Below, one piece after another: positions 1 through 64,000 of a DNA stretch of 64,000 bases (the first letter of the stretch is position 1; the number at the start of each line of letters is the position of its first letter). A program made the translations under genes and the position numbers. The notes beneath the pieces are model-generated. The model did no database searches and was not told where the DNA came from. It saw only the letters and a program-made list of their open reading frames with translations. The stretch is taken from positions 1-64,000 of the forward strand of contig NZ_JACHFD010000013.1 in the NCBI RefSeq assembly GCF_014201715.1, given 5' to 3'. Source of the stretch: Haloferula luteola. Its GTDB lineage: Bacteria; Verrucomicrobiota; Verrucomicrobiia; Verrucomicrobiales; Akkermansiaceae.

Positions 1-175
1 TTCCCCCGCCGCTCCGCTCATCACGGACCCTGTTTCATCCACTCCATCCCAATCCCTTAGCCATTCCCATGCCGGGTGGTGGGGGTTTTCAGCCCTCTCT
101 ATCGGTCCGGTCCGGCTTTCTCACTTCGGTGGGCTCTCGAATCGTGCGAGGCTCCTGCATCCACCCCAAGGTCCC

Positions 176-472
176 ATGACAATTCAACTCCATCCCTCCT
201 CAGCCAACGAGTGTTCTACCCTCACCGATGTGCTTTCAGCCCTTCGAAAAGAGGGACTCCGGCCTTCTCATGAGGCGAAGAACTGGGGGGATTGGATCCA
301 TTTCGAGGGGAGCCCAGCAGTGATCAGCATCGAATCGTTGCGCGGCCTGACGAGCTCCGCGACCCTCGAATGGGAAGATGAGGACGATGTGGACCTGACG
401 CCCATCTATCGAGCTTTTGACTCCCTCGGCTGGGTTGGATGTGATGAGGAGGGAGAGTTCCCTTTGGTTTGA
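176..472 (+). CDS. small hypothetical protein
   Basis: A 98-residue soluble, acidic protein with no signal peptide or membrane segment. It starts with ATG and has the length and composition of a small alpha/beta protein, with an acidic stretch (WEDEDDVDLTP) in the middle. It converges on the glycosyltransferase gene that ends 10 bp downstream on the other strand. I do not recognise a family. It is accepted as a gene because it fills the space up to the convergent neighbour and the competing reverse frame here reads as low-complexity. Function unknown. Confidence 0.55.
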   Translation: MTIQLHPSSANECSTLTDVLSALRKEGLRPSHEAKNWGDWIHFEGSPAVISIESLRGLTSSATLEWEDEDDVDLTPIYRAFDSLGWVGCDEEGEFPLV

Positions 473-482
473 GAGAGGAAGG

Positions 483-1787
483 TCAAGCGGCAACCACCTC
501 CCGGCGCACCGCTCGGCTCAGCAGGCTGGAGAGAATGGCCGCCCGGTCAAATTGGAGGGCGTGGTTTCGGCCTGCTTTCGAGAGAGCTGCGCGTTCGGCA
601 TCGGTCATCGCAGCGGCCCGGTCGAGGCAACGCACCAAGCCCTCGACGTCACCAGCCTCGTGCTCAAGGCAGTACCCGCCACTCGCTTCAGGAATGCCTC
701 CCGTCCGGGTGGTGATGACAGGGCCCAACCCACCAGAGAGAAGCTTCTCAGCCACTGCGATCCCGAATGTTTCCACAAACTCCGTGCGCGGTTTGCTCGG
801 AAGGCACCACGCGAAGCAACCGTGCATCAGTGCTCCTTTCTCGTCGTCGCTGACGTCGGTCATGACCCGAACATCGCCAAGCGCGGCCGCCTGCTCCTGA
901 ATTTCTGGCAGGGCCGGCCCGTTTCCACAGATGATCAACTCTTTGCTCCCACGAAGCTTGCAACGCTTCCACGCGTCTAAGAGATCATCGACTCCTTTCG
1001 CTGCAGCAATGCGTGAAAGGAACATCACGTAGCCATCCTTTTTGAGCTGACGCGAGGAAAGTATGGTTTCCACAGCTTCGGTCTGCTCATCGAGCGCGAG
1101 GTAAGCGGCGGTATCAATCGCCGGGTAGCTGATTCCCACCCGCCTTTCCAAACGACTTCCGAAATCGCTGCCCAACTGGGCATCCACGCGACGGCCCGCG
1201 TCCACGATAAGGTCTTTGGTGAACTGACTCACGGCCACGGGAAGGTCGTGTTCTAAGTAGTTCGACAAAAGCACCTGAGCGGCGCCAAGGCGACCTTCTG
1301 CAAGAGCATTCCCTACGACATTCGTGATATCGGAACCCACAGCCTCTCCCACGGTGAAAACCGAGGCCGATTTCCCCGACATCCGGAAGCTGTTGACCGC
1401 TTGCATCACCATGAGACCATGAGGCACCAAATACAGATCCATCATCATGGTCCTTCCGGGCAAGCGATGCAGCAGATCCGCAAGGTGTCCGCTGATTCCC
1501 AGTCCGAGCCGCCCATCGAGAACTTTGTAATCACCTAAAGGTTCGGGCCGATCCACCACAATGCCGTCGGAGTAGGGAGTCACCGTGGCCCGCGCCTTCA
1601 GCGGCAAACCACTGGATTCCAGGGTTTCGTACGGGTAGCTGACGATATGGACCTGTTCCAATCCCATGGCCAAAGCCGCTTCGGCGAGATTGCGAGCCTC
1701 GGTGGAATGGCCGCAAATGATCGGGTCCGCTCGGACGAGAAACACGGCGTTCCGAATGCGTTGCTGTCGCTGGTCATGGGAAGTCAT
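483..1787 (-). CDS. GT4-family glycosyltransferase
   Basis: A 434-residue GT-B glycosyltransferase that should transfer a sugar from an activated donor in the cytoplasm. The C-terminal half has the donor-site pattern of GT4 retaining enzymes: a start of the second Rossmann domain at GYVMFLSRIAAAKGVDDLL, then ETFGIAVAE (an E-x7-E pair), then TRTGGIPE. The N-terminal half resembles the acceptor domain. The open frame extends upstream to 1985, but that would run into the GH92 gene. The ATG at 1787 gives a normal family length and leaves an 89 bp gap. The next gene upstream on the same strand is a GH92 enzyme, so the two may act on the same glycan. Donor and acceptor cannot be told from sequence. 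Confidence 0.85.
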   Translation of the reverse strand: MTSHDQRQQRIRNAVFLVRADPIICGHSTEARNLAEAALAMGLEQVHIVSYPYETLESSGLPLKARATVTPYSDGIVVDRPEPLGDYKVLDGRLGLGISGHLADLLHRLPGRTMMMDLYLVPHGLMVMQAVNSFRMSGKSASVFTVGEAVGSDITNVVGNALAEGRLGAAQVLLSNYLEHDLPVAVSQFTKDLIVDAGRRVDAQLGSDFGSRLERRVGISYPAIDTAAYLALDEQTEAVETILSSRQLKKDGYVMFLSRIAAAKGVDDLLDAWKRCKLRGSKELIICGNGPALPEIQEQAAALGDVRVMTDVSDDEKGALMHGCFAWCLPSKPRTEFVETFGIAVAEKLLSGGLGPVITTRTGGIPEASGGYCLEHEAGDVEGLVRCLDRAAAMTDAERAALSKAGRNHALQFDRAAILSSLLSRAVRREVVAA

Positions 1788-1876
1788 GGCACGGGTAGAT
1801 TCAGGCTGTTGGGAAGAAATCTTTCCCTCCCGGTCGCAACTTCCGTGCCAAGGCCGGTCCAGCGATCTCCGCAGGC

Positions 1877-4030
1877 CTACGGAGCAAAGTCCGGCGGCGG
1901 CAATCGACTGCCAAAGTCCGTAGGGGAATCGCTCATTTTCAGCCGCAAATGGCCGCCCTTCCGAAACTCTTCGAGCCGCAACCAAGCTCGATCCAACGGC
2001 TGCCCCTGCCAGAATGCCTCCTCAATGAAAACATTCTCAGGCCCATGGTGGAGGCACTCGATCACCAACTCTCCCTCCGGCAGATGCCATCGACTGAGAG
2101 GGAACAACGGACTCCCAATCAGCATCAGAGGCTGCCCGCAAACCGGAAATAGCCCTGTCGCACTCCACACAAACCAGGACGACAGCCCACCCGAATCATC
2201 ATTGCCAGGGAGCCCGCCAGGACCGGTCGTGAATTGGCACTGCATCACCCGCCTCACTATGCGTGCGGTTCGGTCGTGCCGTCCGGCCCACAAGTAAGCG
2301 TACGGAGCTTCCATATCCGGCTCATTGTTGAGCCCTTCGAAACGGAACAACCGCTCCCCATGAGACGCTTCACTGAAGCCGAAAAACTTGTCGAGGAGGG
2401 CCGCAAACCGAGTTTTTCCACCTGCCAACTCGATCCGAGACTTCATTTCGTGCTGGAAACGGAACGAGTAGTTCCAATTTTCTCCCTCATAATAGGTGGA
2501 GTCCTCACGCAGCAATCCACTCACAGGATCAAAAGCATTCCGCCAATGGGGTGACAGCGCACTGGCCCGATCATGGATGACTTGGTGCCCCACCGCGCGA
2601 GCCATCCTCGCCATGCAAAAATGGGCATAGGAAATATCCAAGGTGTGGGACAGCGGATCGACCTGAAACTTCCGCCCATATTCACCGAACCGACTTCGCC
2701 GGCCACGGCCGCTTTGGCTCGTCCGCCACAGCAACGATAGTACCCGTTCCCAATCGGCCTCGATTCCGCGCAGGCGGGCATCTTCCAGAATGGCATGGCA
2801 CAACCCGGTCGCTTGCTTGGTGAAGCGATCGGGAACATTGTCCATGAGATAACTGACCGGAAATCCACCTTCACGGACCGCCACCTCCACGAGGAATTCG
2901 ACAAACGCCGCACCTTTCTCAGGCCACAGCGTCATCATCAAAGGAAGCTGGGTTTTGTAGAGGTCCCACAAGGTCGACAGGTCGAGGAAAAATGGCCCTG
3001 GCTTCCGGGTGAATGGATTCTCCCCCGAGAAGTCGGCAGGTTTCAGGCAAGAATGATAGAGAGCGCTGGCGAACATCTCCTGCTGTTCCGCACTTCCGCC
3101 CTCCACTTGGACTCTGGAAAGCACCGCCTCCCACGCTTCCGCGGCCTTTCGCACCACTTCCTCGAAATCGGATTCGGCCCCACAGGACCTCTGAGCATTC
3201 TCCGCCTCTTGGAGAGAAAACCCAAAGCTCAACTCCAACTCCGCACCCTCCCTTCCACGGAAGCCGAAGCCGAAAGTCGGACGAAACTTCTGCTTCTCAA
3301 GGGTGAGTTCGTAACTCGTTGCCGCCATTTCTTCGTCGTCCTCCCACAGAAAAGCTTCGGCCTTTCCTGCCTTCACATGGAAGTGCACCGGAATTCCTTC
3401 CATCACCACCACCCCTGACACGGCATTCCCGTCTGCCTTCAGTGTGGCACCCTGAGGATAAGTCCCCATTTCCTCGATAAGCAAACCTCCCGCCGAAACT
3501 TCCACCGCCACCGCCACTGGGGCTCCCTCGGGAAACCGGTAGCGGTGCTTCATCCCCTTTTCCATCGGCGTGACTTCAAATCCAACATTCACTCCGCACA
3601 AACGACCGGCATAGTAGCCAGGCCACGCCACTTCATCAGCCAAAGGTTGCCGCACCGTCCGCTCCTCCAATCCTGCTGGTCCCAATGGGGTCGTCAGCAG
3701 ATAATTGTAGTACATCCGAATCCGCCCGGTGCCACTTTGCTGAAAATGGGCTAGCCCAAGTGCTTCATGGGCGCCGAAAGCCACCGGGGGAGAGCCCCCT
3801 GAAAGGGAAAGGCCATAGCGACCATATCCGGTCACGTAAGCTCCAGAGTAGGCACATGCCGAAACCATCCCAAATGGCAGCGTCGCACCGGGATGAGTAT
3901 TCCCCACGGGAGGTTTGGCGCGCCACCAGGTGGCGGCGATTCCTTCAGGTTTCGGCAGGTCGGATTCCGCATTTCCCAAAAACGGATCTACCAACGCCAC
4001 GTGGGGCAGGTCGGTGGGTTTCTCCATCAT
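1877..4030 (-). CDS. GH92-family glycoside hydrolase (alpha-mannosidase-like)
   Basis: A 717-residue glycoside hydrolase of family 92, a family of Ca-dependent inverting exo-alpha-mannosidases. Family signatures are visible: an N-terminal PVGNTHPGATLPFGMV segment, a central YEGENWNYSF segment where the general acid glutamate lies, and GLPGNDDSGGLSSWFVW near the C-terminus, carrying the catalytic-base aspartates. I chose the ATG at 4030 because GGAGAAG lies about nine bases upstream; a TTG at 4063 is the alternative. Most GH92 enzymes are secreted, but no signal peptide is visible here, so a cytoplasmic role is inferred. It lies just upstream of the GT4 gene on the same strand and 71 bp downstream of the VWA gene. 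Confidence 0.88.
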   Translation of the reverse strand: MMEKPTDLPHVALVDPFLGNAESDLPKPEGIAATWWRAKPPVGNTHPGATLPFGMVSACAYSGAYVTGYGRYGLSLSGGSPPVAFGAHEALGLAHFQQSGTGRIRMYYNYLLTTPLGPAGLEERTVRQPLADEVAWPGYYAGRLCGVNVGFEVTPMEKGMKHRYRFPEGAPVAVAVEVSAGGLLIEEMGTYPQGATLKADGNAVSGVVVMEGIPVHFHVKAGKAEAFLWEDDEEMAATSYELTLEKQKFRPTFGFGFRGREGAELELSFGFSLQEAENAQRSCGAESDFEEVVRKAAEAWEAVLSRVQVEGGSAEQQEMFASALYHSCLKPADFSGENPFTRKPGPFFLDLSTLWDLYKTQLPLMMTLWPEKGAAFVEFLVEVAVREGGFPVSYLMDNVPDRFTKQATGLCHAILEDARLRGIEADWERVLSLLWRTSQSGRGRRSRFGEYGRKFQVDPLSHTLDISYAHFCMARMARAVGHQVIHDRASALSPHWRNAFDPVSGLLREDSTYYEGENWNYSFRFQHEMKSRIELAGGKTRFAALLDKFFGFSEASHGERLFRFEGLNNEPDMEAPYAYLWAGRHDRTARIVRRVMQCQFTTGPGGLPGNDDSGGLSSWFVWSATGLFPVCGQPLMLIGSPLFPLSRWHLPEGELVIECLHHGPENVFIEEAFWQGQPLDRAWLRLEEFRKGGHLRLKMSDSPTDFGSRLPPPDFAP

Positions 4031-4101
4031 CTCCAATCGCTTCTCCAGCAGGACTCGGACCAAGACCCCTATCGCCCTCCCCTACCAAGAAGTCCATCCT
4101 G

Positions 4102-6000
4102 TCATCGACCCGATTCACCCAATCGTCGAATCAACTTCAGAAAGTCCTCTTGCTGCTCATCCGATTCCTGATTCGTCTCCCCTCCCACGAGGTCTTCGAC
4201 CTGTTCCCAGGACCATTCATCAACCTCCGACATCCCCTGCAATTTCATCCCAAATGCCGCCACCGCAGCACCCAACCGAAAATCTCTTCCCGCATCTTCC
4301 CATGGGATGGGATCACCCACCCCGGTGGATTCCATCTGCCATCTCGAACTTCCCTCCGGAAGCTGATAGCCGACCTTCAGAGTGAACCACTCAGAGCTCT
4401 CCACGACTTCCCTTCGAGTGGCCGATTTCTGATACCGCAACTCTGCAGTGGCGTCGGGCCCTTCACCCTTTACCGGCACCCATTCGTAGAAAACGGTGAC
4501 CGAGTCCCCCGCAACCAGATTTCCCATCCTCGCCCCCTCTTCGAAGGCATCATCATGCCGCAGAGTCCGATTGAGCCCCCCGATCAGCCGATAGGATTCC
4601 ACCTTCGCCGGATTGAACTCCAGCTGTGTCGTCACCTCCTTGGCAAGGGGCACCTCGACTTCACTCAGCTTTTGGAGGAAGATCGCCTCCGCCTCGCGTT
4701 CATCCTTCACAGCATGGTACTGCCCATCTTCGACAAGAGCCACCGCGTCTGACATGGCATCGTCAAGCAGATGGGACCCAAAGGTCAAAACCGTGAGGTC
4801 GACCTTTTCGTCGGGATGTCTTTTGATGGCTTCCACCCAAGCTCCCAACGGGGATTCACTGGCGTCCGAATCGACGCTGGTCGCTAGAACCACTCGAGTC
4901 ACACCCCCATCTACCGAAGACTCCCGCGCCATCCGATAGGCCCGCGCAAGCGCCTCCTCTTCACTCCCCGCCCCCCCCCTACCTGCTCCTAATGAAGCCA
5001 AGGCGCCCACTGCCTTCGCTTTCCCATCCGAGTCCAAGCGAGTCGATTCCAAGCTCACCTCCTCTCGCCCCGCATCCATCACGATCCCCATCCGATCGCG
5101 ATCATCGAGAGCTCCGATCAATTTCTCCATCGAAGTTTTCAGCCATGCCCACGAAGGCATCCCCTGATTCCAACCCGAAACATCGACCAAAAACACCCAG
5201 TTCGAAGGAGGTCGCTTCACGTTGACGACGTCCTTCCCCCGGAGCGACACCCGAAGCAACCGATGTTCCGGATCCCAAGGACAGGTCGCCAATTGGGTCG
5301 ACAGCGCCATCACCTGTCCATCTTTCGGCTCCGGATCTCCGTATTGGAAAGCGTTGATGCATGACTCGATGCGAACCATTTCAGGGCGAACCGGCCGCCC
5401 CTCGAAAATCGCCTGGCGGATGACGGAGTAAGAGCCCGTTTCCACGTTCACGGGAAATGATGAAAGAGGATGTTCCCAGGGCGTCCGCCAGGACCCATCG
5501 CTGCTTCGTCCGAGATCGGAACCCGGAGCCTCGCGAGGCCCGGACATCTTTTGCATCATCGGTGCGGATCCCATTTCCAGCCCTTGCGTGCTCCTCATCA
5601 GATCCTGAGACTGCGTGGAACGCAGTGCCATCTCTGGTGCAGGCAACCTCCTTTCTGCCTCGATCTCTGGAGGCCGAGCAGCGGACGCGCTTTGCGGCTG
5701 CAATGGGGCGGCGGCGCTCGACGGGGTGCGTGCCGATCCATCGCCAGCACCAGGGTGCGCTTCCCACGCCAATCCCTGACCGTCCGGTACCCGGCGATGC
5801 GCGGTGAGCAGATTGACCACCAACATCACGGCCGCTGCTGCTGCCACCGCGCCCCCGAATCGCCAGATCCACCGGCGAGGCGAACTCACCCCATCCCCAT
5901 CGAGAGCTTTCTCGATGGAAGCCAGCAGGGCGTCATCCACCGCGCGTCCCTTCGACTGCTCTTTCAGGAGAGCATCCATCAGATCATCTTCGTGTTTCAT
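4102..6000 (-). CDS. YfbK-like VWA-domain membrane protein
   Basis: A 632-residue protein of the YfbK type. A short cytoplasmic N-terminus is followed by one membrane segment (about residues 44-66), a Pro/Ala-rich linker, the YfbK-specific N-terminal domain (SSFPVNVETGSYSVIR, MVRIESCINAFQYG), a von Willebrand A domain, and the C-terminal domain typical of these proteins. The metal-site motif reads FLVDVSGWNQ where family members usually have DxSxS, and the later TDGD-type strand reads ATSVDSD, so the MIDAS looks degenerate. The ATG at 6000 lies 22 bp after the sigma-factor stop, so the two are probably co-transcribed. By position it may act as a membrane partner or anti-sigma-like regulator; that is inference. 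Confidence 0.8.
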   Translation of the reverse strand: MKHEDDLMDALLKEQSKGRAVDDALLASIEKALDGDGVSSPRRWIWRFGGAVAAAAAVMLVVNLLTAHRRVPDGQGLAWEAHPGAGDGSARTPSSAAAPLQPQSASAARPPEIEAERRLPAPEMALRSTQSQDLMRSTQGLEMGSAPMMQKMSGPREAPGSDLGRSSDGSWRTPWEHPLSSFPVNVETGSYSVIRQAIFEGRPVRPEMVRIESCINAFQYGDPEPKDGQVMALSTQLATCPWDPEHRLLRVSLRGKDVVNVKRPPSNWVFLVDVSGWNQGMPSWAWLKTSMEKLIGALDDRDRMGIVMDAGREEVSLESTRLDSDGKAKAVGALASLGAGRGGAGSEEEALARAYRMARESSVDGGVTRVVLATSVDSDASESPLGAWVEAIKRHPDEKVDLTVLTFGSHLLDDAMSDAVALVEDGQYHAVKDEREAEAIFLQKLSEVEVPLAKEVTTQLEFNPAKVESYRLIGGLNRTLRHDDAFEEGARMGNLVAGDSVTVFYEWVPVKGEGPDATAELRYQKSATRREVVESSEWFTLKVGYQLPEGSSRWQMESTGVGDPIPWEDAGRDFRLGAAVAAFGMKLQGMSEVDEWSWEQVEDLVGGETNQESDEQQEDFLKLIRRLGESGR

Positions 6001-6022
6001 GGTTTCGATGGGTCCAGGAATT

Positions 6023-6514
6023 TCAGGCCAGCCGGGAAAGGCATTCACGCAGTGCCTCCCTCGCTCGTTCGAGACGTTTGCGCAGCGCGGCCGCCGAGGT
6101 AGAGAGCAAGGCCGCCGCCTCTTCCGAACTCCTACCTTCATCGTAGGTCAATCTCACCGCATCAGCCATCGGGCTCGGCAGCTTCCCCCGGCATTCTTCC
6201 AATCTATCAAACAATTCTCCATCTCCTGACACCGACCGGAACGGGGCCTCAAGCCGCTCCAAAGTCTCCTCATCCAGCGCCACTTCCCGGGCATGCCGAC
6301 GGCAATACTCCCGCCATTTGTTGCGAATGATCCCGCGCATCCATATCCCGAAATCCCTCGTCGCATCAAAGCGACCGAGGCTTTGCCATGCTGCCACACA
6401 GGCATCTTGCACCAAATCTCTGGCTGCCGCGTCGGACTTCACCAATGCCGTGGCATAGGCCAGCAGTCCTCGATGATGACCGCGAATCAGTTCAGAAAAT
6501 CGAGCACGATCCAT
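6023..6514 (-). CDS. ECF RNA polymerase sigma factor
   Basis: A 163-residue ECF-type sigma factor. Region 2 covers DLVQDACVAAWQSLGRF and GIWMRGIIRNKWREY; region 4 is a C-terminal helix-turn-helix around RSSEEAAALLSTSAAALRKR. The ATG at 6514 aligns with the usual start of region 2 (MDRARFSELI). An in-frame ATG at 6550 would add 12 residues, and neither start has a strong Shine-Dalgarno. It is directly upstream of the YfbK-like VWA gene (22 bp), suggesting a regulated pair. Target promoters cannot be predicted from this sequence. Confidence 0.85.
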   Translation of the reverse strand: MDRARFSELIRGHHRGLLAYATALVKSDAAARDLVQDACVAAWQSLGRFDATRDFGIWMRGIIRNKWREYCRRHAREVALDEETLERLEAPFRSVSGDGELFDRLEECRGKLPSPMADAVRLTYDEGRSSEEAAALLSTSAAALRKRLERAREALRECLSRLA

Positions 6515-6624
6515 GGGTGGGGAGAATGCAATAACGGAAGCGGCTTGCATGGCTTTTCAAGCGCCATTGACGCCGTGCTCCAAGATTGTGACATGAAAAT
6601 CCCGCCACCTTGAAGTTTTCGATC

Positions 6625-8136
6625 CTATTCCCCTGAAAGTTGTCGAATGCGCGCATCATCGAGGGCGGCCTCGAAAATGAAAAGTTCGTCCATCCGGCCC
6701 TTGAATCCGTTGTCAAAGCCAGGACGCGCCACCGATCCAATCAATAAGGGAGAGGCCAGTTCTCCCTCAAAATCCGGAGTCCAGCCTGCAAAGGGCTCCC
6801 GCAGAACACTGGATGCCAAATCCTCCCGTTTCCCATCCACATAAAGTGTCGTGATCGCCTCACCCGGCCTCACTTCACCACCCCGGAACACCACCGCCAC
6901 ATGGTGCCAATTCCCATCCGCCAAAGTCTGACTGCCCACGTAGAAGACATTGTTGAATGCGAAGCACAATCGAACCGGCTCCCCTGGTCCCTCCGACGAT
7001 AGCAACAACTCGCACATGGTCGATGCCGAGCGCTTTTGTCGCCCCCAAGTGATCAGCGATCGAAAGCGTCGAAAATCCGCACGTGGATCCGGCTTCACCC
7101 ACAAGGCAATGGTTCGCGGAGCATCGCCTCGGACCCCCATCCAGTTGGTCCGCACCGGCGTCGCCTTCCCAGGAAACTCAAATCCGTCCCCTTCCCACCC
7201 GGCGACCAAGCTCCCTCCTCGCGGATCGATCTCCAACTTCATCTCGTCCGCTACAGGATGTGTCCCTCTGGCGATCAGTTCACCTGCTTTCCCGGCCTCA
7301 AATGGAATCCACACATACGGGAGGTCCTCCGGTAGGGACTTCAGAAATTTCCCAGGTTCCAAGGGGACTCTCCCGAACTCTCCTTGCTCGGACACCTCAA
7401 ATGCCTCGCCCGCCCGAATCACCCGAGTTTCCTGGACCCCTCTCTGTGCCGAAGCACTCACCCGTCCCTCAAAGACGTGGACTTGGGGCAACGCATCTCC
7501 ATCCGTCGTGAGCCCGAATTCCGTACCCAAATCCACTACCTCCACCCTCGGGGAAACCACCTTGAATCCCCGCGCTTTTTCCTCCACACGAAATCTCGCC
7601 GTGCCTCTCGACATCAACAGTTCCAGAGGACCTTTTAGCGTGAACTCAGCAGGCCCCAGCACCATTCCGGAAACGCCCGCTCCAAACTCCAGCTTCATGC
7701 TTCCTTGGCGGATCTTGACCCTCGTTCCCGGCTCCAGGCGCGGATGCGAGGGATCCCCTCCCACCACGGCAAAATCCGTGTTAGGGGCCACCTCATAACT
7801 CAACATCGGCGGATTCGCATGAGTCCAAATCAAGCGCATCCCTCCCGCCAACAGCAACAGCACCGCCGCGGCAGCGAGCCAGGAAGACCGCAAAATCTTC
7901 GATCTCTGCCGTTGCAAGATCTCTTCTACCGTCGCCGGTCTTGGACGCGCCTCCCCAGACCCACCACCTGCACCCAACTCGGAGCTTAAGCGCTGATGCA
8001 AAAGAAACGACTTCCGAAATAGCGCCCTTCGTTCGCGAGAGCCGCGCAGTGCCGCCTCCAGCAAGGCAATTTCCTCACGACTGGCCTCCCCTTCGATCGC
8101 GGCCTGCACCAGAAGCTCGAATTCTCGTCCGTTCAT
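6625..8136 (-). CDS. FecR-domain protein with C-terminal LamG domain
   Basis: A 503-residue single-pass membrane protein. The N-terminus is a short cytoplasmic helical domain (EEIALLEAALRGSRERRALF), followed by one membrane segment near residues 85-105. Next comes a FecR-type periplasmic domain (ARFRVEEKARGFKVVSPRVE, VVDLGTEFGL, VHVFEGRVSA). The C-terminal half (about 285-500) is a LamG/concanavalin-like domain (TIALWVKPDP, DGNWHHVAVVF, FKGRMDELFIFEAAL). Its ATG overlaps the stop of the upstream sigma gene by 4 bp (ATGA), so they are translationally coupled. FecR proteins sense signals and control their cognate sigma factor; the LamG part suggests carbohydrate recognition, which is inference. 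This architecture is common in Planctomycetes/Verrucomicrobia. Confidence 0.88.
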   Translation of the reverse strand: MNGREFELLVQAAIEGEASREEIALLEAALRGSRERRALFRKSFLLHQRLSSELGAGGGSGEARPRPATVEEILQRQRSKILRSSWLAAAAVLLLLAGGMRLIWTHANPPMLSYEVAPNTDFAVVGGDPSHPRLEPGTRVKIRQGSMKLEFGAGVSGMVLGPAEFTLKGPLELLMSRGTARFRVEEKARGFKVVSPRVEVVDLGTEFGLTTDGDALPQVHVFEGRVSASAQRGVQETRVIRAGEAFEVSEQGEFGRVPLEPGKFLKSLPEDLPYVWIPFEAGKAGELIARGTHPVADEMKLEIDPRGGSLVAGWEGDGFEFPGKATPVRTNWMGVRGDAPRTIALWVKPDPRADFRRFRSLITWGRQKRSASTMCELLLSSEGPGEPVRLCFAFNNVFYVGSQTLADGNWHHVAVVFRGGEVRPGEAITTLYVDGKREDLASSVLREPFAGWTPDFEGELASPLLIGSVARPGFDNGFKGRMDELFIFEAALDDARIRQLSGE

Positions 8137-8681
8137 CCCAGTGGGAAGCTTGGGTTCATGCCTCGCTCGACACAGCGTCTCAATGCGATCCTCAGCCGAA
8201 AAAGCACTCCCCGCACCGCCGCGGAACTCTTACCTGTCGACTCCGCAAATTGTTCCACGGCGCCATGCTTGCGGTAACGCATCAGGAGCAAAGCGCGGTC
8301 CTCCTCCGTCAGCCTCTCGAGGCATTCCCGCAACGCAGGCATGCCTTCCGCCAGCAACGGATCCTCCTCCTCAAATTCATCCGCGAGCGTCTCAATCAGT
8401 TCATGCCCAAAAGCCACCTTGCCTTCCCGGATCGCTTTCGTCCGCGACCGCATCGCCACATACCTCGCAAACGCATACGCCCAAGCCCGAAAATTCGTCC
8501 CCAGTTCAAATTCCTCACGTTTTTCCCAAAGCAATAGGTTCACCTCCTGCAAGACATCATCCCGAACATCCCGATTGGGAACGAGGTGACAGATAAAAAC
8601 CAGCAGCGCATCCTGATGCTGGAGCAAAAGGCGCACAAACTCTCCCTGATCGGAGGCTTCTGGTGAATGGGGTCGGGCCAT
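8133..8681 (-). CDS. sigma-70 family RNA polymerase sigma factor
   Basis: A 182-residue ECF-like sigma factor. Region 2 reads DDVLQEVNLLLWEKREEF and FRAWAYAFARYVAMRSR; region 4 reads LTEEDRALLLMRYRKHG followed by a helix-turn-helix. The ATG at 8681 is preferred over the extension to 8786, which adds residues outside the sigma fold. The stop overlaps the start of the FecR-LamG gene by 4 bp. This sigma/FecR pairing is the usual layout of the sigma factor with its membrane regulator. Confidence 0.88.
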   Translation of the reverse strand: MARPHSPEASDQGEFVRLLLQHQDALLVFICHLVPNRDVRDDVLQEVNLLLWEKREEFELGTNFRAWAYAFARYVAMRSRTKAIREGKVAFGHELIETLADEFEEEDPLLAEGMPALRECLERLTEEDRALLLMRYRKHGAVEQFAESTGKSSAAVRGVLFRLRIALRRCVERGMNPSFPLG

Positions 8682-8799
8682 CAATTCGTTATCCCGAGAA
8701 CAAGGGCTGATGGAAGATCTCAAAAAGATCCAAAACGTTCGGATTTTTCCCTTTTCCCATGCAATCCCAAGAATGGGTGGCCGCACCTAGCGGCTGAAA

Positions 8800-9723
8800 T
8801 CACCTCACCTCCCAGTCCTCTTCGTGATGCTCCGCTGAGCGGGGCTCCAAATGAGTGATCACCCGGCCATCGGGTTCCAAGGTCGCAGCAACTTCCGCTT
8901 CAATCGCCGTGGCAATCTCATGCGCCCTCGCCACCGACATTTCATCGGGAAAAACGAGGTGGAATTCGACCCAATGGGTCCGGCCCGAGTGACGATGCCG
9001 AAGGTTATGATAGGAAAGCCCGTCTTTCTCGCAACCCGCATCGAGCAACTCTCGCAATTGCTTCTCCACCTCCAGGTCCGCCTCGTCCATCAGTCCAGCA
9101 AAGCTCTCTCGAAGAAGCTTCATCCCGGTCCACAAAAGCTTGCCCGCGGCCAGCAAAGCGAAAATCGGATCCCATCCCGGCCACTGGGTCAATAACACCA
9201 AAACCAGTGCCACCAGCACCGCCACACTTGTCCAGACATCTGAGAGGACGTGCTCGCCGTTTGCCCGGATCAACTTGGATTTCCGACGATTCCCGACTCG
9301 GATCAAGGTGAGTCCCAAGATGCCGTTGACCAACGCCGCCCCCCCCGTCAACGCCATGCCGATGCCCAACGATTCCAGGGCAACCCCGGCGACAAACTGC
9401 CTCAAAGCCTCGTAGCCGATCAGCAACGCCGCCGCAGAAATCATCGCCCCCTCCAAGCCTGAGGAAATGAAGGCCACCTTATCATGACCAAAGTGGTGGG
9501 TATCGTCCGAGGGCTTGTGGGAAAATCGGAGGGCCCATGCCGCAAAGCCCACGGCCAAAACGTGCGCCACCGATTCGGCGGCATCGGAGTAAATTGCGGA
9601 CGATCCAGTCATCACCGCCGCCACCACCTTGAGCACCAGCAAAACGATGGCGATCCCCAGGGACCAGTTCATCACACGGGTTTGGTCATCACTCGGTGCT
9701 TGGCTCATCGGAGGCGCGACCAT
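8800..9723 (-). CDS. cation diffusion facilitator (CDF) metal transporter
   Basis: A 307-residue CDF-family exporter of divalent metals such as zinc, iron or cobalt, driven by proton antiport. Six membrane helices span about residues 20-205. Metal-site segments are visible in helix 2 (AIYSDAAESVAHV) and helix 5 (GEHVLSDVWTSVAV), with the HHFGHDKV loop after helix 2. The cytoplasmic C-terminal domain (about 210-300) contains the HNLRHRHSGRTHWVEFHL segment typical of the dimerising ferredoxin-like fold. The ATG at 9723 is the first start; MSQAP at 9708 is possible. The C-terminus is His- and acid-rich (SAEHHEEDWEVR), which may bind metal. Confidence 0.9.
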   Translation of the reverse strand: MVAPPMSQAPSDDQTRVMNWSLGIAIVLLVLKVVAAVMTGSSAIYSDAAESVAHVLAVGFAAWALRFSHKPSDDTHHFGHDKVAFISSGLEGAMISAAALLIGYEALRQFVAGVALESLGIGMALTGGAALVNGILGLTLIRVGNRRKSKLIRANGEHVLSDVWTSVAVLVALVLVLLTQWPGWDPIFALLAAGKLLWTGMKLLRESFAGLMDEADLEVEKQLRELLDAGCEKDGLSYHNLRHRHSGRTHWVEFHLVFPDEMSVARAHEIATAIEAEVAATLEPDGRVITHLEPRSAEHHEEDWEVR

Positions 9724-9791
9724 TCACCGTCTCGCAATCGTGCGCAACCATCGATCTCTTGCGAGGACCTCGATTCATGCGAGTTTGATCC

Positions 9792-10160
9792 ATGCGCCCC
9801 AACCCTGAGACCCCCGAAGACGAAGCTCGCATTTTCGAAATCCTCAAAATCCGTCTTCAGGAAGCAGAAACAGAGACGAGGTCGGCACTCAAGGCCACGG
9901 ATCCGGATCACGTCCTCGCAGAACCGGCTCGAAAGCTCCTCGAAATCCACGGAGAGATTCGCTCAAGTCTCCTCGAAAGATTCACGCCCTCTTCCATCCC
10001 GGGCCCCACTCGGACAGAAGAAGACGCATCGGTCATCGCGGAATCCGTTCAGATCGAACGAGAACACCATGTGCCCAGCTCGGATTTCATGGATGTCGTG
10101 AAAGCCTTGTTCATGTGGCGCGACGATCCGGTCGAGCGAGTTCGCCAAAAATCTGCCTGA
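9792..10160 (+). CDS. small hypothetical protein
   Basis: A 122-residue, mostly helical, charged soluble protein with no signal peptide. The first half is a likely long helix (DEARIFEILKIRLQEAETET), and the C-terminus is FMDVVKALFMWRDDPVERVR. I do not recognise the family. It starts 68 bp from the divergent CDF transporter and converges on the ABC ATPase gene that ends 11 bp away. It is accepted because its composition is protein-like, while the opposite-strand frame in the same place has no family resemblance. Confidence 0.55.
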   Translation: MRPNPETPEDEARIFEILKIRLQEAETETRSALKATDPDHVLAEPARKLLEIHGEIRSSLLERFTPSSIPGPTRTEEDASVIAESVQIEREHHVPSSDFMDVVKALFMWRDDPVERVRQKSA

Positions 10161-10171
10161 TCGGGTCGCCT

Positions 10172-10966
10172 TCAGCATGGGCGAACTTCGCACCATCCTC
10201 CTGCCCAACGCGCCTTCAATGGCAGGCCATAGAGATCGGTCAACCGGTCCGTGGTCATGACCTTCCGCTTGGGTCCGTCGTCGACAACCTGACCGTTCTT
10301 GAGAGTCACGACCCGTTCCATTTCCGGTGGGATCTCACCCGGGTGGTGCGTCACCAGCACCACCGTCGTCCCTTGGAGAATCAAATCCCTCAGGAGCCGG
10401 GTCAGCTCAGTCGAAGCGGCGAAATCCAGTGCTGTTGATGGCTCATCGAGGACCAACACCTCCGGCTCATGTGCAAGCGCCCTGGCGATAAGGAATCGTC
10501 GTCGCTCGCCCGATGAGAGAGCCGAGAATTCACGATTCACCAACTCAGCCACCTCCATCCGATCCACCGCCCGCGAAGCTCGGATGCGCTCCGCCCGCGA
10601 GAACCGCATGAATGCCGTTCGACCGTAGGCGCCACGAAAACCCGAGAGCACCACGTCAAAGGCCAGCTCTTCGGGATCAAAGCGCGCCACTTCTTCTGGC
10701 ATGACCACGCCAATCCGATGGCGCAGTTCCTCGATACTCCATAAATCCTCCCCAAACAGCCAGCACCCCGAGCCATCCCGCACCTCCGACCTCAGCTCCC
10801 CGGTCAAGAGCTTGAGCAGAGTGCTCTTTCCCGAGCCGTTGGGCCCAAGAATCGCCACACTCTCACCAGTTCGCAGCGTCAGATTCACCTCACGCAAGGC
10901 CGGCACCTCCGCCTCCAAACCCCGCCACACATTCACCTGCTGCAGATTCAAGAACTCTTCGCCCAT
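10172..10966 (-). CDS. stand-alone ABC transporter ATP-binding protein
   Basis: A 264-residue single ABC ATPase. Walker A is GPNGSGKST near residue 40, the signature motif reads LSSGERRR, Walker B is VLVLDEPSTALD, and the switch histidine is in VLVTHHPGE. No permease or binding-protein gene is adjacent, so the substrate is unknown. The layout is reminiscent of ATPases that act with an unlinked membrane partner or as cytosolic ABC proteins. The ATG at 10966 (MGEEFLNLQQVNV) fits the usual start of the fold; an ATG at 10978 would add four residues. Confidence 0.85.
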   Translation of the reverse strand: MGEEFLNLQQVNVWRGLEAEVPALREVNLTLRTGESVAILGPNGSGKSTLLKLLTGELRSEVRDGSGCWLFGEDLWSIEELRHRIGVVMPEEVARFDPEELAFDVVLSGFRGAYGRTAFMRFSRAERIRASRAVDRMEVAELVNREFSALSSGERRRFLIARALAHEPEVLVLDEPSTALDFAASTELTRLLRDLILQGTTVVLVTHHPGEIPPEMERVVTLKNGQVVDDGPKRKVMTTDRLTDLYGLPLKARWAGGWCEVRPC

Positions 10967-11097
10967 CGCGGAAGGCATCCATGCGCTGAAATCGTGCGAT
11001 TCCCAGCGGAAACTTTTCGCGCAGCTTTCCCAGTGACGAATGGTTCAGGGTTGGATAGAGTCGCGCCCGCCATCCGGGTGCCTCGCCGTCTCCGACC

Positions 11098-11541
11098 ATG
11101 AAATTCCTGCTGCCACTTTTCCTATCATTCGCTCCGCTCCTCGCCGCCGAGGCTCGGACCTTCATGATGGAAGCAGCTTCCGAAAACGAGCTTCCTCTAG
11201 GAATTGAGGTCGATCTTACCTCTCCCGCGGGTCGCAAGATCAACGTGGCCGTTTCGATCCTTACTGGCGTCGAGTGCGAGGCGGGTGAAGACCTGAGCCT
11301 GGAAGGGATCCTGGAAATTTGGTCTGAGGGAGAACTGGTCGCTGAAGTCCCGGTCGCTCGCTATGACGAATGGGGGGTCTCAACCTTCCAGTTCCGCCTT
11401 TCTCGTGCCCAGTTGGCGGGTGCTGAGTTTCATCTTTCCAACATCTACCTCGAAGAAGGCGGCGAGTTCTCCGATGTCGAAATCGTCCGGATTCAGTTGG
11501 CCGGATTCCCGATCCGATCCTCGACAAGAGATCCCCGGTAA
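11098..11541 (+). CDS. exported hypothetical protein
   Basis: A 147-residue protein with a clear Sec signal peptide (MKFLLPLFLSFAPLLAAEA). The mature part is beta-rich and acidic, with alternating hydrophobic strands (GILEIWSEGELVAEVPVARY, GAEFHLSNIYLEEGG), like a small all-beta domain. I do not recognise the family. It converges on the Ser/Thr kinase gene, leaving 32 bp between stops. It probably acts in the periplasm or outside the cell. Confidence 0.65.
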   Translation: MKFLLPLFLSFAPLLAAEARTFMMEAASENELPLGIEVDLTSPAGRKINVAVSILTGVECEAGEDLSLEGILEIWSEGELVAEVPVARYDEWGVSTFQFRLSRAQLAGAEFHLSNIYLEEGGEFSDVEIVRIQLAGFPIRSSTRDPR

Positions 11542-11573
11542 AGGCTTTCCAACGGAAACCAGCACGATCCCTT

Positions 11574-14273
11574 TCAGGGCGAATCGGGATCGATTGCCCC
11601 CTCCTCCTCGGGCGCCCTCATGCCTGATTTTTCAACATCTGACTCTTCCATCACCGCCTGCAAAGCAGCGATCACGGACTTCAGTGGCTGCAACTGCGGA
11701 TGAGCTTCGCCCAAACCTTTTTCCCGCAGCGCTTTCAACTCACTGCGCCGCATGGCGAGACGCTCCGCGGCCAGCTTCCGACATCGGGCATTCGGAAAAT
11801 CCGGATATTGCTTCTGGCACTTCGCCAACATCACGGCAGCCATTTTCCTCTGGGGATGAGCTTCTCCAAGACCTGTTCCAGCCAGATAGGCCGACTCCTC
11901 CACACGGTCGAGAAACTCGTTCGCTTGAATGGTCGGACCTTCGTCGGGACCTTCCTCCCATCGCTTTCGGTCGGCCGCCGCAAGGAATTCGTTCCAATAG
12001 GCCCAATGCGCATCCAAGCTCTCCTCTTCAGTCGAAGTTCTCAGCAGACAATTCCTCCAACCTTCTCCAGTTCTCACAAAAAACATCACCACACAGGTCC
12101 CCACTCCTTCGGGACCGCCCGTGCATCGCACCAGCCCCCAACTGTCCGCCACCGCAGAGTTCGCGACCTCGAAATCAAAGGCCTTCTTCCCGGCACTTTC
12201 GCGAAATCTCTCTCGCAACTCCCGTGCGACCTCACGGAGGCGCCTCGGCCAATCCTCGACAGTATCCCCGGCCAGTGCCGTCAGCGTAGCCTCGTTGCCA
12301 TCGCGAATGGCAACAATCAGATCCATCGCCGCCTGCTCCAGCTGAACCTGATCCGCCGTGCGTTCGAGCGCCTCCGTCTTTTCGAGGCGGTGGTCCGATT
12401 CCTCGGTCGAGGCCACTTTCTCGTCAGGCACCCCTCCACCGACGTCCTCCGCGTGATCTTGCGACCTCCTCTCTTGCTCCGCTGACCATTCCCGCTCCTC
12501 TCTGGCGGCATCCAAAATCTGTTGAGTGGCACCATTTCCCTGCCCCACCAAAGTAAGCTTTTGAGCCCACCTTTCGGCTTCCGCGTATCGCTTTTGCTGC
12601 CAGTAGAGCCTAGCCAATCCTGCCCAGGCAGCCGTCGCATTCCTTTCGGCAGCTTTTAACAGCTCCTTTTCCGCAGCTTCCCATTCCCCCCGCGCCAAGT
12701 GAATTTGGCCCAATCCATTCCACGCACCCGGATGGTGAGGATTGAGTTCAATCGCCCGCTGGAAAGCGCGCTCACCCGACTCCCCGTCGCCCGCATTGAA
12801 GCTCGCCCAGCCCAACCCGTTCCAAGTTTCCGCCACTTCCGAATTCCTCTGGAGCGACTTCGTAAACTTCTCCCGAGCCTCGTCAAACCGTCCCTGATTC
12901 CACAAAGACCACCCTTCCCGGCTCAAGGCCTGCGCATGCCAATGGGCCACCTCATGGCCCTGAAGAATCAAGACCAACCCTGCTGCCAACGCACCCGTAA
13001 TGGCGGAACGTGTGCCCATTGAAGGCGTCGCTCCGGTCCTCACCGGTCCCCGTGACATCACGTGACACACCCCGATCACCGCCGCCAGCCAGCCGAGCCC
13101 CACTGCCAACATCGGCAGTTCCCATGCTTTCGCCACCTTCAGAACCCCCACGCTCAAAACAATCAAAGCCGCCAAAAAGGGCCACGCCCAAGCATGCGCG
13201 AAGTTCAACGTCCATCCCCAACCCGGCTTCCATTTAGGAACGACCAGGCGGGGGTCCTTCCGACAAAAATAAATCCCCATCCCCAGCTTCCAATGCTTCC
13301 GATCTGCGGAAAGCTCATGGAGTTGGCTTACGTCCAACCATTCCGCCTCTCCGGCCGCAGGTGTCGTCGCCGTCGCCGCCAACGTTTCCACCACAGTGCG
13401 GAACTCACCAGCCGTCTGATAGCGCCGCTCAGGCTCCGATGCCAGCGCCCGGAGGACCATCTCGTCAATCTTCACATCGAGCTGCACCTTGCGTGAAGGA
13501 GCCACCCACTCCGATGTCGGCCGCTCCCCTGTCAGCATCTCATAAAGCACCACTCCCAGCGCGTAGATGTCTGCACGGCGGTCGACCCGTCCCCTCTCCT
13601 GCTCGGGCGCCATGTATGGCGGAGTCCCCGAAGCCTCTCCACCCGATCCCGCAATCGAAGCGATCCCAAAATCGGCAATTTTGACCCTCCCCTCACGATC
13701 CAACAACAAATTCTCCGGTTTGATATCCCGGTGAACCACCCCTTTTCCATGGGCATACTCCAGCGCATCGCAGATCGGCGGCACGATCGCCAATGCCTGC
13801 TCAGAAGCCATCCGCCCCTCGCGCAACAAATCACGCAGATTCACCCCATCGACGAACTCCATCACCAAATAATAGAGACCATCCACCTCACCGAAATCGT
13901 GCACCGTCACAATATTCGGATGACTCATCTGGGCGAGAATCTTGGCTTCCGCCTCGAATCGCGTCGCGAATCCGGGGTCTCCTTGCCATTCGCCCGCGAG
14001 GACCTTGATCGCAACCACTCGATCCAGGGCTTTCTGCCGCGCCTTGTAGACCACCCCCATGCCCCCCCGACCGAGATACTCAAGCAATTCAAATTGAGGG
14101 AAATGCGCCCGCATCTCTTCCGGTGACCATGGAGCTTCCTGCACCGATCGTTCGCCCTCAGGCATCGTCTGCGATTCAAAATTCATGGCCATCAGGCAAC
14201 GCGGGCACAATCCCCCAGGGCTCTCGTCCGAAAATGCACCACCGCAGCGTCCGCAGGATTTCATCTCATTCAT
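11574..14273 (-). CDS. Ser/Thr protein kinase with zinc ribbon, membrane segments and TPRs
   Basis: An 899-residue Hanks-type kinase. An N-terminal zinc ribbon carries CGRC (7-10) and CPRC (23-26). The kinase domain spans about 60-300 with GRGGMGVVYKA, Lys90 in VAIK, HRDIKPEN at 181-188 and DFG at 201-203, all intact. Three hydrophobic segments follow (about 360-405 and 424-437), then TPR repeats (about 445-580). A second charged helical region leads to a C-terminal domain of unknown type. It starts 30 bp after the stop of an upstream sigma-factor gene, so the pair is probably one transcript. This kind of kinase phosphorylates cellular proteins, possibly including the sigma factor; that target is inference. 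Confidence 0.9.
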   Translation of the reverse strand: MNEMKSCGRCGGAFSDESPGGLCPRCLMAMNFESQTMPEGERSVQEAPWSPEEMRAHFPQFELLEYLGRGGMGVVYKARQKALDRVVAIKVLAGEWQGDPGFATRFEAEAKILAQMSHPNIVTVHDFGEVDGLYYLVMEFVDGVNLRDLLREGRMASEQALAIVPPICDALEYAHGKGVVHRDIKPENLLLDREGRVKIADFGIASIAGSGGEASGTPPYMAPEQERGRVDRRADIYALGVVLYEMLTGERPTSEWVAPSRKVQLDVKIDEMVLRALASEPERRYQTAGEFRTVVETLAATATTPAAGEAEWLDVSQLHELSADRKHWKLGMGIYFCRKDPRLVVPKWKPGWGWTLNFAHAWAWPFLAALIVLSVGVLKVAKAWELPMLAVGLGWLAAVIGVCHVMSRGPVRTGATPSMGTRSAITGALAAGLVLILQGHEVAHWHAQALSREGWSLWNQGRFDEAREKFTKSLQRNSEVAETWNGLGWASFNAGDGESGERAFQRAIELNPHHPGAWNGLGQIHLARGEWEAAEKELLKAAERNATAAWAGLARLYWQQKRYAEAERWAQKLTLVGQGNGATQQILDAAREEREWSAEQERRSQDHAEDVGGGVPDEKVASTEESDHRLEKTEALERTADQVQLEQAAMDLIVAIRDGNEATLTALAGDTVEDWPRRLREVARELRERFRESAGKKAFDFEVANSAVADSWGLVRCTGGPEGVGTCVVMFFVRTGEGWRNCLLRTSTEEESLDAHWAYWNEFLAAADRKRWEEGPDEGPTIQANEFLDRVEESAYLAGTGLGEAHPQRKMAAVMLAKCQKQYPDFPNARCRKLAAERLAMRRSELKALREKGLGEAHPQLQPLKSVIAALQAVMEESDVEKSGMRAPEEEGAIDPDSP

Positions 14274-14303
14274 GCCGGGGGATTCGCGATTCGCAGATGC
14301 TTG

Positions 14304-14996
14304 TTACGCCAGCGCAGACATCAATGTCCGCATTTCTTCATCGATGTCGGCATCCTTGGCCACCGTCCGGGCCACTTCCTCTCGAATCGCGGCTCGATAG
14401 CTCTTGCGCAAACGATGAACAGCCACTCGCGCCGCGCCTTCGCTGCGACCCAGTTGCTGGGCGACCCAGGCATAATCCGTCTCCCCTCTCCCCGCGGTCA
14501 GGGCCTCCTTCAGGATATCAAAATCTCGCTCGGTTTTGAGCCGACGTAGCGCCGCGTCCAAGAGAGTCAGCGCCCATCGCCGATCAAACAGCGCATCGGG
14601 GGAACCGTCTCGTCCCTCCAGAGGGATCCTCTCAGCCAGAGCTTCGTCCCAAGGAAGCCACTCAGAGTGACCACCACGCTTGGCGGCGTGATCTCGCCGC
14701 CACTCACTTACCATGTAACGCTTCAGCGCCGTCACTAGAAACGTCCGGAAACTTCCCTTGCTTCGATCTGCCTGAGCGATGCCCCCCCTTTCCAGCATGC
14801 GCGCAAAAAATCCCTGAGTCAGATCCTTCGCAGTCTCCACGTCATGACCTGCATGCCGAGCTACCGCATAAACCGGCTGCCAATACTGCCGACACAAAGC
14901 ATCCAGAGATTCCTCAGCCTCCCTGGCCGCGCCGGCCACCAATGACCAGCGCGTTGTCAAAAACAAGGGCTCTCGCTTTTCTCCTGCCATCTCCAT
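14304..14996 (-). CDS. ECF-type RNA polymerase sigma factor
   Basis: A 230-residue sigma factor of the long ECF-like type often found beside Ser/Thr kinases. Region 2 is visible in ALCRQYWQPVYAVARH, AKDLTQGFFARMLERG and GSFRTFLVTALKRYMVSEWR. A spacer is followed by region 4 (TDYAWVAQQLGRSEGAARVA). The start at 14996 (MEMAGEKREPLF) is preferred to the much longer upstream frame, and a GGA-containing sequence precedes it. The kinase gene follows after 30 bp. ECF factors of this group are thought to depend on the neighbouring kinase rather than on a classical anti-sigma factor; the dependence is inferred from context. Confidence 0.87.
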   Translation of the reverse strand: MEMAGEKREPLFLTTRWSLVAGAAREAEESLDALCRQYWQPVYAVARHAGHDVETAKDLTQGFFARMLERGGIAQADRSKGSFRTFLVTALKRYMVSEWRRDHAAKRGGHSEWLPWDEALAERIPLEGRDGSPDALFDRRWALTLLDAALRRLKTERDFDILKEALTAGRGETDYAWVAQQLGRSEGAARVAVHRLRKSYRAAIREEVARTVAKDADIDEEMRTLMSALA

Positions 14997-15081
14997 CGTC
15001 CTATCACCCCTGCAATTCGCGAAAAGCAGAGAGTCGTTACGACAGAAATCCCCGTTCAAGGGCCCAAGCCCCTTCACTCAA

Positions 15082-15789
15082 TCACTCGACATCCGCTGCC
15101 TCGCGAATGGCCTCCCGATCGGCTTCCACCAGCTGGTCGAGATCATAAGGAACTTCACGTCCATTCATCCGGAAAATGACTTTCTCTTCCTCAACGCGAA
15201 CGACTTCCGCGCGAATCGTTTTGCCCTCGAGATTCGTCCACTCGCGAGTCGCCATCAGAGGTGCTCCTTCGACTTCATCTTCCTCTTCGGCAACCAAGGT
15301 CGATTCACCCACGTCCTTAAGTCCCTTCTTGATCGTCCGGAGGAACTCATCATCGTGGGGATTTCCCGCCCACAAAAGTTGACCATCCACACCGAAGATT
15401 TGGGCGTGGGGAATATAACCCTCATTCACCGGGGTCGCGCCCCCGGCAACGACCGGATATTTGACCTTCGACTTATCAAGGATCTTGTTGATCGCATCCT
15501 TCTGGCTCTGCTGCACCTCCATCCCGATCACCGCGAGCCCCTTTTTTTCGTAACGTTTGGCAATCTTCGCCAGTTCCGGCAGAAAGGCCAAACAAGGACC
15601 ACACTGGGTTCCCCACTTCTCGACCACCACCACTTTCCCCTCGAGATCGGACTTCTCAAACTTCACCCCGTTGACCAACTCACCAAAGTTGACTTGTGAT
15701 AGGCTGCCCTGCGGGGTTGCCTCATCTTCGGCAAAAAGAATCCCTACACCTGCGGCGGCCGACAAAATGGAAATGAGAAAGGTTTTCAT
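15082..15789 (-). CDS. exported thioredoxin-like protein with C-terminal SHD1-like domain
   Basis: A 235-residue secreted TlpA/thioredoxin-like protein. A signal peptide (MKTFLISILSAAAGVGILFA) is followed by a thioredoxin fold with the active site CGPC at residues 63-66 and the cis-Pro region at GYIPHAQIFGVDG. It should carry out thiol-disulfide exchange outside the cytoplasm. The last 50 residues (REWTNLEGKTIRAEVVRVEE, VPYDLDQLVEADREA) look like an SHD1 domain, a small beta module frequent in Planctomycetes/Verrucomicrobia. An acidic linker (VAEEEDEVEG) joins the two. It ends 85 bp upstream of the sigma-factor start on the same strand. Confidence 0.87.
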   Translation of the reverse strand: MKTFLISILSAAAGVGILFAEDEATPQGSLSQVNFGELVNGVKFEKSDLEGKVVVVEKWGTQCGPCLAFLPELAKIAKRYEKKGLAVIGMEVQQSQKDAINKILDKSKVKYPVVAGGATPVNEGYIPHAQIFGVDGQLLWAGNPHDDEFLRTIKKGLKDVGESTLVAEEEDEVEGAPLMATREWTNLEGKTIRAEVVRVEEEKVIFRMNGREVPYDLDQLVEADREAIREAADVE

Positions 15790-15964
15790 GATCGAAATGC
15801 GTCAAATTGAAACCGATGTCCTCATACGCTTTTCCATTCCGGAATCCTACGGAAATCTTCGAAAGCACCGGTTGCGTCGCCGATCACAGTCGCTCCTCAC
15901 CCAAACTCCAAGGATTCGCTTGTCATCCCCGGGTTTCTCCGAGTTGTCTGGCTACCGCTCGATC

Positions 15965-16531
15965 ATGAAAGCCCCCAAGAAGGAACTCGCCCAGGCCGAC
16001 CGCGACGCACTCTTCGAAATCCTGGAGACCCGCTTTGAAAAGAATCCTCACCGCCATCCCGGCATCGCCTGGGAAGAGGTAAAGGCCCATCTTCTCAAAA
16101 ACCCGGGCAAGCTTCGATCACTCCTCGAAATGGAATCCACCGGTGGGGAACCTGATGTGGTCGAATGGAATGCCGGCGCAGGAACCTGCACATTTTTCGA
16201 CTGTTCTCCCGAAAGTCCCAAAGGCCGAACCAGTCTTTGCTACGACAAGGAGGCTCTCGCCGCGAGAAAACAACACAAGCCGCGGGACAGCGCCATGAAC
16301 CTCGCGGAATCCATGGGGGTCGAGCTGCTCAACGAAGCCCAATATCGTCACCTCCAGAAACTCGGTCCAGTCGATCGCAAGACCTCCAGTTGGATAAAAA
16401 CCCCGGACGACATTCGGGAACTCGATGGTGCCTTATTCGGCGATCACCGATTTGGACACACCTTTGTTTATCACAACGGTGCCCAATCCTACTATGCCGC
16501 CCGGGGTTTCCGCGCTTCACTGACAATCTGA
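15965..16531 (+). CDS. DUF4256-family protein
   Basis: A 188-residue soluble protein matching the DUF4256 family as I recall it. Recognisable stretches include FEILETRFEKNPHRH, GEPDVVEWNAGAGTCTFFDC, ESMGVELLNEAQYRHLQ and DRKTSSWIKTPDDIR. The family has no established function. The ATG at 15965 is used because the frame upstream to 15557 overlaps the divergent thioredoxin-like gene and does not resemble the family. It is followed by a strong hairpin that probably ends its transcription. Confidence 0.85.
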   Translation: MKAPKKELAQADRDALFEILETRFEKNPHRHPGIAWEEVKAHLLKNPGKLRSLLEMESTGGEPDVVEWNAGAGTCTFFDCSPESPKGRTSLCYDKEALAARKQHKPRDSAMNLAESMGVELLNEAQYRHLQKLGPVDRKTSSWIKTPDDIRELDGALFGDHRFGHTFVYHNGAQSYYAARGFRASLTI

Positions 16532-16570
16532 TTCACCGGCCCCGGGGTGGACCGGAAAAGCGAGGGGGAG

Positions 16571-16605
16571 GCCGGTGGCGACCTCCCCAAAAGGTCGCCA
16601 CCGGC
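16571..16605. terminator. bidirectional terminator hairpin between convergent genes
   Basis: A perfect 14-bp inverted repeat (GCCGGTGGCGACCT with its complement) around a 7-base loop lies between the stops of the DUF4256 gene and the PEP-CTERM gene, which converge. There is no strong T run on either side, so this may be an intrinsic terminator of the T-poor kind or a transcript-end hairpin. Confidence 0.7.
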
Positions 16606-16648
16606 GTTGCCATTCCCAACTCGCTGAGAAAGGGGTTATCGAAAAAAC

Positions 16649-17437
16649 TTAAGCCCGCCGGCGGCGCAGGAATCCCAACGCGCCAAGGGCCGCAAACAGC
16701 GTGGTGGCCGGCTCCGGCACCATCGTTCCGCTCACACCGAAGATAGCGGTGGAGACCGTCGCACCACCGGTGGAACTCATGCTGAAGGCCAGCGACTCCA
16801 CATCCAAATCCTGATACGCCTCTGGAATCTCCAGCTCATACGAGTAGATGAAAGGCCGAATGTCGGTATCACCACCGCTGTAGTAATATCCTCCGTTCGA
16901 AGTGTTCACAAAGATGCTGCGGGAAGAACTCTGAGGCGCCCACGCCACTTCCGCATTCATCGCGGCAGCACCTTCAGCGGTCGTGTACCAATCCGGGGAT
17001 TGGAAATCGAGCACCAGCGTCGACGTGTCGGAGAAGGTGATCGTCACCGTTCCCATGGCCGATCCCTGCGCCGAAGAGGTGAGCAGATACAGCGAGGAAT
17101 AGGCGGCTGGGCTGCTCACTGTGAGCGTACCCGATCCTCCGAGCCCCATTTGGAGCGCATTCAATTCATTGAACTCGCCCAACAACGAAAAATCGATGGT
17201 GGAGTCGGAAACGCTCGTGAAGCTCTGAGGAACTCCTGGGTTTCCGACCTCACCACCAAAGCCGACAGTGTCGGCAATGTAGGTATAACTGTTCGGGAAA
17301 TCGAACGCCGTTGCGGCGGAATCACCACCTTCCCAGATCAAATCGGCGTTGGCGCCGGTTGTTGCAATCGAGGAGGCAGCCTGGACATGGAGAGCCAGGA
17401 TGGACAATGCGCCGAGGGACAATGCGATCGAATTCAT
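16649..17437 (-). CDS. PEP-CTERM sorting-domain exported protein
   Basis: A 262-residue exported protein. It has a signal peptide (MNSIALSLGALSILALHVQA), a beta-rich Ser/Thr/Gly body, and a C-terminal PEP-CTERM tail with VPEPATT, a hydrophobic helix (LFAALGALGFL) and a final RRRR. Such tails are recognised by an exosortase, which cleaves them and releases or anchors the protein at the surface. No exosortase gene lies in this window. The aromatic-rich segment NGGYYYSGGDTD and the lack of catalytic motifs suggest a structural or adhesive protein. Specific function unknown. Confidence 0.87.
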   Translation of the reverse strand: MNSIALSLGALSILALHVQAASSIATTGANADLIWEGGDSAATAFDFPNSYTYIADTVGFGGEVGNPGVPQSFTSVSDSTIDFSLLGEFNELNALQMGLGGSGTLTVSSPAAYSSLYLLTSSAQGSAMGTVTITFSDTSTLVLDFQSPDWYTTAEGAAAMNAEVAWAPQSSSRSIFVNTSNGGYYYSGGDTDIRPFIYSYELEIPEAYQDLDVESLAFSMSSTGGATVSTAIFGVSGTMVPEPATTLFAALGALGFLRRRRA

Positions 17438-17605
17438 TCGTTCAGTTTACCTTGGATTAGCCGCCCCCTGCATCGGATAGGTTTTGGGTTGATCGAGGCG
17501 GCTGATCGGGAATCTACCCGACTCCACCGCGATATGGCGATGCGGGCGTATTCCCGGAATCGGCGAATGCATTCCCCGTTTCTCCGGGGAGCTCCCAGCC
17601 TCGAC

Positions 17606-18787
17606 CTAATTCTCTGCTGTCGAGAGCTTTCCAGCTTGCGCCAGCTCACGCCATCGACCCGGTGTCGTCTGATGGACGCGAGAAAAAGCTTCGCACAGCT
17701 TCTTGGCCGAGCCGAATCCGCTCTCCATCGCGATCGCCTCGAGCTTGTAATCCGTATCCCGTAGCAATCGACAAGCGGCATCCAAGCGGACACGGATGAT
17801 TTCCTCTTTGGGCCCATGCCCAACGCAACGCTTGAATTCATCGCGGAACACCCGTTCGGACATGCCAGCCATCCTCGCCAGGCTGGATAGACGCAGAGGC
17901 TCCGAATAGTGCCGACGGATAAACAAAACGCTGCGCCGCAAATGGCTGTCAGGCGTCGAATAGGTGGCCGTCGAAGCGCGTTGCTTCACACCAGCAGGAG
18001 CCACCAATTCGCAATGCCTCGGGAGCCGCTGGCCATCCATCGCGGTCTGCAGCATCTGCGCAGCCCGCTTCCCCATATAATGTTTGTCAAAATCAACCGA
18101 AGACAACGCCACCCGAGCAAGGTTCACTTCCACCTTGCGGTCTTCACACCCGAGAATGGCCACATCCTCCGGAACTCGCAGACCCAACATGTCGCAAGCT
18201 TCCAACAAATCCAACGAACGACGATCATCACAGGTCATGATCGCCACGGGCTTCCGCAGCAACTTCAGCTGCTGGGCCAACAAGGGCAATCGCACGTTCT
18301 TGGCTGGCGAGCCTCCGGTCGCGGAACTCACTTCCAGGCGGTCCGATGACAAACCGGATGCCGCGAGCTCCCGCTCGAAGGCATCGCGAATCAATCGCGA
18401 ATCCGGTCCCGGCTGGAGACTGTAAAAGGCATGCTGAACCCGGCCAAGATTCATCAGGTGACGAGCCCCCGTGCGCCCCACCAGCTCAAGATCCGGCTGC
18501 ACGAACGGCAGATTCATCTCCGGATGCGGAATGCCAAGGTGAACCGTCGGTGTGCCCTTCCAGGCCTTCAGCCAATCCTTCACGCGGTCACTGTAGCAGG
18601 TCACCAACAACCCGTCGGCCTCACTCTCAGTGGGAAATGCCCCGTGAAAGCGCATGTTCGAAATCAATTCCCAGTTCGCCTTCCGCGCAAAGTCGGCAAT
18701 CCCCAACAGCATTTCTTCCTCATGAAAATCCGTCACGTAAAGCACGCGCCGCCGGGGAGATGGCTCTGGTGAGAAGGCGAGGTTCAT
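17606..18787 (-). CDS. XylR-like AraC-family transcriptional regulator
   Basis: A 393-residue regulator combining a periplasmic-binding-protein/LacI-like sensor (about residues 15-275) with a C-terminal AraC double helix-turn-helix (about 285-385). Sensor-domain marks include PVAIMTCDDRRSLDLLEACD and LGLRVPEDVAILGCEDR, and the AraC end has RLDAACRLLRDTDYKLEAIA followed by ESGFGSAKKLCEAFSR. This arrangement is that of E. coli XylR and its many Verrucomicrobia relatives, which respond to a sugar. The ATG at 18787 is used. Two GH43 genes in the window fit a hemicellulose theme, but no operator was identified and the neighbours are not sugar-catabolic genes. Confidence 0.88.
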   Translation of the reverse strand: MNLAFSPEPSPRRRVLYVTDFHEEEMLLGIADFARKANWELISNMRFHGAFPTESEADGLLVTCYSDRVKDWLKAWKGTPTVHLGIPHPEMNLPFVQPDLELVGRTGARHLMNLGRVQHAFYSLQPGPDSRLIRDAFERELAASGLSSDRLEVSSATGGSPAKNVRLPLLAQQLKLLRKPVAIMTCDDRRSLDLLEACDMLGLRVPEDVAILGCEDRKVEVNLARVALSSVDFDKHYMGKRAAQMLQTAMDGQRLPRHCELVAPAGVKQRASTATYSTPDSHLRRSVLFIRRHYSEPLRLSSLARMAGMSERVFRDEFKRCVGHGPKEEIIRVRLDAACRLLRDTDYKLEAIAMESGFGSAKKLCEAFSRVHQTTPGRWRELAQAGKLSTAEN

Positions 18788-18850
18788 GACTTTCAGCTAC
18801 CCAATCAGCATAAATCGTACCGCGACCCGAGTCCAGCTCCCGGTACCAAA

Positions 18851-19987
18851 CTAGGGTAGTCCCCCGTATCCCGATTCCTCACGATTCCTCGTGGCTCCGG
18901 GGTCCACAAGCGATTGCACGGCCTCCGTCACGGACACCCGGCCTCCCGCGACGGCCGTTTCCAGTCTGGGTAACTCTTCCGCAACTGCCGATTCATAGAA
19001 CTGGGCCAGCACCGCATCCTTCAGCAGAGAATGGAACCATTGCACATTCTGCTCTCGGCGCCGACTTTCCCACATCTCTTTCTCTTTGAGGACCTCACGA
19101 AAATTCCCAATCAACTCCCAAACTGCGGCCACCCCAGTCCCATCGAGGGCCGAGCAAGCAAGGGCCTGAGGCACCCAACCTGGAGTAAAGGGGCTCAGAT
19201 AATGAAGGACTCGCGCATACTCACCGCGCGCAATTTCCGCTCGAATCTGATTCTCCCCATCCGCCTTATTCACCAGGATGGCATCCGCCATCTCGATCAC
19301 GCCTTTTTTGATTCCCTGAAGCTCGTCCCCCGCACCGGCAATCTGCAGCAGCAGGAAAAAGTCCACCATCGTTCGCACGGCCACCTCGCTCTGACCCACC
19401 CCCACCGTTTCCACCAAAATCACATCGTACCCCGCCGCCTCGCACAGGAGCAAGGTCTCACGCGTCCGCGCAGCCACGCCACCCAAGGTACCCCCCGCTG
19501 GTGACGGGCGGATGAAGGCTCCGGGATGCCGGGAAAGATCCTCCATGCGGGTCTTATCCCCCAAAACACTTCCCCCGCTCACCGCACTCGTCGGATCCAC
19601 CGCCAGCACTGCCACGCGGTGCCCCGCCTCACACAAATCGAGACCAAATCGCTCGATGAACGTGCTTTTGCCAGCCCCAGGGACTCCCGTGATGCCGATC
19701 CGAATGGAATTCCCCGTCCATGGCAGACAGTCCCTGAGGATTTCCGCCGCCACTTTTCGGTGAGCCGCAGCACGACTCTCAATCAAAGTGATCGCCCGCG
19801 CCAGCAACGTTCGGTTTCCCGCCCGCACTCCTTCTACAGCCTCCGCCGCCGATAAGGGAGGGCGACGGCGACGGGCCGCTCCCGTCACCGCTGTCCCCCC
19901 GCGGACACCCGGACGGACTTCACTGGCAAACACGCCATGGTGATCGTCCTCCGGTGCCCACTCCGGTCGTTTGGACTCCGAGTTCAC
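18851..19987 (-). CDS. meaB: methylmalonyl-CoA mutase-associated GTPase MeaB
   Basis: A G3E-family P-loop GTPase of about 378 residues that guards and reloads adenosylcobalamin on methylmalonyl-CoA mutase. Seen here: Walker A GVPGAGKST, VLAVDPTSAVSGGSVLGDKT, RPSPAGGTLGGVA, the switch region VETVGVGQSE and the base motif LVNKADG. It directly follows mutB. I chose the GTG at 19987, 4 bp past the mutB stop; a TTG at 20011 would overlap mutB by 20 bp, and neither start is certain. The first 55 residues are not conserved and form an Arg-rich lead. Confidence 0.93.
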   Translation of the reverse strand: MNSESKRPEWAPEDDHHGVFASEVRPGVRGGTAVTGAARRRRPPLSAAEAVEGVRAGNRTLLARAITLIESRAAAHRKVAAEILRDCLPWTGNSIRIGITGVPGAGKSTFIERFGLDLCEAGHRVAVLAVDPTSAVSGGSVLGDKTRMEDLSRHPGAFIRPSPAGGTLGGVAARTRETLLLCEAAGYDVILVETVGVGQSEVAVRTMVDFFLLLQIAGAGDELQGIKKGVIEMADAILVNKADGENQIRAEIARGEYARVLHYLSPFTPGWVPQALACSALDGTGVAAVWELIGNFREVLKEKEMWESRRREQNVQWFHSLLKDAVLAQFYESAVAEELPRLETAVAGGRVSVTEAVQSLVDPGATRNREESGYGGLP

Positions 19988-19991
19988 GGCT

Positions 19992-22157
19992 TCAAGCGAG
20001 CAACAGCTCAAGCATCCGCTTGGCCGACTCCGGAATCACCGTGCCCGGCCCAAAGATCGCACTCGCACCGTGTTGCAGCAGGAAATCGTAGTCCTGCGCG
20101 GGAATCACGCCGCCACACACCACCATGATGTCATCGCGACCGAGCTTCGCCAACTCCGCCACCAATTCGGGAAGCAGCGTCTTGTGCCCTGCCGCCAGCG
20201 AACTCATTGCGACCACGTGGACGTCGTTCTCCACCGCCTGCCGGGCTGTTTCTTCGGGCGTCTGGAATAGCGGACCGATATCCACATCGAATCCCAAATC
20301 GGCATAGGCCGTGGCCACCACCTTCGCGCCGCGGTCGTGGCCGTCCTGCCCCATCTTGGCAATGAGGATCCGGGGGCGGCGACCTTCTTCCTGCTCGAAC
20401 TTCTCGATCAGCTCTTTGACGGTATTCATCGTAGGATCGGTTCCAAATTCCTTCGCATACACCCCCGAAATGGAGCGAATGCGTGCCTTGTAGCGGCCGA
20501 AGACTTTCTCCATCGCATCGGAAATCTCACCCAGCGTGGCCCGCGCTTGGGCAGCCGTGACCGCCAATTCGAGCAGGTTCCCCTCTCCAGACTCAGCACA
20601 ACGGGTGATCGCCTCCAACGCTTGGCGGCAGGCATCGGCATCTCGAGTGTTTCGAATCTGCTCAAGGCGACGGATCTGGGACTCACGCACCGCCGAATTG
20701 TCGATATCGAGAATATCCAGCGGCTCTTCCTTTTCGAGGCGGTATTTGTTGAGTCCAACGATCGTCTCCTTGCCGCTGTCGATCCGCGCTTGGCGACGAG
20801 CAGCCGCCTCCTCGATCCGCAACTTCGGGATCCCCTCCTCAATGGCCTTGGTCATGCCCCCGAGCTTTTCCACCTCCTCAATGTGAGCCCACGCCTTGTC
20901 CATCAACTCACGAGTCAGCGACTCGACATAATAGCTCCCGCCCCAAGGATCGATCACCTTGCAAATGCCGGTTTCTTCCTGGAGAAACAACTGCGTATTG
21001 CGAGCAATGCGCGCCGAGAAATCCGTCGGCAAGGCGATCGCCTCGTCCAGCGCATTGGTATGCAGCGATTGCGTGTGACCACACGCCGCTGCCATCGCTT
21101 CGATGGCCGTCCGCACCACGTTGTTGAACGGATCTTGCTCCGTCAACGACCACCCCGAAGTTTGGGAGTGCGTGCGCAGGGCCAGCGATTTCGAACTCTT
21201 CGGATGGAATCCCTTCACAATGCGAGCCCAAAGCGCACGGGCAGCACGCATCTTGGCAATCTCCATGAAATAGTTCTTTCCGATCGCCCAGAAGAACGAA
21301 AGCCGCGGCGCAAAGGCATCAATATCCAACCCGGCATTCACTCCGGTCCGAAGATATTCCAAGCCGTCCGCCAAGGTGTAGCCCATTTCAAGATCGGCTG
21401 TCGCTCCCGCTTCTTGCATGTGGTAGCCCGAAATCGAAATCGAATTGAACTTCGGCATCTTCTGGGAGGTATAGGCGAAAATATCCCCGATGATCCGCAT
21501 CGATGGTGTCGGAGGATAGATGTAAGTGTTGCGCACCATGAACTCCTTCAAGATGTCGTTCTGGATCGTTCCACTCAGCTGATCGAGCGTGCAGCCCTGC
21601 TCAAGCGCAGCGACGATATAAAACGCCAGCACTGGGATCACCGCACCGTTCATCGTCATCGAAACCGACACCCGATCGAGCGGGATCGAATCGAACAGGA
21701 CTTTCATGTCCTCCACCGAATCGATGGCGACTCCTGCCTTCCCGACATCTCCCACCACCCGTGGGTGATCGCTGTCATATCCACGGTGAGTGGCTAGGTC
21801 GAACGCCACCGACAAACCTTGTTGCCCAGCAGCGATGTTCCGGCGGTAGAAGGCATTCGACTCCTCTGCTGTGGAGAAGCCCGCGTATTGGCGAACCGTC
21901 CACGGACGAAACACATACATCGTCGCGTACGGCCCACGCAAAAACGGCGGCAAACCGGCAGAGTAATCCAAGTGGGTCATCCCTTCATAATCCGCCACCG
22001 TGTAGAGAGGCTTCACCGGGATGCGTTCCATCGTCTCCGTCACCCATTGTTCCGGCGTGCGGCCGGTAGCATCGGTGACGGCAGCGGACCAGCGGGCCGC
22101 TTCGCTGCCAGGCAGCGCGGGCTTGTACGGAAGCGTAGAAAAATCAACGGGATTCAT
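19992..22157 (-). CDS. mutB: methylmalonyl-CoA mutase large (catalytic) subunit
   Basis: A 721-residue adenosylcobalamin-dependent mutase that interconverts succinyl-CoA and (R)-methylmalonyl-CoA. The TIM-barrel domain has [20 protein letters not shown] and the substrate-binding stretch NFFMEI-type sequence [17 protein letters not shown]. The C-terminal B12-binding domain carries the cobalt-ligand motif DGHDRG (in [12 protein letters not shown]) with [16 protein letters not shown] downstream. Its length equals the family norm. It starts 15 bp after mutA and is followed by meaB, so the three form one operon. Confidence 0.96.
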
Positions 22158-22172
22158 GGTAAAAGGGCTGGA

Positions 22173-24329
22173 TCAGCCATGGAGGACTCCGAGCTTCACG
22201 AGGTAACGACGATTCACCTCGTAGTTGTTGGATTTGACAAAAATGTAGTCATCGAGACCGGCTTCGCGATAGGCCGCTTCATGATCGCCGGGGAAACCGG
22301 CAAGGAGAACTTGCACACCCGGATCCGCAGCTTTGATCCGAGTCGTCACATCGGGCACCAAGCTGGGGTAGTCCTCATCGTGGCCACAGATCACCACCAG
22401 GCGAGCTCCCGAAGCCAGGGCGCGGGAGGCGATCTCCGCCGCATCCGACGAACCTTCAGCATAGGCGCATTCGAATCCGCCAGTGGCAAAAAACGAGCGC
22501 GTGAAATCCGCCCGCGCCTTGTGGCGCCTTAGCACACCGCAAGTCGCCAAATGGATCGCAGGAAGGCTTCCCGTTGCCACCTTGAATGCATCCGCTGCCT
22601 GGCGGAGTTCCTCGTAAGTGCGCGCCAGGCGCGTCGAGGTCAATGGTGCCACCACTGGGCCTTCCGCCACCCCTGCTCGCAACGCACGCGTGATCTCCCC
22701 GATGGTAGCCCCTGCCTTCACGGCGGCCACCATGGACGGCAGCAATGAGAGCTCGGCCCCATCCAACAAATGGGACAGGCGAGCCATCACATCCAGATCG
22801 GTTTCCGGATCCGCTCCCGTCCGGAATTCGGCCAACTCCTGAGCGCGCTTTTCCCGCAAGGTGGCGAAATCACAGCCCCGGGCGGCCAGGGGTTTCTCTC
22901 CGATATCGGGATACTGATTCGTCCCCACCAGCGACGCCCGCCGCTGGGCGAGCAGCTTCTCTCTCCCTCCATGAACTTTCGCGACCTCCACTTGCAATGT
23001 GCCCCCTTCAAGTGCGCACAGCAGCCCCCCTTGCTTCTCAATTTTCTGGAACTCCTCCCATGCCTTTTGGGCCACCTGATCGGTCAACCATTCCACAAAC
23101 CACGACCCTCCCGCAGGATCCACGACCGCCGGTATCTCACATTCCTCCTGCAGAATGACCTGAGTGTTGCGTGCGATCCGCCGAGAAAAATCATCGGGAA
23201 CCCGCAGGCACTCATCAAAGGCACCCACACACAAGCTATCCACCCCTCCAAGCACTCCGGACAAAGCTTCTGTGGTCGTACGCAGCAGATTCACATAAGG
23301 ATCATGCCGCGTCTTATTATAGATCCCGGTCCGTCCATGAATGCGCGCCTTGCCCGACGACTCTGCCCCGCCGAGCGCCGCCACCACACGGGCCCAAAGA
23401 GGTCGGAACGCGCGGAACTTCGCAAGCTCCATGAAGAAGTTCCCTCCGATGGAGAATGTGAAGGAAATCTGGGATGCCGCCTCATCCACCGACAGGCCTC
23501 GATCCACCAGAGCTTTTACATAGGCAAGCCCAGTCGCCAAGGCAATCCCCAGCTCCTGAGTGGCACTCGCTCCCGCTCCGTGAGCTGCCATCGTGCTCAC
23601 TCCCACTGAGGTGAATCCAGGCATCGCCCCCAGATGGTGGCGGGCCAATGCCGCCATTTCATCGTAGATCTGCCCGAGCGATCCGGGCAACGATCCGGAG
23701 GCAGACAGCATGCCCAAGGGGTCCATGTTCAGGGCACCTCGCACGTTGGCACGGTCCACTCCCCGCTCTTCCAGCCACGCTTCAAACAAGGCCATGACGG
23801 GCAACCCCCCACAACCGGGCTGAAAATGAAAAGACACGGCATCCGGCAGTACCTGGGAAAAAGCTTTCCGAATGTCCGCGAGTGAAGCCAGTGAGAGTCC
23901 ACAGGCTCCCACCTCTCCAGCAGGAGCGGAGTCCGGATCGCGACCGTTCACCGTCGCAATATCCAGCAAAACATTCACGCAGTTCTGCCCGCGTGCCAGA
24001 TCCATCAGCAGCGCCCGGTTGAACTCCGTCGGATCACCATAGGGCAACTCCTGCGCGATCTCCCAAGGCTGCAATCGATATCCCTCCGCATGATGCCCAC
24101 GCAGGCCACCATCGAGACCCGGCAAAGTCGCAGCCCCTGGCAGCCCCTCCAACACTTCACGCCGGTAAATGGGTTGCAACGTGATGCCTTCCGCCGTCGG
24201 CGTCAGCATCACTTTATCAAACGGCGCCCCTTTCAAGAGGGCTTCCGCGGCGGATCTCCACTCCGTTTCGCTGACCGGAGGAAACTCAACGGGAGCAGGC
24301 GGAGCAACAGGCGTTTCAGTGGAACTCAT
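22173..24329 (-). CDS. mutA: methylmalonyl-CoA mutase small subunit
   Basis: A 718-residue mutase subunit paralogous to MutB. It has the barrel signatures (SIGGNFFMELAKFRAFRPLW, GVSTMAAHGAGASATQELGI), but its C-terminal B12 domain lacks the DxHxxG ligand. The corresponding stretch reads CGVLRRHKARADF, as expected for the non-catalytic partner of the heterodimer. The ATG at 24329 (MSSTETPV) gives the family length; the frame is open to 24410 but that extension is not conserved. It is the first gene of the leftward mutA-mutB-meaB operon, divergent from mce. Confidence 0.93.
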   Translation of the reverse strand: MSSTETPVAPPAPVEFPPVSETEWRSAAEALLKGAPFDKVMLTPTAEGITLQPIYRREVLEGLPGAATLPGLDGGLRGHHAEGYRLQPWEIAQELPYGDPTEFNRALLMDLARGQNCVNVLLDIATVNGRDPDSAPAGEVGACGLSLASLADIRKAFSQVLPDAVSFHFQPGCGGLPVMALFEAWLEERGVDRANVRGALNMDPLGMLSASGSLPGSLGQIYDEMAALARHHLGAMPGFTSVGVSTMAAHGAGASATQELGIALATGLAYVKALVDRGLSVDEAASQISFTFSIGGNFFMELAKFRAFRPLWARVVAALGGAESSGKARIHGRTGIYNKTRHDPYVNLLRTTTEALSGVLGGVDSLCVGAFDECLRVPDDFSRRIARNTQVILQEECEIPAVVDPAGGSWFVEWLTDQVAQKAWEEFQKIEKQGGLLCALEGGTLQVEVAKVHGGREKLLAQRRASLVGTNQYPDIGEKPLAARGCDFATLREKRAQELAEFRTGADPETDLDVMARLSHLLDGAELSLLPSMVAAVKAGATIGEITRALRAGVAEGPVVAPLTSTRLARTYEELRQAADAFKVATGSLPAIHLATCGVLRRHKARADFTRSFFATGGFECAYAEGSSDAAEIASRALASGARLVVICGHDEDYPSLVPDVTTRIKAADPGVQVLLAGFPGDHEAAYREAGLDDYIFVKSNNYEVNRRYLVKLGVLHG

Positions 24330-24799
24330 GGCAGGACTGGAAATGGGAGTTCGGGGAGAGGAAGCGAGGGCATCGACCCTCTGACTCGTCAGCCACCATC
24401 CGGGCGGCACGGGGAAATCTATCTCTCATCCGTCCCATTTCCTCATCCCGTCCCATCCCAAAAGCCGCGCAAGAAATGCCGTCGCACCGCTTCGATCCGC
24501 CGAATCCCTGGCTGCAGGCAGCTTGCGTTCCACCCGCAGGATTTGCGTGAATTATGAGAATCGTCGTAGCTCCCGGGCCGCCATCGCAGCAAATGCGAGG
24601 CTTATCCGAGTTTAGGCGCAGGGACGGGACTTGGCCCGGATCAAGGTCTCGGCAAGCGTGGTGACGTGAACCTCCTGAGGAAGGGAACCACCATGGGTGG
24701 CGCGGAGCCCGCAAGGGCCGACCGGGGTGAGGGTGGCACGGCAACCGACGCCGGCTTCCGGATGGAGATGTTCTTATCAACCATCGACTGATTCGATCC
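24330..24799. promoter_or_regulatory. divergent regulatory region, possible structured RNA leader
   Basis: A 470-bp stretch without a convincing gene between the start of mutA (leftward) and mce (rightward). It must hold the promoters of both operons. On the plus strand, 24600-24775 becomes purine- and G-rich and can form several short hairpins. Examples are CCACC/GGTGG around an ATG loop (24690-24702), and GCCC/GGGC closing a GCAA tetraloop (about 24707-24718). Others are a bulged stem at about 24626-24650 and CGGC/GCCG near 24739-24753. No standard -35/-10 pair or cobalamin riboswitch core was found by eye. Confidence 0.5.
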
Positions 24800-25207
24800 A
24801 TGATCCAGCAAATCGACCACCTCGGCATCGCCGTCCGCAACCTGGACGAAGCCTGCCAATACTATGAGGACTCCCTCGGCCTGCACTGCCACGGCCGCGA
24901 GGAAGTCGAGTCCCAGAAAGTCCGCACCGCCTTCTTTGACTGTGGCGGCGTTCATCTCGAACTGCTCGAGCCGACCTCCGAAGAAAGCCCGATTGCCAAG
25001 TTCCTCGAGAAAAATGGTGAGGGCATCCACCACATCGCTTTCCGCACAGACGACATCGCCGGCCAGCTCGGCCAGGCCGCCCAAAGTGGCATCCGTTTGA
25101 TCCACGAAGTCCCCTTCGAAGGCGCCGCCAACAAACTCGTCGCCTTCCTTCATCCAAAGTCCACCCACGGCGTGCTCACCGAGTTCTGCATGTCGAAACC
25201 TTCCTGA
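24800..25207 (+). CDS. mce: methylmalonyl-CoA epimerase
   Basis: A 135-residue vicinal-oxygen-chelate enzyme that epimerises (R)- and (S)-methylmalonyl-CoA. Two beta-alpha-beta modules are visible. The metal ligands sit in the expected places: His in IDHLGIAV, a residue of GGVHLELLEP, His in GIHHIAFR and Glu in LTEFC. Length is typical. It opens the rightward operon, connecting the mutase product to the decarboxylase encoded 20 bp downstream. A natural partner for MutAB across the divergent promoter. Confidence 0.94.
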   Translation: MIQQIDHLGIAVRNLDEACQYYEDSLGLHCHGREEVESQKVRTAFFDCGGVHLELLEPTSEESPIAKFLEKNGEGIHHIAFRTDDIAGQLGQAAQSGIRLIHEVPFEGAANKLVAFLHPKSTHGVLTEFCMSKPS

Positions 25208-25227
25208 CACCCCCACCCATCACGACC

Positions 25228-26781
25228 ATGGCCATCGATCCAAAACTACTGGAAGACCTCGAAAATCGCCGCCAAAAGGCACGCGAAGCCGGAGGCCTGG
25301 ACAAACTCGCCAAGCGCAAAGAGAAGGGCATGCTCGCAGCCCGCGAGCGCCTCGAAACCCTTTTCGACCCGGGCACCTTCCAAGAATTCGGCATGCACGC
25401 CCAGCACGGCTGCTCCGCGTTCGGCATGGAAACCAAACAACTGCCCTATGATGGCGTGGTCTGTGGGACCGGCTTTGTCGAAGGACGCGCCGTCGCCGCC
25501 TACAGCCAAGACTTCACCGTCAGCGGCGGCTCCCTCGGGCGCATCCATGCGCGCAAAATCTGCCAACTCATGGACTACGCGCACGACGTCGGCATCCCCG
25601 TGGTGGCAGTCAATGACTCCGGCGGAGCGCGCATTCAAGAGGGCGTCGACTCCCTTTCTGGCTACGGCAAGGTCTTCTTCAAAAACGTGTTCCTTTCCGG
25701 CGTCGTTCCCCAGATCGCCATCATCGCCGGACCCTGCGCCGGGGGTGCCGCGTATTCCCCAGCCCTGATGGACTTCCTCATCATGACCGAGAAGAACGCC
25801 AACATGTTCATCTGCGGTCCGGGCGTCATCAAAGCCGCCACCGGGGAAAACGCCGAACTCGCCCAGTTCGCCTCCGCCGCAGCCCATGCCACGGTCAGCG
25901 GCAACATCCACCTCGTGGCCAGTGACGACACTCACGCCATGGCCCTCGCATCGCGGCTTCTTTCCTACCTGCCCGCGAACAACGTGGCCGATCCCCCCCA
26001 CGACCTCGACCAACCCATCAACACCACGCCGGACCTCGGCATGAACGAGCTGGTGCCGGACAACCCGAAAGCCCCGCTCGACGTGCAGTTGGTCATCGAT
26101 CGATTGGTCGACCCCGACAGCTTCATGGAAATCATGCCCGACTTTGCGAAGAACCTCGTCGTCGGCTTTGCCCGAATCTGTGGCGTCGTGGTCGGCATCG
26201 TCGCGAACCAGCCCGCCGTCCGCGCCGGAACCCTCGACATCGACTCCTCCGACAAAGGCGCGCGCTTCATCCGCACCTGCAACATCTTCAACATTCCCAT
26301 CGTCAACCTCGTCGATACCCCTGGCTTCATGCCGGGTCTTGCCCAGGAACGCGGCGGAATCATCCGCCACGGAGCCAAGATGCTCTTCGCCTACGCGGCG
26401 GCCACCGTCCCCAAGATCACCTTGATCATGCGCAAAGCCTATGGGGGGGCCTACCTCGCCATGTGTTCCGCGGACCTCGGGGCGGACCTCGTCCTCGCCT
26501 GGCCCACTGCGGAGATCGCCGTCATGGGCGCGGAAGGCGCAACTCGGATCCTCTTCGGCAAAGAAATCGAAGCCTCCGAGGACCCCGCCGCACTTACTGC
26601 CCAACTCATCGAACAATACCGCGACGAGTTTGCATCCCCGTATCAAGCCGCCGCACGCGCCATGATCACCGATGTGATCACCCCTGCCGGTTCGCGCACC
26701 CGCATCGCCCTCGCCCTGCGAGCCACCTTGTCCAAGCGCGATACCCGCCCACCCAAAAAACACGGAAACATCCCACTCTAA
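25228..26781 (+). CDS. mmdA: methylmalonyl-CoA decarboxylase alpha / acyl-CoA carboxyltransferase subunit
   Basis: A 517-residue biotin-dependent carboxyltransferase with two crotonase folds. Marks include GGSLGRIHARKICQLMDYA, NDSGGARIQEGVDSL, GPCAGGAAYSPALMDF and VNLVDTPGFMPG, with the C-terminal GGAYLAMCSADLGADLVLAW region. In isolation it could be the beta chain of propionyl-CoA carboxylase. The membrane and OadG-like subunits just downstream, and the absence of an ATP-dependent biotin carboxylase gene in this window, favour the Na+-pumping methylmalonyl-CoA decarboxylase. It transfers the carboxyl group from methylmalonyl-CoA to biotin. Confidence 0.92.
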   Translation: MAIDPKLLEDLENRRQKAREAGGLDKLAKRKEKGMLAARERLETLFDPGTFQEFGMHAQHGCSAFGMETKQLPYDGVVCGTGFVEGRAVAAYSQDFTVSGGSLGRIHARKICQLMDYAHDVGIPVVAVNDSGGARIQEGVDSLSGYGKVFFKNVFLSGVVPQIAIIAGPCAGGAAYSPALMDFLIMTEKNANMFICGPGVIKAATGENAELAQFASAAAHATVSGNIHLVASDDTHAMALASRLLSYLPANNVADPPHDLDQPINTTPDLGMNELVPDNPKAPLDVQLVIDRLVDPDSFMEIMPDFAKNLVVGFARICGVVVGIVANQPAVRAGTLDIDSSDKGARFIRTCNIFNIPIVNLVDTPGFMPGLAQERGGIIRHGAKMLFAYAAATVPKITLIMRKAYGGAYLAMCSADLGADLVLAWPTAEIAVMGAEGATRILFGKEIEASEDPAALTAQLIEQYRDEFASPYQAAARAMITDVITPAGSRTRIALALRATLSKRDTRPPKKHGNIPL

Positions 26782-26787
26782 GATCCC

Positions 26788-27150
26788 ATGATCCCGATCC
26801 TCGCGAATCTTCCGACCCACCCCACGATCAATCAGTCCCTCGAGTTCCTCCTCGTCGGACAGGTGCTCGTCCTCTTCGTCCTCGGCGTGCTGATGCTTTT
26901 CATCACGCTCAACGGACTCGCCTTCAGTCGTGCGCCCAAGCCCAAACCGGCGGTGGCCCCTACGGCCTCCGCCCCCCTGGCGGCGCCCGTTCCCGTCACG
27001 GGCAACGAAGCCATCCCGGCAGTCATCGCCGCCGCAGTCCACATCGCCCTCGAAGGGCAACCCCATCAGATCGTCTACATGGCCCCGAGTCGGGACGGAT
27101 GGGCCCACGAAGGCCGCCGCCAGATCTTCTCGTCCCACCGTGTTCGCTAA
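26788..27150 (+). CDS. OadG-like (gamma/delta) subunit of sodium-pump decarboxylase
   Basis: A 120-residue protein with one N-terminal membrane helix (residues 20-42, VGQVLVLFVLGVLMLFI). A Pro/Ala linker leads to a C-terminal stretch IPAVIAAAVHIALEGQPHQI ending in EGRRQIFSSHRVR, similar to OadG/MmdD. Such subunits tether the carboxyltransferase and biotin carrier to the membrane pump. It starts 6 bp after the carboxyltransferase gene. The sequence is poorly conserved in general, so the call leans on context. Confidence 0.85.
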   Translation: MIPILANLPTHPTINQSLEFLLVGQVLVLFVLGVLMLFITLNGLAFSRAPKPKPAVAPTASAPLAAPVPVTGNEAIPAVIAAAVHIALEGQPHQIVYMAPSRDGWAHEGRRQIFSSHRVR

Positions 27151-27189
27151 TCCACTTTATCTAACATTTTTCACTCTACCCCTGATTCC

Positions 27190-27579
27190 ATGAAACATCT
27201 CCGCATCACCGTCGACGGCAAGAGCTACGACGTTCAAGTTGAGCTTCTCGGCGAAGAATCCACCGCTGTTCAACCCCTCATCGGCACACCGGTGCGCGCC
27301 GCCAGCGTGGCCGCACCTGCAGCCGCGCCCGCGCCCACCGCCCCGGTCGCCACCCCGTCTGGCGACGGCGGTGCCCTGCTCAGTCCGCTTTCCGCCGTGG
27401 TGGTCTCAGTCGAAGTCGCCGTTGGCCAAACAGTCACCGCCGGTCAACCCGTCCTCACCCTTGAGGCCATGAAAATGAACACCGTCGTCAGTGCCACTCA
27501 GGCCGGCACCGTGAAATCCATCGCCGTCAAAGCCGGCGACGCCGTCGACGAAGGCCAGGAGCTCCTCGTCATCGCCTGA
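27190..27579 (+). CDS. biotin carrier protein of the decarboxylase
   Basis: A 129-residue biotinyl carrier. After an N-terminal strand region (MKHLRITVDGKSYDVQVELL) and an Ala/Pro hinge comes a biotinyl domain with the attachment motif EAMKMNTVV, where the lysine is biotinylated. The carrier shuttles CO2 from the carboxyltransferase to the membrane beta subunit, where decarboxylation drives Na+ export. The gene sits between the OadG-like and beta-subunit genes, the expected order. Confidence 0.95.
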   Translation: MKHLRITVDGKSYDVQVELLGEESTAVQPLIGTPVRAASVAAPAAAPAPTAPVATPSGDGGALLSPLSAVVVSVEVAVGQTVTAGQPVLTLEAMKMNTVVSATQAGTVKSIAVKAGDAVDEGQELLVIA

Positions 27580-27613
27580 AGTCCTCATCCTTTCACCTCA
27601 ACCACCCACTCCC

Positions 27614-29146
27614 ATGCTCGAACAACTCCAGCAACTCGTCCACCTCACGGGATTCGGAGGCCTTGAATGGCGCATGATCGTGATGTGGGGCGTGGTCCTC
27701 ATCTTGCTCTGGCTCGCCGTCTACAAAGGCTTCGAACCCCTGCTGTTGATCCCCATCGCCTTCGGCGCCCTGCTCGCCAACCTCCCGACCGAAAACCTGA
27801 TTGAGAAACCCGCCGGTCCTGTCCGCAGCCCGGCCACCGGCTCCATCGTCGCCTCCATGGTTCAACCTGGTGAGGTGGTGACCATCGAACGCGTTCCTCA
27901 CGAACGACCCGATCACCTCATTCGACTCAAACCCGACGAAATCGAGGCCTTGTTCCAGGCCGAATCCGCCCGCTACCAAGCTGGAGAAGGCGCCCTCCTC
28001 TTCGTCATTCGGCCCGAAACTCCGACGCCCACCGACGACTCCAACCCGGCCGCGACATCCACCCCGGTCCGTGTTCCTTTCGCAGGGGGGCAGATTGAGG
28101 TGACGCGCGATGATTTCCTCGTCTGGTCGCCCTCTTCCGGCCGCGTCGTGGATGCTCCGGCACCTCTCGGGACCACCGTCATCGAAGGCCAAACCCTCAC
28201 CGAACTGTCCAGCCACCATACTGGTGGATTCTTCCACTGGATTTCCCTTGGCGTGGTCTTGGAGATTTTCCCGCCCATCATCTTCCTGGGCGTCGGCGCT
28301 CTCACGGACTTCGGCCCCCTCATCGCCAACCCACGCATGCTCCTCCTCGGTGCTGCCGCCCAATTGGGCGTCTTCGTCACCTTCCTCGGCGCCATCGCTC
28401 TGGGATTCACCGCGAAGCAAGCCGCCTCGATCGGCATCATCGGTGGTGCCGACGGTCCTACCTCGATCTTCCTCTCCAACGCACTGGCTCCCGAGCTGAT
28501 GGCTCCCATCGCAGTGGCTGCCTATAGCTACATGGCGCTCGTCCCTGTGATCCAGCCGCCCATCATGCGCGCCCTCACCAATGAAGCGGAACGCAAGATT
28601 CGCATGAAGAGTCTGCGCAAAGTCAGCCGCCTAGAGAAGCTCATCTTCGCCCTGGCCGTCACTGTCCTCTGCATCCTGCTCGTTCCGCCCGTCGCTCCGC
28701 TGATCGCCATGCTCATGCTTGGCAACTTCCTGCGCGAATGCGGTGTCACCGAACGACTGACCAAGGCCGCTCAGAACGAAATCATCAACATCATCACCAT
28801 CTTCCTCGGCACCAGCGTCGGCATCACCATGCAAGGTGACCGATTCCTCCGCCTGGAAACCATGATGATCATCGTACTCGGCGTCATCGCCTTCGGCTTC
28901 TCCACCGCAGGTGGCGTCCTGATGGCCAAACTCATGAATGTTTTCAGCAAAAACAAGATCAACCCGCTCATCGGTTCTGCAGGAGTTTCCGCTGTGCCGA
29001 TGGCGGCTCGCGTCAGCCACACCGAAGGCCTCAAGGCGGATCCTCACAACTACCTCCTCATGCACGCCATGGGACCCAACGTCGCCGGGGTTATCGGAAC
29101 CGCCCTCGCCGCCGGCTACTTCCTCGCCCTCCTGGGTGGCCACTAA
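27614..29146 (+). CDS. mmdB: sodium-translocating decarboxylase beta subunit with extra insertion
   Basis: A 510-residue polytopic membrane protein of the OadB/MmdB/GcdB family, which couples decarboxylation of carboxybiotin to Na+ export. Family stretches are present: FEPLLLIPIAFGALLANLP, FPPIIFLGVGALTDFGPLI, GIIGGADGPTSIFLSNALA and GSAGVSAVPMAARVSHTEG. The usual length is about 380-435 residues. The excess lies in an insertion at about residues 63-203 (27800-28222), between the first hydrophobic helices and the conserved FPPIIFLG segment. The insertion contains two biotinyl-like half motifs (RSPATGSIVASMVQPGEVV and SPSSGRVVDAPAPLGTTV). Confidence 0.92.
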   Translation: MLEQLQQLVHLTGFGGLEWRMIVMWGVVLILLWLAVYKGFEPLLLIPIAFGALLANLPTENLIEKPAGPVRSPATGSIVASMVQPGEVVTIERVPHERPDHLIRLKPDEIEALFQAESARYQAGEGALLFVIRPETPTPTDDSNPAATSTPVRVPFAGGQIEVTRDDFLVWSPSSGRVVDAPAPLGTTVIEGQTLTELSSHHTGGFFHWISLGVVLEIFPPIIFLGVGALTDFGPLIANPRMLLLGAAAQLGVFVTFLGAIALGFTAKQAASIGIIGGADGPTSIFLSNALAPELMAPIAVAAYSYMALVPVIQPPIMRALTNEAERKIRMKSLRKVSRLEKLIFALAVTVLCILLVPPVAPLIAMLMLGNFLRECGVTERLTKAAQNEIINIITIFLGTSVGITMQGDRFLRLETMMIIVLGVIAFGFSTAGGVLMAKLMNVFSKNKINPLIGSAGVSAVPMAARVSHTEGLKADPHNYLLMHAMGPNVAGVIGTALAAGYFLALLGGH

Positions 29147-29178
29147 AACTCCCGTCGAAATCGAACCCTCCACGAGCC

Positions 29179-30672
29179 ATGACTCATCCTTTCAAGCCCA
29201 GAAACTTCCCGGAACTGAGTCCCGGTGAAGCCGCCGCATATGTCCAAAACGGCATGACCATCGGATTCAGCGGATTCACCCCCGCCGGGGCGGCCAAGGC
29301 CATCCCAAAAGCCATTGCCGCTCGCGCTCGCGAGGAACATGCGGCCGGAAGGGAATTCAAAATTGGCGTCGTCACCGGCGCCTCCACGGGCGACTCGCTC
29401 GATGGAGAACTTGCCCGTGCCGACGCCATTTCCTGGCGCACCCCCTATCAATCGAACGGTGCCCTCCGCAAATCCATCAACGAAGGCCGAACTCACTTCT
29501 TCGACATGCACCTCTCGGTGCTGCCGCAGAACATCCGCTACGGCTTTCTCGGAAAATTCCACCTCGCCGTCGTGGAGGCCTGCGACGTCACCGCCGATGG
29601 TCAAATTGTTCTCACCACCTCGGTCGGAGCCGCTCCCACTTTCTGCCAGGAAGCCGACAAAATCCTCATCGAACTCAACGAGTTCCACCCGGTCGGTCTG
29701 CGGGGCATCCACGACATCTATGAACCCTACGATCCCCCCATCCGCCTGCCCATTCCGATGACCACGGCTCACGACCGCATTGGCAGTCGCTCCGTGCGCG
29801 TCGATCCCAGCAAGATCATCGGGATCGTCCGAACCAATCTGCCCGACGAGGTCGCCGAGTTCAAAGAGCCCGACGCCACCACCCTGCAAATTGGCGAGAA
29901 CGTCGCCACCTTCCTCGCCGCGGAACTCCGCGCCGGACGCATTCCGAAACAATTTCTCCCCATCCAGTCCGGCGTCGGCAACATCGCCAACGCCGTTCTC
30001 GGGGCCATGGGAAGCCACCCGGAGATCCCTCCATTTCAGCTCTTCTCGGAAGTCGTGCAAGACTCCGTCATCGGCCTCATGGAGAAGGGAGATATCACCT
30101 TCGCCAGCGGCACCTCCCTCACCCTCAGCCCGCCGGTCCTGTCCCAAGTGTATGCCAACCTGGATTACTTCAAGGATCGCATCGTCCTTCGTCCTCAGGA
30201 GATTTCCAACAATCCGGAAATCGTCCGCCGCCTCGGGATCATCTCCATCAACACCGCCATCGAGATCGATATTTTCGGCAACGTGAACTCGACCCACCTC
30301 ATGGGCAACGACCTCATGAACGGCATCGGTGGCTCCGGGGATTTCACCCGGAATGCCTTCATCTCGATCTTCACCTGCCCGTCCATCGCCAAGGGTGGCG
30401 ACATCAGCACCATTGTCCCGCTCGTCAGTCACATGGACCACAGCGAACACAGCGTCCAGGTTGTCATCACCGAGCAAGGCATCGCCGACCTTCGTGGCAA
30501 GGACCCCACCGAACGGGCCGAGGAAATCATCGCTCACTGCGTCCATCCCGACTATCGCGATGAACTCGATGCTTACCTCCACGGAGTCATCGCCGGCCAC
30601 ACTCCTCAGAGCCTCCAGATGGCCTTCGAATTCCATCAACGCTTCCTTGCCACCGGCACCATGCGGCGCTGA
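29179..30672 (+). CDS. succinate/propionyl CoA-transferase (acetyl-CoA hydrolase/transferase family)
   Basis: A 497-residue class I CoA-transferase of the Cat1/ScpC/AarC family. The N-terminal domain has GFTPAGAAKAIPKAIAA and GVVTGASTGDSLDG; the C-terminal domain has FASGTSLTLSP and INTAIEIDIFGNVNST, where the catalytic glutamate is expected. It ends with VVITEQGIADLRGKDPTERA. In this operon the likely reaction is propionyl-CoA + succinate to propionate + succinyl-CoA, closing the cycle with MutAB, Mce and the decarboxylase. Acetate use is an alternative that sequence cannot exclude. It is the last gene of the operon, followed by tandem hairpins. Confidence 0.92.
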   Translation: MTHPFKPRNFPELSPGEAAAYVQNGMTIGFSGFTPAGAAKAIPKAIAARAREEHAAGREFKIGVVTGASTGDSLDGELARADAISWRTPYQSNGALRKSINEGRTHFFDMHLSVLPQNIRYGFLGKFHLAVVEACDVTADGQIVLTTSVGAAPTFCQEADKILIELNEFHPVGLRGIHDIYEPYDPPIRLPIPMTTAHDRIGSRSVRVDPSKIIGIVRTNLPDEVAEFKEPDATTLQIGENVATFLAAELRAGRIPKQFLPIQSGVGNIANAVLGAMGSHPEIPPFQLFSEVVQDSVIGLMEKGDITFASGTSLTLSPPVLSQVYANLDYFKDRIVLRPQEISNNPEIVRRLGIISINTAIEIDIFGNVNSTHLMGNDLMNGIGGSGDFTRNAFISIFTCPSIAKGGDISTIVPLVSHMDHSEHSVQVVITEQGIADLRGKDPTERAEEIIAHCVHPDYRDELDAYLHGVIAGHTPQSLQMAFEFHQRFLATGTMRR

Positions 30673-30675
30673 TTG

Positions 30676-30737
30676 CTTCCCGCTTGAAACGGGAAGGGCC
30701 CCAAACCTCTCCAGAGGGGAAGAGAAAGGTTGGGGCC
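30676..30737 (+). terminator. tandem hairpin terminator of the mce-CoA-transferase operon
   Basis: Two stem-loops follow the CoA-transferase stop. The first is a 7-bp stem CTTCCCG/CGGGAAG (30676-30696). The second is GGCCCCAA(A)CCT paired with AGGTTGGGGCC (30697-30737) with one bulged base. A short T run (ATTT) follows. Position and strength fit a terminator for the operon. Confidence 0.75.
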
Positions 30738-30908
30738 ATTTGGGGGGGCGGGCGCTGGTGATTGGGGGGCGTCGCCAGCGTCGGGGGACTTCCTGAAGAC
30801 GAACGAAGCTTTGCCCATTTCCCGAAAGTCGCCAATCCCCTCGATTGGGTGCCGCCGCGCCTCCCATCGGTAGCCCCAGCGAGGCGCTACCTCTTTTCCC
30901 ATCCCGGC

Positions 30909-31298
30909 TTAGTTGGGCGACTCGCCCAAACTTGGAGGATGGAAAGAAGCTCCGAGCTGGGCGCGGCGCTCCATATCGCGGCAATGATCCAGGATCCGGT
31001 TGGCGTATCCCAGGAGATCGCTCCGGGTCTCGACGTCCCTCGAGAGCATCCACGTCTCGATCAGCATCTCGTGGATATGGCGAGCCATCCGCATTTTTTC
31101 CTCAAAGTCCCCACTGCCGATCAACTTCTCCAGGCCAATCGACTCAAAAACAATCTGTTGGCATAGACTCCAGCACTTCGGTTTGTGTCCCTCCGGCAAG
31201 GCTCGGCAGAGCCTCCGGCAAGCACAGCTGGTCGGCGGGGCGCCGGTTTCCCCGTTCAAATACATCACCACTTCCTGGTAGATATGCCTGTAAATCAT
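30909..31298 (-). CDS. Cys-rich small hypothetical protein
   Basis: A 129-residue helical protein with no signal peptide or membrane segment. A cluster of five cysteines occurs early (TSCACRRLCRALPEGHKPKC and a following LC). The rest is amphipathic helix (EEKMRMARHIHEMLIETWML, DLLGYANRILDHCRDMERR). The ATG at 31298 is used; 31319 is the longer option. I do not recognise it. The composition is protein-like, but the evidence is mostly an open frame in a gap between annotated neighbours. Confidence 0.5.
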   Translation of the reverse strand: MIYRHIYQEVVMYLNGETGAPPTSCACRRLCRALPEGHKPKCWSLCQQIVFESIGLEKLIGSGDFEEKMRMARHIHEMLIETWMLSRDVETRSDLLGYANRILDHCRDMERRAQLGASFHPPSLGESPN

Positions 31299-31373
31299 GG
31301 GAACTCCGCATTTTTCCAAAATTCCTTCGGAATGTCAAAAGACTTCAAATGCGAATCCCAAAAAATCCGACCC

Positions 31374-32171
31374 TCAGTCGTCCGAATATCGGGCGAGCTC
31401 CAGTTCTTCGAAGGCCTTATCGTAGTCCTTGCCCGTCTGGACCTTCAAGAAAGCCAACTCGTTGCCCGTCACCAATGAACTCGGCACGGACCGGGTCGAA
31501 AACCAGGTCGTCCCCGGACCGTCGTGGAGCACCACCACGTATCCCGCATAGCGAGCTCCAAACTTCGAATACCCACGGTTGTCGTAGGCCGCCGAAATCT
31601 TTCCGACTTTGAACTCTTGAGTCTTTCCCGGTGGAATCTCCGGAATCTCAAAAGTGATGGTCTTGAAAATATGCATCGCGGATCGGTCCACGACCGGGCG
31701 ACCATAGAACACCACCGTCATCTTGCAGGCACAGGTGTTCATCGAGTTGTGCGGATTGGATAATGCCACCACTGGGTCCAGATTCACCCGCTTATCATCA
31801 AAATCGTCTCCCGACTTGGTTCCATTGCTCTTTCCCGTATTGACCTCAATGCCAAAGGTTTTGATCAACCCTCCACCCCGTGCCTGCCATTCCTGAAGGC
31901 GCACCACGGATTCTTGATCCAGCCGGTTCATGGGGATGGTGAAGGTCTTCCGATCGGATACTCGGGTGACTTCAACATTCACTCCATCACAGGCCTCCAC
32001 CTGAACCTCAATCGTCGTCCCGCTCTTGTCCGTCAGCATCAAAGGATCGGCCGCCTTCACTCCGGACATCATCATCAGAAGAAAACAAGCCGCGCCTACC
32101 GCTGGTCGCATTCCACTGCATCGGCCGAAGCCATCAAGCCCTAGGAGGAATCGATTCATTCGAACGTTCAT
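31374..32171 (-). CDS. exported protein with SHD1-like domain
   Basis: A 265-residue exported protein. The hydrophobic segment AVGAACFLLMMMSGVKA is a signal sequence; an alternative ATG at 32108 would give a more compact one. Next comes an SHD1-like beta module (LTDKSGTTIEVQVEACDG, RKTFTIPMNRLDQES), then a beta-rich domain with CACKMTVVFYGRPVV and ARYAGYVVVLHDGPG. No catalytic motif is recognised. It lies just downstream of the gene starting at 32861 on the same strand, so the two may be co-transcribed. Confidence 0.7.
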   Translation of the reverse strand: MNVRMNRFLLGLDGFGRCSGMRPAVGAACFLLMMMSGVKAADPLMLTDKSGTTIEVQVEACDGVNVEVTRVSDRKTFTIPMNRLDQESVVRLQEWQARGGGLIKTFGIEVNTGKSNGTKSGDDFDDKRVNLDPVVALSNPHNSMNTCACKMTVVFYGRPVVDRSAMHIFKTITFEIPEIPPGKTQEFKVGKISAAYDNRGYSKFGARYAGYVVVLHDGPGTTWFSTRSVPSSLVTGNELAFLKVQTGKDYDKAFEELELARYSDD

Positions 32172-32231
32172 CGTGTTTCTGAAATTCGATATTTCGCCAA
32201 AATACTCAACTTTCGAGGCAACTCCCATGCC

Positions 32232-32861
32232 TTACTCTTTCAACTGAATACAAATCTCCCCGGAGCGAACTTGCATCGATTCAACCCCCGCGAGGCCTCG
32301 CCTTTCTCCAGAAGGACCCTGCCCGATCGATTCACCCACCAAGTCTCGCCCCTTCCATCCGGCCAACCAGTCATTGGGAAGGGAGATCCCCCATACCGTC
32401 ACATCATCGATCACGAAATGAGGTCCAGACTCATCTTGAGTGATCAGAAACCGTGCCCGCGCCTTGAGACGCTTGCCACCCACCAGAGGCAGATCGGGAT
32501 CGAGATCGGTTTCCAACCGGGCATGCACCGCGTCCTTCACGAGCTCGAACTTCAGCTTGTCTCCCAAAGAAGTATTTTGATGGAGCAGCCCATTCAACTC
32601 CTTCTCGGTAAGCACAATTTCCCGAACGCCCTTCTCATAGGTCGGGTCGACCCGTCCAGCGGCAGGAACCTCCCCCCCCTGGATGGCTTCGATCTTCTCC
32701 TCGACCTGTTGGCGTTCGGTCGCCGACAAGTTCACCGGTTGAATCGGGCGGTTGGACCACCACCAGATCGCTGCTCCAGCAATCCCGACAACCAACAAGG
32801 TGATGAGCCCGATCAGCAAGCAGGAGCCTTTCTTTTTGGGTGGGAGAGTTTCTTCGGACAT
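32232..32861 (-). CDS. single-pass membrane protein of unknown function
   Basis: A 209-residue protein with a short basic N-terminus, one membrane helix (about 12-35, SCLLIGLITLLVVGIAGAAI) and an extracytoplasmic domain. That domain contains VNLSATERQQVEEKIEAIQG, REIVLTEKELNGLLHQN, a beta region KLKFELVKDAVHARLETDLD and KARARFLITQDESGPHF. The layout recalls membrane-anchored lipid-binding-like folds, but I cannot name a family. The ATG at 32861 is chosen over 32879. It diverges from the giant exported protein gene at 33088. Confidence 0.7.
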   Translation of the reverse strand: MSEETLPPKKKGSCLLIGLITLLVVGIAGAAIWWWSNRPIQPVNLSATERQQVEEKIEAIQGGEVPAAGRVDPTYEKGVREIVLTEKELNGLLHQNTSLGDKLKFELVKDAVHARLETDLDPDLPLVGGKRLKARARFLITQDESGPHFVIDDVTVWGISLPNDWLAGWKGRDLVGESIGQGPSGERRGLAGVESMQVRSGEICIQLKE

Positions 32862-33087
32862 AGGCCGTCTTTCTAACACTCAACTCGCTCAACGCAAAAC
32901 AAAGATCCATCGATGGAAAATCCTTCCCCCATTGGAACGCCAAACGAGGGATCTCCTCCCTGCCCCCCTGCTCCCCGATTCCGGGGATGGTTTGCCAATA
33001 CCTCGTTCACAATCCGGTCACATTCTCCTTTGAACTTGATCCCCCCGCGATCACGGGGCCTGAATGCGAGGACCAACCTCAGGGTCC

Positions 33088-36000
33088 ATGGAAAAGCGCA
33101 CCACCTTCCTTCGGTCGGCCGCCGTCGCCGGTCTTCTCTGCCTGGTATCTCCCGCCTCGGCCACGATCAGTAGCGGCTTCGCTGGAATCGTTCCCGGGGA
33201 TGACTATGCCTCCCCCGAGCCGGTATTCTCCGTGCTCGATGCCGATGAGGCGAAGGCCGATCCCACGCAATGGTATCGCCACGGAGTCACCGCGACGGCA
33301 CGTCTGAATTTTTCCTCCAATAGCTTCAGCAGCGAATCCGGTACGTTCCGCGTCGCGGCGACCCTCTACGACGAGACGGGCTCAGAGGTCGCAGTGACCG
33401 ACGTATTCAACGGCGGAGGCAAAGCCAAGGAAGTCTTCTCTCTCCCTCAGACCTTCAGCGTCAATCTCTTCACTTCCCGCACCCTCGACTTCATCCTATC
33501 AGCGGACCCCGTCGCCACTCTTGAGTTGGGAAAACGCTACCATTTCGAATGCGCGCTGCAGCGCCAGGTCGGAGGCATCTGGACCACGGTCGCCACCACC
33601 GGCAGCCCTCTGACCGAAAACCTTCCGGCATTTCATTTCACCAACACGGATCCTCAGGACAAAGCCTTCAACATCCTCACCGCCCTGACCGATCTTCAAT
33701 GGACCCGGTCGTCCCTCATCGCCACCGATCCCGACAAAGACACCTTCCAAGCCGTCGCCACCCTCGCTTTGGGCCGCTACGACGACTTCGAAGCAGCGCC
33801 CGCCTTGGATGTCACCCAGATCCGAGCCGACTTCGATCTCCATGAGGCCGGTGGCGGGCCCGAGATTCCTCTCGCCGACGATGGCATCGTCACCCTCAAC
33901 AACAAACAACTCACTCATGCGGAGATCGGCGGACGTCCTGTGGCGCACTTGATTGGCAACCGCCAGATCACCGCTTCCTTGATCCCTTTAGTTCAGCTCG
34001 AATCGCGCTCCAAGACCTATGAACTGACCGTCCACATCGAGCACCTTGAGGCGAATGCAAGCTACGCCCCCGACGAGTCGCAGACACTCCCCGCCGAGCG
34101 GTTGCTCCATTTCAACGGAGAACTCCAGTTCGGATCTTTGACGACCCACATGATCGACGTCGCCAACGATCCGGGGGTCTCCAGTCTCGATCCCGGCGGT
34201 GTCATGACCGGGATCCAATTGTCTCCCTTGGGTGGAGAAATCCCGGATCGTCCCGACTTGGGATTCGGCTCCGGTGTGGCTCTCTCGGCCCTCCTCAAGG
34301 ACTCCGGTCTCGCCGTGGTGCAATCCGGCAGTGAGGAAATCGTCCGCGTCGATGGTGCCGGCCCGGTCCTCGATGAACTTGGACATCTGCAAGTCGAGTT
34401 CGGCACCCCACAAGTCACCCCTTCCGGTCCTCAAGTCAGCTCAGCCCTCTTGCATTTCCCCCAGGGCCTCGGAGTCGTCACGGACGTATCCATCGACCCC
34501 TACCACGCCGAAAACCATTGGCTCTTTTCCACCGGCCTCAGCCTGAACCATCAAATCCAGCTCGCCTCTCCCCTCTACGCCGCCCTTGGCGCCAATGCCC
34601 GGATGTTCGACGAGAGCCACCCCCTTCGTTTCACCGTATCGGAATTCTCCGTCGATCTTTCCGGCACCATCGATTTCGTTGCCTCAGCTTGTGAACACAT
34701 GGCGCAGGCGGCCTACACGGCTTTGGCCAATTTGCCCGCCGCCCAACTCGATGATCCCGTCGCCATGCGCGAACGCTTCAGCAACGATGGCTTCCTCCGC
34801 TTCACCAGCCTCTCGAGCGGGAGCACCATCACCGTCACCGGATCTGCCCATGACGGCTCGGCTCGCACTACGGCCCTCATCGATACCCTTCCGGGGAAAC
34901 TCGCAGCCCACTTCCCCCTGGGCGCCCTGCTCAGTTGGAGCGGCCAGGATGCCATCGAAATCAACGAAGGTCGCATCACCTACGGCAGTCTGAGCAACCC
35001 CGATCCAGTCGACCTCGAATATGACCTCGCCTGTGGTGACGACCCCTGCACCGCAGGTGCCGCCAGCCTCACCACGCTCTCCCTTACCCCGTATGACGGT
35101 CGGCTCGCCCTTTCACCCAGTGGAGGTGTGACTGCGACTGGGGATGCCGGATCGACCCGTTTGAGTTGGGGCTGGAAAGGCGATGGCCTCGGCAACCTCA
35201 CCGACTACACCCACCGCACCAACGACTTTACCACCGCTCGCTTCTACATGCCGGGCTATCACCTGACGTCCGACCAGAACCCCTTGCGTGACTTGGCACC
35301 CTATCAGGCGACCTCAGATTTCCTCGCCCCGGGAATCTTGCTCCTCGAAGGCTACGACAACGAAAACCATCCCGGTGAACTCGTGCGACCGGAAACACCC
35401 GACTACCGCACGGGCTTCGGCGACTACGCCGGCCTCACCTACACAGTCGAAAACAGCGGCCATCAGGGCGCCAGCAAGATCGCGGGAAATACCTCCGACT
35501 ACGCCTACGATCTCCTTCCGACGGCATCGAAATACTATGCTCGCTTCAGCGGAATCAGCGGCCGCCACGTCGCCACGGACGGAACTTTCGATCCTTCCAT
35601 GTCCCTTTACGGCTTCGATTTTGCAGTGGCTCAGTTCCAGCTCACCTTTCTCTCCAGTGAAAACGTCGATTCCTGGTTCGACGGTTTGTTGGTCGTTCCC
35701 CCACCCGCCGATTTCACTCAGCAATTTCAGGGGCTCATGCTCACCTGCACCGGCGATATCACCGGCGATATGGGGATCGACCCCGCGGACAAAGGGGAGA
35801 AGTCGCTACGCGATTGGAACTCGGTCTTCCAACCCAAAGCGTTTGCCTTCGAACCAGTCTCCGACCCGGGTCCGGGAAAATGCTACCCTGATCGCACACT
35901 CATCGTAGGCGCCACCACCGAGGTTGCCCACATCCCCGGACTCCTCGCCGGTCAATTGGAGTTTCTCCCTACCGGAGAACTGGGCACGGCAGTCACGGGC

Positions 36001-38688
36001 AACCCCGCCTACAATTCTCGCCTCGGCATCCCTTCGTCCATCCGCATCGATGGGCCTGACGACAAACAATACACCCTTCACGCCTCCACCCAGCTCTACT
36101 TCACCGACCCACTGGCGGCACCGGATGGCATCGGCCAGGCCGCCTTCGCAGGGCTCCTCGATGTTCCCTATTTCGAAGACCTGAAGGTGCACTTCCTCAG
36201 CAGTGCTCAGCCGAATCCCAATGCTCCGATCTACCTTTGTGGCGGCTGGAGCGACGGTCCCCATACCTTTTTCAATCATGAAGGCTTCGATGAAACCCAT
36301 CGCGGGTTTCCTCCTTCACTCGACAAATCCGAATACCTCAATCCCGACGAGAACACCTCGAATGCCTTTCTCGTTCACGCCGAGCAATCTCTCTTCGGTG
36401 TGATCCCCCTCGACTACCCTCTGCGTTGGAGCCCGGTCGGCCGCTACTTCCGGACCATGAAGCCGGACAAGCGGGACCTGTTCATTCTCCGCGATGCCTA
36501 CAACCAAGTGGACTTTCTCGGTCCCGAAGACGCAGAAATCAGCTTCGGAGCCCAATATGAAGGGCTCCCACAAATCAGCCTCGCCAACATGGCCTTCGAC
36601 CTTGTCGACGAACAACTCGGCGCTGCCCGTGCCCTCACCGACGCCGCCACGGGGGCAGTCACCGGAGCGCTCAACGATGGCATCGACGACCTTTCGAATC
36701 TCGTCAGCGACAACCTTGATGCCGTCCTCGCCGAGGCCCTGGACGGTGTCGAACTCGACGTCCTCCTCCCCCTCCATGCCCGCCTTTCAGCCAGCTACCA
36801 AAATGCCAAGGACGCGGGCTTGAGCTTCAACCAATGGCGAACTCTCCCGGCGGACAGCGCCAATGCCATCATCAACGAAGCCTTTGCCACTAGCGGTGGT
36901 GCGGTGACTTCCGTCCGCGACCGACTCAGCGCCCTGAGGGACGCCAATCAAGACATCACCAGCATGCTCAATCGAGTCGATCAGGCCTTGGTGCGTGCCA
37001 TCCTCGCCATCGATTCCGTCTCAGGGCAGGTCAAAATCTACCAGGGTGAACCCGCCATCGATCCGCCTGAAGTCGACGACCTTCTTCCTGGGCTTCTGTA
37101 TCAGAATGGAGGTGAATATGAGATTCTTCGCAATCTCGTGGGTTACCTGATGCGAGATCTTCTGGGCCCCGAGATCGGTCCCGCCCTGCAACCATTGGTC
37201 AATGCCATCCTCAGTGGAGCGGACGAGGAAATCAGCGCCCTACTCGATGAAGTTCGACCCGCGCTCGACCGCATCGGTGAGACCCTCGGACAAATCCGTG
37301 ACGTCCTCGCCGAGATGCGTGGGCGACTCTCCGACGGAGCCGAGATCTTCAACCAGTTCAACGAAATCATCGATGAAGCGCTGATGCCCTTCGATGAAAT
37401 CGCATCAATGATGGCCTCACTCGAATCCGCCGCCCATGCATGGGTTCAGGATCAGGCCATCGCCGCGGGACTCGATCTCGACCTCCCCCTCAATCTCTAT
37501 TCCTTCTCCATCTTCGCGGAGTTCTCTCCGGAGGATCTCGCTCTCCAGCTTCGCCTGGAGCTGCGCGATGCCCTCCTCGCTAGCGACTTCATGCGCCAGA
37601 TCCAATATGCCCTGCGCCAGCAGGTCTACGATCTGGAGCTGGCCATGCGCTCTGCGGTCGATTCCGTCTTTGAAGAAATCAACCGCGTCATCAAGGATCT
37701 CATCAAAGAATCCCTCGGGCCCCTCGACGATGCGATCAATGGGCTCGTAGGGAGCATCAACGAGTTCACGGGGGCTGGAGGCATCGACGGCTATGCCCAT
37801 GTTCAAGGCGATTCTCTCAAGCGCCTGCGCATCGACGCGCATTGGCAGATGAAGATTCCCGACGACTTGGAGTTCCATGCATATGTCGAAATCCTTTGCT
37901 ACGATTCCGGTGACGACTTCGCACCATCGGCGTGCCTCGCACCGGGAGAAAAAGCCATGGAAGTTCGCATCGGCGTCGAAGACGTTGGACTGGGGTGGAT
38001 CAGTCCCGAATTGAGAGCCAGCATCGGCTTGAAGTTCGCCATGAATACCACTGGTTCGGTTTACCCCAAAGGGATCGCCGGCTATTTTGTCATGACCGGC
38101 CAACTCAATTTCCAAAGCTTTCAGCTACAGGAATTGAATGCGACCGTGGGCTTCACCATCGATCCCAACCTCGAAGACGGCGTCGATGGTCGCGAAGCCT
38201 ACCTCGGTGCTTCGATCCGCATGGGCATCAGTGGCTATGAGGCCGCTGGAGCCTTCTTCATCGGCCGGACCTGCACTCTTGAGCCCCTGTTGCTCATCGA
38301 CAAAGACGTCGCCGAACTCCTTGGCTCTCCCCCCTTCACCGGGGGCTACGTCTACGGCGAAGTTTGGGTGCCCGTTTCCGAAGTCGTCCTTGGGATACCC
38401 GCCTCTTGTTTCTTCAACATTTCTGCCGGAGTCGGCGCCGGAGCCTTCTACTTCGTCGAAGGCCCCACCTTTGGCGGGAAAATGCTCCTCGGCGTCAGTG
38501 GCGAAGCCCTTTGCGTGGTTTCCATCAAAGGCGAGGTGCGACTCGTTGGCCTGATGCAAGGCGGCGAGTTGCGCATGCGAGGCAAAGGATCGCTCACGGG
38601 CAAAGCCGGCTGGTGTCCCTTCTGCCTGAAGTTCAAGAAAACCGCTACGGTCACCTACCAAGGTGGCTCGTGGGATGTCGACCTTTGA
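33088..38688 (+). CDS. giant exported protein of unknown function (1866 aa)
   Basis: An 1866-residue exported protein. The ATG at 33088 gives a clear signal peptide (MEKRTTFLRSAAVAGLLCLV, cleaved near SPASA). The first 1150 or so residues are beta-rich with repeated Ser/Thr/Gly strands and paired cysteines (CGDDPCTAG). A long helical region follows (about 1160-1565) with motifs such as AGLDLDLPLNLYSFSIFAEF and RSAVDSVFEEINRVIKDLIK, probably a helical bundle or coiled coil. The last 300 residues return to beta structure and end with a CPFC pair near residue 1843. No catalytic signature is recognised. It is the first of three giant exported genes with small gaps, likely one operon. Confidence 0.85.
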   Translation: MEKRTTFLRSAAVAGLLCLVSPASATISSGFAGIVPGDDYASPEPVFSVLDADEAKADPTQWYRHGVTATARLNFSSNSFSSESGTFRVAATLYDETGSEVAVTDVFNGGGKAKEVFSLPQTFSVNLFTSRTLDFILSADPVATLELGKRYHFECALQRQVGGIWTTVATTGSPLTENLPAFHFTNTDPQDKAFNILTALTDLQWTRSSLIATDPDKDTFQAVATLALGRYDDFEAAPALDVTQIRADFDLHEAGGGPEIPLADDGIVTLNNKQLTHAEIGGRPVAHLIGNRQITASLIPLVQLESRSKTYELTVHIEHLEANASYAPDESQTLPAERLLHFNGELQFGSLTTHMIDVANDPGVSSLDPGGVMTGIQLSPLGGEIPDRPDLGFGSGVALSALLKDSGLAVVQSGSEEIVRVDGAGPVLDELGHLQVEFGTPQVTPSGPQVSSALLHFPQGLGVVTDVSIDPYHAENHWLFSTGLSLNHQIQLASPLYAALGANARMFDESHPLRFTVSEFSVDLSGTIDFVASACEHMAQAAYTALANLPAAQLDDPVAMRERFSNDGFLRFTSLSSGSTITVTGSAHDGSARTTALIDTLPGKLAAHFPLGALLSWSGQDAIEINEGRITYGSLSNPDPVDLEYDLACGDDPCTAGAASLTTLSLTPYDGRLALSPSGGVTATGDAGSTRLSWGWKGDGLGNLTDYTHRTNDFTTARFYMPGYHLTSDQNPLRDLAPYQATSDFLAPGILLLEGYDNENHPGELVRPETPDYRTGFGDYAGLTYTVENSGHQGASKIAGNTSDYAYDLLPTASKYYARFSGISGRHVATDGTFDPSMSLYGFDFAVAQFQLTFLSSENVDSWFDGLLVVPPPADFTQQFQGLMLTCTGDITGDMGIDPADKGEKSLRDWNSVFQPKAFAFEPVSDPGPGKCYPDRTLIVGATTEVAHIPGLLAGQLEFLPTGELGTAVTGNPAYNSRLGIPSSIRIDGPDDKQYTLHASTQLYFTDPLAAPDGIGQAAFAGLLDVPYFEDLKVHFLSSAQPNPNAPIYLCGGWSDGPHTFFNHEGFDETHRGFPPSLDKSEYLNPDENTSNAFLVHAEQSLFGVIPLDYPLRWSPVGRYFRTMKPDKRDLFILRDAYNQVDFLGPEDAEISFGAQYEGLPQISLANMAFDLVDEQLGAARALTDAATGAVTGALNDGIDDLSNLVSDNLDAVLAEALDGVELDVLLPLHARLSASYQNAKDAGLSFNQWRTLPADSANAIINEAFATSGGAVTSVRDRLSALRDANQDITSMLNRVDQALVRAILAIDSVSGQVKIYQGEPAIDPPEVDDLLPGLLYQNGGEYEILRNLVGYLMRDLLGPEIGPALQPLVNAILSGADEEISALLDEVRPALDRIGETLGQIRDVLAEMRGRLSDGAEIFNQFNEIIDEALMPFDEIASMMASLESAAHAWVQDQAIAAGLDLDLPLNLYSFSIFAEFSPEDLALQLRLELRDALLASDFMRQIQYALRQQVYDLELAMRSAVDSVFEEINRVIKDLIKESLGPLDDAINGLVGSINEFTGAGGIDGYAHVQGDSLKRLRIDAHWQMKIPDDLEFHAYVEILCYDSGDDFAPSACLAPGEKAMEVRIGVEDVGLGWISPELRASIGLKFAMNTTGSVYPKGIAGYFVMTGQLNFQSFQLQELNATVGFTIDPNLEDGVDGREAYLGASIRMGISGYEAAGAFFIGRTCTLEPLLLIDKDVAELLGSPPFTGGYVYGEVWVPVSEVVLGIPASCFFNISAGVGAGAFYFVEGPTFGGKMLLGVSGEALCVVSIKGEVRLVGLMQGGELRMRGKGSLTGKAGWCPFCLKFKKTATVTYQGGSWDVDL

Positions 38689-38707
38689 TGCCCAACCCTT
38701 TTTCTCG

Positions 38708-41700
38708 ATGAAATTCCTCAGACGTTTGCTCATCGCCACCGCCCTCGTGGCAACGGCCCTCGCGCAGAATACCGATAAGCTGGTCGTCACCTCCGGCACC
38801 TCCTACGAAAGGGAGGGGCGAACCCATGCCTACATCACCTGGCAGCCGGGAGATATTACGACCACCCTTGGCATGCGCTTCGGCATTTACCGCAAAGACG
38901 GTGGAATCGCTTCAGCCAACCCCTACCAAAGGGCCGGGATTACCGTGCTTCAAGGGAACCCAGAAACCGTTCGTGCCCTCCTCGAACTCGGCGCCAAAGT
39001 TGACTTCAACGCACCCGCTTTGATTCAGCGAATCACCGGCATCTATCGTGACACCGTCACCGGCAGTGAGCTCAACAATGGTCCGGACGAACCTCTCGGG
39101 GCAGCATCCAAACTCTCCTACCTGATCTCCGCTGCGACCGAAGATCCTCCTTTGCTCAATCAGCTTCTCCTGCTGGGTCGCGCCCACCCCGGTGTCATGC
39201 TTGCACTGGGTCACGCCTTCGTCATCCCAATGCCTGAAGCAACGACCCAGACCTTTGAGGTCCGCGAACTCAACTCCGCCGATCAGGATGTGCGAGTCAT
39301 TGGGCGAGTCGAGCTCGATCCTACGGCGCCGGTCTTCCCCCCTCCTCCGGGCCCTCCCGTCCAGGTTCTGCACGAACTCACTCAGGGAACCTACGTCCAC
39401 AGCGCCAAGGACCACCTCAATGCCCGCCTACGCTGGGGGCAGGATGCCGATCTACGCCGGGCCATGCCCGCCACTTTTGGCTTCGATCTCTTCCGCGTCA
39501 GTGAGGACTTCGCCACGACTCTCGGTTGGGATGCCACGCCTCCCAGCCGCGACGAACTCCTCGATTTGTGGATAGGGGGATCGCCTCCTCCCACGGCGGA
39601 CCTTGCCCGGGTCAACACACTGCCCATCATGATCGATCCGCCCCTCACCCTCGCGGAAGCCGCGGATCCTACCGACCGGGAAAACTTCTATTGTGCGGAC
39701 GACAATGGCCTCGCCCAAGGGGGGCAGCCATTTGAAGACGGAGCGACGTTCTACTACTTCGTCGCCGCTCGTGACCTATGCGGCCGACCGGGTCATCTTT
39801 CTCCAGGAACTCGGGTCGTGATGTGCGATCGACAGCCCCCACTTCCGCCACAAATCCTATCGGTCGAGAACGTTTTTGACGGCGTCGCCAGCGCCTCCGA
39901 CTGGGACACCCTGAATGGCCAACAGCACTTGAAAGTTCGCATCCGCCAGCTCGATAACGCCAATTCCGAAGAAGCTGCCTCTCGCTATCACGTTTATCGT
40001 TGGGCTCACGCCCGCGAACCCCTCCGCGACGGTGCCGACCCCATGAGTCATCACGTCGGCGTCGTTGATCATATGCCAGATCAGGAATTCGTCGATTTCC
40101 ACGACATCGGCTCCGGCGCACCGTCACTACCGGATGACGCCTCCATCACCTACTGGTATACAGTTCGCGCCGAGGACAACACTTCCTGCGTTGAGAAAAA
40201 CTACAGTGCTCACAGTAGCCCGGTTTACGGTGTGCTGCGCGACCGTGCAGGACCCGGTGCACCGACCGGAACCGTCGAGGTATGCCGCTACCGCGCGGCA
40301 CTGGAGCCTCTTGGTCCGCAGAGAGTGCGCTTCGCAGACTACGGCATCGACGATCCACGCGAAGTTTTTGGAGTCCGCGTGGCTCGCGACTCACCAGCGG
40401 TGAAAGGTGCCAGGGTCGAACTTCGGACGGCCGATGGCTCCGCTTTGGAAACCCGCATGCTGGTCTTTTCGGACGAGGACTTCGTGGACTCCCTTTTCGA
40501 GCGCCCAGAAAAAAGCGGACTTAGCCTCTGCGTTCAGGTCGTCACCTCGACCGGCATCTGGAGCAATTTCGTTTGCTCGAGCATTCAGGGTGAGACCATC
40601 AAAGAAGCCTTCAACCTCTATGCCTTCGCCACCTTCACCCGCCGCGACTGCAAAGACAGCCGTCCCGGCGGGGTCGACATCGAGGACCACGATGCCGTCC
40701 TGATCGACGGCACCATCCAAGGAGTTTCTGGCACGATCACCCTACCTCCAACCACCGCTGAGTGGCGGGTCTATCGTCGAGTCGACCTCTCCGGTCCCCT
40801 CACCCTTATCGCCAAGGCGGAAGGTGACAGCCTTCCTTCGCCGGCCCCCTGGATCGATGAAGCGCTCCCTGCCGAGGCCGATGCGATCGTCTGCTATTAC
40901 TTCCAGGCATTCGATGAGCACAACAATCCCAGCCCGCTGGTCAGGGTCGCATGCGTTCGACTGAAGCGCGACCATCTTCCCCAACCGATGCTTGCCGAAG
41001 TCGCCCTCCAAACCGGAACCGTGGGCGAAGCGCAGGCGAAATTGACCTGGTTTTGTGATCCCGTGGGCGTCCAGCGCTTCGAGCTCTTCGTCGCCTCGGA
41101 GACCAGCAATGATCCGGGCATCGAAGGGCAGGCCATTTCTGGACCCCTCGGGGGACCTGAGGCCACCTTGGTCCTCGACGGGGAATTCGACGGCCGTGCG
41201 GTTGCCGTTCACCAAACCCGCCAGGTTGGTTCTCCAAGCTTTCTCCCGGGACCCGAATTCACCACGGTGGTGAACATCCCCACCGGCCAGAAGCTATTCT
41301 TCGCATTAAGAGCCGTTGGAGATGGCGCCTTTGGAGCGCGTTCCGCTGGAGACCTCAGCAACCAAGTGGAGACCACTTGGATCACCCCCGACGACGAGCC
41401 CCAACCCGTCATCCCATGGCCCGCCCGTCCATTGCCCTCGGTTCAAAAAACGGGGATCGATATCCTCGACTATACCGAAGGTGAGGGCCCATACCTCGCC
41501 ACCCGATTGCCATCTCTTCTGGAGGCGGCCGGAGGGATCGTGATGGGGGCCTACAAACGTGCCTACGAATTCGATTCGAAGGGCAGTGTCGGCTACATGG
41601 ACCTCGATCCGCCACCGCTCGAAAAGCTCTTCCGATTCCGAGCTCAAGGGGGTCCTAGTACCAGCGACCTGCGGCCTCTCGCTCCTTTTGTTGTCTACCG

Positions 41701-42097
41701 CTATCAGGTTCCCAACTCGACCTTTCCCGAGGCCGTCCCGAACTTGGTCCAGGTCTCGCCCCGCATCGATCGCATGGCCTACCTTACCGGAAATGTCGGC
41801 GGCCAGAACATCGCGACCGTCCGCGATCCCTTTTTCCGATACCCTTCGCTGCGAAGCAGCAGCGTTCCCATCGCCGTCGCCGGCAAATATGGCCCGAACG
41901 AACAACCCGTGGTGATGCCCGCCGAAAGTGCGAGCAACGTTCTGCCTCCCTACCTTGAGAACCGTGAAGGCCTCATCGTCTGGGTCGATCCCATGCCTTA
42001 CATCCGAGACGCCAGCTATCGATACCTGATCGTCTGCTTTGATCCCGATCATGGAGAAATCTCCCGTGTGATTCCCACCAACATCGTGAACCCCTGA
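38708..42097 (+). CDS. giant exported protein with fibronectin III-like segments (1129 aa)
   Basis: An 1129-residue exported protein with signal peptide MKFLRRLLIATALVATALAQ. The ATG at 38708 lies 19 bp after the stop of the first giant gene. The body is made of beta domains resembling fibronectin type III modules. Recurring phrases such as FGFDLFRVSED, ASRYHVYRWAH, TAEWRVYRRVD and VQRFELFVAS each precede a Y/F-rich strand (TFYYFVAARD, ITYWYTVRAED, IVCYYFQAFDE, KLFFALRAVG). These read like about six modules describing a value/result pattern. No catalytic motif. Possibly an extracellular scaffold or binding protein acting with its two neighbours. Confidence 0.85.
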   Translation: MKFLRRLLIATALVATALAQNTDKLVVTSGTSYEREGRTHAYITWQPGDITTTLGMRFGIYRKDGGIASANPYQRAGITVLQGNPETVRALLELGAKVDFNAPALIQRITGIYRDTVTGSELNNGPDEPLGAASKLSYLISAATEDPPLLNQLLLLGRAHPGVMLALGHAFVIPMPEATTQTFEVRELNSADQDVRVIGRVELDPTAPVFPPPPGPPVQVLHELTQGTYVHSAKDHLNARLRWGQDADLRRAMPATFGFDLFRVSEDFATTLGWDATPPSRDELLDLWIGGSPPPTADLARVNTLPIMIDPPLTLAEAADPTDRENFYCADDNGLAQGGQPFEDGATFYYFVAARDLCGRPGHLSPGTRVVMCDRQPPLPPQILSVENVFDGVASASDWDTLNGQQHLKVRIRQLDNANSEEAASRYHVYRWAHAREPLRDGADPMSHHVGVVDHMPDQEFVDFHDIGSGAPSLPDDASITYWYTVRAEDNTSCVEKNYSAHSSPVYGVLRDRAGPGAPTGTVEVCRYRAALEPLGPQRVRFADYGIDDPREVFGVRVARDSPAVKGARVELRTADGSALETRMLVFSDEDFVDSLFERPEKSGLSLCVQVVTSTGIWSNFVCSSIQGETIKEAFNLYAFATFTRRDCKDSRPGGVDIEDHDAVLIDGTIQGVSGTITLPPTTAEWRVYRRVDLSGPLTLIAKAEGDSLPSPAPWIDEALPAEADAIVCYYFQAFDEHNNPSPLVRVACVRLKRDHLPQPMLAEVALQTGTVGEAQAKLTWFCDPVGVQRFELFVASETSNDPGIEGQAISGPLGGPEATLVLDGEFDGRAVAVHQTRQVGSPSFLPGPEFTTVVNIPTGQKLFFALRAVGDGAFGARSAGDLSNQVETTWITPDDEPQPVIPWPARPLPSVQKTGIDILDYTEGEGPYLATRLPSLLEAAGGIVMGAYKRAYEFDSKGSVGYMDLDPPPLEKLFRFRAQGGPSTSDLRPLAPFVVYRYQVPNSTFPEAVPNLVQVSPRIDRMAYLTGNVGGQNIATVRDPFFRYPSLRSSSVPIAVAGKYGPNEQPVVMPAESASNVLPPYLENREGLIVWVDPMPYIRDASYRYLIVCFDPDHGEISRVIPTNIVNP

Positions 42098-42109
42098 CCG
42101 ACGCTCCCG

Positions 42110-45100
42110 ATGAAAAGACACCTCACCCTTCTTGCAAGCCTCCTCGGGTGGCTGGCCACTCCTGTCCTCGCCCTGCCCGCCACTCGGCTCCCTTCTGGCG
42201 AATGGTCGATCCCTGCTGAGAATGGCGGTTTGGTGCTGATCGATGGCACCACCGGCCAGATTCGGCGAGCGCTCAGCAATGGATCCGGGAAGCTAGATTG
42301 GAGCAAGCCCATCCGAACCTACCTTGCCGCTCCAAGTGATGTCACGGGAGGCCTGGACGGAACCTCGGGAGAGCGAATCGCCCTCGCCAATCCTTGGACC
42401 AATCGCGTCGCGATGGTCGAAATCGATGATCCACAGCTTCCGGTCGACGACCTCATTCTCCCTCACCTCGGGCCCGCTGCCGTGGGTGAAATTCGCCCCA
42501 CGGATCCTGAACTATTACTCGCCTCGGTGCTGGAGGGCGGCGGCAGCGGTGCCCTCCTCAATGCCCTCACTCTGCTTCCTGATGGCGGAAAGGACATCGC
42601 CCAATCCGGCGGATTTGCCCGCGTTTCCCAACTGGAGCCTCTCTTTGAAACCGTGGGAGGCCCCCGCATCGCCGTGGGTCGCTTCGTGAGCTCTTCCACC
42701 AAGATCTTCCTCGCCCGTCGATCTTCAAGCTCCATCCCTCTCACCATTCAGGCCGATCTCACAGGAGACTGGCAAATCGCGCCCTCCATTCTCGGCGATG
42801 ATGGACGAACTCTCGTGGCGGCTTGGCAGACCGGCGGCAAAGCGGTGATGCTCTACACCTTGAGTGGCGGCATTGGTGCCGCGTCCACCCTCACCCTCAC
42901 GGGGGAATCCGGACTCGAACTCGCCGGTGGCATCGGAGCGATCCAACGCGTGGAGATCCCCGGCGCGACCGATGGGCTCCTCGCCGTCTCAGCAGATGGC
43001 TCAGAAGGAGTCCTCGCTCGAGTGATCCAGGGCAAAGAACTGGTCGTCATCGAAACCTTCACTCCCACCGAAAAGGGCCTCCGGCTCAATGGACTGGTCC
43101 CCATTCAAGGACAGGGCATCGTTCAACTGGATGGCCTTGAGAAGGGAGGGCCATCCGAGTACTTCACTCACCGCCGTTGGAACGGCAGCACCTGGGAAAT
43201 CGTCCACCAAGATGCGCTTCCCGAACTCCTCGAAACGGGGTCCGACTTCGCGACCTTGTTTTACTTCGACGGAGAACCCTTTCTCACGGATACCGCCTCC
43301 CTACTCGGGCTCGACATCCTCCCGGATTGGACCACGGGCTCCACCACCTCGCCCTTTCCCGCGACCGTTACAGGGGAACGATATCTCTCCGCCTCGACTG
43401 GCCTCGGCAACCCCACTTCCCGATCGTTTTCGGCCCCAAGCGGTGCAGGCTATGTCCTCGCGAACCAGCACGAACCCACGCTGAGCATCTCGGCCTTGCG
43501 CTCCAATGATGAGATCCTCACCCCTTCGCTCACCCTCCAACCCCCATCAGGATCCTCACCAACCACCATCGAGGTCAGCGCCCTCTACGACGCCTCTCGC
43601 TTCACCCTCTACTACCGCGACTCCAGTAGTTCCAGCTCCTGGGAAGAATGGCCAGGCTCTCTCGCCGTCACCTACACCTCCACCTGGTACTTTTACCTTC
43701 GGGACAAGGTCACGGGCGTCCCGGGCCCCGTCTCTTCCCGCCAGTGGACCGTTGCTTCCGACTCACTGGCAACCACCGATTCGGACGCCGATGGGGTTCC
43801 CGATTTCGTCGAGGCTCACGCCGGGCTGGATCCGTTTGGCGGCGCGGATAGCGACGGAGATGGGGTGTCCGATCTGGAGGAACTTCTTCAGGGCAGCCTT
43901 CCCAACGACGCCACCAGCCTTCCCTCACCTCGAAATCCCCTCCCGCAAGGCGAAGGTATTCAATGGTTAGCCGCTGCTTTCACATCCGTCTCGACCACTC
44001 GCATTTCCGCCGGAGAAATGATCGAGGCCCACGATCTCACCGGATCCCTCCTCGCCAGCCACGAGGTCGAGAATGTCACCCATCCCACCCTGGGTAGCCA
44101 ACGCGCCGCCGAGCTTAGCTCGCGCCATAGCCCGTCCCAAACGGAGTGGGCCGCCCTTTCCACAGCAGCATTCTTTCATACCGGAGTCACTCCGGCAGAT
44201 GACGGCCGCGAGATCATTCGCCTTGTCCCCATCCCTCAGCCAAGCGGTCCCGAAATTCCCTTCACCCCGTCGGGGAGCCATCTCGCCAATGACGCCACGC
44301 TTTGGATCACCACCGCTCAAGCCGCCTATGCGAGTTGGTCTCCAGTCAGTGAACTCACTGACATGCGCCCCGTCCACACGATGGAGGCTTTGCTGGGTGA
44401 AGCGATGCTCTTCGACCGGCTGACCGCGGGAGATCTCCTCGGAGATCCCGCACCCCCCTTAGAGGCCTTCACGGCGTTCCCCTGGCGATCGCAAGATGCC
44501 TCCCGGCTTCCCGTTGATCGCTCGATGACCTCCCCACTCGCGTCCGCAGGCTATGACTTCTCCCAGCTAATCGAGATCGTTGAAGCAGGAGTCGAAGCTG
44601 CCGACGCAAACGCCGCGCATCTGCGCACCGCAACTCAAGCGGTCTATCAACATCATCTCTCCCAGTTTCCGGCAAATCCGGCACTCCCCCACCCTTTCGC
44701 CGCCCTGCGCACCTGGATCGCCACCGGCAACCTCCCCGACGACTATGCGGGAGTCGTGACGGGAGCCATCTGGACCGGTGCCAACGCCGCGATCGCCACG
44801 ATCCGCGGTCAGTCAGCCGAAGCTTTTCGACCGATGGCCACTTGGGCGGTAGAAGTGCTCCCTCAGGGGTCCAGTTCCCCAGGTGTGGTTTACCGTCCTC
44901 TAGCCACCTCGAATGTGGCTCTACTGCGCTCCACTGGGGAACCCTTCCTGTTGGAACAAGGCATGGGCATCGTCGAAGGCACCACACTCTCCGTCACCGG
45001 CTTTACCGACGTCACCTCTCCCACCGGACTTCCCGCTCTTGAGGTGACTGGACTGGTTTACCAGGCCCTTCCTGGCGTGAGTGCCCGGGATCAAGACGCC

Positions 45101-45514
45101 AACCTTCTCGACGACGAATGGGAACGCTTCTTCTTCGGAATCACAGGGCACGATCCATTCTCAGTGCCCATGGATTCGAGCTTCACATTGCTTGAGCACT
45201 ATCTGGCAGGGAGCGACCCCCGTGGCGGCTCCGATCCTCCTGGCACTCCTGCAGTCCTCGCCCTTCCCGAACTCGCCATTGCCCCAGCCAATCCCGGAGA
45301 GTTCACCATCGATTTCACTTGGCCGGATGAATATTTCGACGCCATGGATTTCATCGTCGAAGGCTCCCCCGACATGAGTCCCGGAAGCTTCGTCGTGGTC
45401 CCTGGTGCCGTTCTCACTTCCGTGGGACCCGATCTCTACCGCATCACCCTGCCGGTGGTTCCCGAGGCGCAAATGCTCCAATTTTATCGTGTCCGATTGA
45501 CCCTCGCGGAATGA
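42110..45514 (+). CDS. giant exported protein with thrombospondin type 3-like repeats (1134 aa)
   Basis: A 1134-residue exported protein with signal peptide MKRHLTLLASLLGWLATPVLA. It starts 12 bp after the second giant gene. The N-terminal half (about 25-430) is made of beta strands with FG-GAP/propeller-like wording (LANPWTNRVAMVEIDDPQL, VSADGSEGVLARVIQG), an impression only. Around residue 557 come thrombospondin type 3-like Ca-binding repeats (DSDADGVPD, DSDGDGVSD). A related motif occurs near the end (DQDANLLDDEWE), followed by a beta domain. No catalytic signature. Such repeats are common in Verrucomicrobia surface proteins. Confidence 0.85.
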   Translation: MKRHLTLLASLLGWLATPVLALPATRLPSGEWSIPAENGGLVLIDGTTGQIRRALSNGSGKLDWSKPIRTYLAAPSDVTGGLDGTSGERIALANPWTNRVAMVEIDDPQLPVDDLILPHLGPAAVGEIRPTDPELLLASVLEGGGSGALLNALTLLPDGGKDIAQSGGFARVSQLEPLFETVGGPRIAVGRFVSSSTKIFLARRSSSSIPLTIQADLTGDWQIAPSILGDDGRTLVAAWQTGGKAVMLYTLSGGIGAASTLTLTGESGLELAGGIGAIQRVEIPGATDGLLAVSADGSEGVLARVIQGKELVVIETFTPTEKGLRLNGLVPIQGQGIVQLDGLEKGGPSEYFTHRRWNGSTWEIVHQDALPELLETGSDFATLFYFDGEPFLTDTASLLGLDILPDWTTGSTTSPFPATVTGERYLSASTGLGNPTSRSFSAPSGAGYVLANQHEPTLSISALRSNDEILTPSLTLQPPSGSSPTTIEVSALYDASRFTLYYRDSSSSSSWEEWPGSLAVTYTSTWYFYLRDKVTGVPGPVSSRQWTVASDSLATTDSDADGVPDFVEAHAGLDPFGGADSDGDGVSDLEELLQGSLPNDATSLPSPRNPLPQGEGIQWLAAAFTSVSTTRISAGEMIEAHDLTGSLLASHEVENVTHPTLGSQRAAELSSRHSPSQTEWAALSTAAFFHTGVTPADDGREIIRLVPIPQPSGPEIPFTPSGSHLANDATLWITTAQAAYASWSPVSELTDMRPVHTMEALLGEAMLFDRLTAGDLLGDPAPPLEAFTAFPWRSQDASRLPVDRSMTSPLASAGYDFSQLIEIVEAGVEAADANAAHLRTATQAVYQHHLSQFPANPALPHPFAALRTWIATGNLPDDYAGVVTGAIWTGANAAIATIRGQSAEAFRPMATWAVEVLPQGSSSPGVVYRPLATSNVALLRSTGEPFLLEQGMGIVEGTTLSVTGFTDVTSPTGLPALEVTGLVYQALPGVSARDQDANLLDDEWERFFFGITGHDPFSVPMDSSFTLLEHYLAGSDPRGGSDPPGTPAVLALPELAIAPANPGEFTIDFTWPDEYFDAMDFIVEGSPDMSPGSFVVVPGAVLTSVGPDLYRITLPVVPEAQMLQFYRVRLTLAE

Positions 45515-45599
45515 CACAAGGAGCGGTCAGATGGAAGATAGAGAGGGCATTCGCAATCCGTAAGGGCCCTGCGTCAACCCCTTGCTCATCAACCCATCT

Positions 45600-47435
45600 A
45601 TGAACTCATTTTGCCGGATTGCACCGGCTGCCCTGGCATTCGCGCTGCCCCTTTTCGCAGAAAGTGAACCCCACTTCACCAATCCCCTTTATCAGGCAGA
45701 AGACCCTTGGGTGATTCGCCATGGGGAGGACTACTACGTTTGCACTTCGGGTCCGCTCAATCCGACTGCCGTCTACGTTTCGAAGTCCAAAACTCTCATC
45801 GAACGAGGAGAAAAAGTGAAAGTCTGGGAGGATGCCGATCACTTCGGTCGCGTCTTCGCCCCGGAACTCCACTTCATCCAAGGAAAATGGTACATCTACT
45901 TCTGCGCCGATGCCGAGGAATACGACTGGAAGCACATGGCCGTCGTTCTGGAGGCGAACACCGACGATCCTCTCGAGGGTTTCTCCTACAAAGGCATCCT
46001 CTTCACCGGTGACGAGAATGGCAATGCCCAGGCCAACGATTTCACCACCGTTACCTGGGACGGAAAGCTGTATGCATTCTGGGGCTCTCTCGGGGACCCT
46101 AAGATCCGCAATTCGGTCATGGCGCCGATGGACAGCCCTACCCAGATCACCGCTTTTCGCAAAGAAACCAACCACCATGCCGAAGGCCCACGCTTTCTCA
46201 TTCATGGCAATGATCTGATCCTCACCGGTGCGGAAGGGGGCTTCGCCTCCAAGAACTACTGCCTCACCGCACTCCAATACGATCCCCAGCTTGGCCCCCT
46301 TGATAACCGCGACGCCTGGAAGCCAATAGGCACCCTGCTGCAATCCACCGACGACGTGTGGGGCCCGTCCCGAGCAAGCTTCACTGTCTCGGCCGACGGC
46401 AGCGAGAACTGGATCATGTACCACTCGAAGATCTTCCCCGCCGATGACAATGGCATCCGTGCCGCCAATGTGAAAAAATTCACTTACGATGCGGACGGTC
46501 ACCCCACGATTGGCAAGCCTCCGGGACCGGCAGATTTTCAGGCTTTGCCGTCCGGCGATCCTGGACTTGGAAAGACCATCCCGGCTGAAAACTGGAAACT
46601 CAGCGGGGGAGCCAAGCTTCTCACTCAGGCGAAGAACATCACCGCCAAAGGCGCCATCCGCGGCTTTGACGAAGAAGGAGCCTCGGCGGCCTTCCAAGTC
46701 GAAGTCCCCGAGGACGGAGTCTATCGAATCGTCTTCCGCCACGCCAATGGGGTGAAGATCGACGCAGAACAGAAATCCCATCCAACCGCGTATCCCCCAG
46801 GCAAGGGCACGCTCACTCTCCGAGTCAACGGAGAGCGAATCCGCCGCGCCGAGTTCCATCGCACCACCAGCTGGGATGTTTGGATGCTCCACGGAGAAAA
46901 CGTCCCGTTGAAAGCCGGCCAGAATCAAATCGAACTTCGCCGTGAAGCAGGCGACAACGGAGAAGTCGCCTTGGATTTCGCCGCCATCCGCAAAGCCGAA
47001 GCAGGGCTGCGAGGACTTCTGGGCACCTACTATACCGGCCGTGACCTGAAGAATGAAACCTTGCGTCGGATCGACCCGGAAATCGCTTTCAATTGGGGTG
47101 AAGGATCTCCGGATCCGCTGATCGACAACGATCAGTTCTCGGTCCGTTGGGAGGGATTCATCGAACCTCTCTTCTCGGAGGACTACACGTTCTATGCCAA
47201 ATCCGACAATGGCCGACGTCTGCGCGTCGATGGAAAGTGGGTGATCGATGAATGGAATGACGCATACGATCAAACGCCATCCGGCACCATACGGCTTGAA
47301 GCCGGCAAGAGGGTTCCCATCGTCTACGAATACTACGAAGACCGTGGCGGAGCCAATACCCGCCTCGAATGGTCAAGCCCCAGCCAGATCCGCGAAATCG
47401 TTCCCTCGGCGCGTCTTAGCCCGCCGAAGCCCTGA
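45600..47435 (+). CDS. GH43-family hydrolase with CBM6-like and PA14 domains
   Basis: A 611-residue secreted enzyme. A signal peptide (MNSFCRIAPAALAFALPLFA) leads to a five-bladed GH43 propeller. The expected catalytic base is Asp35 (AEDPWVIRHG), the pKa modulator Asp147 (ANDFTTV) and the general acid Glu195 (HHAEGPRF). A CBM6-like beta domain follows at about 350-465 (YRIVFRHANGVKI, NVPLKAGQNQIELR). A C-terminal PA14 domain (about 475-605) has GLLGTYYTGRDL and FSEDYTFYAKSDNGRRL. GH43 enzymes cleave arabinose- or xylose-containing side chains. The ATG at 45600 is the only one that gives a clean signal sequence. It converges on the histidine-kinase gene. Confidence 0.9.
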   Translation: MNSFCRIAPAALAFALPLFAESEPHFTNPLYQAEDPWVIRHGEDYYVCTSGPLNPTAVYVSKSKTLIERGEKVKVWEDADHFGRVFAPELHFIQGKWYIYFCADAEEYDWKHMAVVLEANTDDPLEGFSYKGILFTGDENGNAQANDFTTVTWDGKLYAFWGSLGDPKIRNSVMAPMDSPTQITAFRKETNHHAEGPRFLIHGNDLILTGAEGGFASKNYCLTALQYDPQLGPLDNRDAWKPIGTLLQSTDDVWGPSRASFTVSADGSENWIMYHSKIFPADDNGIRAANVKKFTYDADGHPTIGKPPGPADFQALPSGDPGLGKTIPAENWKLSGGAKLLTQAKNITAKGAIRGFDEEGASAAFQVEVPEDGVYRIVFRHANGVKIDAEQKSHPTAYPPGKGTLTLRVNGERIRRAEFHRTTSWDVWMLHGENVPLKAGQNQIELRREAGDNGEVALDFAAIRKAEAGLRGLLGTYYTGRDLKNETLRRIDPEIAFNWGEGSPDPLIDNDQFSVRWEGFIEPLFSEDYTFYAKSDNGRRLRVDGKWVIDEWNDAYDQTPSGTIRLEAGKRVPIVYEYYEDRGGANTRLEWSSPSQIREIVPSARLSPPKP

Positions 47436-47442
47436 TTTTCAC

Positions 47443-49089
47443 TCATGGGGATGGAGTTGCTCGGAGCCTCAGCACAAATTGAGCTCCCGGCCCATCCCGA
47501 TATTCCAAACTCCCGCCCATGCCCTTGGCCAATCGCCGCGACAAGGCGAGTCCAAGACCCACGCCTGGGCGGGAACCCGCCGCCTCTGCAGCCGATTTGT
47601 GAAACGCGCGAAAGACCCGCCGTCGATCGCGAGCAGGAACTCCAGGACCATGGTCCGCAACGCACAGCGCAACTTTTGTGCCCTCTTGAGAAAGAGAAAT
47701 CACCACTTCAGGAGGATCACTGGGCACGGCGTATTTTGCGGCATTGTCCACCAAGTTGAATAGCAGGTGCTCCATGGACGCCCGGTGGCCGAGCCCCCAG
47801 TCCACTTTCTTCAAGTGCATCACGAGGGACAATCCACTCCCCTTCAGCCGCCCTTCCAGCCCTTCTCGCTGGGTTTCGAGAAATTCCACGAGGTCGATGG
47901 CCTCCAGCTCTGGCGAACCGCACCGACGCTCGATCCGGGAGAACCCCAAAACATTCTCCACCAAATGGGAAAGCCGATCTGCCTCCCTTTTCATCGTTTC
48001 GTAGTAGAGATTCTGCCGATCCGGATCACGCACCCAGCCTCCAGCAAGCATCTCCGAATAGAGCCGGAACGTTGTCAAAGGGGTCCGCAATTCGTGGGTC
48101 ACTGCGGATACGAAAGTCGCCCGCCTTTCACTCAACTGTGATATCCCCCCAATCAGAAATCCGCCCGCAAGCAGCGCCACCACCACTGCCACCCACCCGG
48201 CAGTCAGCGACCGTTGCACCGGAGCGCGCAACGAGCTTTCTGCCACGGGCGATTCTCCGGGAATCAACCTCCACGGAAACGACGCGAGAGTCATCTCGTC
48301 ATTCGCTCCGGGGGTAGACGGCTCCAAAGTCGCATCCGGCAGCAATTCCTGAATTTCCCCGAGTAGAAGTTTCCGGAACGCCTCCACATCCAGCCAAACT
48401 CCTTCGATGGCCACCACCCGTCCAGACTCCCCCACCGCACGGAGGAGAAAGGCATCCCCTTCGACCCACACCGGCTGGAACGCCCCGGAATTGGAAGCCA
48501 ACACCGTCCCCGGTGCAGCAAGGTTTTGCTCCAATCCAGCCTTCGTCACCGTGCGGTTCACCGCCTTGGCGCGGATCGCGCGTTCGTTGATATTCCAAGC
48601 GGTCTGACCCGATGGCGTAGCTGGATCTGCCACCTCCTCTTTCGGCATCTCCGCCATCACTCCGTTGGCATACCAAAGATTATCGACGGCCATTTCCACC
48701 CCTAGATAACCGAAGAGCCGCGCACCTGAGCCCTTGCCCAAAAAGATCGATGTCAAGGCATCCAGAGCCGCTGGCTCGACCTGGCCCATCGCCTCTAGGT
48801 GGCCCGCTCGGTCCACACGGAAACGGGCTTTTACCCAAGGTCCAGAAGCTCCTCCAGAACCAGAAGTCAAAACCCGCTGGTTCTCCTCAATGGCCACCGA
48901 CGCTGCCAATGCATCCATCCGCCACAAAGACAACCGGACTTTCTCTTCCATGCGGGCTCGCGCCTCGGCTTGAGATCGCTCGCGCTCTGCCTGAGTGACA
49001 CTGCGAGTCAGCGCACCCATCGCCAACAGAATCACCACGGCACAAGCGACCAGGGACATCCCTACGAAAAGTGCCGGACGTCGTCTCAT
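47443..49089 (-). CDS. sensor histidine kinase
   Basis: A 548-residue membrane histidine kinase. Two membrane segments (about 7-26 and 305-325) flank a periplasmic sensor domain of unknown type. The HisKA box reads FVSAVTHELRTPLTTF with the phospho-accepting His, followed by the N box HLLFNLVDNAAKYA and G boxes DHGPGVP and GVGLGLALSR. The ATG at 49089 overlaps the stop of the response-regulator gene (ATGA), indicating a coupled two-component pair. The frame upstream to 49221 is not needed. Signal unknown. Confidence 0.93.
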   Translation of the reverse strand: MRRRPALFVGMSLVACAVVILLAMGALTRSVTQAERERSQAEARARMEEKVRLSLWRMDALAASVAIEENQRVLTSGSGGASGPWVKARFRVDRAGHLEAMGQVEPAALDALTSIFLGKGSGARLFGYLGVEMAVDNLWYANGVMAEMPKEEVADPATPSGQTAWNINERAIRAKAVNRTVTKAGLEQNLAAPGTVLASNSGAFQPVWVEGDAFLLRAVGESGRVVAIEGVWLDVEAFRKLLLGEIQELLPDATLEPSTPGANDEMTLASFPWRLIPGESPVAESSLRAPVQRSLTAGWVAVVVALLAGGFLIGGISQLSERRATFVSAVTHELRTPLTTFRLYSEMLAGGWVRDPDRQNLYYETMKREADRLSHLVENVLGFSRIERRCGSPELEAIDLVEFLETQREGLEGRLKGSGLSLVMHLKKVDWGLGHRASMEHLLFNLVDNAAKYAVPSDPPEVVISLSQEGTKVALCVADHGPGVPARDRRRVFRAFHKSAAEAAGSRPGVGLGLALSRRLAKGMGGSLEYRDGPGAQFVLRLRATPSP

Positions 49090-49769
49090 GCGTTCAGCCT
49101 CCAACCCTTGCCTCGAACCGTCACCAACAGAGACTGATGAACGTCGCGCAACTTCGTGCGGAGATGCATCACGTGCATGTCCAAAGTTCGGGTCTCCGTC
49201 CTCGCCGGATCCAAGCCCCAAACATGTCGAAGAATCTCCGCCCGCGTGACCACCCGACCTTCAGCTCCCAACAAATACCGAAGCAATGCCGCTTCCCGTT
49301 CAGAAAGCATCTCACGCCCACCATCGGAAAATGTCAGTTCCCCCGTCGAAAAATCCACGGCACCACCGGGAATGGACCACTGATCGACAGGAGCTGGGCG
49401 CTCACAACTGCGTCTCAACACCGCTTCCACCCGTGCCAGAAGCTCGCGGACACTGAAGGGCTTCAACACATAGTCGTCCGCCCCCAGACGCAGGCCGCGC
49501 ACCCGGTCCTCCTCCTCGCCTCTTGCGGAAAGGATGATGACGGGCTGCCCAGGCCGATCCCGTTTCAACGCCTCCAGCACTGCAAATCCGTCCCTCCCTG
49601 GCATCATCAAATCCAGCAGCATGAGCTGATAGCTGCCCCTGCGAGCCAGCTCAAGACCTGCGAGCCCATCTGCCGCCTGAAGTGTCCGGTATCCCGAGTA
49701 TTCCAAGGCATCCACGACACCTTGGCGCACGGCCGCATCATCCTCAATGACCAACACGGTCGTCTCCAT
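49086..49769 (-). CDS. OmpR-family response regulator
   Basis: A 227-residue regulator. The receiver domain has the acidic pocket (VIEDDAA), the phospho-acceptor Asp in MLLDLMMPGRDG and the conserved Lys in DDYVLKPFSVREL. The C-terminal winged helix includes ETRTLDMHVMHLRTKLRD and VRGKGWRLNA. The start at 49769 forms TGATG with the stop of the rhodanese-like gene upstream (1-bp overlap); a GTG at 49772 adds one residue. It overlaps the histidine kinase gene by 4 bp, so all three genes form one operon. Confidence 0.93.
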   Translation of the reverse strand: METTVLVIEDDAAVRQGVVDALEYSGYRTLQAADGLAGLELARRGSYQLMLLDLMMPGRDGFAVLEALKRDRPGQPVIILSARGEEEDRVRGLRLGADDYVLKPFSVRELLARVEAVLRRSCERPAPVDQWSIPGGAVDFSTGELTFSDGGREMLSEREAALLRYLLGAEGRVVTRAEILRHVWGLDPARTETRTLDMHVMHLRTKLRDVHQSLLVTVRGKGWRLNA

Positions 49770-50302
49770 CACTCCTTGATCAAAATCTCCCCAGCCTGCC
49801 CAGGCAAGACCATCTTCCCTTCAAAGGGAATGCGCGTGCTGACCAATGGAAGATCCGGCTCCAACTCGTAAACCCGCTCATAACCATAACCGTAGAGATG
49901 GATGAAGGTCGGAATATTCAACGCCAACGGAGCGAGTTTTCCGAACATCGCATAGGGATCTCCAACGAAGTTGTTGTTGCAGTAGATGAGAATCCTCGTC
50001 GATTTGTCCGGAATTAGCTCGGCGAGGGACTTCTCACTGAAGTCGGAGAAATTCAGGTGGAGAGCCCCTTTGACATGCCGGGCATCGAACTTCTCCTTAC
50101 TGCGAGTGTCCAAGATCACCGTGCCCTCTTCAGCGGCCATGCGCAGAAACGCCTCTTCATCGACGCGCTGCTTCTGGCGCACCGCATCTACCTTTTCGAC
50201 CAGTTCCTGAAATCCCTGGTAGTCGATCCGTTCATTGCCTTCATCTGCCATGGCAGACCGGCCCAATCCGAACATCGAGATAAGAAGAATCATCGCTTTC
50301 AT
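49769..50302 (-). CDS. exported rhodanese-like protein
   Basis: A 177-residue protein with a signal peptide (MKAMILLISMFGLGRSAMA) and a rhodanese fold. Characteristic elements are VILDTRSKEKFDARHVKGAL and ILIYCNNNFVG. The cysteine of the catalytic loop is present, but the loop CNNNFVGDP differs from the usual CxxGxR. Activity is therefore uncertain, and it may instead bind sulfur species or be a sensor accessory. It is the first gene of an operon with the response regulator and histidine kinase, an unusual association that suggests a role in signal input. Confidence 0.85.
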   Translation of the reverse strand: MKAMILLISMFGLGRSAMADEGNERIDYQGFQELVEKVDAVRQKQRVDEEAFLRMAAEEGTVILDTRSKEKFDARHVKGALHLNFSDFSEKSLAELIPDKSTRILIYCNNNFVGDPYAMFGKLAPLALNIPTFIHLYGYGYERVYELEPDLPLVSTRIPFEGKMVLPGQAGEILIKE

Positions 50303-50434
50303 CCACCACCAGCCTACCCGAAGGAACCTCCCACGTCCGTCAACACTCCGTCAATTCCGCCACTGTCAATTCTCAGTCAAGGCAACGCTCGAATCTTGCA
50401 CCCCCATCCGACCCTCCCCACGCTGCTGGATGAT

Positions 50435-51634
50435 ATGAAAACATCCTTCGCATCGATTTCCGTGTGCTTGGCCGCAGGCCTCACTTGCTCCCCTCCGGTT
50501 AGGGCCTACGAACTTCACGAATGGGGGACCTTCACAACAGTCGCCGGATCGGATGGACAACTGCTGACCGGCCTTGAACGGGAGGAAGAGCCGTTGCCGA
50601 GCTACGTGAAGCACCTCCCTCGAATGTCTGCGTTCACGCTTCCCGGGTTCAAACGCGTGGCTATCCCAGTGAAAAACGTGCGGGTCAAAATGGAAACCCC
50701 CGTGATCTACTTCCACTCTCCCGATGCCTTCCGAGCGGAAGTCAAAGTAGGCTTCTCGGGAGGAACCATCAGCCAATGGTATCCCTCACGCAGCGGTGGC
50801 GAGGTGTTCGAAGGGAAGGAGGGCCAATGGCTCGACTTTGCTGAACCTTATCAGGGAGCCATCGAATGGTCCGTCGACGTGCTTTCACCTCAAGATAGCC
50901 AGCAGGCCATTTCGTTCCACCCTGATGACCTGCTCACCTGGACGCGCGCCCGGGTACCCGAGGCCAATCGAGTGAGAGCCGATGACGGAAGCTCTGAAGG
51001 CTTCCTCTTCTATCGGGGACTAGGATCGTTTGAACCCGGTCTGCACACGTCCGTGAGTACGGATGAAACCCTCCATCTGCAGAACCTCACAGGAGGAGAC
51101 ATCCCTTATCTCCTCGTCTTCGAACGACTCGCGGACGGCGGTTCCCGATGGTATCAAGCCGCTCCCTCGCTTTCTCATAACAAGACCCTTAGCATTTCCG
51201 AGAGCGATCTGAAACTCCGGCCTTCCGGTTTCGATGAACTCCTCTACCGCGAGATCGCCTCTCACCTCTCTGAACTCGGGCTGCTTCCATCCGAAGCAGA
51301 GGCCATGGTCCAAACATGGTGGAGAAGCTACTTTGAAGCTCCCGGCCTGCGGGTCTTCTGGGTTCTGCCCCCAAGCCGGACAGAAACCCTCCTCCCCCTC
51401 GAAGTACGACCCGCACCCGATAAGGTCGTCCGCGTCCTGGTCGGTCGCTCCGAAGTTCTGCGCCCTCGCCAGGAAAGGGATTGGCTTCATCAGGCTACCG
51501 CCACCGATCCTCGACTCCAACAGGAATGGTGGAACCGGATTCAGATCGACCGGTTTGGCGCCGCCTATGAAGCCCGCATCGATTCGCTCCTTGCCTCCGC
51601 TCAAAGCTCCGTCACTCCCCTCGAAGAGCCTTAA
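50435..51634 (+). CDS. exported protein of unknown function (YELHEWGTF-type)
   Basis: A 399-residue exported protein starting at the ATG at 50435 with a signal peptide (MKTSFASISVCLAAGLTCSP). The mature part opens with YELHEWGTFTTVAGSDGQLL and GLEREEEPLP, a pattern I recall from other bacterial proteins of unknown function, without a named family. Downstream are VKMETPVIYFHSPDAFRAEV and a segment with RVFWVLPPSRTETLLPL. The 3' end overlaps the convergent sulfatase gene by 23 bp. No catalytic motif is recognised. Confidence 0.8.
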   Translation: MKTSFASISVCLAAGLTCSPPVRAYELHEWGTFTTVAGSDGQLLTGLEREEEPLPSYVKHLPRMSAFTLPGFKRVAIPVKNVRVKMETPVIYFHSPDAFRAEVKVGFSGGTISQWYPSRSGGEVFEGKEGQWLDFAEPYQGAIEWSVDVLSPQDSQQAISFHPDDLLTWTRARVPEANRVRADDGSSEGFLFYRGLGSFEPGLHTSVSTDETLHLQNLTGGDIPYLLVFERLADGGSRWYQAAPSLSHNKTLSISESDLKLRPSGFDELLYREIASHLSELGLLPSEAEAMVQTWWRSYFEAPGLRVFWVLPPSRTETLLPLEVRPAPDKVVRVLVGRSEVLRPRQERDWLHQATATDPRLQQEWWNRIQIDRFGAAYEARIDSLLASAQSSVTPLEEP

Positions 51635-52949
51635 GCTTTTCGAACTCTTTAGGCTCGTCGAGCACCTCGTTTTCAAGCTCGGAGGGGTGCTCGACGACGT
51701 TCGAAAGGAACCACTCTTTGTCCTTTTCTTCGAGGTCGGGTCCCCCCACCGGATTGGGCCGGTGAATCAGCTTCCAGTTCCCCTGGCGCACGGCCCATTG
51801 ATCTCCCATCTTCCATTCCAAATGATCGTGAGGAGAAGGCAAAGTTCCTGACTTCAAAACGGCACCCAAATCCATGCCATCGAGTGAAGTCCCCGGCAAT
51901 GGAATGTCACACAGCCCCGCCAAGGTCGGGAACCAATCGCACCCATGGGCCAAAGCATCCCGCGTCTCTCCCGACGCCAAGGTCGACGGCCAGGAAATGA
52001 TCGCCGGCACGCGGATGCCCCCCTCAAACAAACTGAACTTGGCTCCACGATAAGGCCCGGCACTGCCACCACCTCCATGGGCTCGCTCCTCCGTGGAGTG
52101 CCCCTGATCGGATTGGTAGACGATGATCGTTTGATCCCTCAACCCAATGCGATCCACATACTCCACCAGTCGGCCAATTCGCTCGTCGATGGTCGATAGG
52201 GCCGCGGCATAGAGCCGGCGGGGAAACGGTAACGACTCATACGTTTCCAACCACTTGGAATCCCCTTGGTACGGATAATGGGGTAGATTCACTGCGAAGT
52301 ACATGAAGAACGGTTCGTCGCGATGCTCCTCGATGAAATCCATCGCCTTATCGACCATCAAGTCAGGGAAATAACGACCCGACATCCGCACCCGCTGATT
52401 GTTCTCCCACAGGTCGTGCCGATTGGGCCCGCCCCAGTAGACGAAGTGAGACCAACTATCAATACAGCCATTCATGTGCCCGAACGAGTAGTCAAACCCT
52501 TGGTCCAGGGGCCGGGATCCTTGACCACTGCCAAGGTGCCATTTCCCAATGTGAGCCGTGGCATAGCCCGCCTGATGAAACATCTCTGCCATCGTCACCT
52601 CGCTGCCAGGAAGCCCACCGCGACTCTTGCTTTCGGTGAGATCGTCGATGCTCTCCGGCGGTGCTGCCGGTCCATTCCCTTCCATCCCCGCTTTCCAAGG
52701 ATATCGCCCCGTCAGCAATCCAGCACGGCTCGGAGAGCAAATTGCTGAAGCCGCATAGAACTGAGTGAAGCGCAATCCCTGCGCTGCCAAGTGATCGATA
52801 GCAGGAGTCTGAACATCCTTCGCACCGTAGCACCCCGCATCCACGCTGCCTTGATCATCCGTGAAAATCACGATCACATTCGGCTTCGCAAAACCTGAAA
52901 CAGGAACAAGAGCAGAGAAAACGCAGAGGAAAACAGTACGTAGGGACAC
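51612..52949 (-). CDS. S1-family sulfatase
   Basis: A 445-residue exported sulfatase that cleaves sulfate esters. A short signal sequence (MSLRTVFLCVFSALVPVSGFA, GTG start) is followed by the Ca-binding Asp pair in FTDDQGS. The formylglycine signature reads CSPSRAGLLTGR with Cys71 converted by a maturase, and GKWHLG is the second sulfatase motif. The C-terminal half includes YQSDQGHSTEE. Sulfatases of this kind in marine or soil Verrucomicrobia act on sulfated polysaccharides; the natural substrate cannot be deduced. A maturase gene is not seen here. It overlaps the 3' end of the convergent gene by 23 bp. Confidence 0.92.
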   Translation of the reverse strand: MSLRTVFLCVFSALVPVSGFAKPNVIVIFTDDQGSVDAGCYGAKDVQTPAIDHLAAQGLRFTQFYAASAICSPSRAGLLTGRYPWKAGMEGNGPAAPPESIDDLTESKSRGGLPGSEVTMAEMFHQAGYATAHIGKWHLGSGQGSRPLDQGFDYSFGHMNGCIDSWSHFVYWGGPNRHDLWENNQRVRMSGRYFPDLMVDKAMDFIEEHRDEPFFMYFAVNLPHYPYQGDSKWLETYESLPFPRRLYAAALSTIDERIGRLVEYVDRIGLRDQTIIVYQSDQGHSTEERAHGGGGSAGPYRGAKFSLFEGGIRVPAIISWPSTLASGETRDALAHGCDWFPTLAGLCDIPLPGTSLDGMDLGAVLKSGTLPSPHDHLEWKMGDQWAVRQGNWKLIHRPNPVGGPDLEEKDKEWFLSNVVEHPSELENEVLDEPKEFEKLKALRGE

Positions 52950-52954
52950 AGGCG

Positions 52955-52982
52955 GGTAGGGTTGATGGGGCTATGCCCTACC
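52955..52982. terminator. hairpin between the fructose-bisphosphatase and sulfatase genes
   Basis: A perfect 7-bp inverted repeat GGTAGGG/CCCTACC with a 14-base loop lies after the fructose-bisphosphatase stop and just upstream of the sulfatase start (both leftward). It could be a terminator for the upstream gene or a structure that controls sulfatase translation. There is no T run. Confidence 0.4.
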
Positions 52983-53050
52983 AAGTCGGCGCTCCTCCAG
53001 CAAGCCTCCGCTCCCCACTGGAACGGGGGACTATCCCCTTCTTGCCTTGG

Positions 53051-54970
53051 CTAGTGTTCTTGGATTTCCCCTTCTTCGTAAGCTTCGACCAGCTCTTCCA
53101 AAGCTCGAATCTGAGCGCGAAGGCTCTTCCCCTGCTCTGTATCCCCTACCATTCTCGGTCGATCATAGGCACGCACCCATTGCATGGTCGGGATCAGATC
53201 TCCTCCTTCCCGAACCGCCGCCACGGGATCTGGAAAAGCATGATGTTCCGCAAGCACCTCTCCCTCAGGTGCAAGAATGAAGGTATATCCACGATCTCCG
53301 TACGCTTCTGAAAACGCGCCATCAATCGTCACCGCATTCCCGCCACCTTTCACTGGGCTCTCACCTTCCTCGACCTTCACCGGCACGTGCCCATTCACAA
53401 TGATTCCGCCTTCAGGAACTCCCATTTCCCTGCAAATGCGATCGCAAAACTCAAAGTCGTGAATCCACCGAAACCATGGGTTCTTCGTCTCCTTATGGGT
53501 CGCCTTGTCTTCGATAAAATACGTTTCAAAAGTCGCCATGCGGTCCTTGCCAAAGAGCGGGGACTTGGGGCCCGCCCATAGATAGTAAAATCGGTCGAGA
53601 TCTTCCTGCTCAACCTGCGCCCCCGCCCGGAAAGCACGCTTGATCACCCGATTCAAGGCCGAGAATTGCTCAGGGCCTCGGTACTCAACTCCATCGATCT
53701 CCAGCGGCAGCGGCTGCCCCTCCTCATCCACTGCCAAGCAGGCATGAAAGATCACCGCCCTGTCGCGAACGACGGCCATGCCCCCCCGATTTGCCATCCA
53801 CTTCATGTGCTCCCACAATCGCGGTGAGGATGTGAAAGACTCCTTCAGCCGGCTCATGCAATGTTCTTCCTCCGGCGACAATCGGTTGGGATCGGCCGGA
53901 TGGATCGTTGGCAAATAGGTGTCACGCAACCGGTGCTCTTTCCCACCCACGAACAAAGTACCCCGTTCGTAGTCGATTTGAGGAAGCAGATTTCGATCAT
54001 CCATCTCCCATTCCGGGTGACGTTCGATCATCCTCCCTTGCAGCTTGAACTCAAGAATCGCTGCGGCCTTGTGCATCCGAGCGATCAACCACGGATCACG
54101 CTCCCCACTGCGTTTCGACAGAAAATGCTCCGCGGGATCGTCGCGGTAGGCGGTTTCCGCCAACTGTTCGAGGGCTTTGGTCAACAGCCCATAACCCTCC
54201 TCCAATTGATAGAGGCGGCGGTAGCGTAACGAAATCCTCATCACCAAGGCGATCAATGCCTCATTCCCTAGGCAGGCACCCATCCAACTCACATCGTGGT
54301 TCCCCCAGATCAACGAGACATTCGGCTGCCGCATCAAATAGTCGACCACCCGATCAAGCCGAGGACCCCGGTCACCCAAATCCCCAGCGACGATGGTCTC
54401 TTCCACTGTCAGATTCCGGATGAATCGAGACGCACTGCGAATCGCGGAGAAATCGAGCCGGCGACGCACCATTTCCCGCAGTTGCACTTCCAGAAAAACC
54501 GGATCGTGCCCACCAGCCGGAAAGTTCAGCAACACTTCAAAAAGCTCGCGATGTTCTTTGGGCGCCAGCTGCTTGACCGTTTTTCTTCGCCGTTGGCTGA
54601 TGATCCGGCGGATCAGATCGAACTGCCATCTCAAGGTTGCCAGAACCCACTCGAAACGGTCTTGATCATTCCTCAGTTCCTCCTCTTTCAGTTGGAGGAT
54701 CTCTGCCGGATAATACAGCACGTTGAGAAACTCGCGAAACTCCCGTGGATCCAAGTCCTCTTCGAACAACTCCGACACCAAAGGTCGCAGCCGGCCCGAA
54801 GCATTGTTGATCACGTGCCGAAGCTTCTTCGCCTCGCCGTGGATATCTGAAATCACGTGGATCACCCCTTTGGGCAATTCCAACTGAGCTTTGAGTGCGG
54901 CGATCTCAGAGACCGCCGACTCAATGGTAGGAAAGCGTTCTGCCAGGGCACGATGGATCCATCCGGACAT
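53051..54970 (-). CDS. fbp: class III fructose-1,6-bisphosphatase
   Basis: A 639-residue gluconeogenic phosphatase of the Firmicutes-type class III, hydrolysing fructose 1,6-bisphosphate in the cytoplasm. Metallophosphoesterase motifs are clear: VISDIHGEAKK (about 40), GDLGDRGPR (about 197), GNHDVSWMG (about 224) and NGHVPVKVEEGESPVKGGG further on. The length equals the family norm. The ATG at 54970 starts MSGWIHRALAERFP. It is not in an obvious glycolytic operon. Confidence 0.93.
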   Translation of the reverse strand: MSGWIHRALAERFPTIESAVSEIAALKAQLELPKGVIHVISDIHGEAKKLRHVINNASGRLRPLVSELFEEDLDPREFREFLNVLYYPAEILQLKEEELRNDQDRFEWVLATLRWQFDLIRRIISQRRRKTVKQLAPKEHRELFEVLLNFPAGGHDPVFLEVQLREMVRRRLDFSAIRSASRFIRNLTVEETIVAGDLGDRGPRLDRVVDYLMRQPNVSLIWGNHDVSWMGACLGNEALIALVMRISLRYRRLYQLEEGYGLLTKALEQLAETAYRDDPAEHFLSKRSGERDPWLIARMHKAAAILEFKLQGRMIERHPEWEMDDRNLLPQIDYERGTLFVGGKEHRLRDTYLPTIHPADPNRLSPEEEHCMSRLKESFTSSPRLWEHMKWMANRGGMAVVRDRAVIFHACLAVDEEGQPLPLEIDGVEYRGPEQFSALNRVIKRAFRAGAQVEQEDLDRFYYLWAGPKSPLFGKDRMATFETYFIEDKATHKETKNPWFRWIHDFEFCDRICREMGVPEGGIIVNGHVPVKVEEGESPVKGGGNAVTIDGAFSEAYGDRGYTFILAPEGEVLAEHHAFPDPVAAVREGGDLIPTMQWVRAYDRPRMVGDTEQGKSLRAQIRALEELVEAYEEGEIQEH

Positions 54971-55039
54971 GCCCCAGCATGACGTCAGGCGGGGTCAAAA
55001 CCCAAGCCTTCATCGAGACTCCGTCGGGAATCCGGCAAA

Positions 55040-56011
55040 TCAACCACCCAAGTCGGTTTCATCGACTCCTTCAAAGGTGATCTTGATCGGCAAAATTCGC
55101 CCATTTTCGTCGAACTCCATCTTGTCGATGCAGGTCACCCGAGCATTGCCGTCGGTTTCTCCCAATGGACGGCGGTGATAGATGGCAAACCATTCGTCTT
55201 TGCCAGGAACCTGAATCACCGAGTGATGTCCAGCTCCAGTGGCCACTTCCGGGTCCTGCTGCAACACGGTGCCAATGCGCTCGAATGGCCCAAAGGGTGA
55301 ATCCCCGATCGCATAAGCCACCCGGTAATCCGGACCCGTCCATCCACCTTCAGACCACATGAAGTAGTACTTTCCACCGCGCACGAACATGATCGGACCT
55401 TCGACGTAGTCCTGCGGAGTGATTTCCTTGAAAGTCGAGCCGTCCTCGAAAGGCACAAATCCGCTGAAGTCGTCGTTCAACTTGCCGATGTTGCAGTGAC
55501 GCCAACCCCCGTAGATCAGATAATAGGTGCCGTCGGTATCCTTGAAAACGAATTGGTCGATCGGCTGAGCTCCATGATAGAATTGATCCACCAGGGGCTT
55601 GCCGAGATGATCCTGATAGGGACCCTCAGGCTGGTCCGCCACCGCCACACCGATACCACCGAGCTGGTCGTCATTCTGGATGTCGTTGGCTCCGAAGAAG
55701 AAGTAGTATTTGCCGTCCTTTTCGATCACTGACGGAGCCCACATCGCCCGCTTCGCCCACTTGACCTCTTTGTTCGTCAGAACGTGGCGGTGCTTTTTCC
55801 AATGAACCAGGTCCTGAGACGAAAAGGCATCAAAATACAATTGCTCGTCATACGGAGCGGAATAGGTAGGAAAAATCCAGCAGGTGTCCCCGAAGATCAG
55901 GGCCTCAGGGTCGGCGTAGTGGCCTTTGAAAACCGGATTCTTGGCCGCCGCTGGACTCGCAAGCCACAGCGCAGCCAAGCCAGTGGCTTGGAAAAGGGAT
56001 TTCATGTTCAT
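55040..56011 (-). CDS. GH43-family glycoside hydrolase
   Basis: A 323-residue secreted GH43 enzyme, a single catalytic domain. The signal peptide (MNMKSLFQATGLAALWLASP) ends at AAA. The catalytic triad is visible as Asp34 (GHYADPEAL), Asp152 (QPIDQFVF) and Glu204 (DYVEGPIM). Its propeller strands include KYYFFFGANDIQ and GTYYLIYGGWRHC. It probably releases arabinose or xylose from hemicellulose. The ATG at 56011 or 56005 is equally possible. It lies just downstream of the receiver-protein gene on the same strand. Confidence 0.88.
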   Translation of the reverse strand: MNMKSLFQATGLAALWLASPAAAKNPVFKGHYADPEALIFGDTCWIFPTYSAPYDEQLYFDAFSSQDLVHWKKHRHVLTNKEVKWAKRAMWAPSVIEKDGKYYFFFGANDIQNDDQLGGIGVAVADQPEGPYQDHLGKPLVDQFYHGAQPIDQFVFKDTDGTYYLIYGGWRHCNIGKLNDDFSGFVPFEDGSTFKEITPQDYVEGPIMFVRGGKYYFMWSEGGWTGPDYRVAYAIGDSPFGPFERIGTVLQQDPEVATGAGHHSVIQVPGKDEWFAIYHRRPLGETDGNARVTCIDKMEFDENGRILPIKITFEGVDETDLGG

Positions 56012-56065
56012 CTTGGGATGCCCCTACTACGGCCCTTTCCCGCCCGGTATTCCGCCGAAATCGGA

Positions 56066-56455
56066 CTAAACGCCCGCTTCTTCGAGATGTTTCTCGATAC
56101 AGGCGAGAATCCTCTCGAAATCCGATGTTTTGCTCACAAATGGCAACCCGCCCGTGAGCGTCTCGCCGTCATCACTATCGGGATTCTCTTCGACCAGGGC
56201 AGTCAGCATCAAAATCGGCAAGGTCGCTAAGGCCGAGTCTTGACGGATCTTGGCCACCACATCGCCGCCATCCATTCCCGGCATGACCACATCAATCAAA
56301 CAAAGATCCGGCTTGAAGGACCAGATTTCGTCGATGGCTTTGGCGGAGTCATTGACTTCACGAACTTCAAATCCACCCGCCGCTTCAAGGTTGGCCTTGA
56401 GCAGGGCGGTGAAATCCGGTTCGTCGTCGATCAGGAGGAGGCGTGTCGATTTCAT
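56066..56455 (-). CDS. single-domain response regulator
   Basis: A 129-residue receiver-only protein. The acidic pocket is in LLLIDDEPDF, the phospho-acceptor Asp in CLIDVVMPGMDGG, and the conserved Lys in PFVSKTSDFERIL. With no output domain it may pass phosphate on or block partners. It follows the PAS histidine kinase gene by 33 bp, so it is probably its partner. An acidic insertion (ENPDSDDGETLTGG) before the last helix is a small variation. Confidence 0.88.
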   Translation of the reverse strand: MKSTRLLLIDDEPDFTALLKANLEAAGGFEVREVNDSAKAIDEIWSFKPDLCLIDVVMPGMDGGDVVAKIRQDSALATLPILMLTALVEENPDSDDGETLTGGLPFVSKTSDFERILACIEKHLEEAGV

Positions 56456-56488
56456 GATGTTGCACTATCACCTTTTCTGCGGAGGGAT

Positions 56489-58771
56489 TCAAGAGGCGGC
56501 TTCGCCAGCATGCACTTCTCCCGCCACGGGCGGGCAGGCATTCAAGGTGATGCGCGCCAAAGCCCCCTGACCGTCCTCACGATTCAGCAATTCTAGCCGC
56601 CCTTGATGCAGCTCGACAATCTTCCGTGAAACGGCGAGGCCCAGCCCCGTGCCGACTCCAGTCGGTTTGGTGGTAAAAAATGGGTCGTAGATCTTCTTCA
56701 GATTCTCCTCTGGAATCCCCGGCCCGGTATCCAGCACCTCGATGCACACCACATGATCGTTCATCCTCAAGTGGCTACGGGTGCGGAGACCTTCGTCTCG
56801 TTTGACATCAGAAAGCCGGGTTTCGTAGGTCCGCACCGTGATCGTCCCGCCCTTTTCCATGGCTTGCTGGGCGTTGATGAGGAGGTTCACCAACACCTGC
56901 TCAAGCTTCGGCAAATCGATCTGAACCTGAGGTAAAGTCTCCCCAAGCTCCTCGACGACCGTGACTCCTTCCTTGCGCAACTGATACTCCACCAAGGACA
57001 GCGCGTCCTTCACCACCGAGTTCGGACAGGCAGGATCCAACTTGAATTGGCGGGCTGAGGAAAAATCCACCAGGCCCCGGACGATCCGTTTGGCACGTTC
57101 AATGCCGCGCTTCATCCGCTCGATCGTTTCCCGCGCCGTTTCGTCCTCTTCCGGCACCTTGCGAGCCAGCAATTCCAAACCCATCCCAATCATCGCCAAC
57201 GGATTCTTCACCTCATGGGCGACCCCCGATGCGAGCCGCCCGATCGATTCCATCTTCTCCGCTTGAATCAGTTGCTCCTGAGCTCTCTGCAAATCCTGAT
57301 TCACTTTCACCAAATCCTCATTGAGCCGTCGCATGGAGTCCTCCGCCTCGCGGCGGTCCGTCACGTCTGTCGACACACCACCCACCGCATAAATCTCTCC
57401 TCGATCATCGCGCAGAGGAAACCTCACCGTGGCATACCAGCGAGGATGGCCATCCACATAAAACCTCTCGTCGAGCGGCAACACTTCTCCACTTTCGAGC
57501 ACCTCTCGGTCGCGTTCGCGAAATGCCTGGGCGACTTCCTTGTCCCCAAGCACGTCCTCATCGGTTTTGCCCAGAACCACTTGGCGATCGAGCCCGAACA
57601 TTTCCTCAAAACCGCGATTCACCATCAAGTAGGTGCCCGTCCGGCTTTTCATCGAAACGACTGCCGGGCTGTTGTCCATGACCTCCTGAAGCCGCCGCTG
57701 AGTTTCCGCCAACTCGGCCCTTGCTCGCCGCTCCGCGCTGACATCGCGATCCATGCCAACGATTCCCACACAACGCCCATCCACATCGAACCATGGCACC
57801 TTCGTCGTCACAACGGAATGATCCACACCGTCCGCATCCGTCATCACCCACTCGCGAATCACCACCTCCCTTTCGCCCGCCAGCAAGTCGAGATCCTCAT
57901 CCATTCCTTTCCCCGTCACTCGTTGAGGAAAGAAGTCCTCCGGCCGCCGACCCAGCATCTCCGTAGGGCTCTTGGCTCCCGCCCACTCTGCCATCGAGCG
58001 ATTCACTACAAGATACTGTCGACCCGGATCTCGAACGAAAATGCGGTCAGGGAAACTGTCGATCAACGATCGAAGCATGTTGCGCTCCCGCTCCAAGGTG
58101 TTGCGAGTCTCCATCAGCTCAGTGACGTCGCTCGACATGCCGAACGTGCCGATGACCCGACCGCTTTGATCACGAAATGGCATCTTGTTGGTGAGAACCC
58201 AGCCCTTCTTCCCATCGTGAAACTCCTCGTGCTCAATTTTTCCGACGATCGCCTGGCCCGTGCGGATGATTTCCCGCTCGTCTTTCAGGGCATCGTCAGC
58301 ATGCGAGACATCAAAGAAATCATGATCGGTCTTCCCGAGCATGTCCGAGGGGTGCCCGCAACGAAACCACTCCGACATCTTCTGGTTCACTTTCAGAAAG
58401 CGTGAGTCGATGTCCTTGAAGTAGAGGCTCGACGGCACGTGCTCCATCAGAGCATCGAAGAAGCGCTCCAGCGTTTGGTGCTCCTCGCGGACATCGGAAA
58501 GCTTCTGCTCGAGTTCATCACACTCCGCAACCAAGCGCTCCGCGAGAATCTCCGCCTCCCGGCTGTTGACTCCAACTTTTCGGCGGAGATTCCAGGACAG
58601 GGTCACGATCGACAGAGCGCCGACCGAACCCGCCGCAGCTCGAATCGCCGGATGTTCGGCACCCACGGCTAGAATACCAACCCCCAACAACCCGCAGAAT
58701 GCCAACGCCATGCGCAGCGAACGCGCGGGATCATCGCGGGCCTCACTGGGAATGTCGGATTTTTCCTCCAT
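56489..58771 (-). CDS. PAS-domain sensor histidine kinase
   Basis: A 760-residue kinase. Two hydrophobic segments near the N-terminus (about 21-60) precede three PAS domains (about 105-230, 235-355, 360-480), recognisable by FGMSSDVTEL, GIVGMDRDVS and GGVSTDVTDR. A coiled coil then leads to a HisKA domain with MESIGRLASGVAHEVKNP and an HATPase domain (NLLINAQQAM, DTGPGIPEE, GTGLGLAVSR). The ATG at 58771 (MEEKSDIPSEA) is chosen; the frame starts at 58807. Its partner is probably the receiver protein 33 bp downstream. Confidence 0.93.
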   Translation of the reverse strand: MEEKSDIPSEARDDPARSLRMALAFCGLLGVGILAVGAEHPAIRAAAGSVGALSIVTLSWNLRRKVGVNSREAEILAERLVAECDELEQKLSDVREEHQTLERFFDALMEHVPSSLYFKDIDSRFLKVNQKMSEWFRCGHPSDMLGKTDHDFFDVSHADDALKDEREIIRTGQAIVGKIEHEEFHDGKKGWVLTNKMPFRDQSGRVIGTFGMSSDVTELMETRNTLERERNMLRSLIDSFPDRIFVRDPGRQYLVVNRSMAEWAGAKSPTEMLGRRPEDFFPQRVTGKGMDEDLDLLAGEREVVIREWVMTDADGVDHSVVTTKVPWFDVDGRCVGIVGMDRDVSAERRARAELAETQRRLQEVMDNSPAVVSMKSRTGTYLMVNRGFEEMFGLDRQVVLGKTDEDVLGDKEVAQAFRERDREVLESGEVLPLDERFYVDGHPRWYATVRFPLRDDRGEIYAVGGVSTDVTDRREAEDSMRRLNEDLVKVNQDLQRAQEQLIQAEKMESIGRLASGVAHEVKNPLAMIGMGLELLARKVPEEDETARETIERMKRGIERAKRIVRGLVDFSSARQFKLDPACPNSVVKDALSLVEYQLRKEGVTVVEELGETLPQVQIDLPKLEQVLVNLLINAQQAMEKGGTITVRTYETRLSDVKRDEGLRTRSHLRMNDHVVCIEVLDTGPGIPEENLKKIYDPFFTTKPTGVGTGLGLAVSRKIVELHQGRLELLNREDGQGALARITLNACPPVAGEVHAGEAAS

Positions 58772-58847
58772 GGTCCCCAAGCAATCACGCTCAGGGACTT
58801 CGTGCAACTCGTCAGAATGGCAGCGGTCTCCACCACCACCAGGCAGG

Positions 58848-59501
58848 TCACTCCACGGTGACCTCGGTGCCCACCTTCACCTTACGGAATACCGTCGGCA
58901 TGATGCTGCGTGGTCCACGAATGCACCCATGAGAAGCCGGATAGCGTGGCACATTGCCCACGTGGTGGCCCACTCCGTCATTCGTCAATCGCATCCAGTA
59001 AGGCATGGGCGCCCCATCAAAGCGTCCCCCTTCCGGAACGTCGGAGGGCTTTTCCTTCCCGTAGATACGATTTCCCTCGGCATCGTAGACATTGCCGTAG
59101 GCATTCGAATGCTTGTCCACGGTCTTCTCGAGAATCTTGTATTCTCCGTCCGGGGTCGCATGACCCTCCTTGCCCGTCGAGATCGGGTAGTCGAGGACCA
59201 CCTCGTCGCCGTTCAGGAGGAATCCCCGCTGCTGCTTCCGCGAAAGAATCAGCCGCGAATTGCTGGCATCGGTGACCGGCAGCAACTGATCATTTTTCCA
59301 GATTTTCGATGTCTTTGGATAGCCCCGCTCGGCCTTGAAATGCTCATAGGTCCCCGGCTCATAGGGATTGATGGGTTCGCCGTGCTTATCCACTGGCTTC
59401 CCATCTGGACCGAGGAGAATCTTGTTCGATGAGTTACCGCAGCTCGCCGCCAAAAGCGTGAGCATTGTTAGGACGAGAGCCCTCTTCCAGTGTTTCTTCA
59501 T
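58848..59501 (-). CDS. L,D-transpeptidase lipoprotein
   Basis: A 217-residue lipoprotein with a lipobox (LLAASC, Cys21). The YkuD-type catalytic domain covers about 75-215, with the active-site motif YPASHGCIRGP (His191, Cys193). Such enzymes form 3-3 crosslinks in peptidoglycan or attach lipoproteins to it. The N-terminal part (NPYEPGTYEHFKAE) is extracytoplasmic. It starts 53 bp from the stop of the TPR protein gene on the same strand. Confidence 0.92.
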   Translation of the reverse strand: MKKHWKRALVLTMLTLLAASCGNSSNKILLGPDGKPVDKHGEPINPYEPGTYEHFKAERGYPKTSKIWKNDQLLPVTDASNSRLILSRKQQRGFLLNGDEVVLDYPISTGKEGHATPDGEYKILEKTVDKHSNAYGNVYDAEGNRIYGKEKPSDVPEGGRFDGAPMPYWMRLTNDGVGHHVGNVPRYPASHGCIRGPRSIMPTVFRKVKVGTEVTVE

Positions 59502-59554
59502 GTGTCAGCGGGGGTTGGGTCCGGGGCTATAGCTTGCGACAGGCTGAGGTGCAA

Positions 59555-60886
59555 TCATTTGGATGCGGGAACGAGGAGACGGTCTGCGCGTTGCCTCAAT
59601 GAGGTGGCCGCGGCCTCATTTCGGCCTTGGGATTCCCAGAGTTTTGCTAGCAGACGGAGTGCCGCTGCCGTCTCGCGGTTGGCCTCCGGAGGAAAGGATT
59701 GAATCGCCTGCCGCAACCGCTGCTCCGCCGCCTCCCACTCGCCAGCAGCCATCAAGTCATCGGCAAAAGCCATTTGAAACTCGGGTCGCGATGCTGGTCC
59801 ATCGGGTCCCGACAAACGCTCAGCCTCTCGAAAACGGGCCGATGCTCGCGGCCGAACTTCAGGGTCACGCAGGGTCGCCACCGCCAACAGCGCCGCCAAA
59901 TCAGCATCTTCAGGGAAATCAAAAACTCCCTTCTCCAATAGAATTCTCGCGGGCCGCGGCTGCTCGGCATCAAGCCACTCCTGAGCCAGTGCCTCGAAAT
60001 CTCCAGGATCTCCGCCATGGATCTTCAAACGCTCTGCCGCATGATATCGTGCCCGATCCGGCTGCTCCTGCTTTCGGTACCACTTCGCCAAGGTCTGATG
60101 GGCCAGCCACCGCCGCGGATCGATTTTCAGGACGGCCTCCAACACCTCCCGTCCCTCATCATCGCGATTCGCGGCAAGGAGCAAAACACCCCAGCGCACC
60201 CGCAGATCAAGGGAGGTGGGTGCCGCTTCGGCATGCCGCGCCAATACCTCGACAGCTTGATCGAGACGGCCTGTCGTGCGATAATGCTCGCTCGCCGTCA
60301 TCGCCAGCTCCGGTGATGATGCATACACCTGCATGGCTTGCTCTAACAAGCGGTCCAAACGCAGCTGCACCTCCTGATCATCGCGGGCAAAAAGATTTCG
60401 CGCCAATTCCAAGGCGAACTTCACCCCATTTGGATCGTGAATTTGCGTCGCCTCCGCAAACAGCTCCAAAGATTTTTCCCGCAGCCCTCGCGATTCATAG
60501 TTGCGAAACAACCGCCGCCGGACCCCGATACTTCGCGGAAATTGCCGCGCAGCCGCCTCCAACACCTCTGCCGCCTTGCCTCCGTCCTCTTTCCCCAGCA
60601 GATCCGCATAAGCCACCTGCGCCTCCAAACGCTCCGGATGAGCGCGGGCAAAAACCGCATAGCGCGATAGGGCCTCTTCCGATCGTCCCGATCGCTCCGC
60701 CAGCGTCGCCACCTTTTGCACCAAAGGCCACGCCTCAGGATCCTCCTCCAGCGCCTTCTCGAACCGTCGTGTGCCATCGCCCCCACGCGCCGACTCCAGC
60801 ACTCCGCGAGCGAACTCCATCTTCGGATTTCCGAAGACCGGAGCCGTCATTGCGAGCAGTACCAGAAGCCTCATGCCATCGATCAT
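59555..60886 (-). CDS. exported TPR-repeat protein
   Basis: A 443-residue protein made of tandem tetratricopeptide repeats after a short signal sequence (MRLLVLLAMTAPVFG). Repeats are visible as VQKVATLAERSGRSEEALSR, VLARHAEAAPTSLDLRV and TLAKWYRKQEQPDRA. TPRs bind partner proteins, so it may be a scaffold in the periplasm. The ATG at 60886 gives MIDGMRLL; the inner ATG at 60874 is possible. The next gene on this strand is the L,D-transpeptidase. Confidence 0.82.
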   Translation of the reverse strand: MIDGMRLLVLLAMTAPVFGNPKMEFARGVLESARGGDGTRRFEKALEEDPEAWPLVQKVATLAERSGRSEEALSRYAVFARAHPERLEAQVAYADLLGKEDGGKAAEVLEAAARQFPRSIGVRRRLFRNYESRGLREKSLELFAEATQIHDPNGVKFALELARNLFARDDQEVQLRLDRLLEQAMQVYASSPELAMTASEHYRTTGRLDQAVEVLARHAEAAPTSLDLRVRWGVLLLAANRDDEGREVLEAVLKIDPRRWLAHQTLAKWYRKQEQPDRARYHAAERLKIHGGDPGDFEALAQEWLDAEQPRPARILLEKGVFDFPEDADLAALLAVATLRDPEVRPRASARFREAERLSGPDGPASRPEFQMAFADDLMAAGEWEAAEQRLRQAIQSFPPEANRETAAALRLLAKLWESQGRNEAAATSLRQRADRLLVPASK

Positions 60887-60926
60887 CAAACGACACCGGA
60901 TCTCAAATCCAGCGGCAAATCCTCAC

Positions 60927-61673
60927 TCACCGAACCCGCAGGGCCTCCAAAAACAGTTCGGCCGTTCTCGTTGCCGATGCTGGATTCTGACCCGTCGCCA
61001 AGCGACCGTCCAGAACAGCATTTTCCTGGAAATTCTCCCCGATCTGAGGTTCCGCCCCTGCCTCCCGCAGCGCATCTTCCAACGAAAACGGAACCACCTG
61101 AGTCAACTCGACCGCCTTCTCCTCCGCATTGGTGAACACCGCGACCTTCTTTCCGGAAACCAGCGATTCCCCATTCGATCGCTTCACCTTCACCAATGAA
61201 GCTGGACCATGGCAGACCGCACCCACGACGCCCCCTTGCTCATCAATGGCAGCCGTCAAGGACTGCACCGCATCCGAATCCGGAAAATCCCACATCGCCC
61301 CATGACCGCCAGCAAAGAAAATCCCATCGAAATCTTCCGCCTTCAGACCCCTCAGGCTCTTTGTCTGAGCCACTCCGGGTCGATCCGGATCTCCATTTCC
61401 AAATTTCTCCCAAAACTCCCGGCTCGCAGCGTCCTCCAGCTTCATTGACTTGGGATCGATCGGTGCGAAATCTCCTTGAGGGCTCGCCAACACCACCTCT
61501 CGATCCGCCGCCTCAAACACTTGAAACGGGTGAGCCGCCTCCGAAAGGAAAAACCCCGTCGGTTTCCCCGTATCTCCCAATTCTTTGTGATTCGTCAGCA
61601 CCAGCAGCAGAGGTCGTGGGTCGGCCGCGACCGCCGCCACGGCAGAAATCATCAAGGCAATCAACGCTTTCAT
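60927..61673 (-). CDS. exported DJ-1/PfpI-family protein
   Basis: A 248-residue protein with a cleavable signal sequence (MKALIALMISAVAAVAADPR) and a DJ-1/PfpI (type 1 glutamine amidotransferase-like) fold. The nucleophile Cys lies in GGVVGAVCHGPASL, with FAGGHGAMWD upstream. Family members include chaperones, glyoxalases and proteases; the family is large and the activity here is unknown. Its presence outside the cytoplasm is less common. It diverges from the gene starting at 61766. Confidence 0.86.
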   Translation of the reverse strand: MKALIALMISAVAAVAADPRPLLLVLTNHKELGDTGKPTGFFLSEAAHPFQVFEAADREVVLASPQGDFAPIDPKSMKLEDAASREFWEKFGNGDPDRPGVAQTKSLRGLKAEDFDGIFFAGGHGAMWDFPDSDAVQSLTAAIDEQGGVVGAVCHGPASLVKVKRSNGESLVSGKKVAVFTNAEEKAVELTQVVPFSLEDALREAGAEPQIGENFQENAVLDGRLATGQNPASATRTAELFLEALRVR

Positions 61674-61765
61674 CTGCCCCCGTTACCACCGGATCCGTTC
61701 AGCGCAAGCTCCCCGCCGTTCCTCCCAGCCTTGGCAATCTCCGCTCCTTGGCGCTACCTCACTGC

Positions 61766-62302
61766 GTGATCGCACCTTGCCCTTTTCTCCCCGCTGCCCG
61801 GGGAAACCTAAGCTATCGGGAACTGCGGGCTTTTGGCGAAAGGCGCGATGCCGAATTCTATCTCGCCGCCCTCACCTATGCCCAGTGCCTTTGGCAACGG
61901 GGGCTCCCCGCGCAGGCCATTCTCCCTCTCGACCGCGCCTGGGGTGCCGAACTGCGCGGCGATGAACCGATCCTCCACCTCTGGCCCGCGCCTTACGCGG
62001 CCTTGATTTGGATGCTAGAAAACCGCCCCCAGGGTCCATTTCTTGGCAACCCCGTGCGCCACTTTCAGCACCTCGCCACCCGAGTTCGGGGGACCCGACG
62101 GGAAATCCGCTCTTGGCGGGCATGGGCCTGCTTCCATCTCGCCGAAAAAGCCCTCCCCTCATCCGAATTCCCTCGTGACTTTCACCAAATCCAAAGGGAC
62201 TCCCTCACCATCCCATCTCCCGCTCACGTCCGACAAAATCTTGCCGAACTCGGCTGGCCTGGCGAAGCCGCGTGGCTGGACGCACATCACCCTTCCGTCT
62301 AA
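61766..62302 (+). CDS. hypothetical protein (GTG or TTG start)
   Basis: A 178-residue soluble protein. The frame is open from far upstream, but the sequence before about 61748 looks like an antisense shadow of the divergent DJ-1-like gene. I place the start at GTG 61766; TTG 61748 is an alternative. Helical segments include REIRSWRAWACFHLAEKALP and RRDAEFYLAALTYAQCLWQR. I do not recognise a family. It converges on the GH1-like gene, whose stop overlaps it by 4 bp. Confidence 0.55.
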   Translation: MIAPCPFLPAARGNLSYRELRAFGERRDAEFYLAALTYAQCLWQRGLPAQAILPLDRAWGAELRGDEPILHLWPAPYAALIWMLENRPQGPFLGNPVRHFQHLATRVRGTRREIRSWRAWACFHLAEKALPSSEFPRDFHQIQRDSLTIPSPAHVRQNLAELGWPGEAAWLDAHHPSV

Positions 62303-64000
62303 CTTCTCTCCCCGGCAATCCATTGCCGATAGCGTTCCACCTCCGGTGTCGCCACCCGCCGCAATGCCGGATCGTGATCCAAATCGACGAAGTAGAGGCC
62401 AAAATCCGTGTTCGGATCGAATGCATGCCCCCACTCGCGGTTCGAGGTGATCGACCACCAATTGTAGGCACGGACCGGCAAACCTTCCTCCAAAGCCGCG
62501 TGAACTTCCCGCAGATGGGCATCCATGTAGTCACCGCGCTTCATCCCCCCCGCTTCCGGAGGGCAGCCGTTTTCGACAATCAACAACTCCTGTCCCGGAA
62601 ACCAACCCGACAACCTCCGCAACGCATTCCTCAAACCTCGCGGCCACACCGGCGCCCTCAAAAACCGCCCATGCGCCGCCTCCTCCAACAACCGAAATCG
62701 GTGCAATCCGAAAGTCGGAAGTCCCCAGTAGTAGTCCAACCCGATGAAATCCTGCGCACCGACCGCTTCCGCCGGGCACAACTCCTCGGGAAGCCTTCCT
62801 GAGGTGCCCAAATACCACCAACTCGCATTGGCAATCAGGCTCGTCGTCCCCCAAAATCGCCATGCCCAGTTCAACCACGTCGACTTCGATTCCAGCACCG
62901 TCAAACGTTCCGCCGGATCGAGAGGAATCCATTCCACCGCCTCTGGATCCCCCAACAATTCGGCCGCAATTCGCCTCGCCAACTTCATCTCCAAACCTGG
63001 CGCCGGCGCATCTGCAGAAAGCCCCGCCGCGTCCCGCCGAAATCCCATCCGCAAGAAGCCCCGCCGTTTCACTCGTCGCACCCCGCGGGCACTCGACAAA
63101 TCATCCGGCAGACTATCCCCCCCTCGAAACACCTCATGCACCGACGTCGGAGGCATTCCCGGGTGATCCGGCCAATCTCCTTCTTCCCCTCGCAGCCCCG
63201 CGATTGCCCGGTTGACCCGCTCCATCAATCGAGCATGCCCGTGGGCCGCCGCCACCACGTAGTGCTCTTCCGTCAAGTCCCCCAACAACACCCTCAATCC
63301 ATTCACCCCTTCAGGCATCAGGTAGAAAGCATCCCCATACAGAGCCTCCACACCACCATGGCGAAGCTTACTCCGAGCTTCGTCGTAGTTGGAGAAAATC
63401 AACACCTGCGCATCAGCCGGCAAATCCCGCCGCCACGACTCTGCCTGATTTCCCACATCCACCACTCCCACTCTTAGTCCGTTCAAGGCCTCTTTGCCCT
63501 CCCCTCGAAACTCTGATCTCACCACCACCGCTTTCCCGGTTCGCACATACGGATGACTGATCTCAAATCGCGTCTGGTCCGCTGCGCTGATGCCTCCAAT
63601 CACCAAGTCCACCTCCGACTTCTCCGATACCAACGCCCGCCGCGTCGTGAACTTGAACAAGGCTTCTCCCAACGCTCGGTGACACGCCCCCCAGTCCATC
63701 AACTTCTGCAACCATACCGGAAAACCCGTCACCAATGGGTTCACACCCACAGGAGATCCCGGACGCCGAGAATGGATCAATCGCCGTGCCCGCGCGTGCG
63801 CACGAAATAAATTTGGCACCAACTTCCCCACCGCCTTGGCTTCCGAATCCACCGATGCTCCCCGCGGCATCCCCGGAGGCATGTAGTAGCGACTCTGCCA
63901 CCACGGCTTGATATACCCAAACGTCAATTGGCTCGGCTCGTTGAAGGTAATCCACCAGTCCACCCGGTCCCCCATCACCTCGGCCACCCGGTCCGCATAG
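62299..64000 (-). CDS. GH1-family glycosidase with permuted solute-binding domain insertion (N-terminus cut by window end)
   Basis: A partial gene; the upstream end lies outside the window. Visible residues (numbered from 63987) are GH1 N-terminal (1-122) with acid/base motif WWITFNEP, then an inserted region, then GH1 C-terminal (370-562) with nucleophile motif LLIVENG and AYNWWSITSNREWGHAF. The inserted 123-369 is a type 3 solute-binding-protein domain in unusual order. The half normally second (EVDLVIGGISAADQTRF, LLGDLTEEHYVVAAAHG) comes first, and the half normally first (RGFLRMGFRRDAAGL, LDPAERLTVLES) comes second. Joining GH1 at 122/370 and the SBP at 369/123 would read seamlessly. GH1 enzymes cleave beta-glycosides, and the SBP domain may sense a ligand; the latter is inference. 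Confidence 0.85.
   Translation of the reverse strand, partial: YADRVAEVMGDRVDWWITFNEPSQLTFGYIKPWWQSRYYMPPGMPRGASVDSEAKAVGKLVPNLFRAHARARRLIHSRRPGSPVGVNPLVTGFPVWLQKLMDWGACHRALGEALFKFTTRRALVSEKSEVDLVIGGISAADQTRFEISHPYVRTGKAVVVRSEFRGEGKEALNGLRVGVVDVGNQAESWRRDLPADAQVLIFSNYDEARSKLRHGGVEALYGDAFYLMPEGVNGLRVLLGDLTEEHYVVAAAHGHARLMERVNRAIAGLRGEEGDWPDHPGMPPTSVHEVFRGGDSLPDDLSSARGVRRVKRRGFLRMGFRRDAAGLSADAPAPGLEMKLARRIAAELLGDPEAVEWIPLDPAERLTVLESKSTWLNWAWRFWGTTSLIANASWWYLGTSGRLPEELCPAEAVGAQDFIGLDYYWGLPTFGLHRFRLLEEAAHGRFLRAPVWPRGLRNALRRLSGWFPGQELLIVENGCPPEAGGMKRGDYMDAHLREVHAALEEGLPVRAYNWWSITSNREWGHAFDPNTDFGLYFVDLDHDPALRRVATPEVERYRQWIAGERS

Follow-up and report, generated by a model that had tools for sequence, protein, structure and literature searches.

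Domain insertion, often combined with circular permutation, is a standard laboratory recipe for allosteric switches. Engineered examples are a red fluorescent protein that carries a circularly permuted GltI (cpGltI), R-ncp-iGluSnFR1, and insertions joining maltose-binding protein and β-lactamase, in passages of PMC6335823, as well as chimeras of xylanase and xylose-binding protein (PMC4536891, PMC4896006). The β-glucosidases of family GH1 (PF00232; Td2F2, 3wh5, and BglA, 1uyq) form a complete (β/α)8 barrel with both catalytic glutamates and have a short α5 region, while solute-binding proteins (SBPs) of family 3 (PF00497; 5eyf, 6h1u, 2v25, and 1xt8) are two-lobed receptors for acidic and polar amino acids. 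The lytic transglycosylase MltF carries a regulatory domain that we take to be SBP-like. Passages of PMC10746161 describe how muropeptides engage this N-terminal domain and how it switches the catalytic domain.

The gene described here shares features with each of these systems. Like the GH1 β-glucosidases, its product has the complete barrel (modelled in relatives) and both catalytic glutamates, but it carries a 254-residue SBP where those enzymes have a short α5 region, and a family-wide Asp precedes its conserved Tyr pair. Like the SBPs of family 3, it contains, after rotation, the whole two-lobed sequence with the equivalents of GlnH R147, S/T164, and D250; unlike them, the SBP is permuted, lies inside an enzyme, shows no apparent signal peptide, and in the window's clade has lost R169. 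The resemblance to MltF is that of a natural glycan-cleaving enzyme, for which regulation by an SBP domain is predicted here by analogy; MltF, however, is an envelope enzyme with a catalytic domain of the lytic transglycosylase kind rather than GH1, and its regulatory domain stands in tandem, neither inserted nor permuted. As in the engineered switches, a binding protein and an output domain are joined through domain insertion, and cpGltI is likewise a permuted glutamate SBP used as the inserted part; those constructs are man-made, whereas here the output domain is a natural GH1 barrel and the new ends fall between α2 and β3 of lobe 1. Literature searches on the architecture (titles and beginnings of abstracts, with subscription papers mostly outside their scope) returned no description of a GH1 protein with an embedded permuted SBP, in agreement with a preliminary description of this DNA, which had recognized no named family; nor is the architecture described in the passages of PMC13114784, PMC6069109, PMC6335823, and PMC10746161.

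The GH1-SBP Gene and Its Parts

The window, the whole stretch of DNA analyzed, comprises bases 1–64000 (64,000 bases) of a 156-kb contig (NZ_JACHFD010000013.1). Its edge falls inside the GH1-SBP gene: a minus-strand open frame at 62299–63999 continues past the edge to 64440, giving a gene at 62299–64440 (minus strand) of 713 codons, encoding protein P0001, with the final 440 bases (the N-terminus) outside the window. The features are as follows.

62299..64000, minus strand: 3′ part of the GH1-SBP gene; start candidates are TTG at 64440 or ATG at 64416.
63643..63999, minus strand: part of the GH1 N-terminal half (residues 148–266), with acid/base E168 (TFNEP) at 63937–63939.
63175..63642, minus strand: insert part 1 (residues 267–422), comprising SBP β3 of lobe 1, the hinge, lobe 2, the return into lobe 1, and the C-terminal helix, from SBP profile matches and the L069 model.
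63331–63333, minus strand: pocket Asp, equivalent to GlnH D250, residue 370, inside insert part 1.
63100..63174, minus strand: linker between the former C- and N-termini of the SBP (residues 423–447); in the L069 model the low-pLDDT segments fall in the corresponding stretch.
62881..63099, minus strand: insert part 2 (residues 448–520), the SBP N-terminal part (β1-α1-β2-α2), from SBP profile matches and the L069 model.
62905–62907, minus strand: Arg, equivalent to GlnH R147, residue 512, inside insert part 2.
62302..62880, minus strand: GH1 C-terminal half (residues 521–713), with nucleophile E623 (VENG) at 62572–62574.

The insert in P0001 thus occupies residues 267–520 or so (62881–63642), about 254 residues of family-3 SBP, in the α5 region of the GH1 barrel between strands β5 and β6. 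The preliminary description had put the junctions at 62881 and 63616, close to these positions, and the catalytic motifs that it placed in the two GH1 halves are confirmed as those of E168 and E623.

Identity of the Insert

In Pfam searches, P0001 matches GH1 (PF00232) in two stretches (E = 5.7e-52; 177.1 bits versus a gathering cut-off of 22.6), and PF00497 gives no match up to E = 1, the SBP being too divergent. Amino-acid SBP models of NCBIfam match residues 275–418 weakly (6e-8), below their cut-offs. Because the insert leaves no Pfam match in P0001, the GH1-SBP subfamily can escape ordinary annotation. The SBP identity of the insert in P0001 is certain because its relatives match SBPs; PF00497 matches the relative L086 at 2.1e-23 (82.9 bits versus a cut-off of 26.4).

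We cut the insert into two profiles, A2 (first part) and A3 (second part), using the 31 full-length Akkermansiaceae orthologs (set A1) that are left of 32 full-length matches when L030, which has an in-frame TAG, is excluded. A2 matched 67 PDB sequences at E up to 0.01 (best 6.2e-24), and the best 60 of these 67 are SBPs or SBP-fold relatives by name, such as cyclohexadienyl dehydratase and the BvgS sensor; a chain named MltF is among the SBP matches. A3 matched 17 PDB sequences at E up to 1 (best 5.4e-13). Among the matches listed, those of A2 mostly begin at SBP chain residue 55–115, and those of A3 cover the initial 45–115 residues of SBP chains, ending at chain residue 46–115. On chains matched by both profiles, the two stretches are complementary and abut or nearly so:

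1xt8: A3 35–105, A2 105–253.
2yjp: A3 48–115, A2 115–264.
5eyf: A3 34–75, A2 75–224.
2v25: A3 31–96, A2 98–244.

When seven inserts were restored to SBP order, the resulting profile matched 5eyf in a single stretch (E = 1.2e-44, profile positions 13–238 of 241), as it did Mycobacterium tuberculosis GlnH (6h1u, 1.5e-39) and 1xt8 (2.1e-36); about 11 additional residues lie at the joint between the former cut ends. The same seven inserts in native order needed two stretches for 5eyf, 6h1u, and 1xt8. By these sequence comparisons, the insert is a complete two-lobed SBP3 domain in circularly permuted form, with the C-terminal part before the N-terminal part; both sequence halves of family 3 are present, the usual N-to-C order of the lobes is absent, and the new ends both lie between α2 and β3 of lobe 1. 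An origin of the insert from two unrelated domains is ruled out by the A2 and A3 matches to the same SBP chains and by the rotation test. The preliminary claim, a GH1 enzyme interrupted by a permuted SBP, is supported by the profile matches, the rotation test, orthologs in isolates, and the confident fold of relatives.

Predicted Fold of Two Relatives

AlphaFold predicted the ortholog L069, 73% identical to P0001, with a pLDDT of 83.5 and a pTM of 0.79; its segments of at least three residues under pLDDT 50 are 409–422 and 436–444, both in the linker. The model of L086 (pLDDT 80.1, pTM 0.73) has five such segments, including 427–457 in the linker. A complete (β/α)8 barrel is present in both models. 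In L086, VIA-align finds the barrel complete around the insert, with a best Z of 38.7 over 392 aligned residues (rmsd 3.4, model residues 1..733); the best 50 rows are GH1 β-glucosidases with Z of about 37–39 over 349–394 residues, most of them spanning model residues 1..730 or so. The best 50 Foldseek rows for L069 are GH1 enzymes, some of them presumed by us to belong to the family. The matches listed by both programs are GH1 chains, and the fold of the insert is read from the sequence profiles, the pLDDT, and the secondary structure of the models, which in L069 follows the order of strands and helices that an SBP starting at β3 should have.

Active Site of the Barrel

Ten GH1 site positions are invariant in all 74 distinct members of a set selected with two motifs, which include the Gln and the final Glu-Trp: Gln, His, the Asn and Glu of NEP, a family-specific Asp, Tyr, the nucleophile Glu, Trp, Glu, and Trp. 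Their roles are presumably those assigned in work on GH1. The acid/base Glu (in T-x-N-E-P) and the nucleophile Glu (in E-N-G) are each found in 74 of 74, and they do not vary in alignments A1 and A4 either. Four of 100 unfiltered rows failed the motifs, one through an Ala to Ser change elsewhere and three because they are truncated: L072 lies at a contig end, and L030 and L067 are one gene that carries an in-frame TAG. In the glycone site, the residue ahead of the conserved Tyr pair is Asp in 74/74; ordinary GH1 enzymes have Asn there, as do the ordinary GH1 rows L115 and L119. A further difference is the motif SITSNREWG, where the GH1 consensus reads SLLDNFEW.

The preliminary description had proposed either a ligand-gated glycosidase or a sensor that looks like an enzyme. 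A GH1 barrel that binds without cleaving would accord with the family-specific Asp (74/74, where ordinary GH1 has Asn) and with the lack of a catabolic operon, yet all 74 members share the acid/base and nucleophile glutamates and the remaining sugar-binding residues. Because the active site is invariant, the non-enzyme reading is disfavored, and we regard it as highly improbable. The gated glycosidase gains from the constraint on the SBP pocket in the window's clade (see below), while the gating itself is something we infer.

Distribution across Genomes

Among 195 genomes of the window's family, 63 gave a match: 32 full-length (the window's own genome included, and one with an in-frame TAG), three lacking lobe 2 (G005, G029, G160), three with the gene cut by contig ends (G003, G018, G154), two with only a C-terminal remnant (G122, G163), and the remaining 23 with ordinary GH1 or SBP genes only. 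A contig scan with two patterns biased to the Verrucomicrobiota form located 42 loci, comprising 33 full, three without lobe 2, and six partial. Across 387 genomes drawn from the window's phylum, with two candidates scored per genome, all eight full-length matches belong to the window's own family, and the next best were ordinary GH1 genes (4.9e-45).

The architecture extends to two other groups. Fifty-two of 149 Eremiobacterota-type genomes (the phylum of L078, which is labelled Candidatus Eremiobacterota) match at 1e-50 or better, split and partial matches included, and 34 of the 149 have one near-full-length match. Chloroflexota-type draws (the phylum of L079, L086, and L089; 251–301 genomes, overlapping almost wholly) gave five full-length members, one fragment, and three insert-less relatives of 538–559 residues; three of the five are the genomes that led us there, and G699 and G754 were newly found. 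The record of L086 (genome G543) is titled Proteobacteria, yet it was drawn from the phylum of the Chloroflexi L079 and the Anaerolineae L089, and the title is probably a mislabel.

The GH1 subfamily with an embedded permuted SBP is real and widespread, recurring in three bacterial phyla. An assembly artefact, which the preliminary description had raised, is excluded: the same architecture occurs in independent genomes, including single-contig genomes (G019, G048, G098, G082, G131) and the named isolates Luteolibacter marinus NBU1238, Haloferula sp. BvORR071, Roseibacillus persicicus, and R. ishigakijimensis.

The SBP Pocket and Its Predicted Ligand

In GlnH, the clamp for the α-amino acid consists of Ser/Thr164, Arg169, and Asp250, according to passages of PMC6069109. 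We counted the equivalents of pocket residues in 68 two-lobed members (the six lobe-2-less of the 74 being excluded) and compared the mean entropy of 17 pocket positions, chosen by us as the GlnH contacts plus loops 99–103, 163, and 209–212, with that of the other insert positions (196 in the Akkermansiaceae set) and with 10,000 random position sets.

Akkermansiaceae main (n = 35): R147 35, Tyr232 35, D250 35, Gly162 35, S/T164 35, R169 2; pocket entropy 0.53 versus 1.17 elsewhere, 24/10,000 random sets as low.
Eremiobacterota-type (n = 25): R147 25, R169 25, D250 25; pocket entropy 1.11 versus 1.47, 455/10,000 as low.
Chloroflexota-type (n = 5): R147 4, R169 5, D250 4 (one Glu); pocket entropy 0.94 versus 1.16, 1,013/10,000 as low.
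Roseibacillus-type (n = 3): R147 0, R169 0, D250 3; pocket entropy 0.53 versus 0.61, 3,144/10,000 as low.

Judged from these entropies, a pocket constraint is clear only in the window's clade; elsewhere it is weak or absent. Part of the constraint may come from hinge residues that are conserved for structural reasons. The Arg that holds the α-carboxylate (R169) is kept in 30/30 two-lobed members from the other two phyla. The window's clade has lost it and has a two-residue deletion in that region; in the alignment with known SBPs, the R169 column is a gap in 35/35 Verrucomicrobiota rows. A displaced Arg (in QTRFE, not invariant) may substitute for it. Since R169 is gone while the equivalents of Arg147, Tyr232, and Asp250 are invariant, we infer that the ligand changed in the Akkermansiaceae clade. 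L086 is identical to 5eyf at all six pocket positions, and because 5eyf is named as the binding protein of a glutamate transporter, we predict an acidic amino acid, either glutamate or aspartate, as the Chloroflexota-type ligand. L089 is divergent and its alignment unsure: one alignment gives Arg at R147, and in the other a single row of its group lacks Arg there.

The conserved pocket of the Akkermansiaceae clade would also suit an SBP that acts as a second substrate-recognition module, binding the non-sugar part of a substrate (for example, an amino-acid glycoside) or capturing the product, and so providing specificity without allostery. Polar amino acids are the ligands of the closest SBPs, and the matches include 5l9o, named a deoxyfructosyl-amino-acid binding protein. 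We nevertheless consider such a module unlikely: by sequence and secondary structure the insert sits in the α5 region, outside the usual active-site loops, and loss of lobe 2 would abolish recognition, yet the active site is intact in members that have lost it.

Loss of Lobe 2 and of the Whole Insert

A tree of 59 rows, built from GH1 columns with those of the insert removed, separates 44 family rows from 15 ordinary GH1 rows (100/100). On this tree, loss of lobe 2 in Akkermansiaceae takes two changes (L084 with L085; L080), and lobe 2 is absent in 3 of the 36 gene-spanning loci of the contig scan. Three Eremiobacterota-type sequences set outside the tree (L174, L175, L176) also lack it, and the match table of the 149 genomes suggests further members of that kind. 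Lobe 2 has been deleted more than once, and lobe 1 is retained in every member without it.

The whole insert is absent from three close relatives (L125, L132, L133), which have no SBP between the helix after β5 and the helix before NWW and so mark the insertion site. The tree nests these three beside L089, with L089 and L125 on long branches, and all 41 insert-bearing rows as one clade are not rejected (AU p = 0.106); the insert-less state may be secondary or ancestral. In L132, the loop in place of the insert (TRAENRLLTLL) looks by eye like SBP helix α2 and is perhaps the scar of a lost insert, a likeness not seen in L133. Since lobe 2 or the whole insert is missing in some relatives, the sensor is dispensable for persistence of the protein.

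Two rows of one gene, L030 (G133:C534) and L067, have an in-frame TAG right after the WSIT motif, with the last 50 or so residues lost, and L041 and L042 are only C-terminal remnants; this copy and these remnants suggest ongoing loss of the gene in some lineages.

Repeated loss of lobe 2 is the strongest counter-argument to a switch. It could mean that the insert is a relic of an ancestral sensor, with lobe 1 now structural or oligomer-forming, lobe 2 dispensable, and the protein an ordinary constitutive glycosidase. The losses (at least two in Akkermansiaceae, and others in Eremiobacterota-type members), the constant retention of lobe 1, and the missing α-carboxylate Arg in the window's clade would all fit. 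A relic, however, predicts the opposite of the pocket pattern in the 35 Akkermansiaceae sequences, in which the pocket is more conserved than the remaining insert, and R147, R169, and D250 are each kept in 25/25 Eremiobacterota-type members, making a relic doubtful in our view. Our strongest argument is that the pocket positions are retained in the very clade that lacks the carboxylate Arg, as expected after a change of ligand.

A Proposed Mechanism

On balance, we favor a predicted intracellular, retaining GH1 β-glycosidase with a Venus-flytrap ligand sensor inside its barrel, the sensor probably gating the enzyme. The barrel helix ahead of the insert would run straight into SBP strand β3, which would end in ligand-binding residues at the hinge. 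Closure of the two lobes on a small ligand could then pull on the α5 region and modulate the active site, and lineages without lobe 2 would be ligand-independent. Because the permutation sets both ends of the sensor side by side, entry of the domain into a loop is possible. An active enzyme and a receptor that binds some ligand are both predictions, and likely ones; control of the enzyme by the receptor is suggested by the architecture and by analogy with MltF and the engineered insertions.

A fuller history can be put forward tentatively, and we hold it a little less firmly than the gated enzyme itself. In it, a natural ligand-gated glycosidase would have evolved the engineers' solution independently, with a permuted glutamate-type receptor in a barrel enzyme; the gene would have spread between three phyla, the ligand specificity would have been rebuilt in Akkermansiaceae, and clean deletions of lobe 2 would later have disabled the switch several times, which would have produced always-on or always-off variants. 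A natural family that combines insertion with permutation and has lobe-2-less and insert-less relatives would allow the installation and disabling of a sensor to be traced stepwise, with a natural control for each state. If the gated reading is true, a receptor family known from the periplasm would have a role that is probably cytoplasmic.

Cell Location and Genomic Neighborhood

No signal peptide was apparent by eye in many members, because a possible start codon lies only a few residues from where the barrel begins (MAFPKGFLFG, MKFPKGFMFG). P0001 has no PADLOC match, and a defense system was rejected. A conserved operon is likewise ruled out: no neighbor is common to more than 7 of 43 loci, and no pathway is therefore indicated. 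The commonest, in 7/43 loci and in Akkermansiaceae, is a sulfatase (PF00884) or homologue (for example, L083:8128-9825 and L074:8892-10547), which in L083 lies directly downstream of the GH1-SBP gene on the same strand; sulfatases are a common gene family in these bacteria. At 12 of 19 Eremiobacterota-type loci (for example, L166:9067-9858), an SDR dehydrogenase homologue on the opposite strand neighbors the gene, about 2 kb away in two of them; it is too general to name a pathway.

Other frames adjoin the gene. Outside the window, a 2,250-residue open frame (L002:4468-11220, minus strand) lies directly upstream on the same strand and has no Pfam match at E 0.001. A 368-residue frame on the opposite strand adjoins the gene at 61196–62302 (plus strand) of the window; it also has no Pfam match at E 0.001, and by eye only its second half is protein-like. 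Downstream, at 55040–61673 (minus strand) of the window, Pfam identifies a DJ-1/PfpI protein, a TPR protein, an L,D-transpeptidase (YkuD), a PAS histidine kinase, and a GH43 glycosidase.
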